Of a stretch of 64,000 nt of DNA, positions 1 through 64,000 are shown one piece after another; position 1 is the first letter of the stretch; each line of letters opens with the position of its first letter. The notes beneath the pieces were generated by a model, which was given only the letters and a program-made list of their open reading frames with translations, ran no database searches and was not told where the DNA came from. The stretch comes from Beijerinckiaceae bacterium (GTDB lineage: Bacteria > Pseudomonadota > Alphaproteobacteria > Rhizobiales > Beijerinckiaceae), in assembly GCA_947452005.1 (NCBI GenBank), contig CANGBC010000006.1:62001-126000 (forward strand), written 5' to 3'. Made by a program: the position numbers and the translations under genes.

Positions 1-1222
1 CCAGAATATGGGCACCCAGGACCTGATCGGTCTCACCATCGACGATGATCTTCATCAGCGTTTTTTCAAGGCGCCCCGAAAGCGTGCCCTTCATCGGGCG
101 GAAGCTCGCTTGATAAATATCAACCACATTGAAACTGCGGCGCGCTTCGGTCTCGGTCATGCCCACTGTGCCAATCTCAGGCGTGGTGAACACGGCGGTC
201 GGCACAAGCGAGTGATCGACTGATGTTTCCTTGCCGCCAAATTGCGTGTCAGCAAAAGCATGGCCTTCGCGAATGGCGACAGGTGTCAGATTGATGCGGT
301 TGGTGACATCACCCACAGCAAAAATGGAGGGCACATTGGTGCGCGAAAAACCATCAACCTTGATCGCGCCCACACCGTCCATCACAACGCCTGCGGCCTC
401 GAGCCCAAGCCCGCGCGAATGCGGACGACGACCGGTGGCGAGCAAGATCTGATCGAAAATGCGTGTCTCGCCGTCTGAACAGACGACATGCAATCCGTCG
501 GCTTTCTTTTCGATCTTGGTTGGCAAAGTGCCAGCCAAAACATCAATGCCCGCATGCTGCAATTCAACGCGCAATGCTTCGCGCACATCTTCATCAAAGC
601 CGCGCAGCACATTGTCGGCGCGGAATGCGAGCGTCACTTGCGAGGACAGGCGCGCAAACAGGCTCGCAAATTCCACCGCAATATAGCCGCCACCAATCAC
701 CAAAAGGCGCTGAGGAAACTCGGGCAAATCAAACAGCTCGTTGGACGAGATGGCGTGCTCGACGCCCGGCACCGCAGGCTCCAGCACAGGTGTTGCGCCT
801 GTGGCGACCAGAATGATCTTGGCCGTGATGCGCCGGCCATCTTTCTTCAAGACGACCGTATGCGGGTCGACAATCTCGGCACGATCTTGCACGATCTCGA
901 CGCCAGCCTTCGCGAGGTTGGTGCCATAGATCGCCGACAGGCGTGTGATCTCCTTTTCCTTGGCCGCCACAAGGGTCGGCCAATGGAACACGGGCTTTTG
1001 AGGCAACGTCCAGCCAAAGCCTTCAGCATCAGCAAAGTCGTCCGCAAAGCGGCTGGCATAGACATAGAGCTTTTTGGGCACACAGCCACGAATGACGCAG
1101 GTGCCGCCCATGCGGAACTCTTCGGCGATCATCACTTTGGCGCCATGGGTCGCGGCAATGCGGGCGGCGCGCACGCCACCCGAGCCACCACCTATGACAA
1201 ACAAATCAACATCGAAGGACAT
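1..1222 (-). CDS. gor: Glutathione-disulfide reductase, 3' end cut by window edge
   Basis: NADPH-dependent FAD flavoenzyme that reduces glutathione disulfide in the cytosol. Only the first 407 codons are inside the window and the frame is still open at the left edge; the family is usually about 450-460 residues. The N-terminus shows the dinucleotide-binding GGGSGG (residues 11-16) and the redox-active disulfide in GGTCVIRGCVPKK (Cys42 and Cys47), which is the glutathione reductase pattern. The ATG at 1222 lies 18 bases after the stop of the DUF2059 gene, so it is probably the last gene of an rpiA-DUF2059-gor operon, an arrangement familiar in Hyphomicrobiales. The assignment is firm; only the C-terminal dimerisation domain is unseen. 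Confidence 0.95.
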   Translation of the reverse strand, partial: MSFDVDLFVIGGGSGGVRAARIAATHGAKVMIAEEFRMGGTCVIRGCVPKKLYVYASRFADDFADAEGFGWTLPQKPVFHWPTLVAAKEKEITRLSAIYGTNLAKAGVEIVQDRAEIVDPHTVVLKKDGRRITAKIILVATGATPVLEPAVPGVEHAISSNELFDLPEFPQRLLVIGGGYIAVEFASLFARLSSQVTLAFRADNVLRGFDEDVREALRVELQHAGIDVLAGTLPTKIEKKADGLHVVCSDGETRIFDQILLATGRRPHSRGLGLEAAGVVMDGVGAIKVDGFSRTNVPSIFAVGDVTNRINLTPVAIREGHAFADTQFGGKETSVDHSLVPTAVFTTPEIGTVGMTETEARRSFNVVDIYQASFRPMKGTLSGRLEKTLMKIIVDGETDQVLGAHIL

Positions 1223-1240
1223 GAGCGTCACTTTCAACGA

Positions 1241-1786
1241 TCAGAGATCGTGGCCTTTTTTCTTCATCTCGCCCCGCACGCGGTCAACCACGCTCACCGA
1301 GAGATCGCGGTTCCACGGGTCCATCGACTGCATGATCTTGTTCATCGCCACCGGCTGAACCTCGACATATTTTTTGCCGGCCGGGGTTTTCAGGAAGGCC
1401 ACAATGTCCTTCAGCTCCTGCTCACTCATGGATGTCGCCATAATGCGGGCGGCCTGATCAACCATTTCGGCACTGCGCTTGGCAAATTCCGGCAAGACGA
1501 TGGTCTTGATCACGGCATCGAGATCAGCGGCAATTTCCGGGCGCGTGCGCGTGAAGTTCATTTGCATTTCGCGCATGATGCCGGGAATGAATCCATCAAA
1601 GCCCTTGTCGAGACCAGACAAGACGACAAGTTCTTTGCCCATCTCAAATTGCGCGTCGGAAATGGCAGGCGTCGCGGGCATGAATGCGGGTGCCTTGGGC
1701 TGCGCCTGCGCCAATGCCGGCAGCGGGCTTGCAGCCAGAAGTGCCAGTGCAGTCAGGGCGCAGAGGCGCGAGAGCGTGGACTTCAT
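1241..1786 (-). CDS. DUF2059 domain exported protein
   Basis: Protein of 181 residues with a clear Sec signal peptide (basic MKSTLSRL, hydrophobic Ala/Leu core, likely cleavage after ALAQA near residue 28), so probably periplasmic. The mature part is helical and ends in the DUF2059 pattern around TSMSEQELKDIVAFLKTPAGKKY. The biochemical function of DUF2059 is unknown to me. The ATG at 1786 is preceded by GAGGAG at good spacing. It sits 26 bases downstream of rpiA and 18 upstream of gor, so the three are likely cotranscribed. Confidence 0.85.
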   Translation of the reverse strand: MKSTLSRLCALTALALLAASPLPALAQAQPKAPAFMPATPAISDAQFEMGKELVVLSGLDKGFDGFIPGIMREMQMNFTRTRPEIAADLDAVIKTIVLPEFAKRSAEMVDQAARIMATSMSEQELKDIVAFLKTPAGKKYVEVQPVAMNKIMQSMDPWNRDLSVSVVDRVRGEMKKKGHDL

Positions 1787-1812
1787 TGTTTTGTCTCCTC
1801 AAAAATTCAAAT

Positions 1813-2520
1813 TCAGGCGAGATCGCCGATCACTTCGACGCCCGCTTCATCCGCAACAATCACAGCCTTGGCCAAGCCAATGAACAGTCCGTGCTCAACC
1901 ACGCCCGGAATGACATTCAATGCCAAAGCCAGACCGTCCGCATCGGGCAGCGCCCCGAAGAAGCAGTCGAGAATGGCATGGCCGCCGTCCGTGACCAAAA
2001 CATGGTCGTCGGCGGTCCGGCGCAGTTTCACCTCGCCCGAGCAGCCATGCGCCTTGCCGGCTGCGATCACATGCAAGCGGGTTGATTCCAGGCCAAAGCG
2101 GTCGACCTCGACCGGCAGCGGGAACTTGCCCAGCATCGCCACCTGCTTCGAGCGGTCGGTCACCACCACCATGCGGGTGGAGGCTGCCGCCACGATCTTT
2201 TCGCGCAAGAGCGCAGCGCCACCGCCCTTGATCAGGCGCAGCTGGGGGTCAAATTCATCCGCGCCATCAATCGTCAGATCAAGCTGGGGCGTCTCATCGA
2301 GCGTCGAGAGCGGAATATGGAGCTTTTCAGCCTGCTCCCGCGTGCGCTCAGAGGTGGGCACACCCACGACCTGAAGGCCTTGGGCAACTTTTTCGCCCAG
2401 CAGCGCGACGAAATGGGCGGCCGTTGAGCCCGTCCCCAGTCCCAGCTTCATGCCTGGTTTCACCAGCTCCAAGGCGCGTGCGGCCGCGAGGCGTTTGGCG
2501 GCTTCGGCTTTGTCGGTCAT
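1813..2520 (-). CDS. rpiA: Ribose-5-phosphate isomerase A
   Basis: Cytosolic enzyme of the pentose phosphate pathway that interconverts ribose 5-phosphate and ribulose 5-phosphate. The 235-residue protein has normal family length and shows the RpiA signatures GLGTGSTA (phosphate loop), DGADEFD (catalytic acidic region) and [11 protein letters not shown]. It is the first gene of the minus-strand cluster with the DUF2059 gene and gor, and is transcribed away from gph; the 124-base divergent spacer probably holds both promoters. NADPH from the pentose phosphate pathway would feed the neighbouring glutathione reductase, a plausible reason for the linkage. Confidence 0.96.
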
Positions 2521-2644
2521 GGGAGGCTCCGGCGGGACGAAAAACAGGGCTAAAAAAGGCTCTTTGCGCGCTTAAAGGCTTCCGGGGGGAAAGACAATGG
2601 GCGGGCATTTGACGAATCCCGCTTTTTCCCCCAGTTGCAAGCAG

Positions 2645-3352
2645 ATGAGCGACACAGCCCCCCTTCTCGTCTTTGATCTCGATGGCACGCTGGCCGAAAC
2701 CGCTGGCGACCTGACCAATACGCTGAACGTCATCCTGGCGCGCGAGGGGTTGGCGCCAATCACACTCGATGAGGCGCGCAAAATGGTCGGAGCGGGTGCG
2801 CGCGCGCTCATCCAGCGCGGCTTTGCCGCCGAGGGGCGCAGCATTGAGGGCAGCAAGCTCGACCAGCTCTTTGCCGATTTCCTGGCCCATTACGAAGACC
2901 ATATTGCCGATGTCAGCCATCTATTCGAGGGCGTGACGCAGGCGCTGGACCGTTTCGAGGCCGCAGGCTTTGCCTTTGCCGTATGCACCAACAAAGTCGA
3001 AGTGCCATCCAAGAAATTGCTCAAGGCGTTGGGAATCGACCATCGCTTCCGCGCTATTTGCGGTCAGGACACGTTTCAAGAAAATGGCCGCAACATCGCC
3101 AAGCCCGACCCACGCATGCTGCTGATGACGATCGACATGGCTGGAGGCATGCCTGCGCATGCCATCATGGTGGGCGATTCCAAGACCGATATTGATACCG
3201 CCAAGGCCGCCGGCATTCCGGTGGTTGCCGTCGACTTTGGCTATACTGACCAGCATGTCCGGCATTTCGATCCCGACATCGTGATCGGCCATTTCGATCA
3301 CCTGTGGGATGCTGTCGCACACATCAGACTGACAGGGGCTTCACGATCATGA
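2645..3352 (+). CDS. gph: Phosphoglycolate phosphatase (HAD family)
   Basis: HAD-superfamily hydrolase of 235 residues that probably dephosphorylates 2-phosphoglycolate. Motif I is FDLDGTLAET near the N-terminus, motif II is around CTNKVEVPSKK, and motifs III/IV are KPDPRMLL and MVGDSKTDIDTAKAAG. I chose the ATG at 2645 (MSDTAPLLVFD) because the longer frame from 2597 adds 16 non-conserved residues. The stop overlaps the start of the next small gene (ATGA at 3349-3352), suggesting translational coupling. Related HAD phosphatases differ in substrate, so the exact substrate is inferred from family and from the rpiA neighbourhood. Confidence 0.88.
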   Translation: MSDTAPLLVFDLDGTLAETAGDLTNTLNVILAREGLAPITLDEARKMVGAGARALIQRGFAAEGRSIEGSKLDQLFADFLAHYEDHIADVSHLFEGVTQALDRFEAAGFAFAVCTNKVEVPSKKLLKALGIDHRFRAICGQDTFQENGRNIAKPDPRMLLMTIDMAGGMPAHAIMVGDSKTDIDTAKAAGIPVVAVDFGYTDQHVRHFDPDIVIGHFDHLWDAVAHIRLTGASRS

Positions 3353-3519
3353 TCCGCGACAAGAAACTCGCCGTTGGCATGGGCATCGCGTTCATGCTGG
3401 GGATGATCTGGGGCTTGGTCGAGGGCGTGTCGCCGGGCGAAGTCTTTTTGCGCGGCTCACTCGCGGTGGCGGGCTCTGTGGTCACCTACCCCTTGTGGCG
3501 CGACAAGACAAAGACCTGA
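3349..3519 (+). CDS. Small hypothetical membrane protein
   Basis: A 56-residue protein with one or two hydrophobic segments (GMGIAFMLGMIWGLVEG, then SLAVAGSVVTYPLW) and a basic end. The start ATG overlaps the gph stop codon in an ATGA, which supports real, coupled translation. Its stop directly abuts the stop of the convergent gene on the minus strand. I do not recognise a family; the only functional clue is coupling to gph. Confidence 0.6.
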   Translation: MIRDKKLAVGMGIAFMLGMIWGLVEGVSPGEVFLRGSLAVAGSVVTYPLWRDKTKT

Positions 3520-4257
3520 TCAGCGCGCGCCAAGCCCGTTGGACATCGTGAGCTTTTTACGCTGAACCCAGCGAAAGCCTTCATGGCGTGTGATCACCGC
3601 AAGATCGACAGGCCCACCCACAGTCTTGGGCTGCAGATCAACGCGAAAACGCACATAGCCAATCGTGGCATCCATCAAGAAACGCGTCAGCGCGACCGCA
3701 TCATGCAGCGGCATGCCGGGCGTGACCAAAGTCGGGACGGAGGGATCGTTGGATCCGTCCATGTTGAATTCTTCGCTCATCAGGCGATGCAGGCATTCGC
3801 CAGAGCCTTCCCAGCAAATCCCATATTCTTTGGGGGACCAGATTTGCGAGACGCTCACGCCGTCACTTGAATCAAACACGAGGTTCCAGACCTCTGGCGT
3901 GTCGGAGCGCGATGAATAGCCTGCGATAATCAGTGTGGATCGCAATTTGGCGACCTGCATCGGTGCCATGGATCGCAGATAATCCTGCAGCCGCATGACC
4001 ACCGCCTCGACCGTATAATTGGTCTTGTCGAAGGCGGCATTGCCATTGCGATTGGCCGCACCAAAATCCTTCAGCACATCGATGAAAGCTTTGTTGTTGA
4101 TCGCGGCATCACCTGCGAGCAGCACGCCAATCGGCATGCCCTTGATGAGCTGCATGGTTTTTTCGGCGGAATAATAGACCTGCCCGCGGTGCTCCACAGC
4201 ACTGTCTGAGGCAAGCACAACGCCGTCTTGCACAGAAATGGAAATAACAATCGTCAA
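3520..4257 (-). CDS. Proteasome-like Ntn-hydrolase candidate
   Basis: Protein of 245 residues with no signal peptide. Its first 35 residues resemble a proteasome/HslV beta-type subunit: after removal of the initiator Met, Thr is residue 1, an Asp lies at 17 in DGVVLASDSA, and a Lys lies at 32 in SAEKTMQL, against Thr1/Asp17/Lys33 in proteasome beta subunits. The start is a TTG at 4257, two codons after an in-frame TGA, with no good ribosome site; the Thr1 alignment is the main support for it. Downstream GMPIGVLLAGDAAINN also fits the Ntn fold. It is not clpQ/hslV (no hslU nearby, and too long). Function is inferred; an inactive relative is possible. Confidence 0.6.
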   Translation of the reverse strand: MTIVISISVQDGVVLASDSAVEHRGQVYYSAEKTMQLIKGMPIGVLLAGDAAINNKAFIDVLKDFGAANRNGNAAFDKTNYTVEAVVMRLQDYLRSMAPMQVAKLRSTLIIAGYSSRSDTPEVWNLVFDSSDGVSVSQIWSPKEYGICWEGSGECLHRLMSEEFNMDGSNDPSVPTLVTPGMPLHDAVALTRFLMDATIGYVRFRVDLQPKTVGGPVDLAVITRHEGFRWVQRKKLTMSNGLGAR

Positions 4258-4370
4258 TGGTCAAACCAACTCGAGCTGGAGCCTAGCTTTTCGTTTTTTC
4301 GCAACGGCCCGAGTTATGAAACATCCAACCAAGGTTCACAAGTGCCCACCCATTTCGAGCTGACCCACCA

Positions 4371-4688
4371 TCACGGTGTGCGAGGCGAATAGCCACGCCC
4401 TTTCATGCAATCAAAATAGGCATTTTTGTCAGGATTGGCACCTGCGCTGGCTTGAGCGCGACACTCGCTTTGGTCTTTCTGGCCAAGTCTCAGCAATGCG
4501 GGATTGTCGGCCATGCGCCGTCCATCATTGCGCGCCCAGACATAGCTATCGGCCTGACCAGACGCAGCCGGTCTGGCCGCGCCGCCTGAACGAAAAGGCG
4601 CACCGCGATCGATGCGGCCTGCACATCCCGCCACCAAAGCCAGCGACATGAAGACAGCTAAACGTCGCGCAAGTAACTGTGCACGCAT
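4371..4688 (-). CDS. Small lipoprotein of unknown function
   Basis: A 105-residue protein with a lipoprotein signal: basic MRAQLLARRLAVFM, hydrophobic core and lipobox LVAGC, so probably anchored in the cell envelope. The mature part is polar and ends in DCMKGRGYSPRTP, with two further Cys. I chose the ATG at 4688 because GAGAGG lies nine bases upstream; a frame-open extension to 4757 would overlap the upstream gene and would bury the lipobox. Family unknown to me. Confidence 0.65.
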   Translation of the reverse strand: MRAQLLARRLAVFMSLALVAGCAGRIDRGAPFRSGGAARPAASGQADSYVWARNDGRRMADNPALLRLGQKDQSECRAQASAGANPDKNAYFDCMKGRGYSPRTP

Positions 4689-4737
4689 TTGATTCATCCT
4701 CTCATGCATGATGCAAGCCGAAAAGCCTGCGCACAGA

Positions 4738-5283
4738 CTATCTTGCAACAGGTTCAAAAGCGATCAATGCGCCAAATGGCGAAGGTAATTTCACCCGCAC
4801 CGGAATGGCCGCAACAGGTCTCGCAACAATCGGAACGGCAGTGGGCTCGACGCGCGGCATCGGGGGCACAGATTGGGCGTCAGATGAGAAGCCAAGTACC
4901 AAATCGGGCTTTGATGTGGGCTCGGGATTGGGCTTCAGAGGCGCTGACTTTTCGATTTGCACCAAAGCGGTTGTTGCCCTTTCAGGCTTTACGCGAACCG
5001 GTGCGGACGCAGCTTCGGTCTTGAGGCGTGCGCTTTTTTTCAGGCCCTGAGTGGCGCTGCTTGGCGAGGGCACCTCCTCGCGTTTTGCGGAGAACGGCCA
5101 GAAGCTGAAGAAGCCTTCAGATGCAGCCGCCTCTTTCGATTGGCACGCACCGCGTGAGGCACGAAACACATCGCCAGCCGGACAGCGCGCAGCGGCTTCT
5201 GCTTGTTGCCATGCACCTGCCAAAACAAAAAGAGCGGACAAAAGCGCGGTGACTGGGCCCGCGGAAAATCTTTCCTCGACCAT
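4738..5283 (-). CDS. Secreted proline-rich hypothetical protein
   Basis: Protein of 181 residues with an N-terminal signal (VTALLSALFVLAGAW, likely cut after QQAEA). The remainder is low-complexity, rich in Pro, Ala, Lys and Val, with two Cys shortly after the signal (CPAGDVFRASRGACQ). The ATG at 5283 has GAAGG eight bases upstream and is preferred to 5298 or 5358. It lies 49 bases upstream of the lipoprotein gene on the same strand. No known domain is visible; it may be a periplasmic or wall-spanning linker protein. Confidence 0.55.
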   Translation of the reverse strand: MVEERFSAGPVTALLSALFVLAGAWQQAEAAARCPAGDVFRASRGACQSKEAAASEGFFSFWPFSAKREEVPSPSSATQGLKKSARLKTEAASAPVRVKPERATTALVQIEKSAPLKPNPEPTSKPDLVLGFSSDAQSVPPMPRVEPTAVPIVARPVAAIPVRVKLPSPFGALIAFEPVAR

Positions 5284-5471
5284 ACCGATGCCTTCCATTG
5301 CTTTTTCAACAATCCGTCCAGCCCGCGCGCTTGGATGCTGCAGAAAGACAAAAATCAAAGCAACCTTGGCAGGCCAAGAGCAAAAGCCCTGGTCATTTTC
5401 GGACGCTCGCAGCCTCTGGCGTCAGCGTGATGACATGGAAATAAAATGGAGCGGATCTGCGCGCGCCGCCG

Positions 5472-5627
5472 TCAGCGGCCCCAAAAGGTTTTGCGCGCCA
5501 ACCTGATCAGGAAAATGAGCAGCACGAGGTTGAACAGAACCATTGCTGCCTCGATCTCGTCGATCCAGTCCGCAAAATCCATGTTGCTCACGCCCCAACC
5601 CCGCGAGATCCAAAGCAACGCGCCCAT
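5472..5627 (-). CDS. Very small putative membrane protein (51 aa)
   Basis: A 51-codon frame from ATG at 5627 to TGA at 5474-5472. The C-terminal half is one strong transmembrane segment (MVLFNLVLLIFLIRLA) followed by a basic end (RKTFWGR); an acidic amphipathic stretch (DFADWIDEIEAA) precedes it. In-frame alternatives are the GTG at 5591 and the ATG at 5582. Hydrophobic segment, flanking charges and clean termination look like a real small membrane protein, but no strong ribosome site or conserved neighbour confirms it. Confidence 0.35.
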   Translation of the reverse strand: MGALLWISRGWGVSNMDFADWIDEIEAAMVLFNLVLLIFLIRLARKTFWGR

Positions 5628-5788
5628 GGGGGGTCACTTAAGCCCAGTCTGGCCGCAACGCCCGCAAAACGGGCACTGGTCCTGACCTGAATACCGATCA
5701 TAAAGACCGGTAATGCCTAAGTCTATGCTGAATAAGTGTTTTTTGGCTCTCCAGACACCCAGCGCGCTGGATGCAGGGCCTTGCCGCT

Positions 5789-5816
5789 CATGGGGGCCAA
5801 AAATTTGAGCCCCCCC
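5789..5816 (-). terminator. Possible hairpin after the 239-aa secreted protein gene
   Basis: GGGGGC and GCCCCC arms flank an AT-rich loop just past the stop at 5835. There is no clear U-tract after the stem on the minus strand, so it may be a weak terminator or an RNA-stabilising hairpin. Confidence 0.3.
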
Positions 5817-5834
5817 GTGAGCGCGCCTCGCTGG

Positions 5835-6554
5835 TCAGTTCTGCTCGAATTTCAGCTTTGAGGGCTTGATTGCCAGAACATTTTTCATCTGCGCGACAAG
5901 CTTTCCCTTCTTGTCGAAATTGACCGGAAAGGCGAAGCCCGTTTCCGTGCCCGGATCGCAAACCGCCTGGCTGACCTTTTCGGTCCCCTTGAAGGTCGTG
6001 AACCAGTAACGCTCTTCCGGATTGCACAGCATGCCATCGCATTCAGAAATGCCATAGGTCATGTTCTTCTGCGTGAAATAGACCGTCGTGACGCTGCGAC
6101 GATTGTCGTCTTCTTGCGACAGAAAAAACGGCCCGTTCTGATCGCTCGAATGGCTCAGCTCGTTTTTGCCCGTGTCATAAGAATGGTTGAGCGTGACCGA
6201 CAAATAAGGCTCTTCGGTTTCGAAGGTCTTGCAGAAAATGAGCGGCTTATCATTGATCTTGCAGCTAAAGGCGATGGAATCGCGCGTGCAGATCCGATCA
6301 TCGACATAACCCGGCTGCTCGGCAACGACGCTGGCTGCCGGCGCCACCTCGCGCTTTTGCGCGGCGACGGGGGCTGGCGCAGCAGGTTTGGCAGCAGCAG
6401 GCTTCGCCTTGATGGCGGGCGCTTCTGCGGGCTCTTTGCTTTTATTGACGATGGGCGGAACAATCGTCTGCATGGTCCGCATCATGTCATTGAACTGCGC
6501 ACATGCCGTCGCTGGAACAGCGAAAATCATCGCTGCAAGAACTGTGGTTTTCAT
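5835..6554 (-). CDS. Secreted hypothetical protein with Ala/Pro linker
   Basis: Protein of 239 residues with a signal peptide (MKTTVLAAMIFAVPATACAQ). An Ala/Pro/Lys-rich linker covers roughly residues 40-80, followed by a compact domain with six Cys, including RICTRDSIAFSCK and SECDGMLCNPEERYW, likely disulfide-bonded in the periplasm. The frame stays open to 6914 but that would run through a tRNA gene; the ATG at 6554 has GGAG eight bases upstream. I do not recognise the family. Confidence 0.65.
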   Translation of the reverse strand: MKTTVLAAMIFAVPATACAQFNDMMRTMQTIVPPIVNKSKEPAEAPAIKAKPAAAKPAAPAPVAAQKREVAPAASVVAEQPGYVDDRICTRDSIAFSCKINDKPLIFCKTFETEEPYLSVTLNHSYDTGKNELSHSSDQNGPFFLSQEDDNRRSVTTVYFTQKNMTYGISECDGMLCNPEERYWFTTFKGTEKVSQAVCDPGTETGFAFPVNFDKKGKLVAQMKNVLAIKPSKLKFEQN

Positions 6555-6656
6555 GTGGGCACTCCGAAAAGAAATCATTTCTTGTCTGGGTATGTTGTTT
6601 CCCAAGACTTGGCAACATTGGCCGGGTGCAAGGATTTGACTAATAAAAGGAAACAA

Positions 6657-6731
6657 TGGTGGGCGCGACAGGGATTGAACCTGTGACCCCTCCCGTGTGA
6701 AGGGAGTGCTCTCCCGCTGAGCTACGCGCCC
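6657..6731 (-). tRNA. tRNA-Val (anticodon CAC)
   Basis: A full cloverleaf is readable on the minus strand: acceptor GGGCGCG paired with CGCGCCC, D-arm GCTC/GAGC, anticodon stem CTCCC/GGGAG with loop TTCACAC (anticodon CAC), T-arm ACAGG/CCTGT around TTCAATC, discriminator A and an encoded CCA. Total 75 nt. It reads GUG valine codons. There is no integrase or direct repeat beside it to suggest an integrated element. Confidence 0.96.
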
Positions 6732-6761
6732 GCTGTCGGGGTGGGCCCGAAGCAGGAGGTG

Positions 6762-6791
6762 GATGTAGGCCAAGGGTGCCTGTCGGGTCAA
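6762..6791 (-). promoter_or_regulatory. Candidate sigma-70 promoter for tRNA-Val
   Basis: On the minus strand TTGACC (-35, 6791-6786) and TACATC (-10, 6767-6762) are separated by 18 bases and lie about 30 bases upstream of the tRNA 5' end. The -35 is close to consensus and the -10 is modest. Confidence 0.45.
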
Positions 6792-6968
6792 GCGAGGAGT
6801 GCGGATGGGGCTGCCCTTTTTGGCCCATGCGGCACCTTTGTTAAGGTTTTCTACAAGAGCTCCCCTTAAGCTGGAACCGTTGCCTTGCTGGTCCGCTTTG
6901 ACGCAGGTCGGCACAACACCAGATTTCGTGACACTTCGCGCCCCTCGCGCGCCATCAGGACGATCGAT

Positions 6969-7553
6969 ATGAACAAGCAGATGAAGGCGGCCCTAATGGG
7001 CCTGGCGCTCGCGTTCTCCTGTGGCAGCGCCATGGCCAGCGACGAAGTGGGCGGCAGCGCCGTCGAATTCCTGCGCATGAACCTGAAATTCGATGGCCGC
7101 CCCATGGCCAGCACCATTCCGCGCGAAATCGTTTCGTTTGACCCCAAACACGCGCCCGGCACGATTGTCGTCAATGCCAAGGAACGCCGCCTCTATTTCG
7201 TTCTCCCCGAAGGCAAGGCCATCCGCTACGGCGTGGGTGTGGGCCGTCCGGGCTTTGAATGGGCGGGTGCGCATGCCATTTCCAACAAGCGCGAATGGCC
7301 GGATTGGACGCCCCCGTCCCAGATGCTGAAGCGCCGTCCCGATCTGCCCCGCCACATGTCGGGCGGCCCGGAGAACCCGCTGGGCGCACGCGCCATGTAT
7401 CTTGGCTCCTCGCTCTATCGCATCCATGGCTCCAACGAGCCGGACACGATTGGCCAGGCTGTCTCCTCCGGCTGCATCCGCATGACCAATGATGACGTGA
7501 TGGATCTCTACGAGCGCGCCAAGGTCGGCACCCGCGTTCTGGTGATGCGCTAA
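6969..7553 (+). CDS. L,D-transpeptidase (YkuD family), exported
   Basis: Periplasmic enzyme of 194 residues that would form 3-3 peptidoglycan cross-links or attach outer-membrane proteins to the wall. It has a signal peptide (MNKQMKAALMGLALAFSCGSAMAS). The YkuD core ends in the catalytic signature with His153 (YRIHGSNEPD) and nucleophile Cys169 (SSGCIRMTN). The ATG at 6969 starts the signal peptide; the longer frame from 6885 adds residues unlike a signal. A strong terminator follows directly. Hyphomicrobiales carry many such paralogues, so the individual role cannot be assigned. Confidence 0.9.
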   Translation: MNKQMKAALMGLALAFSCGSAMASDEVGGSAVEFLRMNLKFDGRPMASTIPREIVSFDPKHAPGTIVVNAKERRLYFVLPEGKAIRYGVGVGRPGFEWAGAHAISNKREWPDWTPPSQMLKRRPDLPRHMSGGPENPLGARAMYLGSSLYRIHGSNEPDTIGQAVSSGCIRMTNDDVMDLYERAKVGTRVLVMR

Positions 7554-7577
7554 GCCTTTAGCTGGCACAAAGACGTG

Positions 7578-7604
7578 AAAAGGCCGGGTTCACCCGGCCT
7601 TTTT
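7578..7604 (+). terminator. Intrinsic terminator after the L,D-transpeptidase gene
   Basis: A GC-rich perfect stem, AAGGCCGGGT with ACCCGGCCTT, closes a tiny loop and is followed by a T-run. It starts 25 bases past the stop. The A-run on the other side makes it possibly bidirectional. It places the moaA start downstream of 7604. Confidence 0.85.
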
Positions 7605-7661
7605 CATGGGCAAAGCCCCCTGCCCATTGAACCCGGCACCCCCTTGGGCAATATATACGCC

Positions 7662-8690
7662 ATGATATTACGCCCCGGACAGGACACGCCCGAAGCTCCG
7701 CTTGTCGACCCCTTTGGTCGGGCGATCAGCTATATTCGCGTCTCGGTGACCGACCGCTGCGATTTCCGCTGTGTCTATTGCATGTCTGAAGACATGCATT
7801 TCCTGCCCAAGGGCGATCTGCTGACACTGGAAGAGCTGGATCGGCTCTGCTCGGCCTTTGTGGCACGCGGCACGCGCAAGATCCGCATCACCGGCGGCGA
7901 GCCGCTGGTGCGCCGTGGCATCATGACTTTGTTCCGCTCACTGTCACGCCATCTCACATCCGGCGCGCTGGAAGAGATCACGGTGACCACCAATGGTTCG
8001 CAACTCGCCCGCTATGCGCAAGAGCTCGCCGATTGCGGCGTGAAGCGCATCAATGTCTCGCTCGATACGCTGGATGCCGACAAATTCCGCGCCATCACCC
8101 GCTGGGGCGATTTGGCAAAGGTGATGGAGGGCATTGATGCCGCGCAGAAAGCGGGCCTCTCCATCAAAATCAATGCCGTGGCGCTCAAAGGCTTCAATGA
8201 TGTCGAAGCACCCGACATGATCCGCTGGGCGCATGGGCGTGGCATGGACATGACCTTCATCGAAGTCATGCCGCTGGGCGAAATTGAAACAGCACGCGCT
8301 GATCAATATTTGCCGCTCACCCAATTGCGCGCTGACCTCACCGACCATTTCACGCTGCAAGACAGCGACTACAAAACCGGTGGCCCGGCGCGATATGTGA
8401 GCGTGAAAGAAACCGGCGGGCGGCTGGGCTTCATCACGCCGCTCACGCATAATTTTTGTGAAGGATGCAACCGCGTGCGCGTCACCTGCACGGGCACGCT
8501 TTATATGTGCCTCGGCCAGGAAGATGCGGCTGATCTGCGCACACCTTTGCGCGCCTCCGAATCCGACACGCTGCTGATGCGTGCGATGGAAGAAGCGATT
8601 GCCAGAAAACCCAAAGGTCATGACTTTGTCATTGACCGCACGACGCATATGCCGGCCGTTGGCCGCCATATGAGCGTCACCGGCGGCTGA
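7662..8690 (+). CDS. moaA: GTP 3',8-cyclase (molybdenum cofactor synthesis)
   Basis: Radical-SAM enzyme that, with MoaC, converts GTP to cyclic pyranopterin monophosphate in the first step of molybdopterin synthesis. The protein has 342 residues. The N-terminal cluster motif is CDFRCVYC (CxxxCxxC), followed by GGEPLVRRG; the C-terminal second [4Fe-4S] site is [14 protein letters not shown] with a further Cys, and the chain ends in GG, as MoaA should. The ATG at 7662 is used because the open frame from 7575 would run through the terminator. No other moa genes are in the window. Confidence 0.95.
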
Positions 8691-8702
8691 TCGCACATAT
8701 CG

Positions 8703-9593
8703 ATGGATCAGACACGTATCAATCGCCGCGGCATGGCCGCCATGACCGGCGCGACCACCGCCTTCGCCATCAATGATGCGATGATGAAATATCTCGTCGC
8801 CGACATGGCCGTGTCAGAGGCTGTGATTTTGCGCGGTCTGGTGGCCACAACGCTGGCTTTGATCCTGCTGTGGCGCGTGGATCGTTTCGCGACACTCAAA
8901 GAGATTTTTTCGCGCGCCGTGCTGCTACGCAGCCTGCTCGAGGCCGCTGTTGTGGTGACCTATATGCAGGCACTGCGGCTGATGCCGCTGGGGCTTGCGA
9001 CTGCCATTCTGCAAGCCACACCCCTCATGATCACGGCCTATGCGGCCATGGCCGGGCGCGAGAGCGTCGGCCCCGCACGTTGGCTCGCCGTGCTGGTTGG
9101 CTTTGCCGGTGTGATCATGATTGTGCAGCCCGATGCGTCTGGCCTGTCATGGGCCATGAGTCTGGCTGTGCTGACCGCCGTCTTTGTGACGGGGCGTGAT
9201 TTGTCCAATCGACTCGTGCCCCGCCACGTCCCGACCTATCTGATCGTTGTGGCCGCCTCGCTCGCCAATATTCTGGGCTGTGGCCTGTTTGGTCTGGCGG
9301 CAGGCGACGTCTGGCGCTGGCCGAGCAGCTTTGAGACGCTGCTGATTGTTGCAACCGCCCTCTTTGTTCTGGCGGCAACCTCGCTGATCACGCTGTCTTT
9401 CCGTGGCACGGAAGTCTCGGCTGTCTCGCCGTTCCGCTATGCGGGCGTGCCAGTGGCTTTGTTGATTGGCGTCATCGTTTGGGCAGAGGCTCCCGATGCC
9501 CTTGCAATGTCAGGGATAATTCTGGTCATCGGCGCCGGCTTGTTTGCCATGCGCGATGAAGCGCGGCGCTCCAAGGCACAGTCCCCGATATAG
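8703..9593 (+). CDS. EamA/DMT-family permease
   Basis: Inner-membrane protein of 296 residues with about ten hydrophobic segments in two repeated EamA halves, the normal length for this drug/metabolite transporter family. The first half is marked by a short polar start and AFAINDAMMKYLV, and the second by VSPFRYAGVPVALLIGVIVW. Substrates in this family range from amino acids to S-adenosylmethionine and nothing here decides between them. It follows moaA by 12 bases and could be cotranscribed with it. Confidence 0.85.
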   Translation: MDQTRINRRGMAAMTGATTAFAINDAMMKYLVADMAVSEAVILRGLVATTLALILLWRVDRFATLKEIFSRAVLLRSLLEAAVVVTYMQALRLMPLGLATAILQATPLMITAYAAMAGRESVGPARWLAVLVGFAGVIMIVQPDASGLSWAMSLAVLTAVFVTGRDLSNRLVPRHVPTYLIVVAASLANILGCGLFGLAAGDVWRWPSSFETLLIVATALFVLAATSLITLSFRGTEVSAVSPFRYAGVPVALLIGVIVWAEAPDALAMSGIILVIGAGLFAMRDEARRSKAQSPI

Positions 9594-9742
9594 TTTTCCA
9601 AAGCCCTGTCTAACAAGCCCCTGCCACGCCTCGCTAAAGTATGATTACCCGTCACTGGCAGCCCTCTGGTGACAATGATAGTCCTGTCATGAACCGAGGC
9701 GGCAAACGCCCTTAAAAACAGATGCCGTTTGGAGGAAATCTG

Positions 9743-10294
9743 ATGAAGGCCCTGCTGGCGATCAGCCGCGTGATTGACGGGTTCAATGAGCGCTTGGGAC
9801 GCACCACAGGTTGGCTCATTCTGGCCGCCGTCCTCGTCTCATCTGTGAATGCCCTGGTCCGCTTTTCTTTCAACCGCAGCTCAAACGCCTGGCTTGAACT
9901 GCAATGGTATTTGTTTGGCGCTGTGGTGCTCTTGGGCGCGGCCTATACATTCAAAGCCAATGAACACATCCGTATCGACATTTTGTCCTCGCGCCTGTCG
10001 AAACGCACGCGCGACTGGATCGATGTTGGCGGCCACCTCTTTTTTCTGATGCCGCTTTGCATCGTGATCATGTGGCTGGGCTGGCCATTTTTTCTGCGCT
10101 CCTTTGCGCAAGCAGAGATTTCGTCCAGCGCTGGCGGCTTGATCGTGTGGCCTGCCAAACTTCTTGTGCCGCTCGGCTTCACCATTCTTTTCGTGCAATC
10201 GATCTCCGAACTGATCAAACGGGTCGCCGTGATCAAAGGATTGATCGAAGACCCGCATGGCCCCTCGGCCAACGCGCATGGCACCGTCGAATAA
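9743..10294 (+). CDS. TRAP transporter small membrane subunit (DctQ-like)
   Basis: Membrane subunit of 183 residues with four predicted transmembrane helices, part of a tripartite ATP-independent periplasmic transporter. The helices cover WLILAAVLVSSVNALVRF, YLFGAVVLLGAAYTF, LFFLMPLCIVIMWLGW and LVPLGFTILFVQSI. Start at the ATG 9743, which has GGAGG eight bases upstream (9731-9735). The gene lies 21 bases upstream of the large subunit. Together with the TakP-like binding protein it probably forms a Na+-dependent 2-oxoacid importer. Confidence 0.9.
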   Translation: MKALLAISRVIDGFNERLGRTTGWLILAAVLVSSVNALVRFSFNRSSNAWLELQWYLFGAVVLLGAAYTFKANEHIRIDILSSRLSKRTRDWIDVGGHLFFLMPLCIVIMWLGWPFFLRSFAQAEISSSAGGLIVWPAKLLVPLGFTILFVQSISELIKRVAVIKGLIEDPHGPSANAHGTVE

Positions 10295-10315
10295 GAACCT
10301 GACAGGATCATCCCC

Positions 10316-12208
10316 ATGGCTGCTTTCATCGCCCAGAACATGGCCCCGATCATGTTCGTCTGCCTTGTTGCCTTTCTCCTGATTGGCTATCCGGTCGCCT
10401 TTTCGCTGGCTGCCGTTGGTCTCGTTTTCTTTGTGGTTGGCGTCGAGCTTGCACCCTTGTCGGGCGGGTCGATCAACCTCTCCTGGTCGCTGCTCAACGC
10501 CATGCCCGAGCGCATTTTTGGCGTGATGAACAATGAGACTTTGCTAGCGATCCCCTTCTTCACCTTCATGGGCCTCATTCTCGAGCGCTCCGGCATGGCG
10601 GAAGATTTGCTCGACACGATTGGCCAATTGTTTGGTCCTGTGCGGGGTGGTCTGGCTTATGCAGTCATTTTCGTCGGCGCGCTTCTGGCTGCAACCACGG
10701 GCGTTGTCGCAGCCTCCGTGATTTCCATGGGCCTGATCTCGCTGCCGATCATGCTGCGCTATGGCTATGATCGCCGCTTGGCATCAGGCGTGATCGCGGC
10801 CTCTGGCACGCTCGCCCAGATCATCCCGCCATCGCTTGTGCTCATCGTCATGGCCGACCAGCTCGGCCGCTCTGTCGGTGATATGTACAAAGGCGCTTTC
10901 ATTCCAGGCCTTACACTTGCTGCGCTTTATGCGGGCTACGTGTTTCTGGTCACCGTGATCAAGCCCGATGCCGCCCCTGCCCTGCCGATTGAGGCGCGCA
11001 CCATTCCCGAGGATCCAGCTCTTGAGCCACGCCAGAAATGGCTCACAGGTTTTGCGCTGCTGTTTGTTGGCATTCCGCTTTTCTATCTGGTGATCTCGCT
11101 GGCGGAATGGATTGGCCAGACGGCGGGTGCTCCGTTCCACGTCTCGAGCCAAGTGCAATGGATGGGCGCAGTGGCTGCCTCACTGCTGGTCTTTGGTCCG
11201 CGACTGCTGGGACGTTCCAACAAGGATGCTGACGTTCCGCGCTGGAACACATTTGCCATGGTTGGCATTGCGGCCATCGCAACCTCTCTGCTCGCCGATT
11301 ATATCGACGTGCGCTATCCCGACATGCCGACCGACAATGTGCTCATCTGGAGCGCATTTGCGGCCACCGGCGCGCTGTATATCCTCGCCTTGTTCAACAA
11401 GGCATCCAACCTTGGCATCATGTCGCGCATGACCGAACAGGTCGTGATCGTGTTGGTGCCGCCACTGGCGCTGATCTTCCTTGTGCTGGGCACGATTTTT
11501 GTGGGCATTGCCACACCCACAGAAGCAGGCGCCATGGGTGCCGCGGGCGGTGTGCTTCTGGCCTTCGCCAAACGTCGCCTTGATTTGTCACTGCTCAAAC
11601 AGGCGATGGACACAACGGCAAAACTCTCCTGCTTCGTTGTCTTCATTCTGATCGGCGCGCGCGTCTTCTCGCTCACTTTCTATGGCGTCAACGGGCACAC
11701 ATGGGTCGAGCATTTGCTGACCTCCCTGCCGGGCGGCCAGACGGGCTTCCTCATCATCGTCAATCTGATGGTCTTTGTGCTGGCCTTCTTCCTCGATTTC
11801 TTCGAGCTGGCTTTTATCGTCATCCCGCTGCTTGGACCAGCAGCTGAAAAGCTCGGCATCGATCTCATCTGGTTTGGTGTCATCTTGGGCGTGAACATGC
11901 AGACGAGTTTCATGCACCCGCCCTTTGGCTTTGCGCTCTTCTATCTGCGCTCTGTCGCACCCAAACTGCCGTTCAAGGATCGACTGACTGGCAAAATGAC
12001 AGACCCGGTGACAACGGGCCAAATCTATATGGGCGCCATTCCCTTCGTGATCATCCAATGCATCATGGTGGGGCTGGTCATCCTCTTCCCGCAGATGGTG
12101 ATGATCTACAAATCCGGCGAAGTGTCGCTCAACGCCACGCAGGTTGAAGAGCAATTCAAGGGCATAGCTGTGCCCAATATTGAGATACCACCGGAGCTGA
12201 AGTTTTAA
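10316..12208 (+). CDS. TRAP transporter large permease subunit (DctM-like)
   Basis: The translocating membrane subunit, 630 residues, longer than the usual 430 or so of DctM but typical of the extended subtype that pairs with TakP-type binding proteins. The N-terminal half shows the DctM pattern (NNETLLAIPFFTFMG, then GVVAASVISMGLISLPIMLRYGYD, ASGTLAQIIPPSLVLIV). A central insert around residues 230-370 adds extra membrane segments, and the C-terminal half resumes with IATPTEAGAMGA and FFLDFFELAFIVIPLLGP. It ends in front of a repeat-rich convergent region. Confidence 0.93.
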   Translation: MAAFIAQNMAPIMFVCLVAFLLIGYPVAFSLAAVGLVFFVVGVELAPLSGGSINLSWSLLNAMPERIFGVMNNETLLAIPFFTFMGLILERSGMAEDLLDTIGQLFGPVRGGLAYAVIFVGALLAATTGVVAASVISMGLISLPIMLRYGYDRRLASGVIAASGTLAQIIPPSLVLIVMADQLGRSVGDMYKGAFIPGLTLAALYAGYVFLVTVIKPDAAPALPIEARTIPEDPALEPRQKWLTGFALLFVGIPLFYLVISLAEWIGQTAGAPFHVSSQVQWMGAVAASLLVFGPRLLGRSNKDADVPRWNTFAMVGIAAIATSLLADYIDVRYPDMPTDNVLIWSAFAATGALYILALFNKASNLGIMSRMTEQVVIVLVPPLALIFLVLGTIFVGIATPTEAGAMGAAGGVLLAFAKRRLDLSLLKQAMDTTAKLSCFVVFILIGARVFSLTFYGVNGHTWVEHLLTSLPGGQTGFLIIVNLMVFVLAFFLDFFELAFIVIPLLGPAAEKLGIDLIWFGVILGVNMQTSFMHPPFGFALFYLRSVAPKLPFKDRLTGKMTDPVTTGQIYMGAIPFVIIQCIMVGLVILFPQMVMIYKSGEVSLNATQVEEQFKGIAVPNIEIPPELKF

Positions 12209-12251
12209 ACAGTCAACGACGGTGGAGAGGATGCGGCACAGCATCCATCAT

Positions 12252-12380
12252 CCGCAATGACGGCAAGAAGACAGAAGCCTTTCCATCGTCATTGCGAGGA
12301 GCCGAAGGCGACGTGGCAATCCATAGCACTCATCCTGCGAGATTGGCGCACTGGATTGCTTCGCTCCGCTCGCAATGACG
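12252..12380. repeat. Intergenic palindromic repeat (CATTGCGAG type)
   Basis: Twelve-base arms CGTCATTGCGAG (12287-12298) and CTCGCAATGACG (12369-12380) are exact inverted repeats, with inner arms GGCAATCCA (12315-12323) and TGGATTGC (12352-12359). A third partial copy, CGCAATGACGG, is near 12253. This is a REP-like element of a kind scattered in many alphaproteobacterial intergenic regions; a related half element is at 18640. It fills the gap between convergent TRAP genes. Confidence 0.75.
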
Positions 12381-12385
12381 GTGAA

Positions 12386-12427
12386 ATAAAAAAAGCCCCG
12401 GAGTTTCCTCCGGGGCTTTCTTATTTC
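12386..12427. terminator. Bidirectional intrinsic terminator between convergent TRAP genes
   Basis: Stem AAAGCCCCGGAG / CTCCGGGGCTTT (12392-12403 and 12408-12419) with a TTTC loop, an A-run on the left and a T-rich right flank. It can end the large-subunit transcript on the plus strand and the binding-protein transcript on the minus strand. Confidence 0.85.
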
Positions 12428-12442
12428 TAACGCGCGAAACGC

Positions 12443-13759
<1,317 letters not shown>

Positions 13760-13761
13760 TT

Positions 13762-14628
13762 ATGGCCAAACTTGCCTTTATCGGTCTCGGCGTCATGGGC
13801 TTCCCGATGGCCGGACATTTGGTGGCCAAAGGCCATGATTTGACTGTTTACAACCGCACCGCTGCAAAGGCGCAGGCCTGGGTCGATCAACATGGGCATC
13901 GAAGCGCCCCGACCCCCGCGCAAGCCGCAGCGGGTGCTCACATGGTCTTTGCCTGTGTGGGCAATGATGAGGATTTGCGCGCCGTCACCATCGGCCCTGA
14001 GGGTGCCTTCCAGAGCATGGCCAAAGGTGCGATCTTCATCGACCACACCACCGCCTCCGCAGATGTTGCACGCGAGCTTCATGCCCATGCGGCAGGTCTT
14101 GGCCTGTCCTTCATCGACGCACCCGTGTCTGGCGGACAAGCAGGCGCAGAAAATGGCGTCCTCACGGTCATGTGTGGCGGCGATGGGGATGCATATGCCA
14201 AGGCCGAGCCCGTGATCGCCGCTTTTGCCCGCGCCTGCCGCCTGATGGGCGCATCAGGTGCCGGCCAGCTGACCAAAATGGTCAATCAGATTTGCATCGC
14301 AGGTCTCGTCGAGGCCTTGGCGGAAGGACTGCACTTTGCGCAAAAAGCGGGGCTTGATCCGCTCGCCGTGGTCGATGTGATTTCCAAGGGTGCCGCACAA
14401 AGCTGGCAGATGGAAAATCGCTCCGCCACAATGGTGGCCGACACATTCGATTTCGGCTTTGCGGTTGACTGGATGCGCAAGGATCTCGGCATCTGCCTTG
14501 CGGAAGCCCGGCGCAATGGCGCGCATCTGCCCGTCACCGCTTTGGTCGATCAATTCTATTCCGAAGTGCAGAAAATGGGCGGCGCGCGTTATGACACGTC
14601 GAGCCTGATCAAGCGGCTCAACGGGTAA
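13762..14628 (+). CDS. NAD(P)-dependent 3-hydroxyisobutyrate dehydrogenase-like enzyme
   Basis: Beta-hydroxyacid dehydrogenase family oxidoreductase, 288 residues. The Rossmann motif is LAFIGLGVMGFPMAGHL at the N-terminus, substrate-site sequence is DAPVSGGQAGAENGVLTVM, and the conserved catalytic lysine region is GAGQLTKMVNQ. Members oxidise 3-hydroxyisobutyrate, tartronate semialdehyde or related acids, and the sequence alone does not decide. The ATG at 13762 follows AGGAAG. Its last 11 bases overlap the convergent glycosylase gene. Confidence 0.87.
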   Translation: MAKLAFIGLGVMGFPMAGHLVAKGHDLTVYNRTAAKAQAWVDQHGHRSAPTPAQAAAGAHMVFACVGNDEDLRAVTIGPEGAFQSMAKGAIFIDHTTASADVARELHAHAAGLGLSFIDAPVSGGQAGAENGVLTVMCGGDGDAYAKAEPVIAAFARACRLMGASGAGQLTKMVNQICIAGLVEALAEGLHFAQKAGLDPLAVVDVISKGAAQSWQMENRSATMVADTFDFGFAVDWMRKDLGICLAEARRNGAHLPVTALVDQFYSEVQKMGGARYDTSSLIKRLNG

Positions 14629-15247
14629 GGCGCGCCACTTCGGCACGCAGCACGGGCAGAAGGTCAGCCTCAAACCAGGGGTTTTTCTTCAGCCAGCCCG
14701 TGTTGCGCCAAGAGGGATGGGGCAGCGGAATGACGCGCGGGCGCGCTTGCGCATAATCGCGCCAGCCTCCCACCACCTCGCTCATCGGCAATTTGCGCGT
14801 CTGCAGGCCCAAACGCGCGAGATGATAATCTTGCGCATAAGAGCCAACCGTCAGCACCGTCTCGATCTGCGGCAACAGGGCAAACAATCGATCATGCCAA
14901 TGCGCACGACATTCGCGGCGCGGTGGCAGATCGGCGCCCTGCGCATCATAGCCGGGGAAGCAAAAGCCCATCGGGGCAAAGGCAATGCGTGACGTATCGT
15001 AAAATGTATCCGCATCAACGCCCATCCAGTCGCGCAGACGATCCCCTGAGCGATCATCAAATGGCAGGCCGCTCGCATGCACGCGAATGCCCGGCGCCTG
15101 GCTCGCCACCAGAAGCCGCGCGGTTGCCGAAACACGCACCACCGGGCGTGGCTCATGGGCCAGCGGGCGCCCCCGGGGCGCCAGCGTGCAAATGCGACAT
15201 TGGCCAATTTCAGCCAGCAGCGCGTCGAGGGTCTGGTCGCTTGCCAT
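14618..15247 (-). CDS. Uracil-DNA glycosylase superfamily protein with Fe-S cysteines
   Basis: Protein of 209 residues related to family 4/5-like uracil-DNA glycosylases. Four Cys match an iron-sulfur pattern: Cys17-x2-Cys20 near the N-terminus and Cys96-x16-Cys113. The active-site loop A is ASQAPGIRVHASG and the second motif is HPSWRNT (His177). Its activity is likely base excision, but this uncharacterised subgroup may differ in substrate because loop A lacks the GEAPG form of classic family 4 enzymes. No operon partner; it overlaps the convergent dehydrogenase end to end. Confidence 0.75.
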   Translation of the reverse strand: MASDQTLDALLAEIGQCRICTLAPRGRPLAHEPRPVVRVSATARLLVASQAPGIRVHASGLPFDDRSGDRLRDWMGVDADTFYDTSRIAFAPMGFCFPGYDAQGADLPPRRECRAHWHDRLFALLPQIETVLTVGSYAQDYHLARLGLQTRKLPMSEVVGGWRDYAQARPRVIPLPHPSWRNTGWLKKNPWFEADLLPVLRAEVARLTR

Positions 15248-15541
15248 TCAGAAAGCCGCGCTTTTTGAAAAAGTTTTCGCGTGAGGGTTAACGGGCGCGC
15301 GGCCACCGGGCAAGCCAAACACCCGCGTTTGCCCCGCTTGGTACCCTGCAAAGTCCCCAAAAATCAGCCTTTTTATGGGCTCTGTGCGCACGCCCACACT
15401 GCGCGGACGTCTGGCGCAGGTGCCAAAGCTCGGGGCCCAATCGTTAAAACCTGAATTTCCATGCCAAAAGCGCGTTAAGCTTTCCCGGTCATTCTGGTGC
15501 TGGAATAAATCCGGGCGAACAGCCCCTGTGTCCCGAGTGCC

Positions 15542-17086
15542 ATGAGTGAAGTGTCGCGCCATATGATTGAGCCCAACAGCGGGGTCCAGCCGACCTTGCT
15601 GGCGCGCCCCAATGGCCTTCTGCAGCGTTTGCGCCAATTGCGCGCGCGGCTCTCGCTGGCCAAGGGTGCTGGCAATCGCTCCTTTGATGTCGAACTGCTG
15701 CGCCTATTTGCCCAGAGCCGCATGACATCCGTCCCCGCGCTCGCCTTTATCGCACTGTCAGCCGCAGCCCTGTCCTTTATGTGGACGCCGGAAATCGATG
15801 TGGTCGTGTGGCTCGGCATTGTCTGGTCGTGCCATCTCGTCTCCTACCGCACAGCGCGCAACCTCATGGCGCAGCCCGAGGCTTCGCTCTCCGTGCAAAG
15901 CTGGAAGCGCCGCTTTGTGGCAACTGAATTATGCCACGGCCTTGCCTGGGCCATGCTCACGGTTTTATTCCTGAACGAACCTGATGCAACGGCGCGCGTC
16001 TTCGTGCTTTTCGTTCTGCTGCTCATCTCGGCCCTCACCTCGCTGATTTCAGCCACGGTGCCGCTGGCCGTTTATGCAGGCCTGATGCCCACCACCATTG
16101 CGGTTGTGCTCTACATGCACCCTGTCTGGCGTGAGCAGGCCTGGCCCGTTGCCCTCATGGCCTGCGGCGCGCAATTCTTCTTTCTGGTTTTGGCGCAGCG
16201 TCTCTATGCGACCAGCCTGTCGTCTCTCTCCTTCCGACTGGAGAAAGACATGCTGATTGCCGAGCTCGAGCAGGCCAAGGCCAATTCCGATGAAGCGCGC
16301 CGCCGCGCTGAAGAAGCCAATCTCGCCAAATCCAGTTTTCTGGCGACGATGAGCCACGAATTGCGCACGCCGCTGAACGCCATTCTCGGCTTTTCGGAAG
16401 TCATGTCGGGCGAATTGTTCGGCAAACATGCGGTCGCCGCCTACAAGGATTATGCGAGCGACATTCACTCAAGCGGCCAGCATCTGTTGATGTTGATCAA
16501 TGAAATTCTCGATCTCTCGCGCGTGGAAGCGGGACGCTATGAATTGCGCGAAGAGCCCGTTGCCCTCGTCAATGTGGTGGAAGATTGCTTGCATCTTTTG
16601 GCGTTACGCGCCGAACAGCGCGGCATTCAGCTGACGCAATCCATTGAAAGCAGCCTGCCACGGCTGTGGGGCGATGAGCGCGCTTTGCGGCAGATCACGC
16701 TGAACCTGCTCACCAATGCGATCAAATTCACCCCGCAAGGTGGCTCTGTCAGTCTGAAATGCGGTTGGACGCAATCGGGCGGCCAATATATTTCGATCCG
16801 CGATACGGGACCGGGCATCCCCGAGCATGAAATTCCGATTGTTTTGTCATCTTTCGGGCGCGGATCTCTGGCGCAGAAAAATGCGGAAGAAGGTTCAGGC
16901 CTCGGTCTGCCGATTGTGAAGGGCCTCGTCGACCTGCACGGTGGCTCATTCCATATTCAATCCGAATTGCGTCAAGGCACAGAAGTCACTGTGATCCTGC
17001 CAGCCGAGCGCGTGATTGAAGCCATGGCGCAGGTCAAGCCCGCCATGCGCCGCGACACCCGCAACAGCCCACGCAAAGCTGCCTGA
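15542..17086 (+). CDS. Membrane-bound sensor histidine kinase
   Basis: A 514-residue inner-membrane kinase. Several hydrophobic segments fill residues 61-220, then a coiled coil (about 222-263), the HisKA domain with phospho-acceptor His272 in SHELRTPLNAILGFSEVM, and an HATPase_c domain (NLLTNAIKFTPQ, DTGPGIP, GSGLGLPIVKGLVDLHGG). The dimerisation domain resembles the PleC/DivJ group of alphaproteobacterial kinases. There is no periplasmic sensor domain and no cognate response regulator beside it, so its signal and partner are unknown. It may act from a 7-helix-like membrane sensor region. Confidence 0.9.
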   Translation: MSEVSRHMIEPNSGVQPTLLARPNGLLQRLRQLRARLSLAKGAGNRSFDVELLRLFAQSRMTSVPALAFIALSAAALSFMWTPEIDVVVWLGIVWSCHLVSYRTARNLMAQPEASLSVQSWKRRFVATELCHGLAWAMLTVLFLNEPDATARVFVLFVLLLISALTSLISATVPLAVYAGLMPTTIAVVLYMHPVWREQAWPVALMACGAQFFFLVLAQRLYATSLSSLSFRLEKDMLIAELEQAKANSDEARRRAEEANLAKSSFLATMSHELRTPLNAILGFSEVMSGELFGKHAVAAYKDYASDIHSSGQHLLMLINEILDLSRVEAGRYELREEPVALVNVVEDCLHLLALRAEQRGIQLTQSIESSLPRLWGDERALRQITLNLLTNAIKFTPQGGSVSLKCGWTQSGGQYISIRDTGPGIPEHEIPIVLSSFGRGSLAQKNAEEGSGLGLPIVKGLVDLHGGSFHIQSELRQGTEVTVILPAERVIEAMAQVKPAMRRDTRNSPRKAA

Positions 17087-17152
17087 GAGGGACTGGCGCT
17101 GGCGCGCCAACGCCCTATGCTCTTCTCCAGAACAGATCAGGAGAAGATCGCC

Positions 17153-18634
17153 ATGCGCGCACATCTTGCATGTTTTGCATTGCTGATGCTGATCGCACCG
17201 CTCACCGCGCAAGAGGCAAATCCGCCAGCCCGTGAGCGACCAGCGGCCGCGCAAACAACTGAGCGGCTCAAACCCCTGCCCCCCAATGCCACAACCCAAC
17301 ATCGACTGGGTGACATGGCCTTTGCAGCCACCGCTGGCACGATCCGCATTTTTGAATTGCAGCAAGGCACTGCGCTGGCTGACATTGGCGTGCTCGCCTT
17401 TACGCGCGAGGGAACGAATGCGGCCGAGCGCCCGGTGACCTTCGTGTTCAACGGCGGCCCCGGTTATGCCTCCGCCTGGCTCAACCTTGGCGCGCTCGGA
17501 CCTTGGCGTTTGCGCATGGATGAAGCTGCGGCCTTCCCCTCCGCCGCTCCCACATTGACCGACAATGCCGAAAGCTGGCTCCCTTTCACCGATCTTGTTT
17601 TCATTGACCCGCCCGCCACCGGCTACAGCCGTATTCTGGGTGGCGACGATGTGCGCAAGCGCTTCTTCTCGGTTGATGGCGACATTGACGTGCTGGCCGC
17701 CACCATTCGCCGCTGGATCGAAGAGAACCATCGCACCGCCTCACCCAAATATATTGCAGGCGAAAGTTATGGCGGCTTTCGCGCGCCCAAAATTGCCCAT
17801 GCGCTGCAAACAGATCAGGGTTATGGCGTTGCAGGCCTTGTGATGATTTCGCCTGTGCTCGATTTCTCGCGCTTCAACGCGCGCAATGGCCTCATGGACC
17901 ATGTCGCACGCCTGCCCGTCTATGTCGCTGCAGCACGCACCTTGCGCGGCGAGAATGTGACGCGCGAAAACCTCGGCGAGGTGGAAGATTATGCGCGGGG
18001 TGCCTTCCTGCAAGATCTGATGCGCGGCGTGAAAGACACATCCGCTCTGGATCGGCTGAGCGAGCGTGTGTCAACGCTCACCGGGCTTGATCGTGATCTC
18101 GTGCGCCGCCATGCCGGGCGCATTCCCTCCACTCTTTTCCTGCGTGAGCTTTATCGCGGGGAAGCGCGGATCGGTTCGGCCTATGATGCAACAGTGAGTG
18201 GTTTTGACCCCTCACCTTTTTCACAAAGTCATGGCAGCGACGATCAGATGCGGCTTGGCCTGCATGCGCCCATTGTCTCGGCTATGGTCGGGCTTTATCG
18301 CGACAAGCTGAACTGGTCGGTTGAAGGCGCGCGCTATGCCTTCATGAGTGAACAAGCCTCACGCCAATGGGATTGGGGGCGTGGTGGCGCAGAAGCTGTT
18401 TCAGATTTGCGCCAAGCACTGGCCCTCGATCCGCATCTGCGTGTGCTGATTGCCCATGGTCTGACAGATGTGGTGACGCCTTATCTCGAAACGCAAATGG
18501 TGCTGGACCAAATGCCAGACTATGGCGCGCCCGAGCGTGTGCGTTTCATGACTTATGCAGGCGGGCATATGTTTTATTCACGCGACGAGGCCCGCAAAAT
18601 GTTTCGCGACGATGCGCGCGCCCTTTACAGATAG
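17153..18634 (+). CDS. S10 family serine carboxypeptidase-like peptidase
   Basis: Exported alpha/beta-hydrolase peptidase of 493 residues. A signal peptide (MRAHLACFALLMLIAPLTAQ) precedes the S10 domain. The substrate-binding NGGPGYASAW motif, the nucleophile in GESYGGFRAPKIA, and the C-terminal catalytic His in YAGGHMFYSRDEARKM are all present. Bacterial S10 enzymes are poorly characterised; the likely role is trimming peptides from the C-terminus in the periplasm. The ATG at 17153 follows AGGAGA. A repeat element separates it from cobT. Confidence 0.88.
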   Translation: MRAHLACFALLMLIAPLTAQEANPPARERPAAAQTTERLKPLPPNATTQHRLGDMAFAATAGTIRIFELQQGTALADIGVLAFTREGTNAAERPVTFVFNGGPGYASAWLNLGALGPWRLRMDEAAAFPSAAPTLTDNAESWLPFTDLVFIDPPATGYSRILGGDDVRKRFFSVDGDIDVLAATIRRWIEENHRTASPKYIAGESYGGFRAPKIAHALQTDQGYGVAGLVMISPVLDFSRFNARNGLMDHVARLPVYVAAARTLRGENVTRENLGEVEDYARGAFLQDLMRGVKDTSALDRLSERVSTLTGLDRDLVRRHAGRIPSTLFLRELYRGEARIGSAYDATVSGFDPSPFSQSHGSDDQMRLGLHAPIVSAMVGLYRDKLNWSVEGARYAFMSEQASRQWDWGRGGAEAVSDLRQALALDPHLRVLIAHGLTDVVTPYLETQMVLDQMPDYGAPERVRFMTYAGGHMFYSRDEARKMFRDDARALYR

Positions 18635-18639
18635 CTCGA

Positions 18640-18681
18640 CATTGCGAGGAACGCAGTGACGAAGCAATCCTCGCAAAGACG
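18640..18681. repeat. Partial CATTGCGAG-type intergenic repeat
   Basis: CATTGCGAGGA followed by an inverted TCCTCGC (18644-18650 against 18668-18674), with GAAGCAATCC between, related to the element at 12287-12380. The stem plus the following A-run could also serve as a terminator for the convergent cobT gene. Confidence 0.6.
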
Positions 18682-18688
18682 AAAAAAG

Positions 18689-19708
18689 TCAGCTCTTGCC
18701 CGGCACCTTCGCCTGATCAAACGTCGCCATATCGCGATGGCAGGCCAGTGCCGCCTTCATCACGCCCACCGCCAGCGCGGCGCCTGTGCCTTCACCAAGC
18801 CGCAGACCCAGATCCAGCAGCGGCTTCTTGCCAAGCTTTTCGAGCACGCGCACATGCGCGCCTTCGGCTGACACATGCCCCGCGATGCAATGATCAAGTG
18901 TGGAGGGATCCAGCGCATGCAAAATCGCGGCGGCAGCTGTCACCACATATCCATCAAGCACAACCGGAATGCGCTCCATACGGGCCGCCATAATGGCGCC
19001 GGCAATGGCTGCAATCTCGCGCCCGCCCACGCGGCGCAAGACTTCGAGCGGATCAGACAGGTGGCCCTTGTTCAGCGCAACCGCGCGCGCCACAGCGTCA
19101 ACCTTGCGCTGATAGCCAGCATCATCCACGCCCGTGCCACGGCCCACCCAATCGCGCGCCTCGCCACCATAGAGCGCATGATAAATGGCGGCCGCAACCG
19201 TCGTATTGCCAATGCCCATTTCACCCAGGCACAAAAGGTCTGTGCCCCCCGCAATAGCTTCCATGCCAAAAGCAAAAGTGGCCGCGCAAGCCGCCTCATC
19301 AAAGGCAGGCTCCTGCGTGATGTCGGGGGTCGGATAATCGAGCGCCAGCTCGAACACTTTCAGGCCGATGTCATAAGTCGCGCAAATCTGGTTGATCGCC
19401 GCACCACCGGCAGCAAAATTTTCCAGCATGGCGCGCGTGACTTCCGGCGGAAACGCCGAGACGCCTTGCGCCACAACGCCATGATTGGCGGCAAACACCG
19501 CGACCATCGGGCGCAAAATGGTGGGCTTGGATTGCCCCTGCCAGGCGGCGAGAAATTCCACGATCTCTTCGAGCCGCCCCAGCGCCCCTGCGGGCTTGGT
19601 CAATTGCGCGTCGCGTTTGCGCACATCCTCAGCCATCGGGGTCGCGGCTTGTGGCATTTGCGGAAGCAGATTGCGGATGTCGTCAAAAGGCAGACCGGTG
19701 GCGGACAT
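18689..19708 (-). CDS. cobT: Nicotinate-nucleotide-dimethylbenzimidazole phosphoribosyltransferase
   Basis: Cobalamin lower-ligand enzyme that makes alpha-ribazole phosphate from dimethylbenzimidazole and nicotinate mononucleotide. The 339-residue protein has family length and shows KPAGALGRLEEI, FAANHGVVAQGVSAFPPEVT, LGEMGIGNTTVAAAI and GRGTGVDDAGYQRKVD, all hallmarks of CobT/CobU. The ATG at 19708 (MSATGLPF) has CGGGA upstream and is preferred to a TTG at 19723. It is divergent from cobS with 104 bases between them. No B12 riboswitch motif is visible in that gap, so regulation by cobalamin is not evident here. Confidence 0.95.
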   Translation of the reverse strand: MSATGLPFDDIRNLLPQMPQAATPMAEDVRKRDAQLTKPAGALGRLEEIVEFLAAWQGQSKPTILRPMVAVFAANHGVVAQGVSAFPPEVTRAMLENFAAGGAAINQICATYDIGLKVFELALDYPTPDITQEPAFDEAACAATFAFGMEAIAGGTDLLCLGEMGIGNTTVAAAIYHALYGGEARDWVGRGTGVDDAGYQRKVDAVARAVALNKGHLSDPLEVLRRVGGREIAAIAGAIMAARMERIPVVLDGYVVTAAAAILHALDPSTLDHCIAGHVSAEGAHVRVLEKLGKKPLLDLGLRLGEGTGAALAVGVMKAALACHRDMATFDQAKVPGKS

Positions 19709-19722
19709 GAGATTCCCGTTCA

Positions 19723-19742
19723 AAACAGCTGGCGGCCTGTTT
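19723..19742. promoter_or_regulatory. Inverted repeat between cobT and cobS
   Basis: AAACAG and CTGTTT arms with an eight-base spacer, just upstream of cobT and in the shared promoter region with cobS. It is a possible operator; a 6-base-arm palindrome can occur by chance. Confidence 0.25.
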
Positions 19743-19812
19743 ACGGCGTCAACGCGGCGAACTCAATCGATCCGGTTTCCACATGTGGCCCGACTCATGC
19801 CAATCTTGGCTC

Positions 19813-20616
19813 ATGTCATCCCTTTCTGCGCGGCTTCTTGCTGATTTCCTCGCCTGCATGCGCTTTTATTCGCGCCTGCCGGTCCCTGTTCTGCCTTTTG
19901 AGGCGGAGCCCTATGCCATGCTCGATTTTGCCAAATCAGTGCGGGTGCTGCCCTTTGCGGGCTGGCTGATCGGGGCTGTGGGCGGGCTCGCCCTGCTGGC
20001 AGGTGCACAGCTCAGCCTGCCGCCGCTCGCCAGCGCCGGGTTTGCGCTCACCGTCCTGATGCTGGCGACCGGGGCCTTTCACGAGGATGGGCTGGCCGAT
20101 ACAGCCGATGGGCTGGGCGGTGGCATGACCATTGAGCGCAAGCTCGAGATCATGAAGGACAGCCGCATCGGCACCTTTGGCGGGGCGGCGCTCATCATGT
20201 CCCTGCTGCTGCGCGCCAGCCTTTTGACCGAAATCCTGGTTCACTTCGGCGCTCCAGTTGCCGCACTCATTCTGGCAGCCTCGGGTGGAGCCTCGCGTGT
20301 GGCCGCTCTACTCCTCCACGCCCTCCTGCCGCCGGCACGCACTGATGGCGCCGCCTGGGCCGCTGCCAAGCCACTACCCAGCACGCTATTGCTCGCGGTC
20401 CTGCTCGCGCTGGGCGTTGGCCTGTCGCCCGCGCTGGCCGGTGTCGCGCCCCTGCGGCTGGCCATCGGCCTCGGCCTGATGGTGCTGGCGGCCTATGCCA
20501 TGGCGGGCATTGCCCGCCAGCAGATCAAAGGCATGACCGGCGATATCGCCGGCGCGACCCAACAAATTGCGGAAATCCTGTTCCTGGCCGCGCTCGCCAG
20601 CCGGATTGGGCTTTGA
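19813..20616 (+). CDS. cobS: Adenosylcobinamide-GDP ribazoletransferase (cobalamin synthase)
   Basis: Integral membrane enzyme of 267 residues that joins adenosylcobinamide-GDP to alpha-ribazole, the step after CobT. The acidic metal-binding motif is HEDGLADTADGLGGG, followed by RKLEIMKDSRIGTFGG; the C-terminal region has GMTGDIAGATQQIAEI. The rest is hydrophobic helices. I chose the ATG at 19813 (MSSLSARLL). Divergent cobT and this gene form the nucleotide-loop end of the B12 pathway. Confidence 0.95.
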   Translation: MSSLSARLLADFLACMRFYSRLPVPVLPFEAEPYAMLDFAKSVRVLPFAGWLIGAVGGLALLAGAQLSLPPLASAGFALTVLMLATGAFHEDGLADTADGLGGGMTIERKLEIMKDSRIGTFGGAALIMSLLLRASLLTEILVHFGAPVAALILAASGGASRVAALLLHALLPPARTDGAAWAAAKPLPSTLLLAVLLALGVGLSPALAGVAPLRLAIGLGLMVLAAYAMAGIARQQIKGMTGDIAGATQQIAEILFLAALASRIGL

Positions 20617-20647
20617 GCTGAAGCCCTTGGGGCCTTACAAAGGCCCC

Positions 20648-20830
20648 ATGACCGAGATCGAGACACCCTGCCTGAAAATCTGCCTGCTTGATGTGCGGGG
20701 CCAATATTGCCTGGGCTGCTACCGCACGCGTGCGGAGGTCGGCGCTTGGTCGACCATGTCCGACGACGAACGGGCAAGCGTGATGGACCAACTGGCCGCG
20801 CGCAAAGACGAGATCAATAGCCCAAAATAG
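20648..20830 (+). CDS. DUF1289 small cysteine protein
   Basis: A 60-residue cytosolic protein with four Cys in the DUF1289 arrangement TPCLKICLLD...YCLGCYRTRAEV, probably binding a metal. The W...M..E..R end matches the family. The ATG at 20648 sits 31 bases after cobS, so it may ride on the cob transcript. Its 3' end overlaps the TauE gene by 17 bases in convergent orientation. Function unknown. Confidence 0.8.
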   Translation: MTEIETPCLKICLLDVRGQYCLGCYRTRAEVGAWSTMSDDERASVMDQLAARKDEINSPK

Positions 20831-21641
20831 ACGCCAGGAAGCGCAGCGACACGAGCAACAGAAATGTGCCAAACGCCATTTCCAGATGCCGCTTCGACAA
20901 AGCATGCGCGATCTTCACGCCAATCGGGGCTGTGAGCACACTCACCGGCGCAAAAGCGGCGATGCCGATCAGCGACACAAAGCCCAAGGACAGTGGCGGC
21001 AGACTGGTCTTGTCCCAACCCGCCAGCACATAGCCAATGGCGCCTGGAATGGAAATCAGCACACCCACGCCTGACGATGTCGCCACCGCCTGATGAATGG
21101 TGCGCCCATAAAAGGTGAGAAACATGGTGGACAGCTGCCCACCGCCAATGCCCATCAAGGCTGACAGCACGGCATTGACCAGACCGAACACGCGCAAGGA
21201 ATTGCCCTTGGGCACATCATCGCCCAGTTTCCATTTGAGATTGAACAGCAAGCGCATGGCGCTGATGCCGGCAATGCCGACAAAGACAAATTTGAAAACA
21301 TAAGGCGGCGCATAACGCGCGATGAACGAGCCGATCAGCACACCGATCACGGTCGGGATCGCCCAGGCTTTCAACACATCCATATCGACAGCCCCACGCT
21401 CGCGATGCGCGCGGAAGGACCGAATGGAGGTGGGGATGATAATCGCAAGCGACGTGCCCACACTGAGCGGCATGCGCACATCTTCGGGCACATTCAGGAC
21501 ACGAAACAATTCATAGAGCACGGGCACAATGAGCGCCCCGCCACCCACACCAAACACACCCGCCAGAATGCCGGTGATCGCGCCGGCCGCCGCCAGGGCG
21601 ACGACCAGAAAGATGATTTCGTTGAGATCATATCCGAACAT
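20814..21641 (-). CDS. TauE/SafE family sulfite exporter-like permease
   Basis: Inner-membrane protein of 275 residues with eight or so hydrophobic segments. The N-terminal repeat has GILAGVFGVGGGALIVPVL and the second repeat GIGGGQLSTMFLTFYG, both typical of TauE/SafE. Family members move sulfite, sulfonates or other organic anions out of the cell, and the substrate here is undetermined. The ATG at 21641 was chosen; the open frame to 21686 adds a non-conserved leader. Confidence 0.87.
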   Translation of the reverse strand: MFGYDLNEIIFLVVALAAAGAITGILAGVFGVGGGALIVPVLYELFRVLNVPEDVRMPLSVGTSLAIIIPTSIRSFRAHRERGAVDMDVLKAWAIPTVIGVLIGSFIARYAPPYVFKFVFVGIAGISAMRLLFNLKWKLGDDVPKGNSLRVFGLVNAVLSALMGIGGGQLSTMFLTFYGRTIHQAVATSSGVGVLISIPGAIGYVLAGWDKTSLPPLSLGFVSLIGIAAFAPVSVLTAPIGVKIAHALSKRHLEMAFGTFLLLVSLRFLASILGY

Positions 21642-21713
21642 GAGGCCCTGCGCGGGTTGGGGAACACACCGCGCTTCATGAGCCATAAGCCAAGCTGCCG
21701 CAAGCCCTGGGAC

Positions 21714-22112
21714 TTAGTGAAGAGCCACAATCGGGGCGTCAGGTTGCACAGAGGGCACCATTTCGATTTCGGGTGCCCCGGCGCAGATGGCCGCGCAAGC
21801 CGCCAAAGCCTCGCCACAGACGCTCAGGACCAGCTCATCCAGATGTCGCGCGCAAGCCAAAGCGGCGCGCTCGCAAATTTCAACGCAGACGCACAAAACC
21901 ATGTCCTGCAAATCAGGCACACGCTCAAGACACTCGGCCGAAAGCTTGGTGACACGCGCGGCTTCTTGCAGGGCGCTGAGCAAATCCTTGTCAGCGGCCC
22001 ACGCAGGCTGTTTGTCAGCATCAGCCAAAGCGGCACCGCAGGCGCGCGTGGCATCGAGGCAAGCCTCCACCTTGGAAAGCGTGACTCCATCTATCATCAA
22101 ATTCGAGATCAT
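21714..22112 (-). CDS. Cysteine-rich helical protein, possible copper-binding four-helix bundle
   Basis: A 132-residue, almost wholly helical protein without a signal peptide. It has ten Cys, eight of them in the last helical half (LCVCVEICERAALAC, then VCGEALAACAAIC), spaced three or four residues apart so that they would line the inside of a helix bundle. That arrangement resembles DUF326/Csp-type copper-storage proteins, though it has fewer Cys in the first helices than typical Csp3. Start taken at ATG 22112, with AGAGGGA about ten bases upstream. Copper binding is inferred from spacing only. Confidence 0.55.
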   Translation of the reverse strand: MISNLMIDGVTLSKVEACLDATRACGAALADADKQPAWAADKDLLSALQEAARVTKLSAECLERVPDLQDMVLCVCVEICERAALACARHLDELVLSVCGEALAACAAICAGAPEIEMVPSVQPDAPIVALH

Positions 22113-22183
22113 AATGTCGGCATCCCTCTGCTCACCTGCAGACTGGATAACCAATGAGGCGCCTTGAGGGTTGCAAAGAGGCG

Positions 22184-23179
22184 TTACGCCTCGGCAGAAG
22201 CTGAGCCGTAGAGGTCGGCGCTGGTGCGCATCACATGGGTCATGGCTTCGCGGATCACCTCAACACCCGCACCACGCACAGGCGCTTTTGTCGCAATCGT
22301 GCGCCGCCACAAACGTGCGCCCGGCAGGCCTGCAAACAGCCCAAGCATATGGCGCGACATGTCATGCAGACGATAGCCTTCCGCCAGACGCGCTTCGATA
22401 TAAGGCAGATAAGCCTCGACGGCCGCAAACGCATCGACATGAGGCGCGGGCTTCCCAAACACAAACGGATCCACCTTCAACAGGAGATCAGGATTGTGAT
22501 AGGCCGCGCGCCCGAGCATGAAACCATCCAGCGTATCGAGATGGGGCAAACCTTCTTCGACAGTTTGAATGCCGCCATTGATCGACATGGGCAGGTGCGG
22601 GAAATCACCCTTCAGCTGATGCACGAGATCATAATCGAGCGGGGGAATATCGCGGTTTTCTTTGGGCGAGAGTCCTTGCAGCCAGGCCTTGCGGGCATGA
22701 ACGATGAGCCCATCGACACCCGCCTGCACAAGCGTCTGCGTCATCGCCCACAAAGCCTCACGCGGCTCTTGATCATCCACGCCAATGCGGCATTTCACCG
22801 TGACGGGGAGTTTGACAGCCGCTTTCATCGCAGACACGCAGTCACCAACAAGCTGGGGCTCGCGCATCAGGCACGCACCAAAGGCGCCATTCTGCACGCG
22901 GTCCGACGGGCAGCCGCAATTCAGATTGATCTCGTCATAGCCAAAATCTTCGCAAATTTTGGCGCAGGCTGCGAGCGCTTGCGGGTCAGAGCCACCCAGC
23001 TGCATGGCGATCGGATGCTCAACGTCATCAAAGCCCAGCAAGCGGTTGCGATCACCATGGATGATGGCACCTGTCGTCACCATTTCAGTATAGAGCAGCG
23101 CATGGCGCGACAAAGTGCGATGGAAGACGCGGCAATGCCGGTCAGTCCAATCCATCATCGGCGCAACAGAAAAGCGCAT
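22184..23179 (-). CDS. dusA: tRNA-dihydrouridine(20/20a) synthase
   Basis: FMN enzyme of 331 residues that reduces uridine 20/20a in the tRNA D-loop with NADPH. The start reads MRFSVAPMMDWTDRHCR, the DusA form; the catalytic Cys lies in NLNCGCPSDRVQNGAFGACLM, with KCRIGVDD and HARKAWLQGLSPKENR further on. I chose the ATG at 23179; upstream residues in the open frame are not conserved. It stands between the Cys-rich gene and the GH13 gene on the same strand, with no strong functional link. Confidence 0.95.
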   Translation of the reverse strand: MRFSVAPMMDWTDRHCRVFHRTLSRHALLYTEMVTTGAIIHGDRNRLLGFDDVEHPIAMQLGGSDPQALAACAKICEDFGYDEINLNCGCPSDRVQNGAFGACLMREPQLVGDCVSAMKAAVKLPVTVKCRIGVDDQEPREALWAMTQTLVQAGVDGLIVHARKAWLQGLSPKENRDIPPLDYDLVHQLKGDFPHLPMSINGGIQTVEEGLPHLDTLDGFMLGRAAYHNPDLLLKVDPFVFGKPAPHVDAFAAVEAYLPYIEARLAEGYRLHDMSRHMLGLFAGLPGARLWRRTIATKAPVRGAGVEVIREAMTHVMRTSADLYGSASAEA

Positions 23180-23251
23180 GCTCTCGTGCACGGGCGGGCT
23201 CCTTTGGCGCGAGCTTATAAGCGAAAGCGGCGCTCCGCGCAAAAGACCCCG

Positions 23252-24841
23252 TTAATGGCAGCGAATGACCACCCCTTCATCAGGCTGCATGCAGATCGAG
23301 CCCGAAACCGGCTCGTCGGGGGCGCGCAGCCCCGTTGAGAGCAAGATTTTGCCGACCACATCAGCGGGCATATCCCAGCATTCCTCATTGTGGCAGAGGT
23401 TGAGCACCACAATCACCCGCTCCTCGCTATAGCGCCGCTCAAAAGCCAGCATGTCGCCCTGCAATTTCAGCAAAGCGAATGTGCCAACTGAGAGCGCGGC
23501 GCTGGAGCGGCGCAGCGCAATCAAGGCGCGTGTCAGATTGAGCATGGAGGCCGCATCCTCCCGCTGCAACACGACATTGCGCGACAGGTGATCACTGGAG
23601 AGCGGCAGCCAAGGCGTGCCTGTGGTGAAACCCGCCGCCTCACTCGCATCCCATTGCATGGGCGTGCGCTCAGGGTCACGACCCAAACCAAGTCCGGGTT
23701 CATTTTTCTCCCACGGATCATGCACAAGATGGTCGGGGATGTGGATTTTTCCGATTCCCAATTCGTCACCGTAATAAAGCGTCGGCGTGCCGCGCAAGGT
23801 GAGCAGCAACATCGTGCCCACACGCGCCTGCTTTTCACCAATGCGCGCGGCCACACGCGGGCGATCATGATTGCCCAGCACCCAATTGGGCCAACCGCCA
23901 TCGGGGATGGAGCGGTCATATTCCACGATGAGATCAGCCACGCGCTGCGCCTGCCAGGCGACTTCGAGCAATTGAAAATTGAACGGCAGATGCGCGCCCG
24001 ACAAATCCTGCCCGTAATAGGTCACCAGGCGCTCAACAGGCAGATAGACTTCGCCAATCAACACGCGATCCGGATAGGCATCAATCACCTTGCGCATGCC
24101 TGCAATCACACCATGCACATCCGGGTGATCGGTGGAATGCACCTGCAAGAATTTCTCAATCTCGCCGCGCCCCTCGCCATAGCCCGGGTTGACTGGATTG
24201 TCGCGAAAATCAGGATCTTTCATCAAATGCCAGATCACATCAACGCGGAAACCGTCGACCCCCAGATCCAGCCAGAAGCGCAACACATCATGCATGGCGC
24301 AGCACACATCCGGATTGCGCCAATTGAGATCGGGCTGCGAGCTTAAAAAGGCGTGGTAATAATATTGGCCGGTGGCCTCATCAAAGGTCCAGGCCGGACC
24401 ACCAAAAGACGAGACCCAATTGTTGGGGACGCCCCCACCGGGAGCCGGATCACGCCAGATATACCAATCGCGTTTGGGATGATCTTTGGCGGAGAGCGAT
24501 TGTTGAAACCATTCATGCGCAATGGATGTATGATTGGGCACAAAATCCATGACCACTTTCAGGCCACGACCATGCGCATCATCGAGCAGCAAACGAAAAT
24601 CGTCGATTGAGCCAAACAGCGGATCAATGTTGCAATAATCCGCCACATCATAGCCAAAATCAGCCATCGGCGATGGATAGACCGGCGAGATCCAGATGGC
24701 GTCAACGCCAAGCCAGGTCAGATAATCGAGGCGACGACGAATGCCCTCAAGGTCACCAATGCCGTCGCCATTCGTATCCTGAAACGAGCGCGGATAGATC
24801 TGGTAGATGATCCCGCGCTTCCACCACAAATGATTATGCAT
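23252..24841 (-). CDS. GH13 alpha-glucosidase
   Basis: Cytosolic alpha-amylase-superfamily enzyme of 529 residues that probably hydrolyses alpha-1,4-linked di- or oligosaccharides (alpha-glucosidase/maltase type). The four GH13 regions are visible: DFVPNHTS, GFRVDVIWH with nucleophile Asp201, GEVYLP with acid/base Glu264, and NHDRPRVA with Asp326. The motif QIYPRSFQDTNGDGIGDLEGI is typical of the glucosidase/oligo-1,6-glucosidase subfamilies. No signal peptide. Trehalulose or isomaltulose synthase is an alternative within the same subfamily, but no isomerisation motif is evident. Confidence 0.85.
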   Translation of the reverse strand: MHNHLWWKRGIIYQIYPRSFQDTNGDGIGDLEGIRRRLDYLTWLGVDAIWISPVYPSPMADFGYDVADYCNIDPLFGSIDDFRLLLDDAHGRGLKVVMDFVPNHTSIAHEWFQQSLSAKDHPKRDWYIWRDPAPGGGVPNNWVSSFGGPAWTFDEATGQYYYHAFLSSQPDLNWRNPDVCCAMHDVLRFWLDLGVDGFRVDVIWHLMKDPDFRDNPVNPGYGEGRGEIEKFLQVHSTDHPDVHGVIAGMRKVIDAYPDRVLIGEVYLPVERLVTYYGQDLSGAHLPFNFQLLEVAWQAQRVADLIVEYDRSIPDGGWPNWVLGNHDRPRVAARIGEKQARVGTMLLLTLRGTPTLYYGDELGIGKIHIPDHLVHDPWEKNEPGLGLGRDPERTPMQWDASEAAGFTTGTPWLPLSSDHLSRNVVLQREDAASMLNLTRALIALRRSSAALSVGTFALLKLQGDMLAFERRYSEERVIVVLNLCHNEECWDMPADVVGKILLSTGLRAPDEPVSGSICMQPDEGVVIRCH

Positions 24842-24928
24842 TGGCCCTCACCCCGCTCGAACTCACGCCCCAACGTTTTCAGTCGGGCGCGGTTGCGGGT
24901 GACGACCCTGCTTCAGAATGATGACAGG

Positions 24929-25192
24929 TCAGTGACCGTGATCATCATCCTCAGATTGTGGCCCCATGGCGTGGCGCAGATAGGCGGGCATATCTTCTTT
25001 GATATGCGCAATCTCGGCCATTGCCGTTGATTGTCCAGCCATCCCCCGCTCAGCTTCAGCCAGAACGGCATTGACGGTCTCGCGGGTCAGAATGCCGCGC
25101 AGCATGAAAGTGGTCATGACTGTTTTGAGCGTGTGGCTCAGGGCCTCCACGCGCTGCTCCAACGCGGCAATACGGGCGAGCTCGTCTGACAT
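24929..25192 (-). CDS. Small hypothetical coiled-coil protein
   Basis: An 87-residue soluble protein. The N-terminus (LARIAALEQRVEALSHTLKTVM) is heptad-like and likely a short coiled coil; the C-terminus is acidic and His-containing (DDDHGH). The ATG at 25192 has AGGAGG-like sequence upstream. It is divergent from the universal stress protein, sharing a 176-base spacer. Family not recognised. Confidence 0.65.
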   Translation of the reverse strand: MSDELARIAALEQRVEALSHTLKTVMTTFMLRGILTRETVNAVLAEAERGMAGQSTAMAEIAHIKEDMPAYLRHAMGPQSEDDDHGH

Positions 25193-25368
25193 GGTTTCCT
25201 CCTGAGCCCCGGGTGCAACCACAAGCGGGGCGAAAGACTTGAAATAGCGAGCGAGCCTGTCCCGGTTTGTCCGAGGTCAAAGCAAGCGCCTTGTCCCTCA
25301 CATAGAACGAACATGGCCCGAAGTCACGCGAGACAGCTTGCGTGAGACGGACACGTGGAGACGATCAC

Positions 25369-26193
25369 ATGGCGATCAAGGACCTTCTTTTTCTGCTCGA
25401 TCCGGAGGGCGAAACACAGCCGGCAGCCCCTTTTGCCACCGCTTTTGCCGATCACCTCGGTGCGCATCTGACGGCTGCGGGCGTGATTTATGAAATGCTC
25501 GTCCCCTCGGGCTTCACGGGCGATTACCCCGCCGACATTATGGCCGCGCTGACCGACCAGTCACGCCAGCGCAATGCCGCCGCCTACGAGCAAATGTGCA
25601 AGGCGGCCCCGGAAAGTCTGCGCACAGAATTGGTTGAGATCGATGCCATTCCCGGTGAGGCCCGCTACGAGCTGGCGCGCCTGGCCCGCCATTTTGATCT
25701 GACGATCATCGGCCAGCCACGCGAGCGCAATGGCGAGGATGCGCTGATGGCTGAAGCCGCCTTGTTTGAGAGCGGTCGACCGGTCCTCTTCGTGCCGCGC
25801 ATCCAGACGCGCGCGCCCACTCTCAACAAGATCGTCGTGGCATGGGATGGCAGCCGCACCTCCGCACGCGCTTTGGCAGATGCCCAACCCATGCTGGAAA
25901 AAGCCCGTGCCATTGATGTGATCAGCATCGCAGATCCGCGCCTCGGCTATAAGGAACTGCCCGGCTTCAACATCACGCGCCATCTCTCCCGCCATGGGCT
26001 CAATGCTGAACTCAAGCGCCTGCCCATGTCAGGCGATGTCGGTGAGACTTTGCTGTCCTATGCAGCCGATGCGGGTGCTGATCTTTTGGTAATGGGCGGC
26101 TATGGCCATTCGCGTCTTCGAGAATTTGTGCTGGGCGGCACCACGCGCACGATTTTGCAATCGATGACGCTGCCCATTCTCATGTCGCATTAA
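25369..26193 (+). CDS. Universal stress protein, tandem UspA domains
   Basis: A 274-residue protein with two UspA-like halves. The second half has the clearer nucleotide-loop features (VVAWDGSRTSARALADA at about 155-171, and GGYGHSRLREFVLGGTTRTIL near the end). Such double-domain proteins often sit beside cbb3 oxidase clusters in Hyphomicrobiales, as here, and are frequently induced at low oxygen. The ATG at 25369 (MAIKDLLFLLD) follows GGAGA. A weak FixK-like sequence at 25267-25280 lies about 95 bases upstream. Confidence 0.88.
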   Translation: MAIKDLLFLLDPEGETQPAAPFATAFADHLGAHLTAAGVIYEMLVPSGFTGDYPADIMAALTDQSRQRNAAAYEQMCKAAPESLRTELVEIDAIPGEARYELARLARHFDLTIIGQPRERNGEDALMAEAALFESGRPVLFVPRIQTRAPTLNKIVVAWDGSRTSARALADAQPMLEKARAIDVISIADPRLGYKELPGFNITRHLSRHGLNAELKRLPMSGDVGETLLSYAADAGADLLVMGGYGHSRLREFVLGGTTRTILQSMTLPILMSH

Positions 26194-26199
26194 ATCAAA

Positions 26200-27330
26200 T
26201 CAGGCGAGCGCCGGAGCCAGATAGGCTCCGGCGAGTGCCGACACCAGCAAACAGGCATCATGCGCCGCCAAGGCCCAGCGTGGTGGCGCGAGCCTTTGCA
26301 TCCATAAGGTCGACGCCGCTGTGGCCAGACACCAGCCAATGGCGAGCACAATCAACCCCGCCGCAAAAACTGTGGCGTCTGTTGCCCCTTGCAAAACAAG
26401 CCGCGCCACCAGAACCAAAGCCAGACCGCCCAGCGCCGTAGCCGCTTCGCCAAAGGCGCGCGCCAGAAAGGCTATGCCAAAACCGGGCGCATACATGGCC
26501 ACCACATGCCAGGCGAGAAGCCCTGTGACGCCAGCGGCCGAAATCCCGCAGGAGATCATCGCAGCCGGTGAGGCCAGCATCAGCGCGGTCATGCCAAACC
26601 ATGCGGCGGCGGCAATGATGGTTGGTGCAAATCCATCACTCAGCGCAAACTCATGTGCTGCGTCTGCGCGCACAGGCACAGCGACCGTCTCATGCGGCCC
26701 CCACGCCATGGCAAGCGCCAGCACACCCACCTGCACAAAAGCCGCCGCCAGCGCTGCCGGCACAAAAGGTGTGGCAGGCATCACATGCTCACCTGCCAGC
26801 AACAGGCCCGGACCCAGCAAGCCCGCCAAAGCCCCTGAGCCAAAGACAACGCCGAGCAACATGGCGCGGCCCATCACGCCGCCGCCCATCGCGGCCTCAT
26901 GGCGATAGAACAGACCAAAACCCTGCGCCACGCCAAGCCAGAACGCGCCCAGACAAAAAGGAATGAAGGACTGCGCCATCAGCGCCCAGGCCAACACCAA
27001 CCCGCCTGCAATGCCGTGCGATGCACCCAGCGCAAATGACGCGCGCCGTCCAAATGAATCCAGCAAGAATGACGCCGGAAAAGTCGCAATCGCCGCACCC
27101 AGCAACATGCCCATATAAGGGAGGCCTGCGAGTTCGGCGCGTGGTGCCATCAACAGGCCCGCCATCGGCAAAATGCCAAGCGTCAAAGTTTGTGCGAGCA
27201 CAGACAGCGCAAAGCCTGCTGACAACAACACAGGGCCGCGCGCCTTGGCCCCATCAACCGGCATGCCGGGCGGACAGAAGCACACAAGTCTGCCCGCGCG
27301 GGCGGCGATTTCTGGCAAGAGGCTTTTCAC
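26200..27330 (-). CDS. ccoA: MFS transporter, CcoA-like copper importer candidate
   Basis: Major-facilitator protein of 376 residues with about 12 membrane segments. It carries Met247-x3-Met251 and His275-x3-Met279, with a 28-residue step from the first Met to the His, and Cys261 between them. As I recall, CcoA of Rhodobacter capsulatus, the copper importer needed for cbb3 oxidase assembly, has essential motifs M233xxxM237 and H261xxxM265 with the same 28-residue spacing. The start is a GTG at 27330 that overlaps the ccoS stop (GTGA), so it is translated with the cbb3 assembly operon. The motif match and context support CcoA; overall homology was not tested. Confidence 0.7.
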   Translation of the reverse strand: MKSLLPEIAARAGRLVCFCPPGMPVDGAKARGPVLLSAGFALSVLAQTLTLGILPMAGLLMAPRAELAGLPYMGMLLGAAIATFPASFLLDSFGRRASFALGASHGIAGGLVLAWALMAQSFIPFCLGAFWLGVAQGFGLFYRHEAAMGGGVMGRAMLLGVVFGSGALAGLLGPGLLLAGEHVMPATPFVPAALAAAFVQVGVLALAMAWGPHETVAVPVRADAAHEFALSDGFAPTIIAAAAWFGMTALMLASPAAMISCGISAAGVTGLLAWHVVAMYAPGFGIAFLARAFGEAATALGGLALVLVARLVLQGATDATVFAAGLIVLAIGWCLATAASTLWMQRLAPPRWALAAHDACLLVSALAGAYLAPALA

Positions 27331-27476
27331 TTTTTCACATCCTCATCCGAGAGAATGCGATGGGCAGGGCCCTCAGAATCTTCATATTGACCGCTCTTCA
27401 ACGACCACATGAAAGCAAACAAAGCCGTGATGCCAAGCGCCAGTGCCAATGGAACAAGATAAATGAGCACATTCAT
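27327..27476 (-). CDS. ccoS: cbb3 oxidase maturation protein CcoS
   Basis: A 49-residue single-span membrane protein starting MNVLIYLVPLALALGITALF, followed by the characteristic W-x2-K-SGQYED segment and ending in DEDVKK. It is needed for inserting haem and copper cofactors into cbb3 oxidase. Its ATG overlaps the ccoI stop (ATGA at 27473-27476) and its TGA overlaps the downstream GTG start, so the three genes are translationally coupled. Confidence 0.93.
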   Translation of the reverse strand: MNVLIYLVPLALALGITALFAFMWSLKSGQYEDSEGPAHRILSDEDVKK

Positions 27477-29722
27477 GCGCGCCGCTCCCCAGCTGCCAGT
27501 GCGAGCGATGCGGGCGAGGCGACACTGCGCTCGACCTGAGTTGGACGCGCCACGCCCCGCATGCGCAAGGCATTCAACGTGACAATGATCGAAGACCCCG
27601 ACATGGCCGCAGCCGCAATCAGCGGCGTCACATAGCCCGCCATGGCCAGCGGAACAGCAAAAGCATTATAGAGGACGGCCAGCATGAGATTTTGCCGCAT
27701 CAAGGCGCGTGATTGACGCGTGATATCGAGCGCTTGCGCCACCGGGATCAGACGATCTGACAAGAAAACGGCATCCGCCTGCGCCTGTGCCAGATCAGCC
27801 GCCGTGATCGGCGACAGCGACGCGTAAGCCGCAGCCAGTGCCGGCGCATCATTGATGCCATCGCCCACCATCAACACTTTGCGCCCCTGATCCCGCAAAG
27901 CCTCAATCGCAACGATCTTCTGGGCGGGGTTCATGCCCCCTTCGGCCAGATCAATATCAAGCTGGGCGGCAATGGGTGCCACGGCTTCGGGGCGATCGCC
28001 CGAAAAAATGCGCATGTCCAATCCGCGTGCGCGCAGCAAAGCAATGGTTGCACGAGCATCCGCGCGCAGACTTTGGCGGATTTCGATCGCAGCCTGGCGC
28101 GCGCCATAGCGCAGATAGATGAGCGACACATCCGCGCTCGAGGGCGCGTGCGCATCCGCCGCGCAAAATGCCGCGCTGCCGAGCCGCACATCCACACCAT
28201 CCACAGTCGCGCGCACGCCTGCACCCGCCACTTCTTCCGCGCCTTCAAAAGGCAGAGCGCGCGGCGCCAAACGTGCCACCGCATGGGCCAGCGGATGACG
28301 GCTTGATTGCGCGAGCCGCGTCGCCAGCGCCAAAAGATCAGGCGCAATGTCACTGGCATTAACCACATTGGGATCAGGCAGCGTCAGCGTGCCAGTTTTG
28401 TCGAAAACCACTGTGTCGATCTCGGCCAGACGCTCCAGCGCATCAGCACTGTTGAGATAAATGCCCGCCCGGAACAAATGCCCCGCCGCCACAACCTGCA
28501 CAGCTGGCACCGCCAAAGCCAAAGCGCATGGACAGGTGATGATGAGAACCGAAATCGCCACAATGATCGAATGATGAAAGCCAGCGCCCATCAGCAGCCA
28601 GACAACGAGCGTCGCGGCCGCCGTCACATGAACAACCGGCGCATAGACGCGCGCCGCACGATCAGCCAAGCGGCGATAGCGCGAGCGGGCTTCGCCCGCT
28701 TTCTCCACAAGGCGCGCCACCTCGTCCAGCATCGTGCCTTCACCCGCTGCGGTTACTGCGACTGTCAGAGCGCCATCGAAATTCATCGACCCCGCATAGA
28801 CACGCGCGCCGCTGCCCACCCGCGCGCGCATCGTCTCGCCGGTCACCAGGCTTGTGTCCATTTCGGACGTACCCGACAGAACGATGCCATCAGCAGGCAC
28901 TCGGTCCCCCGGGCGCACCAGAATATGGTCACCCTCTTTCAGCACACTGACGGGCACCGCCACCAACGCGCCATCTTCGCCGAGCCGCTGCGCAATCTCA
29001 CCTTTGAGCGCGGCGAGATTGCCTGCAGCCGCACGTGTGCGCTTGCGCATGGCTTGATCGAGATAACGCCCCGTCAGCAGAAACAGCAGCAGCATGATGG
29101 CGGAATCGAAATAGGCTTCCGCACCATGCAGCGCGGTTTCAACGACCGACATGGCGAGCGCCAGCAGAATGCCCAGTGAAATCGGAAAATCCATATTCAG
29201 CTTGCCCGCGCGCATGCTGGCCAGCGCCGAGCGAAAGAAGGGCTGCCCCGCATAGGCCGCTGCAGGCAAGGCAATCAGGGCTGACAGCCAATGGAAAAAA
29301 TCACGCGTCTCAGGCGTCATATCCGTCACATTGCCGGACCAGACTGACACCGACAGCAGCATGATATTCATGGCCGCAAAGCCCGCCACGCCAAAACATT
29401 TCAGCAGCCATTGTGTGCGGCGCGCCTCTTCCTGTTCGACGCGACTTTGCTCGAACGGATACGCGCGATAGCCGCCTTTGGCGAGTGCCGTGACGAGATC
29501 CGAGGCATTGGTCTTGTCGCCATCCCAAATCAACCGCAAACGATGCGTCGTCAGATTGAGCCGCGCTGAAACAATGCCCGGCACCGCGCGCATCGAGCCT
29601 TCAATATCCTCCATGCACGCCGCACAATCGACGCCATCAATGGCCAAATCCATCGATGCCCGCCCCGCTTCGGCGGTGCGAACGAAGGATGAAAAGTCGA
29701 TTGCCTCGCGCAGGTCGCTCAT
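27473..29722 (-). CDS. ccoI: Copper P1B-type ATPase of cbb3 assembly (CcoI/FixI)
   Basis: Copper-exporting P-type ATPase of 749 residues that delivers copper for the CuB site of cbb3 oxidase. An N-terminal metal-binding domain has DGVDCAACMEDIEGS (Cys33 and Cys36); the membrane CPC motif is TCPCALALAVP; the phosphorylation site is DKTGTLT and the hinge MVGDGINDAPAL. The lack of a canonical GMTCxxC is normal for FixI. It starts at the base next to the ccoH stop and overlaps ccoS. Confidence 0.97.
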   Translation of the reverse strand: MSDLREAIDFSSFVRTAEAGRASMDLAIDGVDCAACMEDIEGSMRAVPGIVSARLNLTTHRLRLIWDGDKTNASDLVTALAKGGYRAYPFEQSRVEQEEARRTQWLLKCFGVAGFAAMNIMLLSVSVWSGNVTDMTPETRDFFHWLSALIALPAAAYAGQPFFRSALASMRAGKLNMDFPISLGILLALAMSVVETALHGAEAYFDSAIMLLLFLLTGRYLDQAMRKRTRAAAGNLAALKGEIAQRLGEDGALVAVPVSVLKEGDHILVRPGDRVPADGIVLSGTSEMDTSLVTGETMRARVGSGARVYAGSMNFDGALTVAVTAAGEGTMLDEVARLVEKAGEARSRYRRLADRAARVYAPVVHVTAAATLVVWLLMGAGFHHSIIVAISVLIITCPCALALAVPAVQVVAAGHLFRAGIYLNSADALERLAEIDTVVFDKTGTLTLPDPNVVNASDIAPDLLALATRLAQSSRHPLAHAVARLAPRALPFEGAEEVAGAGVRATVDGVDVRLGSAAFCAADAHAPSSADVSLIYLRYGARQAAIEIRQSLRADARATIALLRARGLDMRIFSGDRPEAVAPIAAQLDIDLAEGGMNPAQKIVAIEALRDQGRKVLMVGDGINDAPALAAAYASLSPITAADLAQAQADAVFLSDRLIPVAQALDITRQSRALMRQNLMLAVLYNAFAVPLAMAGYVTPLIAAAAMSGSSIIVTLNALRMRGVARPTQVERSVASPASLALAAGERRA

Positions 29723-30226
29723 TCATTTCACCGCAGAAATATCGATGCGATTGACGGAGCGGAACAGCAGCTTTGACTCTCTCTGGGCCTCAATCTGCAA
29801 ATCCCAGCGACCTGCTGCCACCGGCGCAGAGGCGCGATAGACGCCATTGCCAACCGACATGAGAGCCACACGCACATCGCGGCGACGATCGGCGGGATGG
29901 GTGAAGGTTGCACTCATCGCGAGATCAGAAGTTGCAGCACCTGTGCCATCGTGCTGGGTGACGACCAGCATGATACCCTCGGCCTGAGGCTCGACGCGCG
30001 CATCAACGCTCCAATTGCGCTCGGCCTGCTGGCGCGCCGCTGCAATCACTTCGTTATATTTCAATCCATCCTGATACGGCTTGTCAGCCTCAAGGCCTGA
30101 AAAGGTCTGGATGGCGACGCGCGCCATGTAAAAATTGACTGAGAAGATGACGCCAAAAAAAGCCAGCAGCATGGCAAGCACATGCGCGCCTTTCAGCGTG
30201 AAACACGCAGGCGTGAGTGTCGTCAT
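29723..30226 (-). CDS. ccoH: cbb3 oxidase assembly protein CcoH (FixH)
   Basis: Membrane protein of 167 residues with one N-terminal transmembrane helix (HVLAMLLAFFGVIFSVNFYMA) and a periplasmic domain containing the FixH pattern SGLEADKPYQDGLKYNEVI. It works with CcoI in cbb3 assembly. The start overlaps the ccoG stop by four bases and its stop abuts ccoI, a tightly coupled ccoGHIS series. Confidence 0.94.
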   Translation of the reverse strand: MTTLTPACFTLKGAHVLAMLLAFFGVIFSVNFYMARVAIQTFSGLEADKPYQDGLKYNEVIAAARQQAERNWSVDARVEPQAEGIMLVVTQHDGTGAATSDLAMSATFTHPADRRRDVRVALMSVGNGVYRASAPVAAGRWDLQIEAQRESKLLFRSVNRIDISAVK

Positions 30227-31728
30227 TTTTTCTCTCCGTGCGGTTGCATGAAATGATCCTTCACCTGAACCTGCGAGCCAGAACGCAAATCAATCAGACG
30301 GAAGGTGATGTCGCGTTTGTCATCATCATGATGCTCGCCCTTGGCCATCGCATCTTGAGGAATGGTGACAAAGAGCCGTTCTTCAAATGTCTGATCAGGC
30401 CCCACGACCAAAACTGGCCAGCCGGAATCCGCGCGCTTGCCTTCCGTTGACGCCACAAAGTCGGCAGCAAATCCATCCACACGAATTTCAAACGACCGAT
30501 TTTCGGGCAATTTGTTGGACAGCCGCACCGTATAGGCATTGCGAATGCCGCCATCGGCGAGCCGCACGAACAAAGGATTGCGATCATGAATGACCGCGAG
30601 ACCTGAATCATGACGCGTCGCCAAAACGCCGACCATAATGGCGCCCACAACAAGCATCACCACCGCATAAAGAATGGTGCGCGCGCGGACGAAACGAGTC
30701 TTCAGCGCCGGCAATCCACTTTCACGCCGCTTGACGTTGATGTCGGTGTCATAACCAATCAGCCCGGTCGGGCGCCCAAGCTTGTCCATCACGTTGTCAC
30801 AGGCATCAATGCAAAGGCCGCATTGGATGCAATCGACCTGTAGCCCATCGCGAATATCAACGCCCGTCGGGCACACATAGACGCAGGCATTGCAATCAAC
30901 GCAATCGCCCGCCGGTTTTCCCGCCTCACGCAAGACGTCATTTTTCTTCAACGACCCACGCGGCTCACCCCGATCATAGCGATAAGTGACATTCAGCGCC
31001 CATTCATCCGTCAGCGCTGCCTGAATGCGCGGCCATGGGCACATATAGGTGCAGACCTGCTCGCGCATGAAGCCCGCAAAAATATAAGTGGTCGCTGTGA
31101 GAATGGCGATCCAGATATAGGCAATCGCAGGGCCCTGAAACGTCGCCAGCTGATAGACGAGCGTCGGCGCGTCAGAAAAATATAAAACCCAGGCACCACC
31201 GGTCCACCAGGCAATCATCAGCCAAGCCCAGTGTTTCAGCAAGAATTGCGCGAAGGTTTCAAGGTTGAAGGATTCATTGTCCTTGATAAGGCGTGTGCGC
31301 CGATCTCCTTCGATCAAGCGCTCCACCGCAAAGAACAGATCGGTCCACACCGTCTGCGGGCACAGATAGCCACACCACAAACGCCCGGCAATCGCATTCA
31401 TCAAAAACAGCGCCACCGCTGCCAGAATGAGAAGGCCAGTGATGTAATAAACTTCCTGCGGCCAGATTTCGATGAAGAAAAAATAGAAGCGGTGGTGATC
31501 CATATCGATCAGCACGGCCTGCGAGGGTGCGTTGGGGCCACGATCCCAGCGGATGAACGGCAGGAAATAATAAATGCCCAGCGTGATGCAGAGAATGATC
31601 CATTTGATATTGCGAAACCGCCCGCTCACCGCTGCGGGAAAGATTTTCGCGCGCGACGCATAAAGCGGCGCATCAAGGCCTATGGCCTCGAGCTCGGCTT
31701 CGCGCGCCTGCTGCTGCTTCACACTCAT
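30223..31728 (-). CDS. ccoG: cbb3 oxidase accessory ferredoxin protein CcoG (FixG)
   Basis: Membrane iron-sulfur protein of 501 residues, thought to reduce copper during cbb3 assembly. About five transmembrane segments, the NapH-like cluster region (CGYLCPQTVWTDLFFAVERL, CTYMCPWPRIQ) and a bacterial ferredoxin domain with two [4Fe-4S] motifs (CVDCNACVYVCP and CIQCGLCIDACD) are visible. The C-terminal periplasmic domain is the IG-like CcoG end. It follows ccoP by 73 bases that hold a terminator-like hairpin, so ccoGHIS may be a second transcript or partly read through. Confidence 0.97.
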   Translation of the reverse strand: MSVKQQQAREAELEAIGLDAPLYASRAKIFPAAVSGRFRNIKWIILCITLGIYYFLPFIRWDRGPNAPSQAVLIDMDHHRFYFFFIEIWPQEVYYITGLLILAAVALFLMNAIAGRLWCGYLCPQTVWTDLFFAVERLIEGDRRTRLIKDNESFNLETFAQFLLKHWAWLMIAWWTGGAWVLYFSDAPTLVYQLATFQGPAIAYIWIAILTATTYIFAGFMREQVCTYMCPWPRIQAALTDEWALNVTYRYDRGEPRGSLKKNDVLREAGKPAGDCVDCNACVYVCPTGVDIRDGLQVDCIQCGLCIDACDNVMDKLGRPTGLIGYDTDINVKRRESGLPALKTRFVRARTILYAVVMLVVGAIMVGVLATRHDSGLAVIHDRNPLFVRLADGGIRNAYTVRLSNKLPENRSFEIRVDGFAADFVASTEGKRADSGWPVLVVGPDQTFEERLFVTIPQDAMAKGEHHDDDKRDITFRLIDLRSGSQVQVKDHFMQPHGEKK

Positions 31729-31763
31729 GTTTTCTCAACTCGCCGCGAGGTCAAGGTTCGGGC

Positions 31764-31791
31764 AAAACGCCGCCAGACAGGTCCGGCGGCG
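31764..31791 (-). terminator. Hairpin between ccoP and ccoG
   Basis: On the minus strand the stem CGCCGCC / GGCGGCG closes a ten-base loop and is followed by TTTT, 11 bases past the ccoP stop. It looks like an intrinsic terminator that would attenuate expression of ccoGHIS relative to ccoNOQP. Confidence 0.6.
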
Positions 31792-31801
31792 TCGATCTTT
31801 T

Positions 31802-32686
31802 TTAGCGGCCGCCACCCAGCGTGCGGACATAAACAGCCAGCGCTTTGATCGTGCCCGCATCAAGGCGGTCACCCCAATTGGGCATCAAGGCACCACGGCC
31901 TTTGGCGATCCCTTCAACAATGGTCACTTTATCAGATCCGTAGAGCCAGATCTGATCGGTCAGGTTGGGCGCGCCCAATTCCTGATTGCCCTTGGCATTG
32001 TCGCCATGGCAGGCGGCGCAATTTTCCGCGAAGACTTTCTGGCCCGCTTTCAAATCGGCACCAGCATCGACAGAAAGATTGGACAGCGAGCGCACATAAT
32101 CCGCGACCCACGAGATTTCAGTGGCCTTCAGCACACCATCACCAAAGGCTGGCATATTGCCTTGCCGCGTATCGGGATCGGTCGAGCGAATGCCATGCGT
32201 GATGGTCGCCTGAATATCATCCAGCGTGCCCTTGCCCCACAGCCAGTCATCATCAACCAGATTGGGGAAAGCCTTGGAGCCACCACCACCCGTGCCGTGG
32301 CAGGGCGCGCAATTGTCACCAAAAGCCGCTTTGCCTTGGGCGCGCGCAAAGGTCAGCAATTTGGGATCTTTCTGGATGTCATCAAAACTGGCTTTGGCCA
32401 GTGCATTCACCATGGGTGCACGCGCAGCTTTCAGCGCATCAACATCAGCTATGACTTCGCCACGCGAGGAATAATTGATCGCACCCTTGGTGAAGGATGA
32501 GACCAGCGGGATGGCGGGATAGACCACCCAATAGCCCAGCGCCCAGACAATGGTGGCGTAGAAAATATAGAGCCACCATTTCGGCAAGGGCGTGTTCAAT
32601 TCACGAATACCATCCCATTCATGGCCCGTCGTAGACGTGCCCGTGGCGGCATCAACATGTTTCGGGTCGTTCGAGGTGACGCTCAT
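31802..32686 (-). CDS. ccoP: cbb3 oxidase dihaem subunit CcoP
   Basis: Membrane-anchored dihaem cytochrome c of 294 residues that passes electrons to CcoN. An N-terminal helix (WWLYIFYATIVWALGYWVVYP) is followed by two haem c sites, CAPCH and CAACH, with Met ligands in NMPAF and MPNWG contexts. The ATG at 32686 lies three bases after the ccoQ stop. Haem attachment depends on the Ccm proteins encoded at 55.6-59.6 kb. Confidence 0.97.
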   Translation of the reverse strand: MSVTSNDPKHVDAATGTSTTGHEWDGIRELNTPLPKWWLYIFYATIVWALGYWVVYPAIPLVSSFTKGAINYSSRGEVIADVDALKAARAPMVNALAKASFDDIQKDPKLLTFARAQGKAAFGDNCAPCHGTGGGGSKAFPNLVDDDWLWGKGTLDDIQATITHGIRSTDPDTRQGNMPAFGDGVLKATEISWVADYVRSLSNLSVDAGADLKAGQKVFAENCAACHGDNAKGNQELGAPNLTDQIWLYGSDKVTIVEGIAKGRGALMPNWGDRLDAGTIKALAVYVRTLGGGR

Positions 32687-32689
32687 GGC

Positions 32690-32839
32690 TCAATCCTCGT
32701 TCAGCGGGAGACGAGAAGCGCGGTCGAAAGACGACTGCATGGAGGGCCACAGCGCATAAGCGACAATGCCCGTGAAGGTGATGCACACGAGGATCAGACT
32801 GACGATCTGTGCATCCTGGAGAAGCGAAGCAATGTTCAT
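32690..32839 (-). CDS. ccoQ: cbb3 oxidase small subunit CcoQ
   Basis: A 49-residue membrane peptide between ccoO and ccoP. It has one transmembrane segment (IVSLILVCITFTGIVAYALW) and a polar tail with DRASRLPLNED, the usual CcoQ shape. ATG at 32839; the stop is followed within three bases by the ccoP start. It stabilises the cbb3 complex in other bacteria. Confidence 0.93.
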   Translation of the reverse strand: MNIASLLQDAQIVSLILVCITFTGIVAYALWPSMQSSFDRASRLPLNED

Positions 32840-32846
32840 CTCGTGA

Positions 32847-33578
32847 TTACCTCAGATTGGCTTTGTCATCGTAGATTTTGAAATCCACCTGCGTGCCCAG
32901 ATGCTGCATATAGGCGATCAAGGCATCGGCTTCCGTGAGCCTGCCCTTCTCGCCAAAGGCGCGCGCCTGAGCTTTCGGGTATCGCTTGATGAGATCAGCC
33001 GCACCCGGATCATCATCTGTGCCTTGTGCCTTGGCGTCTGCTGAGGCCTTCTCGATCATCTCGGGCGTATAAGGCACGCCTTCAATCGCCAGCACGCTCA
33101 TGTGCTGATCAATATGGGAGAGATCCACTTCATTTTTCGCAAGCCAGGGATAGGCCGGCATGATTGAGCCGGGCACAACAGCGCGCGGATTTTCCAGATG
33201 GCGGCGGTGCCAGTCATCGGAATATTTATTGCCCAGCCGCGCCAGATCAGGCCCGTTGCGCTTTGAGCCCCATTGGAACGGATGGTCATACATGCTCTCG
33301 GCTGCGAGCGAATAATGGCCATAGCGTTCCACTTCGTCACGCAAAGCGCGGATCATCTGCGAATGGCAATTGTAGCAGCCTTCGCGCACATAAATATTGC
33401 GCCCAGCCAGCTCCAGCGGCGTGTAAGGGCGTACGCCCTCCACTGTTTCGATGGTGCTCTTCAGATAAAAGAGCGGGGCGACCTCAACAAGTCCGCCAAT
33501 CGAAATGACGATCAGCACACCAATGAGCAACAAAATCGAGTTTTTCTCGAAAATCGCGTGCTTGTTCCAAAGTGACAT
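32847..33578 (-). CDS. ccoO: cbb3 oxidase monohaem subunit CcoO
   Basis: Membrane-anchored monohaem cytochrome c of 243 residues. The start [13 protein letters not shown] is the standard CcoO N-terminus, followed by an anchor helix and the haem site [11 protein letters not shown]; an upstream ATG at 33593 that overlaps the ccoN stop is a less likely start because GAGGGG sits eight bases before 33578. It accepts electrons from CcoP and passes them to the catalytic subunit. Confidence 0.97.
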
Positions 33579-33589
33579 TGTCTTGCCCC

Positions 33590-35263
33590 TCATTCAGCCG
33601 GCACGAGTGCGGGGGTTACGCCAGCTTCGATTTCGGCAGCCGGTGTAACAATGGTTTTGTAGAGGTTCCACGCCATGATCAATGCGCCTGCGAGGAACAG
33701 GCCGCCGCCGAAGGCACGGATGATGTAGAAGGGATGCATGGCCTCAACTGTTTCGAGGAATGAATATTCCAAGAAGCCGAGTGCTGTGTAAGCGCGCCAC
33801 ATCAGACCCTGCATAATGCCCGCCACCCACATCGCCGAGATGTAGCAGACAATGCCCAGCGTCGAGACCCAGAAGTGCCAGTTGACGAGTCGCAGCGAAT
33901 AAAGCTTCGGCTTGTTCCACAGCCACGGCACGAGGCAGTAGATTGCACCGAATGAGACATAACCCACCCAGCCCAGCGCACCCGAATGCACGTGACCAAT
34001 GGTCCAGTCCGTATAATGCGAGAGCGAGTTCACAGCCTTCACCGACATCAGCGGACCTTCAAAGGTCGACATGCCGTAGAAAGCCACTGACACAACAAGC
34101 ATGCGCAACACAGGATCGGTGCGCAGCTTGTCCCATGCGCTAGACAGCGTCATCAGACCATTGATCATGCCACCCCATGAGGGCATCCACAGCATGATTG
34201 AGAAGGTCATGCCCAATGTCTGCGCCCAGTCAGGCAGCGCCGTGTAGTGGAGATGGTGCGGGCCCGCCCAGATGTACATGAAGATCAGCGCCCAGAAATG
34301 GATGATCGACAGGCGGTAGGAATAGACCGGACGCTCCGCACGCTTCGGGATGAAATAATACATGATGGCGAGAAAGCCTGCAGTCAGGAAGAAACCGACG
34401 GCATTATGACCATACCACCACTGGATCATCGCATCCTGCACGCCTGCCCAGACGATGTAGGACTTGGATGAGAAGATCGACACGGGGATCGTCGTATTAT
34501 TGCCCAGATGCAAAACGGCAATCGTCAGGATGAAGGCCAGATAAAACCAATTGGCGACATAAATATGTGGCTCTTTGCGTTTGATGATCGTGCCCAGAAA
34601 AACAATGAAGTAGGTCACCCAGACAATCGTCAGCCACAGATCTGTATACCATTCGGGTTCTGCATATTCTTTGCCCTGCGTGATACCGAGCAGATAGCCC
34701 GTGCCTGCAATGACAATGAAGAAATTATAGCCCAGCACCACAAACCAAGGCGCGAGATCACCAGCCAAACGCGCCTGACAGGTGCGTTGCACGACATAGA
34801 AAGATGTGGCGAGCAGGACATTGCCGCCGAAGGCAAAGATCACGGCGGATGTGTGCAATGGGCGCAAGCGGCCAAAGGATGTCCAGGGCAGACCGAAATT
34901 CAATTCGGGATAGGCCAGCTGCAGCGCGATGATGAGCCCGACCAAAAAGCCTGCAATGCCCCAGAACACAGAAGCAATGGTCGCAAATTTGATTGGCTCG
35001 AAATTATAATTGGGCTTGCCATCCTTTGTCTGCGCGGGAAGCTCAGCTGGGCGATCATGATAGCGGTTGAGAACCAGAAACACCGTCGCGACGCTCGCGA
35101 TGGCGAAAAGCCCCGCGTGAAACGCATATTCGGGCGTCCACGCATTGGCGGTGATGATGACCCACAGGACAGCAGACATGGCTGCGACCACTGCGAGGGC
35201 CATCTCTCCGAGCGTCATGCTCTTTTGACCGGGCAACAGCCCTGCCGATCCTGATTGTGCCAT
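33590..35263 (-). CDS. ccoN: cbb3 oxidase catalytic subunit CcoN
   Basis: Haem-copper oxidase subunit I of the high-affinity cbb3 type, 557 residues, reducing oxygen at low concentration while pumping protons. Ligand residues are in place: His137 (low-spin haem, RPLHTSAV), His286 (Cu[11 protein letters not shown]), His336-His337 (Cu[10 protein letters not shown]), and His424/His426 (haem ligands, [12 protein letters not shown]). The ATG at 35263 has GAGG about eight bases upstream; the open frame to 35329 is not conserved. First gene of the operon, behind a FixK-type box. Confidence 0.98.
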
Positions 35264-35363
35264 GTCTATGCCTCGGGTGCGAAAAATCGTCACGACGTGG
35301 CGCGACTCTCTTCGCGCGCTTGACGTCACAGCGTGACAATCAACCCTGCGGCCTGTTTCTTCA

Positions 35364-35377
35364 TTGATTCAAGTCAA
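35364..35377. promoter_or_regulatory. FixK/FNR-type box upstream of ccoN
   Basis: TTGATTCAAGTCAA fits the TTGAT-N4-(A/G)TCAA consensus in both half-sites. Its centre is about 107 bases before the ccoN start, which would give a start site roughly 66 bases upstream of the gene for a class II promoter. It embeds a GATTC (GANTC) site. Known fixNOQP operons in Hyphomicrobiales are controlled by FixK through such boxes. Confidence 0.8.
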
Positions 35378-35455
35378 GCGGCTGAGGCTTGACCCACGAC
35401 AAAGGGATACATCCAAAAGTCTCACGCCAGCGCGTGATGGTGCCTTTCTCCATGG

Positions 35456-35482
35456 AAAAAGGCGCTGCCCGGGAGCAGCGCC
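35456..35482 (-). terminator. Terminator of the small Tat-exported protein gene
   Basis: Stem GGCGCTGC / GCAGCGCC with a six-base loop; on the minus strand it is followed by five T. It begins 33 bases past the stop at 35516 and separates this gene from the FixK box and ccoN. Confidence 0.8.
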
Positions 35483-35515
35483 CTGATAGGTGCGCGCGCG
35501 ATGCGTCAACCTGCC

Positions 35516-35836
35516 TCAGCCCCACCAGCAGCGACGCACAAGGCGGCCGAAGCGATCATAGACCGTGCGGCACCGGCGCACGCGCGCAGCCCGCATGGGG
35601 CGATAATAGCGACGTGCGCGCCGACGCCTGTAGTAATATTGTGCCTCCTCGGCGCCTGTGGCGGGGAGGTCGGCCTCTTGAACGGGGGAATGGGCGAGTG
35701 GGTTCGTGCCTTGCGCATCCATGGCGGCCAGCTCATCAAGGAGGGACGCGGCCTCAGCATGGGGGGCCAAGGCAACAAGTGCGGCACCCGAGCCGGCCAC
35801 GCCCAGCAATGATTGCAGAAAGAGACGACGATCCAT
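35516..35836 (-). CDS. Small Tat-exported Tyr/Arg-rich protein
   Basis: Protein of 106 residues with a twin-arginine-like leader (MDRRLFLQSLLGVAGSGAALV, cleavage near APHAEA). The last third is very basic and aromatic (YYYRRRRARRYYR, then RVRRCRTVYDRFGRLVRRC), with a Cys pair around TVYDRFGRLVRR. The ATG at 35836 was chosen as the leader start; the open frame to 35974 overlaps pcaB's upstream region. Similar Arg/Tyr-rich small envelope proteins occur in bradyrhizobia; function unknown. Confidence 0.7.
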   Translation of the reverse strand: MDRRLFLQSLLGVAGSGAALVALAPHAEAASLLDELAAMDAQGTNPLAHSPVQEADLPATGAEEAQYYYRRRRARRYYRPMRAARVRRCRTVYDRFGRLVRRCWWG

Positions 35837-35965
35837 TGAGCTCACTCCCCGAAAAGTCCCAAATGGCCAATCGGCCGGGATGCCAGCCCAATCGGCGGAG
35901 GGTCCCTTGGGTTCCCTTTGTTCATGAATTGAGATTAGCGGATTACGATCAGGAAAAATATTGAT

Positions 35966-37351
35966 ATGGCTCAACTTATGGCAACCTTGAACGATACCTA
36001 CTCAACCACGCCGCAGATGGCCGCGATCCTCTCCGATGGCCGCCTGCTGACCCATATGGCTGGCTTTGAAGCCGAATTGGCGGCCGCCCAGGCCGATGCC
36101 GGGCTGATCGAGCGCAAACTGGCCGAGACGATCGCCACAGTGGCCGCGGGCCTCACCTTCGATGAGCCCGCCCTTTTCGCCGAAGCCCTCAAGGGCGGTA
36201 CGCTGGCGATTCCTTTTGTGAAGCAGCTCACAGCCGAAGTGCGCGCACAGGATCCGGTGGCAGCGACCGCTGTTCATTTCGGGGCCACCAGCCAGGATGT
36301 CATCGACAGCGCCTTGGTTCTGCAATTGGGCGAAGCCCTTGTGCTGATTGATGCCGACATGACGCGCCTGGCAGAGGCGGCTGCCAAACTCGCCCGCGCG
36401 CATGCCAAAAGCGCCATGCTGGGCCGCACCTTGATGCAGCCTGCGACCCCCATCACCTTTGGCCTCAAGGCCGCGCAATGGCTGCAGGCCATCGCCCAAT
36501 CGCGCACACGTCTGCGCGCCCATGCAGGTGAAGCGCTTGTGGCGCAACTGGGTGGCGCTGCGGGCACGCTGGGCTCGCTGGGCGCTCATGGCGCGCCAAC
36601 CGCGCGCGCTTTGTTCAAACGGCTTGCCGCCCGCAACGCCTATGCGCCCGCACGCGCGGCCGTGTGCGAGGGCACGCCTTTGCCGTGGCACACACGTCGT
36701 GGTGCTTTGGTGGCGCTGGCGGGAGAGCTTGCGATTGCCACCGGCATCTGCGGAAAAATCGCACGCGATGTTGCGCTGATGATGCAGTTTGAATTGGGCG
36801 AGACTTTTGAACCGGCGGAAGCTGGACGCGGCGGCTCGTCCGCCATGCCGCATAAGCGCAATCCTGTGCGCTGCATGCTGACCGTCTCAGCCGCGCTGCG
36901 CACCCCGGGCCTCATGGCGACTCTTCTGTCGGGCATGGTGCAAGAACATGAGCGCGCCTTGGGCGGCTGGCAGAGCGAATGGGGCGCATTGCCCGAACTC
37001 GTGAAACTCTGCGCCGGCGCCCTCGACAATATGGCGCAGACGCTGGAGGGCCTGAACGTTGATGCCGCCCGCATGCGCGCCAATTTCGATGCGCTGAACG
37101 GCTTGCCGATGACCGAAATGCTGGCGTTGGCGCTCGCGCCCCATCTCGGCCGCCCAGAAGCTTTTGCATTGGTTGAAAAAGCCGCCCGTGACGTAGGCGC
37201 ATCTGGCAAGAGCCTTGCGGATGTGGTGAAGGCTGATCCGGCAGCAAAAGTTTTGAGCGCTGCGGAGATCGACAAAATTCTCGATCCGCTCAATCAGCTG
37301 GGCGCGACGCAGGACTTTATTGAGAGCGCATTGGCTGGTTGGAAGAAATGA
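35966..37351 (+). CDS. pcaB: 3-carboxy-cis,cis-muconate cycloisomerase-like lyase
   Basis: Member of the fumarase/adenylosuccinate lyase superfamily, 461 residues. The signature GRGGSSAMPHKRNPVRCM and the catalytic region ATAVHFGATSQDVIDSALVLQL are those of PcaB, which acts on the protocatechuate branch of the beta-ketoadipate pathway. None of the other pca genes is nearby, so the physiological substrate is less sure than the family. ATG at 35966 has AGGA eleven bases upstream; 35978 is an alternative. A repeat cluster follows the gene. Confidence 0.8.
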   Translation: MAQLMATLNDTYSTTPQMAAILSDGRLLTHMAGFEAELAAAQADAGLIERKLAETIATVAAGLTFDEPALFAEALKGGTLAIPFVKQLTAEVRAQDPVAATAVHFGATSQDVIDSALVLQLGEALVLIDADMTRLAEAAAKLARAHAKSAMLGRTLMQPATPITFGLKAAQWLQAIAQSRTRLRAHAGEALVAQLGGAAGTLGSLGAHGAPTARALFKRLAARNAYAPARAAVCEGTPLPWHTRRGALVALAGELAIATGICGKIARDVALMMQFELGETFEPAEAGRGGSSAMPHKRNPVRCMLTVSAALRTPGLMATLLSGMVQEHERALGGWQSEWGALPELVKLCAGALDNMAQTLEGLNVDAARMRANFDALNGLPMTEMLALALAPHLGRPEAFALVEKAARDVGASGKSLADVVKADPAAKVLSAAEIDKILDPLNQLGATQDFIESALAGWKK

Positions 37352-37356
37352 GTCTT

Positions 37357-37478
37357 CCCCTCTCCCGCTTTGCGGGAGAGGGTGTCATGCGGAGCATGAC
37401 GGGTGAGGGTGAGTGCGGCTGAACCGCCCTCATCCGGTTGCCTCCGGCAACCACCTTCTCCCGCCTGCGGGAGAAGGA
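37357..37478. repeat. Palindromic CTCTCCCGC-type intergenic repeats
   Basis: Two hairpin units: CTCTCCCGC TTTG GCGGGAGAG (near 37360-37381) and CTTCTCCCGC..GCGGGAGAAG (near 37453-37476), with a CATGCGGAGCATG palindrome between. They lie between the convergent pcaB and aldolase genes. This is a second REP-like family in the window, distinct from the CATTGCGAG type. Confidence 0.65.
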
Positions 37479-37479
37479 G

Positions 37480-38130
37480 TTACGCGCCCTTCACCCCATA
37501 AGACGCAAAGCGCGGGATCAGCGCTTCAACATCTTCCTTGCGCAAGATCACTGGTTCGCCCATCTGGCACGCCAGCATATATTGCTGCGCGAGCGTCTCG
37601 AGCTCGACCGCCCGCCACATGGCACGCTCCAGCGTATCGCCCACGGTGATCAAACCATGCGAGCCGAGCAGCACACCATGCGCTTGGCCCAATCCTGCTA
37701 CAGCCAGTGCTGACAATTCCGGCGTGCCGTAAGGCGCATAATCCGTGCAGATGATTTCATGCGTGTTGAACGCGGCAATCATGTAATGCGCGGCGGGCAA
37801 AGGTTTGCGCAGCATCGTCAGCGCCGTTGCATAGGGCGCATGCGCATGGACAATCGCCCCGACATCGGCGCGTGCCCGATAAATATCGCGATGAAACCGC
37901 CACTCGCTGGAGGGCGCACACGGACCCAAAAACCGCCCCTCGTCATCGCCGATCCGCATCGCCGCCATCATGTCGGGCGTCAGCCGGTCATAGGGCGTGG
38001 CGGTCGGGGTCACGAGCATAGCGTCGCCCAAACGGACCGACAGATTGCCCGAGGTGCCCTGGTTCAGGCCGGTCCGGTTCATCTCCCGACAGGCTGTGAC
38101 CATAGACGTGCGGATTTCATGCATTTGCAT
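37480..38130 (-). CDS. Class II aldolase/adducin family protein
   Basis: Protein of 216 residues in the L-fuculose-phosphate aldolase family. The zinc ligands and active-site regions are LNQGTSGNLSVR, SSEWRFHRDIYRAR, IVHAHAPYATAL and LLGSHGLITVG. It would cleave a sugar phosphate or phosphorylated ketose; the substrate cannot be told. The frame is open to 38646, but the ATG at 38130 (MQMHEIRTSMV) has AAGG six bases upstream and starts the domain. It is divergent from the GlcG-like gene. Confidence 0.85.
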   Translation of the reverse strand: MQMHEIRTSMVTACREMNRTGLNQGTSGNLSVRLGDAMLVTPTATPYDRLTPDMMAAMRIGDDEGRFLGPCAPSSEWRFHRDIYRARADVGAIVHAHAPYATALTMLRKPLPAAHYMIAAFNTHEIICTDYAPYGTPELSALAVAGLGQAHGVLLGSHGLITVGDTLERAMWRAVELETLAQQYMLACQMGEPVILRKEDVEALIPRFASYGVKGA

Positions 38131-38199
38131 TGGTGGCCTTCCTTGACCTCCTGCCCCGCTCTTGCGACACAGGCGGCATAAAGTTTCAAGGAGGATAGC

Positions 38200-38631
38200 A
38201 TGAACACGCTGACGCTCGAAGCCGCCCAGAAAATCCTGTCTGAGGCCCTGGCCTTTGCCCATGCCAAGAAATTTTCCCCGCTCGGCATTATTATTGTCGA
38301 TGCACGTGGCGCGCTGAAGGCGTCTGCCATTGAAGACAAGTCCACCCTCATGCGCTGGAAGGTCGCTTTCGCCAAGGCGAGCGGCGCCATCAACATGGGC
38401 ATGGGCACGCGCAAGCTGATGGCGCTGGCCGCCGACCGCCCTGCTTTCGTGGCAGGCGCCACACCGCTCGCCGAAATGGGCCTGATGCCCGTGCCCGGCG
38501 GCGTGCTGATCCGCAACAAGGATGGCGACGTGCTGGGCGCGGTTGGCGTCTCGGGCGACACATCCGACAATGATGAGCTGGCAGGCATTGCCGGCATTGA
38601 AGCCGCCGGCCTCGTGGCTGACGCAGGCTAA
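38200..38631 (+). CDS. GlcG/HbpS-like (DUF336) protein
   Basis: A 143-residue soluble protein of the GlcG/HbpS family. It contains FSPLGIIIVDARGALKASA, MALAADRPAFVAGATPL and the conserved GGVLIRNKDGDVLGAVGVSG loop. Members bind haem or cofactors or act in glycolate and glycerol-related operons; here its role is undefined. No signal peptide. ATG 38200 follows GGAGGATAGC. Divergent from the aldolase with 69 bases between. Confidence 0.85.
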   Translation: MNTLTLEAAQKILSEALAFAHAKKFSPLGIIIVDARGALKASAIEDKSTLMRWKVAFAKASGAINMGMGTRKLMALAADRPAFVAGATPLAEMGLMPVPGGVLIRNKDGDVLGAVGVSGDTSDNDELAGIAGIEAAGLVADAG

Positions 38632-38688
38632 GCCACATTCAAGCAACTCTGGCGGGTGAGGCTGCGTTAGCCGCTATCACCCCCCAGA

Positions 38689-39411
38689 GTGTGCACCTTG
38701 CATTTTGACGTCCACACAAGCGCTTTTTTCTTTGACGTCGACGGCACACTTGTCGACCTTCAGCCGCACCCCGATGATGTGCGCGCCGATCTTGATCTCA
38801 CCAAACTGCTCTCGCATCTGCATCTGCGCTGTCATGGTGCGCTGGCCTTTGTCAGTGGGCGCCGCCTGAGCGATCTGGACCGCATTTTTGCGCCACTCCA
38901 TTATACATGCGTGGGCCTGCATGGCGCCGAAATCCGCTTTCCCGATGGCACCAAGCATCACACATCTGCGCAGATCATGGATCACGCGCGCCCGGCCTTG
39001 CGCCTGTATGTTGCCCAACACCCGGGCCTCTTTCTCGAAGACAAAGGCGCGACACTCGCCGTGCATTTTCGCGCGCGGCCCGATCTGTCGGCTGACGTCA
39101 TCGCCTGCCTCAATCAATTTGCACCCGGCGACGATATTGCCGTGCAGGAAGGCAAGGCTGTGGCCGAGCTGAAACCGACAGCCTATGACAAAGGCAGCGC
39201 CATTCTCAGCCTGATGAAACTCCCGCCCTTTGCCGGGCGCACACCAGTGTTTTTCGGCGACGATCTCACCGATGAATTTGGCTTTGCCGCCATCAATGCG
39301 CTGGGTGGCTGCTCAGTGCGCATCGGCGCGGCTGAAACACCGACCGACGCGCAGGCCCATCTTGAAAATCCGCAGGCGTTGCGCGCGCTTCTGGCTTTGC
39401 ATCTCACCTGA
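38689..39411 (+). CDS. otsB: Trehalose-6-phosphate phosphatase
   Basis: HAD-family phosphatase of 240 residues that releases trehalose from trehalose 6-phosphate. Motif I is FFDVDGTLVDLQP, followed by SGRRLSDLD and the motif GDDLTDEFGFAAINA with the metal-binding Asp pair. It lies 56 bases upstream of otsA, forming the OtsAB route for compatible-solute synthesis. The start is a TTG or ATG near 38689; the TTG at 38698 (LHFDVH) is an alternative. Confidence 0.93.
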   Translation: MCTLHFDVHTSAFFFDVDGTLVDLQPHPDDVRADLDLTKLLSHLHLRCHGALAFVSGRRLSDLDRIFAPLHYTCVGLHGAEIRFPDGTKHHTSAQIMDHARPALRLYVAQHPGLFLEDKGATLAVHFRARPDLSADVIACLNQFAPGDDIAVQEGKAVAELKPTAYDKGSAILSLMKLPPFAGRTPVFFGDDLTDEFGFAAINALGGCSVRIGAAETPTDAQAHLENPQALRALLALHLT

Positions 39412-39467
39412 GCCATTGGGAACGCTACAGTCAGCGGCTGCGTTGGCATGCGAACAGGAGCACCAAT

Positions 39468-40865
39468 TTGGGCCGCCTCATTGCCGTTTCCAATCGCATT
39501 CCCAAACCGAATGAGCGCAATTCTGCCGGTGGCCTCGCGGTCGCCGTGCGCAATGCGCTCGAACATCAAGGCGGCATCTGGCTGGGCTGGAGCGGCGAAG
39601 TCTCCGAGGGAAGCGATGCCCCCAAGATCACCGAAACGCGTTGGAACAACGTTGATTATGTCACCATCGACCTGACCGAGCGTGACCATGATGAATATTA
39701 CAACGGCTTTGCCAATCGCGCGCTATGGCCGCTGTTTCACCACCGCCCCGGCCTCACCGAATTCGCGCGCCGCGACATGGCTGGCTATTACCGCGTCAAC
39801 CAGCTGTTTGCGCGCCTGCTGACGCCCATGTTGCTGCCCGATGATGTTATCTGGGTGCATGATTATCATCTCATCCCGCTGGCTTCCGAATTGCGCGCGC
39901 AAGGCGTCAAGAACCGCATCGGGTTTTTTCTGCATATTCCTTGGCCCGCACCCGAATTGCTGACCATTCTGCCCAATCATGCGCGGCTCGCCGCGAATCT
40001 GGCGTGCTACGATCTGATCGGATTTCAGACCCGGCAATTTCTCGATAATTATCTCAATTACATGCGCGATGAGCTCGACATCGTGATGGATTCGCACGGC
40101 CGCATGGAAGCCTTTGGTCGCACGACGCAGGCTGGCGTCTTTCCCATATCAATCGACACAGAAGAATTCATCCGCTTTGCGCGCCAACCCAAATCCTCGA
40201 CCTGCAGACGTTTGGAAAAATCTCTGGAAGACAAAATGCTCGCCTTAAGCGTGGATCGGCTCGACTATTCAAAAGGCATTCCACAACGCATCGAAGCGTT
40301 TGGATGTTTTCTCGAACTCTATCCCGATTATCGCCACCGTTTTTATGCCCTGCAGATTGCGCCCACCACGCGCGAGCAAATTCCCGAATATGCCGAGATC
40401 AACCGCGAGGTCGCCGAAGCGGCGGGCCGCGTCAATGGCAAATTCGGTGACATCGACTGGGCACCCATACGCTATGTCAATCGCTCCATCGGGCGCGCCG
40501 CCCTTGCAGGGCTTTACCGCAGCGCGCGGGTGGGCATTGTCACACCGCTGCGCGATGGCATGAACCTCGTCGCCAAGGAATTTGTGGCCGCACAAAATGA
40601 GGAAGATCCAGGTGTTCTGGTGCTGTCACGCTTCGCGGGTGCTGCGCATGAGTTGAAAGGCGCCATCCAGGTCAATCCCTATGACACGGTCGGCATGGCA
40701 CATGCGTTCAAAGCGGCTTTCGATATGCCGCTCGATGAGCGCATCTCGCGCTTTCGCCCGATGCTGCAACATTTATGCGAGCATGATGTTCATCGCTGGT
40801 GCCGCAATTTCCTCGAAACACTTTCAGGTCAGCGCGCCAGCGCGTCTCTCTCCTCCGTTGCCTGA
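39468..40865 (+). CDS. otsA: Alpha,alpha-trehalose-phosphate synthase (UDP-forming)
   Basis: GT20 glycosyltransferase of 465 residues that joins UDP-glucose and glucose 6-phosphate. It contains [10 protein letters not shown] (N-terminal loop), VWVHDYHL-type motif [33 protein letters not shown] and [18 protein letters not shown]. The start is TTG at 39468 with AGGAG seven bases upstream; the first residues [11 protein letters not shown] match the family start exactly, so TTG is well supported. Together with otsB it makes trehalose for desiccation and osmotic protection. Confidence 0.95.
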
Positions 40866-40868
40866 CAA

Positions 40869-41435
40869 TCAAGCTGCCTCACCCGTGGGGGCGTCTTCGC
40901 TTTCGATGGCTTTGACAATGGCTGCCACAAAGGCATCCAGATCTTTGGGGCTGCGACTGGTGATGATGCGCTCATCCAGCACCACATCCTTGTCGATCCA
41001 TTCGCCGCCCGCGTTTTCAATGTCAGTGCGCAGGGAGGGCCATGAGGTGAGGCAGCGGCCATCCACGGCATCAGCCTCAATCAAAAGCCAAGGCGCATGA
41101 CAAATGGCGGCAACTACTTTTCCGGCATCGACAAATTCCTGCACCAAAGCCACGGCATCATCATTGACGCGCAGATTGTCGGGGTTCATCTGGCCGCCGG
41201 GCAGTACAAGCGCATCGTAATCATCAACGTCGACCGCCGCGATCTCGCAATCGACAGGCACTTTCAGGCCCCAGTTTTTCTCGCTCCAGCCTTTGATCTG
41301 CGGCTGACCTTCGGGGGCAGCAATCTCAACCTTGGCACCAGCCGCGCGCAGACGCTCCAGCGGCACCATGAGCTCGGATTGTTCAAACCCGTCACTCGCC
41401 ATGATCAGAACGCGCGCCTCATTGATCGACGGCAT
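40869..41435 (-). CDS. DJ-1/PfpI family protein
   Basis: Class I glutamine amidotransferase-like protein of 188 residues. The nucleophile elbow is AAICHAPWLLIEA (Cys in ICHAP) and the Glu partner is in FEQSE. Such proteins act as protein/nucleotide deglycases, glyoxalase III or proteases depending on study. Closeness to the glyoxalase gene suggests aldehyde defence. The ATG at 41435 has GAGGGGAG upstream. It converges on otsA with only three bases between. Confidence 0.85.
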   Translation of the reverse strand: MPSINEARVLIMASDGFEQSELMVPLERLRAAGAKVEIAAPEGQPQIKGWSEKNWGLKVPVDCEIAAVDVDDYDALVLPGGQMNPDNLRVNDDAVALVQEFVDAGKVVAAICHAPWLLIEADAVDGRCLTSWPSLRTDIENAGGEWIDKDVVLDERIITSRSPKDLDAFVAAIVKAIESEDAPTGEAA

Positions 41436-41512
41436 GAAAACTCTCCCCTCGCTGCAGACGGGGAAGGAACACGCGAGCCCTCTGCTTGGTTGCCCGTGCC
41501 GGAGAATGCGCG

Positions 41513-41776
41513 ATGAAACACGCTCTGCTTTTGATCCTGTTGCTCGCACCAGCCATGGCCAAGGCCCAGCAAGACATGCCCGCTCCCGACTATCCCGATC
41601 AGACATTGACCGAGAAACTGAAGCGCAGCGAAGGCGTCATCACCCCACCACCAAGCGGTGACGGCGAGATGACACAAACCCCGCCCGATGTCGGCGCAAC
41701 CATGCCCGTCATCCCGCCTTCATCTGTGCCGCCCAGCGAAAGCGCCCCCGGCGACATCAAACCCGAAGCCAGATGA
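41513..41776 (+). CDS. Small secreted proline-rich hypothetical protein
   Basis: An 87-residue protein with a signal peptide (MKHALLLILLLAPAMAKAQ). The remainder is Pro/Ser/Asp-rich without predicted domain structure. It starts 77 bases from the divergent DJ-1 gene and ends one base before the convergent glyoxalase gene. Family unknown. Confidence 0.55.
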   Translation: MKHALLLILLLAPAMAKAQQDMPAPDYPDQTLTEKLKRSEGVITPPPSGDGEMTQTPPDVGATMPVIPPSSVPPSESAPGDIKPEAR

Positions 41777-41777
41777 T

Positions 41778-42221
41778 TCACCAGACCCCTGTGTTGGGCA
41801 TGGACGCCCACGGCTCAGCTTGAGCCAGAGGGTCGCCGCGCTGCAGCAGCTCGATGGAAATCCCGTCCGGCGAGCGGATGAAGGCCATGTAGCCATCACG
41901 CGGCGGACGGTTGATCGTCACACCTGCTTTCATCAGCCGGTCGCAGGTCTCGTAAATATCATCCACGCGATACGCGAGATGGCCGAAATTGCGCCCGCCC
42001 GTATAGGCTTCCTTGTCCCAATTATAGGTGAGCTCGACCAGCGGCGCCTTGTGCTGGCGCGCGCGCTCTTCGTCCCCCGGGGCTGCCAGAAACACCAGCG
42101 TGAAGCGGCCCTGCGTATTGTCGACGCGGCGCACTTCTATGAGGCCGAAAATGTTGCAGTAAAAATCAAGTGAGGCCTCGAGATCGCTCACGCGGACCAT
42201 CGTGTGCAAATATTCCATCAT
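41778..42221 (-). CDS. gloA: Lactoylglutathione lyase (glyoxalase I)
   Basis: Metal-dependent enzyme of 147 residues that isomerises the methylglyoxal-glutathione adduct. The two beta-alpha-beta-beta-beta halves include [56 protein letters not shown] and [13 protein letters not shown]-like [10 protein letters not shown]; the metal ligands His and Glu are in these motifs. ATG at 42221 (MMEYLHT) has GGAG nine bases upstream. It works with glutathione from the gor branch; D-lactate release would need GloB, not in this window. Confidence 0.9.
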
Positions 42222-42377
42222 CGGGGAAAGCTCCGGGTTCGACGTCACGGGGCTGACATATAGGCCATTCACAGCCCTCTTCCAGCGGCTTTCTGGTCAA
42301 AAGCCGCCCAATCAGCTAGGACACGCAGGCTGGTTCACACGCCCACACCCCGAATCGCGAATGCTACGAGAAGCAAC

Positions 42378-43778
42378 ATGAGCAGCGCCCCAACATTAGC
42401 GGATGATCAGAAGCTCAAGCGCGCCGCCGCCCTTGCATCCATTTTTGCAAGCGCGCTCCTGACGCTTGGCAAATTGGTCGCCGGCCTGCTCTCGGGCTCA
42501 CTGGCCTTGCTGTCGGAAGCCGGCCACGGCCTGCTCGACACGGGTGCCACCATCGTGACCTATTTTGCCGTGCGCGCAGCCGACAAGCCGGCGGACGATG
42601 AACATCATTACGGGCACGGCAAGATTGAAGCCGTTGCGGCACTCGCCGAAACCGGCCTGCTGATGGTGCTGGCCGCAGGTGTTCTTTACGAAGGCCTGCA
42701 TCGTCTCATCACCGCTGATCCCGGACAGGTAGACGCCACCTGGCTCACCTATGGTGTCTTGGTCGTCTCCATCATTGTTGATTTCGTGCGCTGGCGTTCG
42801 CTCTCGGCTATTGCCAAACGCACCAAGAGTGATGCGCTGGCCGCCGACGCGTTGCACTTCTCATCCGATCTCGTCGCCTCCACGCTGGTGCTGATCGGCC
42901 TCGTGGCCACCACACATGGTTACAAGCAAGGCGATACGCTGGCGGCCGTGGGTGTCGCCCTGTTCATTGCCATTGCCGGCTGGAAGTTGGGACGACGCAC
43001 CATCGACACGCTGGTCGATGCCGCCCCGGCGGGTCTTTCTGAGCGCCTGCGCCAATGCGTTGAATCCGTCGCTGGCGTTGTCGACATTGAAGTGCTGCGT
43101 CTGCGCCCGGCCGGGCCACAGATTATCGGCGAAATTTCTGTTGCTGTGCCGCGCACCATGCCGCTGGAGCGTGTGGCACAGGTCAGGGCCGCCATCCTGA
43201 CAGCCGTCGCGCAGGAAATGCCCGAGGTTGAACTCACCGTCAGCGCCAATCCGCGCGCGCTTGATGATGAAAGCGTTCTGGAACGTGTGCTGCTCATGGC
43301 TGCGCGCCGACGCTTGGCTATTCACCATGTCACCATTCAACGCGTGAATGGCAAAATCGCCATCAGCCTTGATCTCGAACTCGATGCACAAATGTCCCAC
43401 AGTGCGGCACATGACATTGCCACCGAACTTGAGCAGGCGATCTCTGACGAGATGGGCGCGGAAGTCGAAATCGAAACGCATATTGAACCGCTTGAGGCCG
43501 AGGAACTCGCCGGCGAAGACCTAGCCGAAGACGCCACAGCCAGGATCAAGCACATTCTGAAAGAAGGCGCGTTGGCCGGCGGCGTTTTGCAAGAGGTGCA
43601 TTATGTGCGCGCGCGGCGCACGCCGTCTGGCACTGTGGTGAACTACCATTGCCGCGCCGATGCCAATCTCACCGTCCATCAAGTCCATGAAGCGGTGGAT
43701 GCGCTGGACCGCCATTTGCGTCGCCAGGTCGAGGGCATTGTGCGCGTGGTCGGCCATGCCGATCCGCTCGGTGCCTGA
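42378..43778 (+). CDS. Cation diffusion facilitator family transporter
   Basis: Membrane transporter of 466 residues. The N-terminal six-helix CDF domain shows HHYGHGKIEAVAAL and DALAADALHFSSDLVAS (metal-binding Asp/His). After residue 210 comes a cytoplasmic dimerisation domain, and then an extra C-terminal region to 466, with a second dimerisation-like module (AHDIATELEQAISDEMGAEVEIETHIEPLE), making it longer than the usual 300. Metal specificity (Fe, Zn, Mn, Co) is not determined. ATG at 42378 is preceded by GAGAAGCA. Confidence 0.85.
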   Translation: MSSAPTLADDQKLKRAAALASIFASALLTLGKLVAGLLSGSLALLSEAGHGLLDTGATIVTYFAVRAADKPADDEHHYGHGKIEAVAALAETGLLMVLAAGVLYEGLHRLITADPGQVDATWLTYGVLVVSIIVDFVRWRSLSAIAKRTKSDALAADALHFSSDLVASTLVLIGLVATTHGYKQGDTLAAVGVALFIAIAGWKLGRRTIDTLVDAAPAGLSERLRQCVESVAGVVDIEVLRLRPAGPQIIGEISVAVPRTMPLERVAQVRAAILTAVAQEMPEVELTVSANPRALDDESVLERVLLMAARRRLAIHHVTIQRVNGKIAISLDLELDAQMSHSAAHDIATELEQAISDEMGAEVEIETHIEPLEAEELAGEDLAEDATARIKHILKEGALAGGVLQEVHYVRARRTPSGTVVNYHCRADANLTVHQVHEAVDALDRHLRRQVEGIVRVVGHADPLGA

Positions 43779-43844
43779 AAAAGACTGACCAAACCAACAA
43801 GAGGCGCTATTCTGCGCCCGACCTTTTCAAGACACGGATTGCTC

Positions 43845-46511
43845 ATGCGTACCGACATTGCTCAACCTGTCCGTCTGGCCGATTACCGCGCGCCGGATTT
43901 TCTGATCGACACGGTTGATCTTGATGTGCAGCTTCAGGGCGCGCAGACGCGTGTCACAGCAAAGCTGGCGCTGCGCCGCAACCCGGCCGGGCGCGCTGAT
44001 GCCCCACTCATGTTGGATGGTGACGAGCTGCACGCCATTTCCGTCACACTGGATGGCAAGCCACTCGATCTCGCAGAAGTCGCCACACCGCAGCGCCTGC
44101 AGATTGATCATGTGCCGGATGCCTTCACGCTCACCTGCGTCACACAGCTGGACCCAGTCAGCAACACCAAGCTGATGGGCCTCTATCGCTCGGGCGCAGC
44201 CTATTGCACGCAATGCGAGGCGGAAGGTTTTCGCCGCATCACCTATTTTCTCGATCGACCCGATGTCATGTCGATCTACACAACCCGCATTGAAGGTGAC
44301 ATCGACGAGACGCCGGTGCTGCTTGGCAATGGCAATCTGGTCGAGAGCGGTACCATCGCTGGCACCAGTCGCCATTTTGCCATCTGGCATGATCCGTGGA
44401 AAAAACCCGCTTATCTCTTCGCCCTGGTTGGCGGTGATCTGGCGCTGATTGAAGATCATTTCGTCACCATGTCGGGGCGGCGCGTGACGCTTGGCATTTA
44501 TGTTGAACACGGCAAGGAAACACGCGCCGATTATGCCATGAATGCGCTCAAGCGCTCGATGGCATGGGATGAAAGTGTCTTTGGCCGCGAATATGATCTG
44601 GATGTGTTCAACATTGTCGCCGTGTCAGATTTCAACATGGGCGCCATGGAGAACAAGGGCCTCAATATTTTCAACGACAAATATGTGCTGGCCCTGCCCC
44701 AGACCGCAACCGATACGGATTACGCACATATTGAAGGCGTGATCGCGCATGAATATTTCCACAATTGGACCGGCAATCGCATCACCTGCCGCGACTGGTT
44801 TCAACTCTGCCTGAAAGAAGGCCTGACGGTTTTCCGCGATCAGGAATTTTCAGCCGACCAGCGCTCGCGCGCTGTGAAACGCATTATGGATGTGCGCACA
44901 TTGCGCGCCGCGCAATTCCCCGAAGATGCCGGCCCGCTGTCGCATAATGTGCGGCCCGAGACCTATCTCGAGATCAATAATTTCTACACGCCCACCGTCT
45001 ATGAAAAGGGGGCGGAGATCATCCGCATGCTGAAACTCATCATCGGCGATGAGGCTTTCCGCAAAGGCATGGATCTTTATTTCGCACGCTGCGATGGCAC
45101 GGCCGCTGTGGTGGAAGAATTCCTCACCTGTTTCAGCGAGGCATCGGGCCGTGATCTGACAGGCTTCAAGCGCTGGTACACGCAGGCTGGCACGCCACGC
45201 CTCACAATCAGTGCTGCTTATGATGCACAAGCCCAACGCCTGACGCTCGATTTCGCGCAAATCACGCAACCCACCAATGGACAAAGCGAGAAGCACCCGG
45301 TTGTCATCCCCGTGGCGCTGGGTCTGATTGGCGAAGATGGCCAGGCCATCGCGCTCACCAATCCAGCCCCCACACAAGAGGGCGGCGCGCGTGCCGATGA
45401 AACACGTCGTGGCGTTTATGAAATTGGCAGCGCGCAGCGCCGCATCATTTTTGAAAATGTCACCCGCCGTCCGGTGCCCAGTCTGTTGCGTGGTTTTTCC
45501 GCACCTGTGAATGTCGACAGCACTTTGTCGGATGATGATCTCATAACCCTGCTCGCTCACGACAGCGACACGTTCAACCGGTGGCAAGCCTCGCAAAGTG
45601 TGGCGACACGCTGGATGATCCGGGCGGTCGCAGCGATCCGCAAGGGCGAGCCCCTGGAAGATGCCACACGCATCGCAAAAGCTCTGGCGCGCGTGCTCGA
45701 TATGTACGAGCAAGATCCCGCCTTCACCGCACAAACCATGATCTTGCCCAGCGAAAGCGATCTCGCCCGCGAAATCGGCACAGATGTTGATCCAGACGCC
45801 GTGCATCACGCACGCCGCAGTCTGCGCGCCGCCATCGGTGGCGCTCTGGCTGAGCCGCTGCAAAACGTTTGGCATGCGCTCGCCACCACCAGCGCCTATT
45901 CGCCTGATGCTGCGAGTGCAGGCCGCCGCGCCTTACGCAATGCCGCGCTGGATCTGTTGGGCGCAGGTGACCCCACCCAAGGCACGCTGCTTGCCAGCGA
46001 GCAATTCCGCAGTGCCAATAATATGACCGACCGCATGGGAGCGCTGAATGTCTTGTCGCTGATCCCGGGCGATGCGCGTGAGGCCGCACTCGACGCCTTC
46101 TTCCGCGCCCATGCCGGTGATCCGCTCGTCATCGACAAATGGTTTGCGCTGCAAGCCATGATCCCGGAAGAGGCCACGCTGGCGCGCGTCAAGCGGCTCA
46201 TGCAGCATCACGCCTTCTCGCTGACCAATCCCAATCGGCTGCGTTCGCTCATTGGCGCCTTTGCCACGGGCAACCTGACGCGCTTCAATGCGCCCGATGG
46301 CTCGGGCTATGATTTGCTCGTTGAAACCGTCATTGCGGTTGATCCCAAAAATCCACAGGTGGCTGCCCGTCTGCTCGCCGCCTTCCGTAGCTGGCGCTCA
46401 CTTGAGCCCGGCCGCCGCGCCCTTGCGGAAGCAGCCCTTCAGCGCGTCGCTGCTGTTCAGGATCTCTCCCCCGACGTCCGCGACATCGCGCAACGTTCGC
46501 TCGGAGTCTGA
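43845..46511 (+). CDS. pepN: Aminopeptidase N (M1 family)
   Basis: Zinc metallopeptidase of 888 residues that removes N-terminal amino acids from peptides in the cytosol. The substrate motif GAMENKGLNIFND and the zinc site HEYFHNWTGNRITCRDWFQL with the downstream Glu in LKEGLTVFRDQEFS are exact for the E. coli PepN type. The ATG at 43845 is preferred to a TTG six bases upstream. Length agrees with the family (about 870-890). The last codons contain the first of a series of GANTC sites that continues downstream. Confidence 0.96.
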   Translation: MRTDIAQPVRLADYRAPDFLIDTVDLDVQLQGAQTRVTAKLALRRNPAGRADAPLMLDGDELHAISVTLDGKPLDLAEVATPQRLQIDHVPDAFTLTCVTQLDPVSNTKLMGLYRSGAAYCTQCEAEGFRRITYFLDRPDVMSIYTTRIEGDIDETPVLLGNGNLVESGTIAGTSRHFAIWHDPWKKPAYLFALVGGDLALIEDHFVTMSGRRVTLGIYVEHGKETRADYAMNALKRSMAWDESVFGREYDLDVFNIVAVSDFNMGAMENKGLNIFNDKYVLALPQTATDTDYAHIEGVIAHEYFHNWTGNRITCRDWFQLCLKEGLTVFRDQEFSADQRSRAVKRIMDVRTLRAAQFPEDAGPLSHNVRPETYLEINNFYTPTVYEKGAEIIRMLKLIIGDEAFRKGMDLYFARCDGTAAVVEEFLTCFSEASGRDLTGFKRWYTQAGTPRLTISAAYDAQAQRLTLDFAQITQPTNGQSEKHPVVIPVALGLIGEDGQAIALTNPAPTQEGGARADETRRGVYEIGSAQRRIIFENVTRRPVPSLLRGFSAPVNVDSTLSDDDLITLLAHDSDTFNRWQASQSVATRWMIRAVAAIRKGEPLEDATRIAKALARVLDMYEQDPAFTAQTMILPSESDLAREIGTDVDPDAVHHARRSLRAAIGGALAEPLQNVWHALATTSAYSPDAASAGRRALRNAALDLLGAGDPTQGTLLASEQFRSANNMTDRMGALNVLSLIPGDAREAALDAFFRAHAGDPLVIDKWFALQAMIPEEATLARVKRLMQHHAFSLTNPNRLRSLIGAFATGNLTRFNAPDGSGYDLLVETVIAVDPKNPQVAARLLAAFRSWRSLEPGRRALAEAALQRVAAVQDLSPDVRDIAQRSLGV

Positions 46512-46641
46512 AAAGCCCGCTGAGTCTCAGCCAGATTCTGAGATTCCAGACAAAGTCGAGTCAGTTGGCAAAAAATATCCATAAACCTTTCATTAAGGTG
46601 TGGACAAAGTGATTCGCTCGGATTCAGATAGAAACTGATTC
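46504..46641. promoter_or_regulatory. Dense GANTC (CcrM-type methylation) site cluster
   Basis: Eight GANTC sites in 138 bases: 46504, 46522, 46534, 46542, 46558, 46611, 46621 and 46637 (each the first base). A random base composition predicts about one per 256. They lie between pepN and the PAS kinase gene, in its promoter region. CcrM methylates such sites in Alphaproteobacteria and can control cell-cycle genes. Confidence 0.8.
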
Positions 46642-46699
46642 GGGCGCGGCGATGCGGCACATTGGCTCTCCCGAAGCGTGTAATTGAGGGGGCCAAACC

Positions 46700-48988
46700 A
46701 TGGCGCGTGCAAACGTGGCCACTTTTTCCGCTCGCGCGGAAATCGGAGAGGAGATTGCGACAAGCAATGCTCCCGGCCATGGCCTATCCGCGCCGCGCTT
46801 TCAGCGCCAATTTATTCTCCCGCTGACCGTCATTCTCTCCGCCATTCTCCTGTCTGTGCTGGGCGTGCATGACGCCATCGACAGCCACAAGGCCACGCAC
46901 GCAGCGGCGATCGAAGAGATCGACATGATTGCCTCTGGCCTGAAGGCACAATTCAATCTGCTCGCCCGTAGCGACGCAGCGCAAGATCCAGCCTTCAATC
47001 AGCGCCTATTTGCGCAGGGGCGCGAAGTTCTCGTCACCAATGAAACAGGCATCATCACCAGTCAATTCCCGACAGGCTCGCTTGCAGGCATGGCCTTGCA
47101 AGATGTGCTTGGCAGCACGCAACCGCTGACCTTCTTCGCTGATCAGGCGGGTGCCATGCAAATCACGCTGGCAGATGGTCGCGAAGCTTTTGCCGCTGTG
47201 CGCCAGCTCAACGCGCCTTACGGCCAAATCGCACTCATCGCGCCGCTGCGTGGTGTCTATGCCAATTGGCTGCAAGATGTGGTCCGCAGCGGCCTGCTCA
47301 TCCTTGGTTTCTTGGGCATCATTGGACTGGGCACACGCGCTTACCTGCGCGAATTTACCGAGCGAGCGCAAGCCGAAGAGGCGCGCGCCGGTCTGCGCCA
47401 GCGCTTTGATGCAGCGCTCGCGCGCGGCCGCTGCGGCCTGTGGGATTGGGATATTGCGCGCGGCCGCATCTATTGGTCGCGCTCCATGTATGAAATTCTG
47501 GGCCTCGACCAGGAAGAAGAATTCCTCTCCTTCGGTGACGTCAACGCACTGATGCATCCCCAAGATGGCGATCTTCACGCCATGGCAGAAATGCTCGCCG
47601 CCTCGCAGGCCAATTCGCTCGATCATGCGTTTCGCATGCGCAACGCCAAAGGCGAATGGTTGTGGATCCGCGCGCGTGCTGAAATCATGCGCCAAGGCGC
47701 ACAGGGCAATCCGCATCTGGTGGGCATTGCAGTCGATATTTCCGATCAGAAAACATTGATCGAACGCACAGCCACCGCTGACATGCGCCTGCGCGATGCC
47801 ATTGAAACCATTTCCGAGGCCTTTGTTCTGTGGGATGCAGACAATCGCCTTGTCATGTGCAATTCAAAATTCCAAAGCCTGCATAATCTGCCCGCTGACG
47901 CGGCCATTGTCGGCACGCCTTATGTCGACCTTATGGCTGCGGGCTCATCCCCCAACATCCAGGCGCAAATTCCACTGGGCGCGCGTCCCGTCTCGGGCGC
48001 GCGCACCTATGAAGCGCGCCTCACCGACGGGCGCTGGCTGCAGATCAACGAGCGGCGCACCAAAGACGGCGGCTATGTGTCGGTGGGCACCGACATTAGC
48101 AAACTCAAAATTCATGAAGAACGATTGCTCGATTCCGAGCGCCGCCTGATGGCCACCATTGCCGATCTGCGCAAATCCCGCCAGACACTGGAGACACAAG
48201 CCCAGCAATTGGCCGATCTCGCCGAAAAATATCTCGAACAAAAAGCCGAAGCCGAAACTGCCAACCGCGCCAAAAGCGAGTTCCTCGGCAATATGAGCCA
48301 CGAGCTGCGCACCCCGCTCAATGCGATCATCGGCTTTGCAGAAATGATGGAACATGAAACATTCGGCGCACTGGGCTGCACCAAATATGTTGATTACTCC
48401 ACCCACATCCGCGAAAGCGGTCAGCATCTTCTGGGTGTTATTTCCGACGTGCTGGATATGTCGCGTCTGGAATCAGGCAAAGTCACCCTCCATCCGGAAC
48501 ATTTTGAAATCGACTCCGCCGTCTCGCGCGCCATCGAAGCGTTGCGTGAGGCAGCCGCTGAAAAGAACATCAAGCTGGAGGCCGAAAGCCTGCCCGCCAC
48601 AAAACTCTTTGCTGATCGCAATGCGATTGAAAAGGTACTGGTCTCGCTGCTGCGCAATTCCGTGAAATTCACGCCCGATGGCGGACGTATCTCGCTGCGC
48701 TCGCGGATGGATGAGAGCGAACTCACGCTCTATGTCGAAGACACGGGCGTTGGTATTTCGCCCGACATTCTGCCCAAGCTCGGTCGCCCGTTCGAGCAAG
48801 TCGATTCACCGCTCGAAAATGGCAACAAGGGTTCGGGACTGGGTCTGGCCATTGCCCGCTCCTTGGTGGAATTGCACGGCGGCTCCCTCTCGATCCGCTC
48901 CAGCCTGGGCGCTGGCACGATTGTGCGCATTCGTCTGCCGCTCAATATTGCAAAGACACAAAGCGCCGATCTGCGCGCTGCGAGCTGA
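46700..48988 (+). CDS. PAS-domain membrane sensor histidine kinase
   Basis: A 762-residue kinase. Membrane helices at about 37-56 and 197-212 bracket a periplasmic domain; then PAS domains at about 232-355 and 365-475, a coiled coil (475-520), the HisKA domain with phospho-acceptor His534 in SHELRTPLNAIIGFAEMM, and a C-terminal HATPase_c domain (GSGLGLAIARSLVELHGG). The HisKA region belongs to the PleC/DivJ/PdhS-like group. ATG at 46700 follows GAGGGGG. It abuts glnE tail to tail. The upstream GANTC cluster suggests cell-cycle-timed expression. Confidence 0.92.
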   Translation: MARANVATFSARAEIGEEIATSNAPGHGLSAPRFQRQFILPLTVILSAILLSVLGVHDAIDSHKATHAAAIEEIDMIASGLKAQFNLLARSDAAQDPAFNQRLFAQGREVLVTNETGIITSQFPTGSLAGMALQDVLGSTQPLTFFADQAGAMQITLADGREAFAAVRQLNAPYGQIALIAPLRGVYANWLQDVVRSGLLILGFLGIIGLGTRAYLREFTERAQAEEARAGLRQRFDAALARGRCGLWDWDIARGRIYWSRSMYEILGLDQEEEFLSFGDVNALMHPQDGDLHAMAEMLAASQANSLDHAFRMRNAKGEWLWIRARAEIMRQGAQGNPHLVGIAVDISDQKTLIERTATADMRLRDAIETISEAFVLWDADNRLVMCNSKFQSLHNLPADAAIVGTPYVDLMAAGSSPNIQAQIPLGARPVSGARTYEARLTDGRWLQINERRTKDGGYVSVGTDISKLKIHEERLLDSERRLMATIADLRKSRQTLETQAQQLADLAEKYLEQKAEAETANRAKSEFLGNMSHELRTPLNAIIGFAEMMEHETFGALGCTKYVDYSTHIRESGQHLLGVISDVLDMSRLESGKVTLHPEHFEIDSAVSRAIEALREAAAEKNIKLEAESLPATKLFADRNAIEKVLVSLLRNSVKFTPDGGRISLRSRMDESELTLYVEDTGVGISPDILPKLGRPFEQVDSPLENGNKGSGLGLAIARSLVELHGGSLSIRSSLGAGTIVRIRLPLNIAKTQSADLRAAS

Positions 48989-51904
48989 TCAGGCTTTCCC
49001 CAAAATTTGCTCAAAAAACCGGCGCACATCGGCACGCGTTTCAGTCAGATTGTTTTCGAGCAACCGGAAATCTGGTAAATCCGCCGCAGCAGCAATCCGC
49101 CGCAAGACACCTGTGGCCATCACCTTGGGATCAAATGCACCGTCCGTCGACAAGCGGAACATTTGCATCAAGATCAGATAAAGCCGGTGGGCACTGAGCA
49201 AACGTTCACCCGCGTCAGGTGCCAGAAACCCGGCGCGCATGGCAATTTGCAAAATCGCCGCCGTTTCAACATGGATCATCTGCGTAGAGTCGTGGGCATG
49301 ACGCAAAGCCAGATATTGCGCGATAAATTCAATATCCATCAGACCGCCGCGCACGAGCTTTAAGTCCCAAATCTGCGCATCCCCCTTCTCGCGCGCAATC
49401 AGCGCGCGCATCTCGCGCACCGATTGACGCAAAATTTTAGGGTCACGTGGCTGCGCAAGAATGGCTGCAGCGCCACGGATAAAATCAGCGCGCAAGCTGT
49501 CATCGCCCGCGACAAGGCGCGCGCGCGTGAGCGCCATATGCTCCCAGGTCTCGGCTTCGTGCAATTGATAGTGCAAAAAGCTTTTCCACTGGGTTGCCAA
49601 CGGGCCCTTGCCACCTGAAGGGCGCAACCGCATGTCGACATCATAAAGCCGCCCGCGGCGGGTCGCGACAGTGAGCGCCGAGACAAGGCGCTGCGTGAGG
49701 CGCGTGTAATATTGAACGGCATGCAGGGGTCTTGGTCCATCTGACTCAGGTTGATCCTCCGCAAAATCATAAATCAGCACGAGATCAAGATCAGACGTCG
49801 CCGTCATTTCACGCGAGCCAAGCTTGCCCATGCCAATCACAGCACAGCGCCCGCCTCGCACGCGGCCATATTCGAGCGCAAAGGCAGCCTCCACTTGTGC
49901 CAAGGAGGCACGAACAAGACTGGCTGCCAGCGCCGTATAAGCAGGACCAGCAGCTTCGGGCGCAATCATGCCCGACAACATGCGCACGCCAATCAGGAAG
50001 CTTTCTTCCAGCAACATGTCGCGCGCCAAATCCAGAAACTCTTCCATCCGCTCGGGTGGCCGCATGATGCGCTGGATGCGCCTGTCATAACTGTTCTCGT
50101 CAGACGCGGATGCGAGCAAGGCCGGGTCAATGGCCGCATCAAGCACATGCGGGCGCTGCGCCACCACCTGCGCCAGCCGCGGCGCACCACCCAATATGTC
50201 CCCAAACAGATCGCGCACCGCCGCATGGCTCTTGAGAATGGAAAAAAGCTCAACAGCTGCAGGCATACGACTGAGCGCGGCATCAAAGGCAGCCAAGGCG
50301 GAATCAGGGTCACCACTGCCTGCAAAAGAGTCCAGCAATGCCGGAACAAGCTCCGTCAAAACTTCGCGCGCGCGCGGCGATTGCACGGCAGATCTGCGAC
50401 CAAAATGCCAGCCGCGAATGGTTTCAGCCGCAGCAGCAGGATCTGTAAAGCCCATGCCCTGCAGCGTCTCAAGCGTATCGGGGTCATCCGTCACGCCTGT
50501 GAAGACGAGCGACCCCGATTGGGTGTCGAGCCCCTGCGCATGTTCAAACAAGCGTGCATAATGCAGTTCAACCTTGCGCATATGCCCTGTGAGCGCTTCA
50601 GAAAATTTTTGCAGATTGGCAAAACCGCAGAAACGCGCAAAGCGCTCCAGCTGACCGGGATCAACCGGCAGACGCTGCGTTTGATCATCGGCCAGCATCT
50701 GGAGACGATGCTCGACCATGCGCAGAAAGGCATAGGCTTTGGTCAGATCCGTCACAGCGTCAGGCGCAACCCAGCCATCGAGCGATAATTCTTGCAGCAT
50801 GTCGAGCGTGCGCGCGCCGCGCAGCTGCAGGCGTCGCCCGCCAAATATCAGCTGCTGCGTCTGCACGAAAAACTCGATCTCGCGAATGCCCCCGCGCCCG
50901 AGCTTCACATCATGCCCGGCAACTGTAATTTCCGCATGACCGCGCACCGCGTGAATCTGGCGCTTCATGGCATGAATATCGGCAATCGCCGCATAGTCGA
51001 AATATTTGCGCCAGATGAACGGCGCAAGATCAGCCAGAAAACGCACACCCAGCGACGTATCCCCGGCCACTGGTCGCGCCTTGATCAGCGCAGCGCGTTC
51101 CCAGTTCTGGCCGAGATTTTCATAATAGGAAAAAGCCGCAGGCAAGGAGATGGCAACAGCCGTCGAGCCCGGATCAGGGCGCAAACGCAAATCCACCCGC
51201 AGCACATAGCCATCACCCGTGCGTTCCTGCAAAATTCGCGAAAGGTTTTTGGTCAGGCGCACAAAGAAAGGGCCCGGCTCAACCCCATCAACAAGAGCGG
51301 GAGAGTCGGGATTAAAGAAAACCACCAGATCAATATCGCTGGAATAATTCAGCTCACGCGCGCCATGCTTACCAAGCGCCAGAACAACAACACCACAGCC
51401 CTGTTCCGGAGTCTCCAGATCAACCAAAGCGAGCTTGCCAGCTGCTGCTGCCTCGCGCAGCAGGAAGGACAGCACTTGCGACACCATGGCATCGGCAAAG
51501 CGCGAAAGGGCTTGTGTGACGGCGATGACATCCCACAGGCCACCAATATCAGCCAAGGCAATCAGTAAAGCGGCTTCCTGCTTGGCCTGGCGCAAAGCCG
51601 CCATCACACTTTGTTCGTCACCTGCCACACGCGTGCGTTCAGCCGAACGTGCCAGCACAGATTCCAGCGCGGCCTCGGGTGTGGCGCTGACAAGACGTGC
51701 AAGTCGCACCGGATCACTGGAAGCCAAGCGCCAGAGATAGGGCGAATGATCTGCAATCCCTTCCAGCAGAGCCCGAAAGCCCTTCGCCTCGAGCATCGGA
51801 GCAAGCGCCGGGGAATACGCCACATCCGCCAGAGCACGGCGCGCCGCTTTGGCATCCGAAAATTTCGGCGCAGCTGTCACTGATTTCCAGAGTGGCTCAA
51901 TCAT
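48989..51904 (-). CDS. glnE: Bifunctional glutamine synthetase adenylyltransferase/deadenylylase
   Basis: Enzyme of 971 residues that adenylylates and deadenylylates glutamine synthetase in response to PII state and glutamine. The N-terminal half carries the deadenylylase nucleotidyltransferase signature (GKHGARELNYSSDIDLVVFF) and the C-terminal half the adenylylase one (GMGKLGSREMTATSDLDLVLIYDF). ATG at 51904 (MIEPLWK) overlaps the kinase stop by eight bases, so it is the last gene of an RR-HK-glnE operon. Length and domain order are as expected. Confidence 0.96.
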   Translation of the reverse strand: MIEPLWKSVTAAPKFSDAKAARRALADVAYSPALAPMLEAKGFRALLEGIADHSPYLWRLASSDPVRLARLVSATPEAALESVLARSAERTRVAGDEQSVMAALRQAKQEAALLIALADIGGLWDVIAVTQALSRFADAMVSQVLSFLLREAAAAGKLALVDLETPEQGCGVVVLALGKHGARELNYSSDIDLVVFFNPDSPALVDGVEPGPFFVRLTKNLSRILQERTGDGYVLRVDLRLRPDPGSTAVAISLPAAFSYYENLGQNWERAALIKARPVAGDTSLGVRFLADLAPFIWRKYFDYAAIADIHAMKRQIHAVRGHAEITVAGHDVKLGRGGIREIEFFVQTQQLIFGGRRLQLRGARTLDMLQELSLDGWVAPDAVTDLTKAYAFLRMVEHRLQMLADDQTQRLPVDPGQLERFARFCGFANLQKFSEALTGHMRKVELHYARLFEHAQGLDTQSGSLVFTGVTDDPDTLETLQGMGFTDPAAAAETIRGWHFGRRSAVQSPRAREVLTELVPALLDSFAGSGDPDSALAAFDAALSRMPAAVELFSILKSHAAVRDLFGDILGGAPRLAQVVAQRPHVLDAAIDPALLASASDENSYDRRIQRIMRPPERMEEFLDLARDMLLEESFLIGVRMLSGMIAPEAAGPAYTALAASLVRASLAQVEAAFALEYGRVRGGRCAVIGMGKLGSREMTATSDLDLVLIYDFAEDQPESDGPRPLHAVQYYTRLTQRLVSALTVATRRGRLYDVDMRLRPSGGKGPLATQWKSFLHYQLHEAETWEHMALTRARLVAGDDSLRADFIRGAAAILAQPRDPKILRQSVREMRALIAREKGDAQIWDLKLVRGGLMDIEFIAQYLALRHAHDSTQMIHVETAAILQIAMRAGFLAPDAGERLLSAHRLYLILMQMFRLSTDGAFDPKVMATGVLRRIAAAADLPDFRLLENNLTETRADVRRFFEQILGKA

Positions 51905-53288
51905 GGGGCACACTGACAGGCAATGACAAGACAACACGCAAACCCGGCTCATTGTCTTCAATGCGCACATCGCCGCCATGCAATTTCACAATCGCCTGCG
52001 CCATGGAAAGTCCTAGCCCCGAGCCCGGGCGCGAACGCGCGCCTTCCAGCCGCACAAAACGATCCGTCACACGACCGCGATCCCCCACAGCAATGCCCGG
52101 ACCGCGATCGGCGATCATCAGCTCAACCCGTGTTCCAACGCGCCGCACGCTTGCGCGCAGGCTCCGCGCATCATCACGCAATCCATATTTTAAGGCATTG
52201 TCGAGCAGATTGGCCAAAGCCTGCCCAATCAATTCGCGATTGGCCAGAATGGTCAGCCCAGGCTCGGCCTCAACCGCAATCTGCGCACCCGCCTCTTCCG
52301 CCGATGGCTCGTAGAGCTCAACAATTTCGCGCAAAATTTCCGCCGGATCACAAGGCTTCAACTCACCACCGGCCTGTCCCGCCTCAAGCCGCGCAATGGT
52401 CAGCAGCGCATTGAAAATACGAATAAGGCCATCGGATTCCTCAATCACCCGCTCCAGAGCTTGGCCCATCACTTCCGACGACCCACCCTCGCGCAAAGCT
52501 TCTTCCGCATTGTTGCGCAGGCGCGTCAATGGCGTTTTAAGATCATGGGCAATATTGTCGGAGACGTCTTTCAGACCCGTCATCAATTCATCAATGCGTT
52601 CCAGCATCGCATTGAGATTGAAAGCCAGATGATCAAGCTCGTCATTGCTACCAGAAAGCGGCAAGCGTTGCGAAAGATCTCCCTTCATAATGTCCTGAGC
52701 CGAAACGCTCAATGTGTTCACACGCTGGAGGACACGAATGGCGACAAACAGCCCACCCAATGTGCCTATCGCAATCAACCAAGCCAATGAGGTGAACAAG
52801 GCGCGTGACATGACATGGCGTAGATTTTCTCGGTCGCCGAGGTCGCGCCCCACCAATAACCGGAACCCGCCAGGTAGAAAAAAGACATTTGCAAGAGCGC
52901 GGTGTTGATGATGCGCCTCCTGATCATCATCACGCATGTAACCCGTTTCGATAACACCTTGACGATCCAGCGCGCCAGATTGGAGTTCAATGATATTTCC
53001 GGCGATCACCTGTCCGTTCGGACTGGTGACAAGATAAAGTGAAGCGCTAGGTTGGCGCATCCGCTGCTCGATGACAAAGACAAGGCGACGAATTCCGCCT
53101 TGTGCATATTGCTCACCAAGTCCCTTGACTTCGGCCTCAACGGTCGAGGCAATCTGATCGTCCATCAGGCCTTTGACATTCCACGCCACGCGGCCAAGCA
53201 CCAGCCCCGCGCCAATCGCAAAGATGACGAGATAGGCCAGCGACAGTTTGAACGCTGTCGTGCGAAAGAGTTTACCGAGCACCATCAC
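51897..53288 (-). CDS. Two-component sensor histidine kinase
   Basis: Kinase of 463 residues with two transmembrane helices (near 12-32 and 160-185) around a periplasmic domain, a HAMP domain, the HisKA motif with the phospho-acceptor in NIAHDLKTPLTRLRNNAEE, and HATPase_c (NLLDNALKYGL, DRGPGIA, RPGSGLGLSMAQAIVKLHGG). It overlaps the upstream response regulator by 17 bases, so the pair is coupled. In the same order this pair stands between degP and glnE in Sinorhizobium, from memory; its signal is unknown. Confidence 0.92.
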   Translation of the reverse strand: MMVLGKLFRTTAFKLSLAYLVIFAIGAGLVLGRVAWNVKGLMDDQIASTVEAEVKGLGEQYAQGGIRRLVFVIEQRMRQPSASLYLVTSPNGQVIAGNIIELQSGALDRQGVIETGYMRDDDQEAHHQHRALANVFFLPGGFRLLVGRDLGDRENLRHVMSRALFTSLAWLIAIGTLGGLFVAIRVLQRVNTLSVSAQDIMKGDLSQRLPLSGSNDELDHLAFNLNAMLERIDELMTGLKDVSDNIAHDLKTPLTRLRNNAEEALREGGSSEVMGQALERVIEESDGLIRIFNALLTIARLEAGQAGGELKPCDPAEILREIVELYEPSAEEAGAQIAVEAEPGLTILANRELIGQALANLLDNALKYGLRDDARSLRASVRRVGTRVELMIADRGPGIAVGDRGRVTDRFVRLEGARSRPGSGLGLSMAQAIVKLHGGDVRIEDNEPGLRVVLSLPVSVPHD

Positions 53289-53967
53289 GGATCATATATC
53301 CAGCGCCGCGAATGGTATGGAGCAAAGGCGCTTCAAAGCCTTTGTCAATCTTCGAGCGCAGGCGCGAAATGTGCACGTCGATGACATTGGTCTGCGGATC
53401 AAAGTGGTAATCCCAAACATTTTCCAAAAGCATGGTGCGCGTCACCACCTGTCCGGCATGCTGCATCAAATATTCAAGCAGGCGAAATTCGCGCGGCTGA
53501 ATGAGGATCTCTTTGCCGTCGCGCGTCAGCTTGTGGGCGAGCCGATCCAGCTCCAGCCCGCCAATACGCAGGACCGTCGCATCACCCGGCGCGACGCCTT
53601 TGCGACGCTGCAACACTTCCACACGCGCCAGCAATTCAGAAAAAGCATAGGGCTTGGCGAGATAATCATCGCCGCCTGCGCGCAACCCCTTCACGCGGTC
53701 ATCAACTTGGCCCAGAGCGGACAGGATCAGCACGGGCGTGTCGATTTTTTGTTCGCGCAACCCGCCAATCAGCGACAGACCATCAAGCTTGGGCAACATG
53801 CGGTCGACGATCAGCACGTCATAAGCGCCATCACGCCCCATGGCATAGCCTTCCAGCCCGTCGGGGGCATGGTCAGCCACGTGCCCCGCCTCGCGAAAAG
53901 CTTTCACAAGATAGGCGGCGGAGTCTGGATCGTCTTCAATGATCAAGAGGCGCATGGGGGCAAGCAT
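53272..53967 (-). CDS. OmpR-family response regulator
   Basis: A 231-residue response regulator with a receiver domain (LLIIEDDPDSAAYLVKAF, phosphorylation Asp in DVLIVDRMLP, Lys in YLAKPYAFSELLARV) and an OmpR winged-helix DNA-binding domain ending in VIDVHISRLRSKIDKGF. I chose ATG 53967 (MLAPMRLL), with GGGA seven bases upstream; MRLL at 53955 is an alternative. It is the first gene of the RR-HK-glnE operon, after the degP terminator. Confidence 0.93.
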   Translation of the reverse strand: MLAPMRLLIIEDDPDSAAYLVKAFREAGHVADHAPDGLEGYAMGRDGAYDVLIVDRMLPKLDGLSLIGGLREQKIDTPVLILSALGQVDDRVKGLRAGGDDYLAKPYAFSELLARVEVLQRRKGVAPGDATVLRIGGLELDRLAHKLTRDGKEILIQPREFRLLEYLMQHAGQVVTRTMLLENVWDYHFDPQTNVIDVHISRLRSKIDKGFEAPLLHTIRGAGYMIRDGAR

Positions 53968-53993
53968 AGCCGTTTCCCGCTTTCTTTCCTCGC

Positions 53994-54022
53994 AAAAAAA
54001 GCGGGGCAGCGCACTGCCCCGC
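53994..54022 (-). terminator. Intrinsic terminator after degP
   Basis: Stem GCGGGGCAG / CTGCCCCGC around a CGCA loop (54001-54022), followed on the minus strand by seven T. It lies between the degP stop and the response-regulator start, so RR-HK-glnE must be transcribed from its own promoter. Confidence 0.9.
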
Positions 54023-54043
54023 TCCTTGCAAACTGAAAAATGA

Positions 54044-55543
54044 TCAACCTGCTGGCGCGATGGCGACAAAGCGCGTGCTGTCGCCCGATTTCACCCGCAA
54101 GAGCAGCGCGCGCCGCCCTTCTTTGCGCGCATTGGCCAAGGCCGAGGTGACGTCCGCTGGCCGTTCCACCTTCTGCCCGCCTGCTTCGAGAATGACATCA
54201 CCCGCCTTGAGTCCTGTCTGGGCCGCCGCACCATCGGGGTCCACCTCCGCCACAACAACGCCTTCGCGCCCGGCACCGGGAATGGCAGAGGCTGGTGCCA
54301 ACGTCAGGCCCAAGCTTGTCAGCGCATTGCGCTGCGCGCCGCCATCGCCTGTATTGCGCTCGGCTCGCCGTGGATTCTCCTGCGGCAGCGTGCCCAAGGT
54401 GACTTTCGCATGCTGCTCACGGCCATCGCGCAGATAGGTCAGATCAACCTGCTTGTCGGGCCCGATGCTCGCAATCTTGCGCGCCAGCTCGCGTGGCCCA
54501 TCGATACGCTCATTATTCACCGCCACAATAATATCGCCGGACCGAATGCCGGCTGCGCCCGCAGGCGAGCCACTCTGCAAGTCAGACACCAGCGCGCCCT
54601 TGGCGTCTTTGGCGCCCAGACTGTCAGCGATATCTTTGGTGATGGGCTGAATTTGCACGCCGATCCAACCGCGCGCGACAGAGCCCTTGTTGCGCAGCGA
54701 GTCGACAACATCACGCGCGACCTCTGTCGGAATCGCAAAGCCGATACCAACCGAGCCACCCGAGGGCGAGAAGATGGCTGTATTCACGCCCACCACCTCA
54801 CCACGCGTGTTGAAGGTCGGGCCACCAGAATTGCCGCGATTGACGGACGCATCAATCTGCAAAAAGTCATCATAAGCCCCAGCGCCAATATCGCGCCCGC
54901 GCGCTGAAACTATGCCAGCTGTCACTGTGCCGCCAAGCCCGAAGGGATTGCCAACAGCAAGCACCCAATCCCCCACGCGCGGCATGTCACGCGCAAACTC
55001 GACATGGGTGAAGGGTCCCTTGTCCTTGATTTTCAGCAGAGCCAGATCGGTGCGCTGGTCTGTGCCCACCACCTCGGCAGAAACAGTGCGGCCATCATCC
55101 AGCGCAATGGTGACTTCGCTCGCATGTTCGACGACGTGATTATTGGTGACTACATAGCCGTCATCAGAAATGATAAATCCTGAACCCAAGGCTTGCGATG
55201 AGCGCTGCCGCTGCTGACGGCCAAAGGGTGTTGCACCCTCGCCGCCAAATCGGCGGAAAAAGCGCTCCAGCGGATCACCCGGGCGCATTTGCGGCAGAAT
55301 ATTTTGCAGGTCGTCATCTGCATCGACCGTTTCAAGCGTCTTCACTTTGACAGCGACCACAGCGCCACGCACACGCTCGACAATGTCAGCAAAGCTTTGT
55401 GGTGCAGCGCCCACCGTCAGGGCGGGCGGTGACTGCGCTTGCGCGGGCGCCAGCACATGAACGCCCAGACCCGTGAAAGAGAGTACAGCCACCGTGCCAA
55501 GCAAAACAGCGCGCGAGGCGCTCAGGCGGGGAGAAACCAACAT
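54044..55543 (-). CDS. degP: Do-like periplasmic serine protease (DegP/MucD type)
   Basis: Envelope quality-control protease of 499 residues. A signal peptide (first ~36 residues, ending APAQAQ) precedes the trypsin-like domain with His136 (TNNHVVEH), Asp166 (RTDLALLK) and Ser239 (GNSGGP), and two PDZ domains (about 300-390 and 410-499, the first after ARGWIGVQIQP). ATG 55543 (MLVSPRLS) has GGAG eight bases upstream; the open frame to 55603 is unlikely. It follows ccmH, the arrangement known from rhizobia. It would degrade or refold misfolded periplasmic proteins. Confidence 0.94.
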   Translation of the reverse strand: MLVSPRLSASRAVLLGTVAVLSFTGLGVHVLAPAQAQSPPALTVGAAPQSFADIVERVRGAVVAVKVKTLETVDADDDLQNILPQMRPGDPLERFFRRFGGEGATPFGRQQRQRSSQALGSGFIISDDGYVVTNNHVVEHASEVTIALDDGRTVSAEVVGTDQRTDLALLKIKDKGPFTHVEFARDMPRVGDWVLAVGNPFGLGGTVTAGIVSARGRDIGAGAYDDFLQIDASVNRGNSGGPTFNTRGEVVGVNTAIFSPSGGSVGIGFAIPTEVARDVVDSLRNKGSVARGWIGVQIQPITKDIADSLGAKDAKGALVSDLQSGSPAGAAGIRSGDIIVAVNNERIDGPRELARKIASIGPDKQVDLTYLRDGREQHAKVTLGTLPQENPRRAERNTGDGGAQRNALTSLGLTLAPASAIPGAGREGVVVAEVDPDGAAAQTGLKAGDVILEAGGQKVERPADVTSALANARKEGRRALLLRVKSGDSTRFVAIAPAG

Positions 55544-55565
55544 CGACCAAGCTCCATGATCAGAG

Positions 55566-55592
55566 TCTCCAGAACGGTTTGCCGTCTGGAGA
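55566..55592. repeat. Imperfect inverted repeat upstream of degP
   Basis: TCTCCAGA-A-CGG, a TTTG loop, then CCG-TCTGGAGA form an 11-pair stem with one bulge. It lies 23 bases upstream of the degP start and could be a leader hairpin, an operator for a stress regulator or, less likely, a ccmH terminator (no T-run). Confidence 0.5.
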
Positions 55593-55660
55593 GATCCGAA
55601 CATGGCGTCTCGAAGCTTACGCCCCGATGGCCGGAAGATGAAAAATTGGTAAGGTTGGGC

Positions 55661-56122
55661 TTAGCGGCCCTCGCGCTCCAGCAGCGCTTTCAGGCGGGCT
55701 TCGTCTGTGTCTGACAAAGAGGCCTCAACGGCACTTTCGCGGCGTCGACGCCGCGACATGGCAAACAGCGCCGCCCCGCCCGCCAGCAAAACACCAAATG
55801 GCGTCAGCCAAAGCAGCAGGGTTTCACTTTTGAACGGCGGCTTGAGCAAGATGAAATCACCATAGCGCTGCACCAGATAATCGCGCACCTGCGTGTCATT
55901 ATCACCAGCCTTGATCCGCTCGCGCACAAGCAGGCGCAAATCACGCGCAAGCCCCGCATCGGAATCATCAATCGACTGGTTCTGGCAGACGAGACAACGC
56001 AGCTCGGCCGAAATCTCGCGCGCGCGCGACTCCTGCCGGGCGTCAGGGAGAATTTCATCCGGCTGCACAGCCAGACTCAGCGAGGGCAAAAGTGCGAGAC
56101 ACAGAGCCAGAACAAAGCGCAT
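55661..56122 (-). CDS. ccmH: Cytochrome c maturation protein CcmH (CycL)
   Basis: Membrane-anchored thiol reductase of 153 residues that keeps the apocytochrome CxxCH motif reduced for haem attachment. It has a signal peptide (MRFVLALCLALLPSLSLA), the redox motif LRCLVCQNQSIDDSDA and a C-terminal transmembrane anchor (LLLWLTPFGVLLAGGAALF). ATG 56122; a GTG at 56131 overlapping the ccmF stop is possible. Last gene of the ccmIEFH operon. Confidence 0.94.
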   Translation of the reverse strand: MRFVLALCLALLPSLSLAVQPDEILPDARQESRAREISAELRCLVCQNQSIDDSDAGLARDLRLLVRERIKAGDNDTQVRDYLVQRYGDFILLKPPFKSETLLLWLTPFGVLLAGGAALFAMSRRRRRESAVEASLSDTDEARLKALLEREGR

Positions 56123-56127
56123 CGCTC

Positions 56128-58104
56128 TCACTCCGCAGGTGCTGCTTGCGGGCGCACGCTAGCGCGTTGGGCAACGCCAATGCGCAAGCGCCGGTCGGAC
56201 AGCGACAACAGGCCGCCCAGCGACATGATCAAACAGCCAAGCCAGATCAGCGCGACATAGGGCTTCCAGTACAGGCGAAGATCAATCGCGCCATCGACGC
56301 GCACATCGGCAATGTTCATGTAAATCTGGCCGCCAGCGCCCAGCGTCACAATGCCAGCTTCCGTGCGCACCATTGTGCGCGTGGTGAAGGAGCGGCGCGA
56401 GGGATCCATCTCAGCAATCACGCGACCGCCTTCGCGGATCTCTGTATGCGCCACAAGTTCTTTGAAGTTAGAACCATCGCGCGGTGCCAGTTCACGCACC
56501 ACCACTTCATAAGGGCCAACGGCCACAGGCTCGCCGGGTTTCACCGTGACGATCCGCTCCACGCCCCAGCCAGTGGCCGCCAAACCGAACAAAGTGATGC
56601 CAACGCCCGCATGCGCGAGCGCCGTGCCCCAAGCAGAACGCGGCAGACCCAGCGCGCGCGAGACCATATTGCCGATCGTTCTGGCACCACGCAGGCGGCC
56701 ATAAATTTCGACAAACGAGCCCACCATCAAATAGAGCGCGAGACCTGCCAGAATAGCAGGCATCACCGGCCCGCCGCGCAAAGCTTCCAGCACAATCATG
56801 CCAGCCACACCAATGGCCACGGCCAGCACCAGACGTTGCGCAGCGCCCAGCAAATCGCCGCGCTTCCACGCCAGCATCTGGCCAAAGGGCATGGCGAGAA
56901 TGATCGGGATGAACAGAGGGCCGAAGGTGAGATTAAAGAACGGCGCTCCGACCGAAATTTTTTCGCCCGTCACTGCTTCCAGCGCCAGCGGATAAAGCGT
57001 GCCGATGAACACCGTCGCGCAGCTCGTGGTCAGCAACAGATTGTTAAACACCAGCGCGCCTTCGCGCGACACGGGGGCAAAAATTCCACCAGGCTTCAGC
57101 GCAGTTGCGCGGAAGGCAAACAAGGCCAGCGAACCGCCGATGAAGAAAACCAGAATGCCCAGAATAAAAACGCCACGCTGCGGATCACTCGCAAAGGAAT
57201 GAACCGATGTCAGCACGCCTGAGCGCACAAGGAATGTGCCCAAGAGCGAAAGCGAGAAAGCCAGAATGGCGAGAAAGATCGTCCAGATTTTCAGCGCATC
57301 GCGCTTTTCCATCACGGCGGCAGAATGCAGCAAGGCGGTGCCAGCAAGCCAGGGCATGAGCGAGGCATTCTCCACCGGATCCCAAAACCAGAAGCCGCCC
57401 CAGCCCAGCGTGTAATAGGCCCAATAAGAGCCCATCGCGATGCCAAGCGTCAGAAAGATCCACGCGCCCAACGTCCAGGGCCGAATATAGCGTGCCCAAG
57501 CCGCATCAATGCGCCCCGAGATCAGCGCGGCGGCCGCAAAGGAGAAGGTGATCGAGAAACCGACATAGCCGATGTAGAGAAGCGGCGGATGGATCGCCAA
57601 TCCTGGATCCTGTAACAGCGGATTGAGATCACGCCCCTCAAGCGGAGCCGGGTCAAGCCGCGCAAACGGGTTTGATGTGAGCAGCACAAACAGCAGAAAG
57701 GCCGCACTCACCCAGCTCTGCACCGCCAGCACGAGTGCGCGCAAATCATCGGGCATGCCACGCGAGAACAGCGCAACCGTTGCGCCAAACAGCGCCAGGA
57801 TCAGCACCCACAAAAGCATCGAGCCTTCGTGATTGCCCCAGACGCCAGAAAATTTATAGATCAAAGGCTTCAGCGAATGTGAATTTTCAAACACATTGAC
57901 GACCGAGAAATCGGATACGACATGAGCGTGTGTGAGCGCGACGAAGGACAATGCCACGAGCAGAAATTGCACCACAGCGGCGGGTTGCGCCACGGCCATC
58001 AACGGACCATCGCCGCGGATCGCGCCGTAAAGCGGCACCAAGGCCTGCACAATCGCCAAAGCCAGCGCCAGAACCAGCGCATAATGTCCGATCTCGACGA
58101 TCAC
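56128..58104 (-). CDS. ccmF: Haem lyase subunit CcmF (CycK)
   Basis: Polytopic inner-membrane protein of 658 residues that joins haem from CcmE to apocytochrome c. The tryptophan-rich haem-handling motif is WGGFWFWDPVENASLMPW, preceded by NHEGSMLLWV, and the periplasmic C-terminal part is typical. The GTG at 58104 (VIVEIGHYAL) gives the usual N-terminus and has GAGGG upstream; it falls 10 bases after the ccmE stop. The oxidase subunits CcoO and CcoP depend on this system. Confidence 0.95.
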   Translation of the reverse strand: MIVEIGHYALVLALALAIVQALVPLYGAIRGDGPLMAVAQPAAVVQFLLVALSFVALTHAHVVSDFSVVNVFENSHSLKPLIYKFSGVWGNHEGSMLLWVLILALFGATVALFSRGMPDDLRALVLAVQSWVSAAFLLFVLLTSNPFARLDPAPLEGRDLNPLLQDPGLAIHPPLLYIGYVGFSITFSFAAAALISGRIDAAWARYIRPWTLGAWIFLTLGIAMGSYWAYYTLGWGGFWFWDPVENASLMPWLAGTALLHSAAVMEKRDALKIWTIFLAILAFSLSLLGTFLVRSGVLTSVHSFASDPQRGVFILGILVFFIGGSLALFAFRATALKPGGIFAPVSREGALVFNNLLLTTSCATVFIGTLYPLALEAVTGEKISVGAPFFNLTFGPLFIPIILAMPFGQMLAWKRGDLLGAAQRLVLAVAIGVAGMIVLEALRGGPVMPAILAGLALYLMVGSFVEIYGRLRGARTIGNMVSRALGLPRSAWGTALAHAGVGITLFGLAATGWGVERIVTVKPGEPVAVGPYEVVVRELAPRDGSNFKELVAHTEIREGGRVIAEMDPSRRSFTTRTMVRTEAGIVTLGAGGQIYMNIADVRVDGAIDLRLYWKPYVALIWLGCLIMSLGGLLSLSDRRLRIGVAQRASVRPQAAPAE

Positions 58105-58114
58105 GCGCGCGCCC

Positions 58115-58570
58115 TCATTTGTCCTTGGGTCCGGAACCATCGTTCCAGACACCTTTCTGCTTCAGGGAATCGGCCACTTCACGCGGCATGTATTTTTCAT
58201 CATGTTTGGCCAGCACACTGTCGGCGCGAAACACGCCGTTGATCAGCTGGCCTTCGGCCACAACGCCTTGGCCTTCGCGAAACAAATCTGGCAACAGCCC
58301 GGTATAGATCACCTTCACATCCGTCTGATTGTCGGTGATGGCAAAGCTGACATGGCGCTCATCGGCCTTTTGCACGGAGCCTGGCTGCACGAGACCGCCA
58401 ATGCGCATCCGCGCTTGCGGGCTCAGGTTTGCAGTCTTCTCGGCCAATTCGCTGGGCGTCACGAAAAACACCACGCCATCGCGAAACGCAAAAAGCGCCA
58501 AGCCCGCAGCCACGCCAATCACAGCGAGCGCAGAAGCAATCAAGACAAGTCGGCGGCCCTTGCGGGTCAT
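58115..58570 (-). CDS. ccmE: Haem chaperone CcmE (CycJ)
   Basis: Periplasmic haem carrier of 151 residues with an N-terminal membrane anchor ([22 protein letters not shown]) and a beta-barrel domain. Conserved GGLVQPGSV and [16 protein letters not shown] are present; the latter contains the His that binds haem covalently (H of AKHDEKY). It sits two bases after ccmI and ten before ccmF. Confidence 0.95.
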
Positions 58571-58572
58571 GG

Positions 58573-59649
58573 TTAGCCTTTCAGTCCGAGGTCTTGCGCG
58601 AGTTCTTCCAAACGCGCCAAGCCATCTTTATTATTGGCGAGCGCCGCACGCGCTTTCGCAAGTGCAGCCTTCGCCAGATCAGGTTCTCGCAGCACAGTGT
58701 AAGAGCGGATCAGCCGCGCCCAGCCCTCAGCATCGCTGCCATCTTGCTCAAGCTTGCCCGCCAATTGCGCGACCATGGCGCGGATCATGGCTTGCTGTTC
58801 GTCCGGAACGGCATTCTGCACGCTCTCAAGCCCGTCAACATTGCCACCCAGAGCCACAATGCGCGCGCGCACGGCCGCTTGCCAGGGCGCATCAGGCGGC
58901 GTGCCACGCGCGAGATTCATGAAAGCATCCAGCGCACCGGCCTTGTCGCCCATTTGCTCGCGCGCCAGCGCCAGATAGAAATAAGCCACCGGATGGCCTT
59001 CACGCAGATTGAGCGCTTTCTCAAACAGCTCGGCGGCTTCCGGCGTCACACGTTCCTGCGCGCCATAGACAAGCGATTCACCTTGCGCGACCAGACGCTC
59101 CGGCGTCTCACCCAGCAAACGATTGGCAAAGCCAAAGGCGCGCGCTGCATCATCATAGCGCCCAAGCTTCATATAGACCGGGCCAATAATTTCCCAGCCA
59201 CGCCCGTCTTGCGGGTTGGCAGCCAGATGCTCTTCGATTTTGGAGATCGCCGACATGAGTTCGGCATTGCCAGAGCGTTCAGCCTCGCGCACGGACAGCG
59301 GCAGATCGGTCATGTCAGGATTGCCAAGGCGCGCATAGAGCGTCAGCGATATGGCAGGGATCAGCACAAGCGCAAACACGGCGCTCATGCGCACAGCAAT
59401 ATGCGATGAGGCTTGAGGGGGCGTGGCATCAGCGCTGCGCAACAGGCGGCGACCAGCTTCAGCTTTGGCGGCCTGCGCATCGGCATCGCTCAACAGACCC
59501 AGCGCACGGTTGCGCTCAATCTCTTCGATCTGCGTATGATAGAAAGTCACATCGGGGGTCTGAACGGCCAAATTCCGCGCCCGGCCCAAAGGCCAGAGCA
59601 CGGCTAGCACGACGGCGCCCGTCAGCAATGCAAATGCAGCCCAGATCAT
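58573..59649 (-). CDS. ccmI: Cytochrome c maturation protein CcmI (CycH)
   Basis: Apocytochrome c chaperone of 358 residues. Two N-terminal membrane helices ([21 protein letters not shown] and [16 protein letters not shown]) flank a short cytoplasmic loop, and the remainder is TPR repeats (for example [20 protein letters not shown]). First gene of the ccmIEFH operon. Start ATG 59649. The feuP/feuQ-like pair upstream ends at 59714. Confidence 0.93.
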
Positions 59650-59713
59650 GGTCTGGTCTTAACCTTTCAGAGCCCTCCGGGCAAAGGCCTATAAAGTCGC
59701 GGTCCCGGACTTT

Positions 59714-61093
59714 TCAGGCCGCAGGCAGCCGCAGGCGGGCGCGCAATCCCCCCAAAGGGCTGTCCTCCAGCGCAAATTCCCCCGCATGGACCGCCGCCAG
59801 ATCCGCCACAATAGAGAGGCCGAGCCCCGAACCCGGCTTGGTCTCATCAAGCCGGCGGCCTCTTTTCACAGCCTGCGCCCGTAAATCAGCCGGCAGGCCC
59901 GGACCGTCATCATCCACGGTGAGAATCAGGAAATCGGGCCGCCCCGCCCCGCCCTCTTCCAGACTGAGGGTCAGCACCACGCGGCTCGCTGCCCATTTCC
60001 CGGCATTGTCGAGCAGATTGCCGACCATCTCCTGAAAATCCTGCGCCTCGCCCCGAAAGCGCGGCGTCCAGGTGATGGCCGCTTCAAAAGCGGGCACGCC
60101 ATCACGGTGGATCTTTTGAAATGTGCGGATCAGACTCTCAATCGCGGGTGCAACATCTGTTGTCGTGCCGATCACATTGGAGCGAGCCGCAACGCGCGCG
60201 CGATCCAGATAATAGGTCACCTGGTCGCGCATCACATCAGCCTGCTCGCGCATTTTGGCAGCGAGCGGTGACGCATCCGCATTGGCTTCATTGGCAATCA
60301 CGCTGAGCGGCGTCTTCAACGCATGCGCCAGATTGCCCACTTGCGTGCGGGCGCGCTCGACAATTTCGCGATTGGAAGAAATCAGCAGATTGAGCTCACC
60401 CGCAAGCGGCGCGAGATCGAGCGGAAATGCGCCCTCAATGCCATCACTTTCACCACGCCGAATGGCCGAAACTTCACCACGCAAACGCCGCAAGGGTGCC
60501 AGGCCAAAACGCACCTGAGCGACTGTGGAGAGCATCAAAGCCAAAGCCAGCAGCAAAAAAGTCGCCGCCAGTGAATATTCAAACCGGTGGATATCGGCTT
60601 CCAGTTGATCGGTGGAGGCTGCCACCTGAATGAGAAAACGCCCCTCCTCATCCGTCTCGATCACGCGCTCCACGATGCGGATCACGCGCCCATCAGGCCC
60701 GGTTGCATATCCGCGTCGATATTCGCCAATCTGGGCCGCCACGCCCAAGGTCTCAAGGCGCGGCAGGCGCGCGGCAAACAAAGAGCGTGAGGCTTTGATC
60801 TTGGCATTTTGTTGCGAGAGCGGCGTGATCTGCCAATACCAGCCAGACAAGGACAGCTCGAATTGCGGATCGCCCAATTGTCCAGGCTCGGTGCGCGTAT
60901 CTTCGCCCGGTGTTGCCACATCCGCGACAATGGCGCGCAGATAAACACCCAGCCGCTCATCAAAAGCCTGCTCAGCCGAGCGACGATAGAGGCTTGAAAG
61001 AATAAGCCCGGCAATCAGCAAAATGCTGACGCTCCACACAGCCGCTGAGGCAAACAGCCGCTTGGAGAGCGAGCGCGGCGCTGGCGCTTTCAT
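59714..61093 (-). CDS. feuQ: FeuQ/PhoQ-like sensor histidine kinase
   Basis: Kinase of 459 residues. A periplasmic sensor region between two membrane helices (about 14-30 and 170-190) is followed by HAMP, the phospho-acceptor motif NLAHALKTPLSVIANEA (PhoQ-type) and HATPase_c (KPGSGLGLSIVADLAAVHAG). The ATG overlaps the response-regulator stop by four bases (ATGA). Position right upstream of ccmI (cycH) matches feuPQ of Rhizobium and Sinorhizobium, which in published work affects iron uptake or osmoregulated glucan export. The symbol rests on synteny and family, not on a direct alignment. Confidence 0.75.
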   Translation of the reverse strand: MKAPAPRSLSKRLFASAAVWSVSILLIAGLILSSLYRRSAEQAFDERLGVYLRAIVADVATPGEDTRTEPGQLGDPQFELSLSGWYWQITPLSQQNAKIKASRSLFAARLPRLETLGVAAQIGEYRRGYATGPDGRVIRIVERVIETDEEGRFLIQVAASTDQLEADIHRFEYSLAATFLLLALALMLSTVAQVRFGLAPLRRLRGEVSAIRRGESDGIEGAFPLDLAPLAGELNLLISSNREIVERARTQVGNLAHALKTPLSVIANEANADASPLAAKMREQADVMRDQVTYYLDRARVAARSNVIGTTTDVAPAIESLIRTFQKIHRDGVPAFEAAITWTPRFRGEAQDFQEMVGNLLDNAGKWAASRVVLTLSLEEGGAGRPDFLILTVDDDGPGLPADLRAQAVKRGRRLDETKPGSGLGLSIVADLAAVHAGEFALEDSPLGGLRARLRLPAA

Positions 61094-61761
61094 GGTGCGC
61101 CTGCACCCGGATCAAGCCGATAGCCCAGACCCCGCACGGTCTCGATCACATCGACACCGAGCTTTTTGCGCAGGCGCCCGATGAACACTTCCACCGTATT
61201 CGAGTCGCGATCGAAATCCTGATCATAGAGATGATCGACCAATTCCGTGCGCGAGACGATGCGCCCCATATGATGCATCATATAAGCCAGCAGCCGATAT
61301 TCATGCGAGGTCAGCTTCACCGCTTGTCCAGACACGACAACGCGGCCCGACTTGGTGTCGAGTCGCACAGGTCCGCAGGTCAGTTCATTGGTGGAATGGC
61401 CAGTCGCGCGGCGCAAAAGTGCGCGCAGACGCGCCAGCACTTCCTCCATATGAAACGGTTTGGCGACATAATCATCCGCACCCGCATCAAAGCCCTGCAC
61501 CTTGTCGCTCCAGCGATCTCGCGCCGTGAGGATCAACACAGGCATGGTGCGGCCTGCACGGCGCCATTCTTCAAGCACCGAGAGCCCGTCTTTCTTGGGC
61601 AGGCCAATATCGAGCACAACGGCATCATAAGGTTCGGTATCGCCCAGAAACCAACCCTCTTCGCCATCATGCGCTTGATCCACCGCATAGCCCGCCTGTT
61701 CCAAAGCGCTGACCAATTGGCGGTTGAGGTCTTTGTCATCTTCAATGACCAGCAGGCGCAT
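61090..61761 (-). CDS. feuP: FeuP-like OmpR-family response regulator
   Basis: Response regulator of 223 residues: receiver domain (LLVIEDDKDLNRQLVSAL, Asp in DAVVLDIGLP, Lys in YVAKPFHMEEVLARL) and PhoP-like winged helix (SNTVEVFIGRLRKKLGVDVIETVRGLGYRL). Operon with the kinase, which overlaps its stop, and with the small exported gene five bases upstream. Synteny with cycH supports the FeuP name. Targets in rhizobia include ndvA-like genes; none is visible here. Confidence 0.78.
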   Translation of the reverse strand: MRLLVIEDDKDLNRQLVSALEQAGYAVDQAHDGEEGWFLGDTEPYDAVVLDIGLPKKDGLSVLEEWRRAGRTMPVLILTARDRWSDKVQGFDAGADDYVAKPFHMEEVLARLRALLRRATGHSTNELTCGPVRLDTKSGRVVVSGQAVKLTSHEYRLLAYMMHHMGRIVSRTELVDHLYDQDFDRDSNTVEVFIGRLRKKLGVDVIETVRGLGYRLDPGAGAP

Positions 61762-61766
61762 GGGGT

Positions 61767-62093
61767 CTAACGCTCCTGCTTGTCGCGTGGCGGCAGTTTC
61801 GAGCCTGACGCGGCATCTACAAAAATGCGCAGCACCCGCCCGTCGCGCCGCAGCAGCGACATTTCATAGACATAGGTCTGGTCCCACAGACACAGCCGCG
61901 TGTTGAGCGGCTCGGCACGGGTTTCGCGCGCCGCATCACGCAGCAAAACCATGGGCTCGCGCAATTGATGCGCACTGACAGAGTCGCGCGTTTCATTGGG
62001 CGACAGACAGGCGCGCGCTGACGCCGATGTTGCCACCGGCGTTGCGAGCGAGGCCGTCATGGCCACCATTGTCAGCATCGTTCCCATGCGCAA
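61767..62093 (-). CDS. Small exported protein in the feuN position (PepSY-like)
   Basis: A 108-residue protein with a signal peptide (MRMGTMLTMVAMTASLATPVATSASA) and a small domain ending in YEMSLLRRDGRVLRIFVDAASG, a PepSY-like pattern. It is five bases upstream of the feuP-like gene. In Sinorhizobium a small periplasmic FeuN, encoded next to feuPQ, restrains FeuQ; this product is a plausible counterpart by position and size. Homology itself was not tested. Start 62093, or ATG 62087. Confidence 0.65.
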   Translation of the reverse strand: MRMGTMLTMVAMTASLATPVATSASARACLSPNETRDSVSAHQLREPMVLLRDAARETRAEPLNTRLCLWDQTYVYEMSLLRRDGRVLRIFVDAASGSKLPPRDKQER

Positions 62094-62163
62094 AACCTGC
62101 CACAGCCCCGGTGAACCCGGGATGAACGAGGTCTAACCCGTTTGGGCCCAAGAGAAAATCCCC

Positions 62164-62373
62164 TCAGCCAATGGCCGATTTGGCGCGCACCCGCCCCACA
62201 ATCGCATTCACCCCGCCCAAAAGTGCGGTCAGAGCCGCGCCAAAGCCAGCAATATCATTGCCCCTCCAGGCCAGCAGCGCCCCGGTCACGGACGAGCCGA
62301 TCACGGCAATCGAAGACCAAATGGTCTGCGAGGCCCAGAAGGGTTTGGTATCCAGTGTTTCAGTCTCAGCCAT
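62164..62373 (-). CDS. Internal in-frame start: holin-like membrane peptide (69 aa)
   Basis: ATG 62373 lies inside the endolysin frame with GAAAGGAAAAACC just upstream, a good ribosome-binding position. The product would be 69 residues: a short polar start, two hydrophobic segments and a basic end, like small holins. It may be made both as an endolysin tail and as a free peptide; that is inference from the start signal and composition. Confidence 0.45.
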   Translation of the reverse strand: MAETETLDTKPFWASQTIWSSIAVIGSSVTGALLAWRGNDIAGFGAALTALLGGVNAIVGRVRAKSAIG

Positions 62374-62928
62374 GGTTTTTCCTTTCGTTGAGGTAGCCGG
62401 CTTTGCCGGCTCTTGTGACGCGAGCGCTTTGGCAGCGCGCGCAATGCGCTGAATGCGGCGGCTCCAGCCGCGCCCAAACAGCGAAAAATGAGGAAGCAAT
62501 TTGAGCCGCGCGAGGCGTGCAGCACAAAGAGCGGCAATCACTTGAGCAACAGGTTGAGTGGCCAGAGCGGTCCGCGTCTGCGGGCCCATCACGCCATCTT
62601 CATATACCTGCAAAGCCCGCTGCAAATCGCGGATGGCCATGCGCGGTCCGGAATTGACCGCATCGTCAAACAAAGCCAGGTCAAGCCCACCGGGCAAATA
62701 ATCCGCCCCGATTGCCGCCCAAAAACGCTCACGATAAATGCGCGCGGCTTCGCTCTTCTCCAGCATCATCACATCTTCGCGCGAAACCGCACGCCCGCGA
62801 GAGGCGGCCAATGTCGCGCGTGTGATCCCCATATTGGTCGCCCCACCCGGATCCCCCGGATTATCGGCAAAGCCACCTTCTTCAGACAGAATGGCATCAA
62901 GACTGACAGGCCAATTGCGCGCCACCAT
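62164..62928 (-). CDS. GH108 endolysin with C-terminal holin-like membrane segment
   Basis: Protein of 254 residues. Residues 1-170 are a ZliS/GH108-type muramidase: catalytic Glu in LSEEGGFADNPGDPGG (Glu17), then NMGITRATLA and YRERFWAAIGADYLP; a peptidoglycan-binding-like stretch is near 105-130 (YEDGVMGPQTRTALA). From residue 186 a 69-residue segment has two hydrophobic stretches (TIWSSIAVIGSSVTGALLAW and FGAALTALLGGVNAIV). An internal ATG with its own ribosome site begins that segment (see the separate entry). GTA and phage lysis modules pair GH108 enzymes with holins. ATG 62928 has GGAGG six bases upstream. Confidence 0.8.
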   Translation of the reverse strand: MVARNWPVSLDAILSEEGGFADNPGDPGGATNMGITRATLAASRGRAVSREDVMMLEKSEAARIYRERFWAAIGADYLPGGLDLALFDDAVNSGPRMAIRDLQRALQVYEDGVMGPQTRTALATQPVAQVIAALCAARLARLKLLPHFSLFGRGWSRRIQRIARAAKALASQEPAKPATSTKGKTMAETETLDTKPFWASQTIWSSIAVIGSSVTGALLAWRGNDIAGFGAALTALLGGVNAIVGRVRAKSAIG

Positions 62929-62931
62929 GGT

Positions 62932-64000
62932 TCACCTCCACACACGTTGCGACGGCAATGGGCCGATGTCCGTTGCAAATGTTTGCAAGCCCGAGGTAAC
63001 AAAGGGCGCGGCCAACAGCACCACACTGCCAGGCGTCACACGCATGGGCCAAAAGCCAGACACTGCACCGCTGAGCGGGGCCTGCCACATCTGCATCTGC
63101 TTCCAGCCATGCGTGGCGTTGAAAATCCGCGCTAGCACATCCGTCCACAGATCATGCGATATGCCATCAATCAGCATGCGCGTGATGCTGTCGGTTTGCG
63201 CCATGACGAGCGCGCCACTGATCACCCGGAAATAAAGCCCCGCCGTCACACCACGCCCGACATGGCGCGCGCTCGACAAAGGCGCATAATAATTGACGCC
63301 CTGTACAGCGGCGGGTGAGGCCACGCCCGCGCCCGCTGTCACTTGCAAAACGAAAAACTCAGATGCCCCCGCCTGCGCATTGATCGGCCTGATCTTGTTC
63401 AACAGATCCGAGATAGGCACCAACGTGCCGCCTGGCCGCGCCACGCCATAATTGGCACGCGTCGCGCCATTCACACTGGTCAGCCATGTCGCATCGGCGA
63501 AAGTGGTCACCGCAGGCGTCACGGGTTCCGGATTGCCCGCAAACCGACCGCCATCATCCAGTAAATTCACACCCGTCACGGACGGCGCAATCGTTGGGTC
63601 GCTCAAGCCATTGGGAAAAGACACACGCGCAGTGGCAGGATCAACCACCAGTGCTTCTTTCCACGCCGCACCATCCGCCGAAACCTTGATGCGATATTTG
63701 TCATCCCCCATCAGGCCGGTTTCGACACGACCCGACCAATTGGATTGGTAGAGCTGCGAAACCGTGTTGCTTGCCTGCTCGCGATTTAACGCAATGCGCA
63801 CATCACCCGTGCCGCCATCGCCCACATTAAAGGGCGCAAACAAGATATTATTGCCCTTGTTCACGACTTGCGCGCGCGGATCGGGAGTGCGTAAATCGGC
63901 AAAGCCGTTGGGGAAATTCACCCGTCCGGTGGCAGGATCAACCACCAGTGCTTCTTTCCACGCCGCACCATCCGCCGAAACCTTAATGCGATATTTGTCA
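62932..64000 (-). CDS. Phage tail/fibre-like protein, 5' end cut by window edge
   Basis: The frame is open to the right edge; 355 codons are visible. The N-terminal visible part is a tandem repeat: DKYRIKVSADGAAWKEAL...VDPATGRVNFPNG recurs 99 residues later. The C-terminal 160 residues are Ala/Gly/Ser-rich and end in DIGPLPSQRVWR. It resembles DUF2793-type phage or GTA tail proteins, a recollection rather than a search. The stop is three bases before the endolysin start, and the region encoding the C-terminus contains the endolysin ribosome site, so the genes are one lysis/tail module. Confidence 0.6.
   Translation of the reverse strand, partial: DKYRIKVSADGAAWKEALVVDPATGRVNFPNGFADLRTPDPRAQVVNKGNNILFAPFNVGDGGTGDVRIALNREQASNTVSQLYQSNWSGRVETGLMGDDKYRIKVSADGAAWKEALVVDPATARVSFPNGLSDPTIAPSVTGVNLLDDGGRFAGNPEPVTPAVTTFADATWLTSVNGATRANYGVARPGGTLVPISDLLNKIRPINAQAGASEFFVLQVTAGAGVASPAAVQGVNYYAPLSSARHVGRGVTAGLYFRVISGALVMAQTDSITRMLIDGISHDLWTDVLARIFNATHGWKQMQMWQAPLSGAVSGFWPMRVTPGSVVLLAAPFVTSGLQTFATDIGPLPSQRVWR
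63634..64000. repeat. Direct repeat, 297-base period, in the tail-protein gene
   Basis: Bases 63634-63703 and 63931-64000 are identical except one position (TTGATGCG against TTAATGCG). The period is 297 bases, equal to 99 codons, so the reading frame is kept and the protein gains a repeat unit. More units may lie beyond the right edge. Confidence 0.9.

Follow-up and report, generated by a model that had tools for sequence, protein, structure and literature searches.

The cbb3 oxidase cluster of a Beijerinckiaceae bacterium ends in calT, a minus-strand gene (26200..27330) for a 376-residue protein that homology, motifs and synteny predict to be a CcoA-like MFS copper importer of a short, ccoS-linked type. 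The product is most probably the dedicated copper importer of the cbb3 oxidase. We put at roughly three in four the probability of the whole explanation, namely that a CalT-family importer of the short ccoS-linked subgroup uses two histidines, H144 and H357, together with an N-terminal Cys-x-Cys (CxC) tail to hand Cu(I) towards the copper ATPase CcoI. Statements taken from published work draw on the accessible parts of the papers cited.

calT is the final gene of a ccoNOQP-ccoGHIS cluster

The window, the whole 64,000-nucleotide stretch of DNA that was analysed, comes from a genome assembly of 25 contigs that is 58% complete. Its minus strand holds, in the order of transcription, ccoN (33590..35329; PF00115 COX1, 1.3e-116, plus position), ccoO (32847..33593; FixO profile PF02433, 3.6e-96), a putative ccoQ of 49 codons assigned by position (32690..32839), ccoP (31802..32686; TIGR00782, 1.1e-108), ccoG (30223..31728; TIGR02745, 3.7e-158), ccoH (29723..30226; FixH profile PF05751, 2.3e-35), ccoI (27473..29722), ccoS (27327..27476; 49 residues; PF03597, 2.9e-21; TIGR00847, 7.3e-23) and calT. 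The ccoI product is a P1B-type copper ATPase (TIGR01511, 3e-151) with one N-terminal HMA domain (residues 26-85), and is named CcoI by its position. Upstream of ccoN lies an FNR/FixK-like box, TTGATTCAAGTCAA (35364..35377), recognized by consensus match only; a second such box (35961-35974), also upstream of ccoN, shares bases with the start of a lyase-family gene (35966).

The calT frame starts with a GTG at 27330, preceded at a distance of 9 nt by GAGGA, and reads down to 26200. The overlap with the ccoS stop codon that had been noted in a first-pass annotation of this DNA was borne out, the two genes sharing 4 nt (GTGA). Overlap and synteny suggest that calT is co-transcribed and translationally coupled with the cbb3 oxidase assembly genes. 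A universal stress protein gene on the plus strand (25342-26193) converges on calT, with 6 nt between the two ORFs, so that calT could hardly have a C-terminal extension that was overlooked. The nearest named relative of the window CalT, from an uncultured Rhizobiales bacterium, is 86% identical, and its named relatives belong to the Beijerinckiaceae and other Hyphomicrobiales; a scan of viral_contigs gave no relatives.

CalT carries the copper motifs of CcoA-type proteins

In CcoA of Rhodobacter capsulatus (TCDB 2.A.1.81, as numbered in PMC5829832), MxxxM and HxxxM motifs in TM7 and TM8 lie 28 residues apart, and a Cys follows 14 residues after the first Met. The window CalT has the same arrangement, with M247xxxM251 (26578..26592) in predicted TM7, H275xxxM279 (26494..26508) in predicted TM8 and C261 (26548..26550) in the predicted periplasmic loop between them. 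The first-pass annotation had named these residues and the 28-residue step exactly, and the CcoA numbering that it gave (M233, M237, H261, M265 and C247) agrees with the accessible text of PMC8406296. Its pairing of C261 with CcoA C247 holds both in an alignment with CcoA-type proteins and by the shared 14-residue distance. Substitution of C247 leaves about 6% of cbb3 activity (PMC8406296), and copper import has been established experimentally for CcoA and three other CalTs (PMC6362234, PMC8406296).

The two motifs at this spacing arose in 94 of 200,000 shuffles of the window protein, and in none when the Cys was included; only one of the 120 stop-to-stop frames of at least 150 aa in the window contains them. 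For comparison within the subgroup we assembled 69 ccoS-linked rows, which after removal of 11 identical duplicates left 58 distinct sequences, 55 of them including the N-terminal tail; the denominators of 55, 56 and 58 used here differ because some rows lack a region. M247, C261, H275 and M279 are invariant in 56 of 56 sequences and M251 is found in 55 of 56, the exception being an Ile. All 39 full-length CalTs examined, a sample made up of 9 fetched sequences and the best 30 of a longer match list, share both motif and spacing.

As a stand-in for R. capsulatus CcoA we used orthologues with most of the CcoA residue fingerprint, obtained by a protein search of one family (that of genome G082), whose query itself carries most of this fingerprint and which had matches in 142 of the 149 genomes; a DNA pattern for CcoA had been too strict, matching only 2 of the 149, and was replaced by the protein search. 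The 70 loci fetched gave 69 rows (L199 gave none) and, with four genes present twice, 65 distinct sequences. Individual rows have between 5 and 13 of the 15 fingerprint residues, 51 of the 69 having 11 or more, and the fingerprint suggests that the family is Rhodobacteraceae. All 69 rows have C247, while C49 is present in 57 and C367 in 67; the latter two cysteines are conserved in Rhodobacterales and found in 0% of the other orders compared (PMC8406296).

BLASTP matched the window CalT to all 69 rows (65 distinct sequences) with E values from 6e-22 to 7e-7 and about 30% identity, and a profile-profile comparison (hhalign) gave an E value of 1.5e-36 and a probability of 99.9 and aligned the motif residues with one another. 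The significant similarity, the placement of the motifs in TM7 and TM8 and the near-invariance of their residues thus support the original reading of a CcoA-type importer, in which copper would be the substrate and import the direction of transport. Opposite C49, C225 and C367 of CcoA, the window CalT has Glu66, Ala240 and a gap, respectively, and C126 lies opposite the C109 position. Lacking cysteines opposite C49 and C367, as well as C225, the protein is classed with the CalTs and outside cluster 1, the Rhodobacterales type that comprises CcoA proper. It further differs from CcoA in its N-terminal CxC, in H144 and H357 and in its ccoS linkage.

A search of MFS profiles, proposed in the first-pass annotation, succeeded for the relatives and failed for the window protein alone, which had no Pfam or NCBIfam match at 1e-3: MFS_1 was matched by 15 of 20 aligned proteins at E ≤0.1 (best 1.9e-14), the window protein not among the 15. 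These matches in relatives, together with a fold match, resolve the lack of a profile match. Indeed, a Foldseek comparison of the predicted structure with solved MFS transporters gave a best E value of 7.2e-6 and 108 matches at E ≤0.001. A sequence search of the PDB with the alignment yielded six weak matches (GLUT3, FLVCR1; E 0.003-0.0071).

The predicted structure lacks helix 12 and places the N-terminus in the cytosol

An AlphaFold model of the window CalT (mean pLDDT 79, pTM 0.81) contains 11 transmembrane-length helices, instead of 12 for CcoA. MxxxM falls within TM7 (230-260) and HxxxM within TM8 (265-293), the placement for which the first-pass annotation had suggested a topology check; C261 lies in the intervening loop. 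Helix 12 is missing, and all 39 full-length CalTs examined continue for another 33-52 residues. We count this loss against an importer, as it is unusual for an MFS transporter. Residues 1-29 form a low-confidence tail (pLDDT under 50) that is unstructured in the model. By the model helices, 11 Lys/Arg residues lie on the N-terminal side of the membrane and one on the other side, and the positive-inside rule favours a cytosolic N-terminus in all 55 subgroup members long enough for the comparison. The N-terminal tail is therefore predicted to face the cytosol.

The ccoS-linked CalTs match published cluster 11B

Two papers, PMC5829832 (2018) and PMC6362234 (2019), describe Rhizobiales homologues of CcoA that are truncated at the C-terminus and encoded immediately after ccoNOQP/ccoGHIS. 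The latter named the group CalT cluster 11B, added 12 of its sequences to a tree and presented it as the only example of calT beside cbb3 biogenesis genes. The window CalT shares the site right downstream of ccoGHIS, both copper motifs, the absence of helix 12 and the affiliation with Hyphomicrobiales/Rhizobiales; by every described feature compared, sequence analysis identifies it as another member of cluster 11B, an assignment that rests on the published description and not on comparison with the 12 sequences of the papers. We know of no difference from cluster 11B, and add a CxC tail and two extra His residues for the subgroup members examined. As the arrangement is in print (PMC5829832, PMC6362234), the ccoS-calT coupling is not new. 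The first-pass annotation had seen in it a complete copper-supply unit; the linkage to ccoS and the other cco genes stands, whereas "complete" exceeds the evidence. Our literature search yielded no transport experiment or other activity reported for this subgroup.

Directly upstream of calT we found ccoS in 47 of 48 named loci, the contig of the 48th beginning inside the gene; cultured carriers include a laboratory strain, Ancylobacter aquaticus. The exact 4-nt overlap recurs in 41 of the 47 with script-called starts, which were chosen near the ccoS stop and so favour short distances. Around 61 full-length CalT loci, most covered by about 1.5 kb on each side and five genomes being represented twice (L022/L117, L023/L122, L025/L123, L026/L118 and L030/L121), the only cco-like match was a 34% ATPase match at L089. 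In a tree built by a quick method from 27 of the 58 ccoS-linked rows, with tails removed, a single branch with SH-aLRT support of 100 parts these rows from the 39 full-length CalTs; warnings concerned composition and the long branches of L021, L074 and L076. A single origin of the ccoS-linked CalTs thus suffices.

RfnT-like CalTs (CalT-O, CalT-R and CalT-A) share the family and its copper motifs and belong to other subgroups; their copper uptake was demonstrated in E. coli (PMC6362234). According to the same accessible text, other CalT subfamilies fail to complement an R. capsulatus ccoA mutant, so that function may not carry over between CalT subgroups.

ccoS-linked CalTs share an N-terminal CxC tail

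The first-pass annotation, which named motifs and linkage, mentioned neither the missing helix 12 nor the N-terminal CxC. The latter is part of the sequence RAGRLVCFCP (residues 11-20, with C17 and C19; 27271..27300), which precedes TM1 and, by alignment and topology, is predicted to be cytosolic. The consensus among ccoS-linked CalTs is R-A-G-R-L-x-C-x-C-P, with C19 in 55 of 55 and C17 in 54 of 55 sequences, and with G13 (55), R11 (54), P20 (53), R14 (52) and L15 (51). The rest of the tail is variable: the mean frequency of the majority residue is 0.85 for residues 11-20, compared to 0.42 for residues 1-10 and 0.43 for residues 21-33. The sole ccoS-linked CalT examined without C17 is that of Microvirga aerophila (L059), where the calT frame near 5977 lacks a start codon at the position predicted by the other members and has an aberrant N-terminus that looks like damage or a sequencing error.

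None of the 39 full-length CalTs has a CxC in its first 60 residues. Since VCFCPPGM was one of six peptides used for searching, the motif might have been a search artefact; this was ruled out by a search with a tail-free alignment (A2) of 397 genomes of the order, in which the 8 best loci (280-465 bits, the window included) all had both CxC and a ccoS neighbour. The next 22 loci (210 bits or less) had neither, inspection for CxC covering the best 30 fetched loci. A by-product of RNA or of the ccoS overlap was likewise ruled out, as the overlap is only 4 nt and the motif codons vary synonymously (for C17, TGC in 42 and TGT in 12 sequences), and a lipoprotein signal by the lack of a hydrophobic stretch before the Cys.

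We found no description of the tail in the CalT/CcoA/CcoI literature available in part (PMC5829832, PMC6362234, PMC8406296, PMC8475189, PMC7558416 and PMC12617631), whose figures, alignments or supplements may show the motif without comment. In the main text of PMC6362234 no word starts with "N-terminal", "Cys" or "CXC"; in that of PMC5829832 none starts with "CXC" or "cysteine". The subgroup-specific CxC tail and the His pair thus seem to be new relative to published cluster 11B.

The His pair lies at the predicted cytosolic ends of TM4 and TM11

Alignment and model place H144 (26899..26901) at the predicted cytosolic end of TM4 and H357 (26260..26262) at the predicted cytosolic start of TM11. 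H144 is present in 58 of 58 ccoS-linked CalTs, whereas full-length CalTs (38 of 39) and CcoA-type rows (69 of 69) have a Phe; H357 is present in 55 of 56, at a position where full-length CalTs (36 of 39) and CcoA-type rows (69 of 69) have an Asn. At residue 351, the Glu of full-length CalTs is replaced by Arg in the ccoS-linked subgroup.

A candidate route for Cu(I) from CalT towards CcoI

The accessible parts of PMC5829832 and PMC8475189 do not settle how cytosolic copper travels between CcoA and CcoI. Based on the clustering of calT with cco genes, PMC5829832 suggested a joint function for CcoA and CcoI and a possible interaction of the two. In R. capsulatus, Cu(II) is reduced by CcoG, and the two N-terminal sites of CcoI matter without being essential (PMC8475189); CopZ is described as involved and not essential in PMC8475189, but as essential in PMC12617631.

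We suggest that the N-terminal tail may be a cytosolic hand-off site for Cu(I). By homology to CcoA, periplasmic copper would move past C261 to a site formed by M247/M251 and H275/M279 in TM7/TM8 and would leave CalT on the cytosolic side, where H144, H357 and the CxC tail could form an inner relay that takes up Cu(I). The simplest next recipient of Cu(I) from this relay would be the exporter CcoI encoded next to calT, with a path through CcoG/CopZ as the alternative, and CcoI would send copper towards the CuB site of CcoN. Two unrelated proteins offer analogies in the way they may work: eukaryotic Ctr1 is an importer with a cytosolic thiol tail (HCH), and Cox11 has a short Cys-x-Cys copper site (CFC). 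Copper binding by the CalT tail is putative in both comparisons.

A more specific version, that CxC and H144/H357 are a built-in device by which ccoS-linked CalTs deliver Cu(I) directly to the co-translated CcoI and make CopZ unneeded, is tentative and, in our estimate, less likely than not. If true, import and re-export would be channelled for one enzyme, which would keep free copper in the cytosol minimal or absent and dispense with CopZ. The N-terminus of CcoI has one CxxC in 39 of the 43 loci examined (of 48 named). In the other four (L050, L053, L056 and L057), CcoI retains an HMA-like N-terminal stretch and lacks the CxxC while the CalT tail keeps its CxC, so that an obligatory transfer from tail to CxxC cannot be general. 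A small stand-alone, CopZ-like HMA frame (72-168 aa) is present in 6 of 13 near-complete genomes with a ccoS-linked CalT, and the tail is thus not a simple replacement for CopZ. HMA matches fall only in frames of at least 722 aa in 5 of the 13 (G031, G026, G495, G536 and G728), and the remaining two have HMA frames of 252 and 273 aa; with six genomes with, five without and two ambiguous, no clear rule emerged by which the absence of CopZ would track the tail.

Alternative explanations

That the window protein is an MFS transporter of another substrate with a chance motif is very improbable. Riboflavin would be one such substrate, as RfnT-like CalTs were first proposed to be riboflavin transporters (history in PMC6362234), yet according to the same paper these proteins import copper and do not transport riboflavin efficiently. 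The rarity of the motif among the shuffled sequences and the ccoS linkage in 47 of 48 named loci likewise argue against a coincidence. We also consider it unlikely that the protein, though homologous to CalTs, has lost copper import and instead assists the assembly of CcoI/CcoS or serves them as a scaffold, or moves copper in another direction. The loss of TM12 in the subgroup, seen in model and alignment and described in the accessible part of PMC5829832, would fit such a change, as would the residue changes at the cytosolic end, where full-length CalTs have Phe and Asn in place of H144 and H357 and Glu in place of Arg at 351. The TM7/TM8 copper residues, however, are retained apart from the single M251 to Ile among 56 sequences, which would be unexpected if transport had been lost.

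A greater challenge to the proposed hand-off comes from a reading that accepts copper import by CalT but takes the CxC as a redox switch, as a site that binds zinc or has a structural role, or as a motif by which CcoS, CcoG or CcoI dock and for which the cysteines are needed in some other way; we regard it as a serious possibility, at somewhat less than even odds. Cysteine pairs serve many roles in proteins, the tail is unstructured in the model, and the CxxC acceptor is absent from four of the 43 CcoI partners. On the other hand, the motif is confined to the cco-linked subgroup among the proteins examined, and a stable disulfide is less likely in the cytosol, where the tail is predicted to lie.

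For copper hand-off by the tail, the confinement of CxC to the clustered subgroup among the proteins examined, on the predicted right side of the membrane, offers a residue-level test of the proposed CcoA-CcoI cooperation. What is added to the published arrangement is a subgroup-specific Cys tail and His pair, predicted to be cytosolic, that make the hand-off directly testable. Should the hand-off fail, the subgroup would still be a ready system for the study of a cbb3-dedicated importer in its native operon.

CalT copies in individual genomes

Genome G026 contains a second, more distant CalT-like match (contig C31, 26656-27625) in two pieces with one internal stop, so that in this genome the ccoS-linked CalT may be retained and the other one may be on its way to being lost. 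The metagenome assembly 'Rhizobium sp. Q54' isolate MsE-30apr19-218 has a ccoS-calT pair on each of two contigs (L045 and L046), reflecting either a duplicated cluster or a mixed bin.
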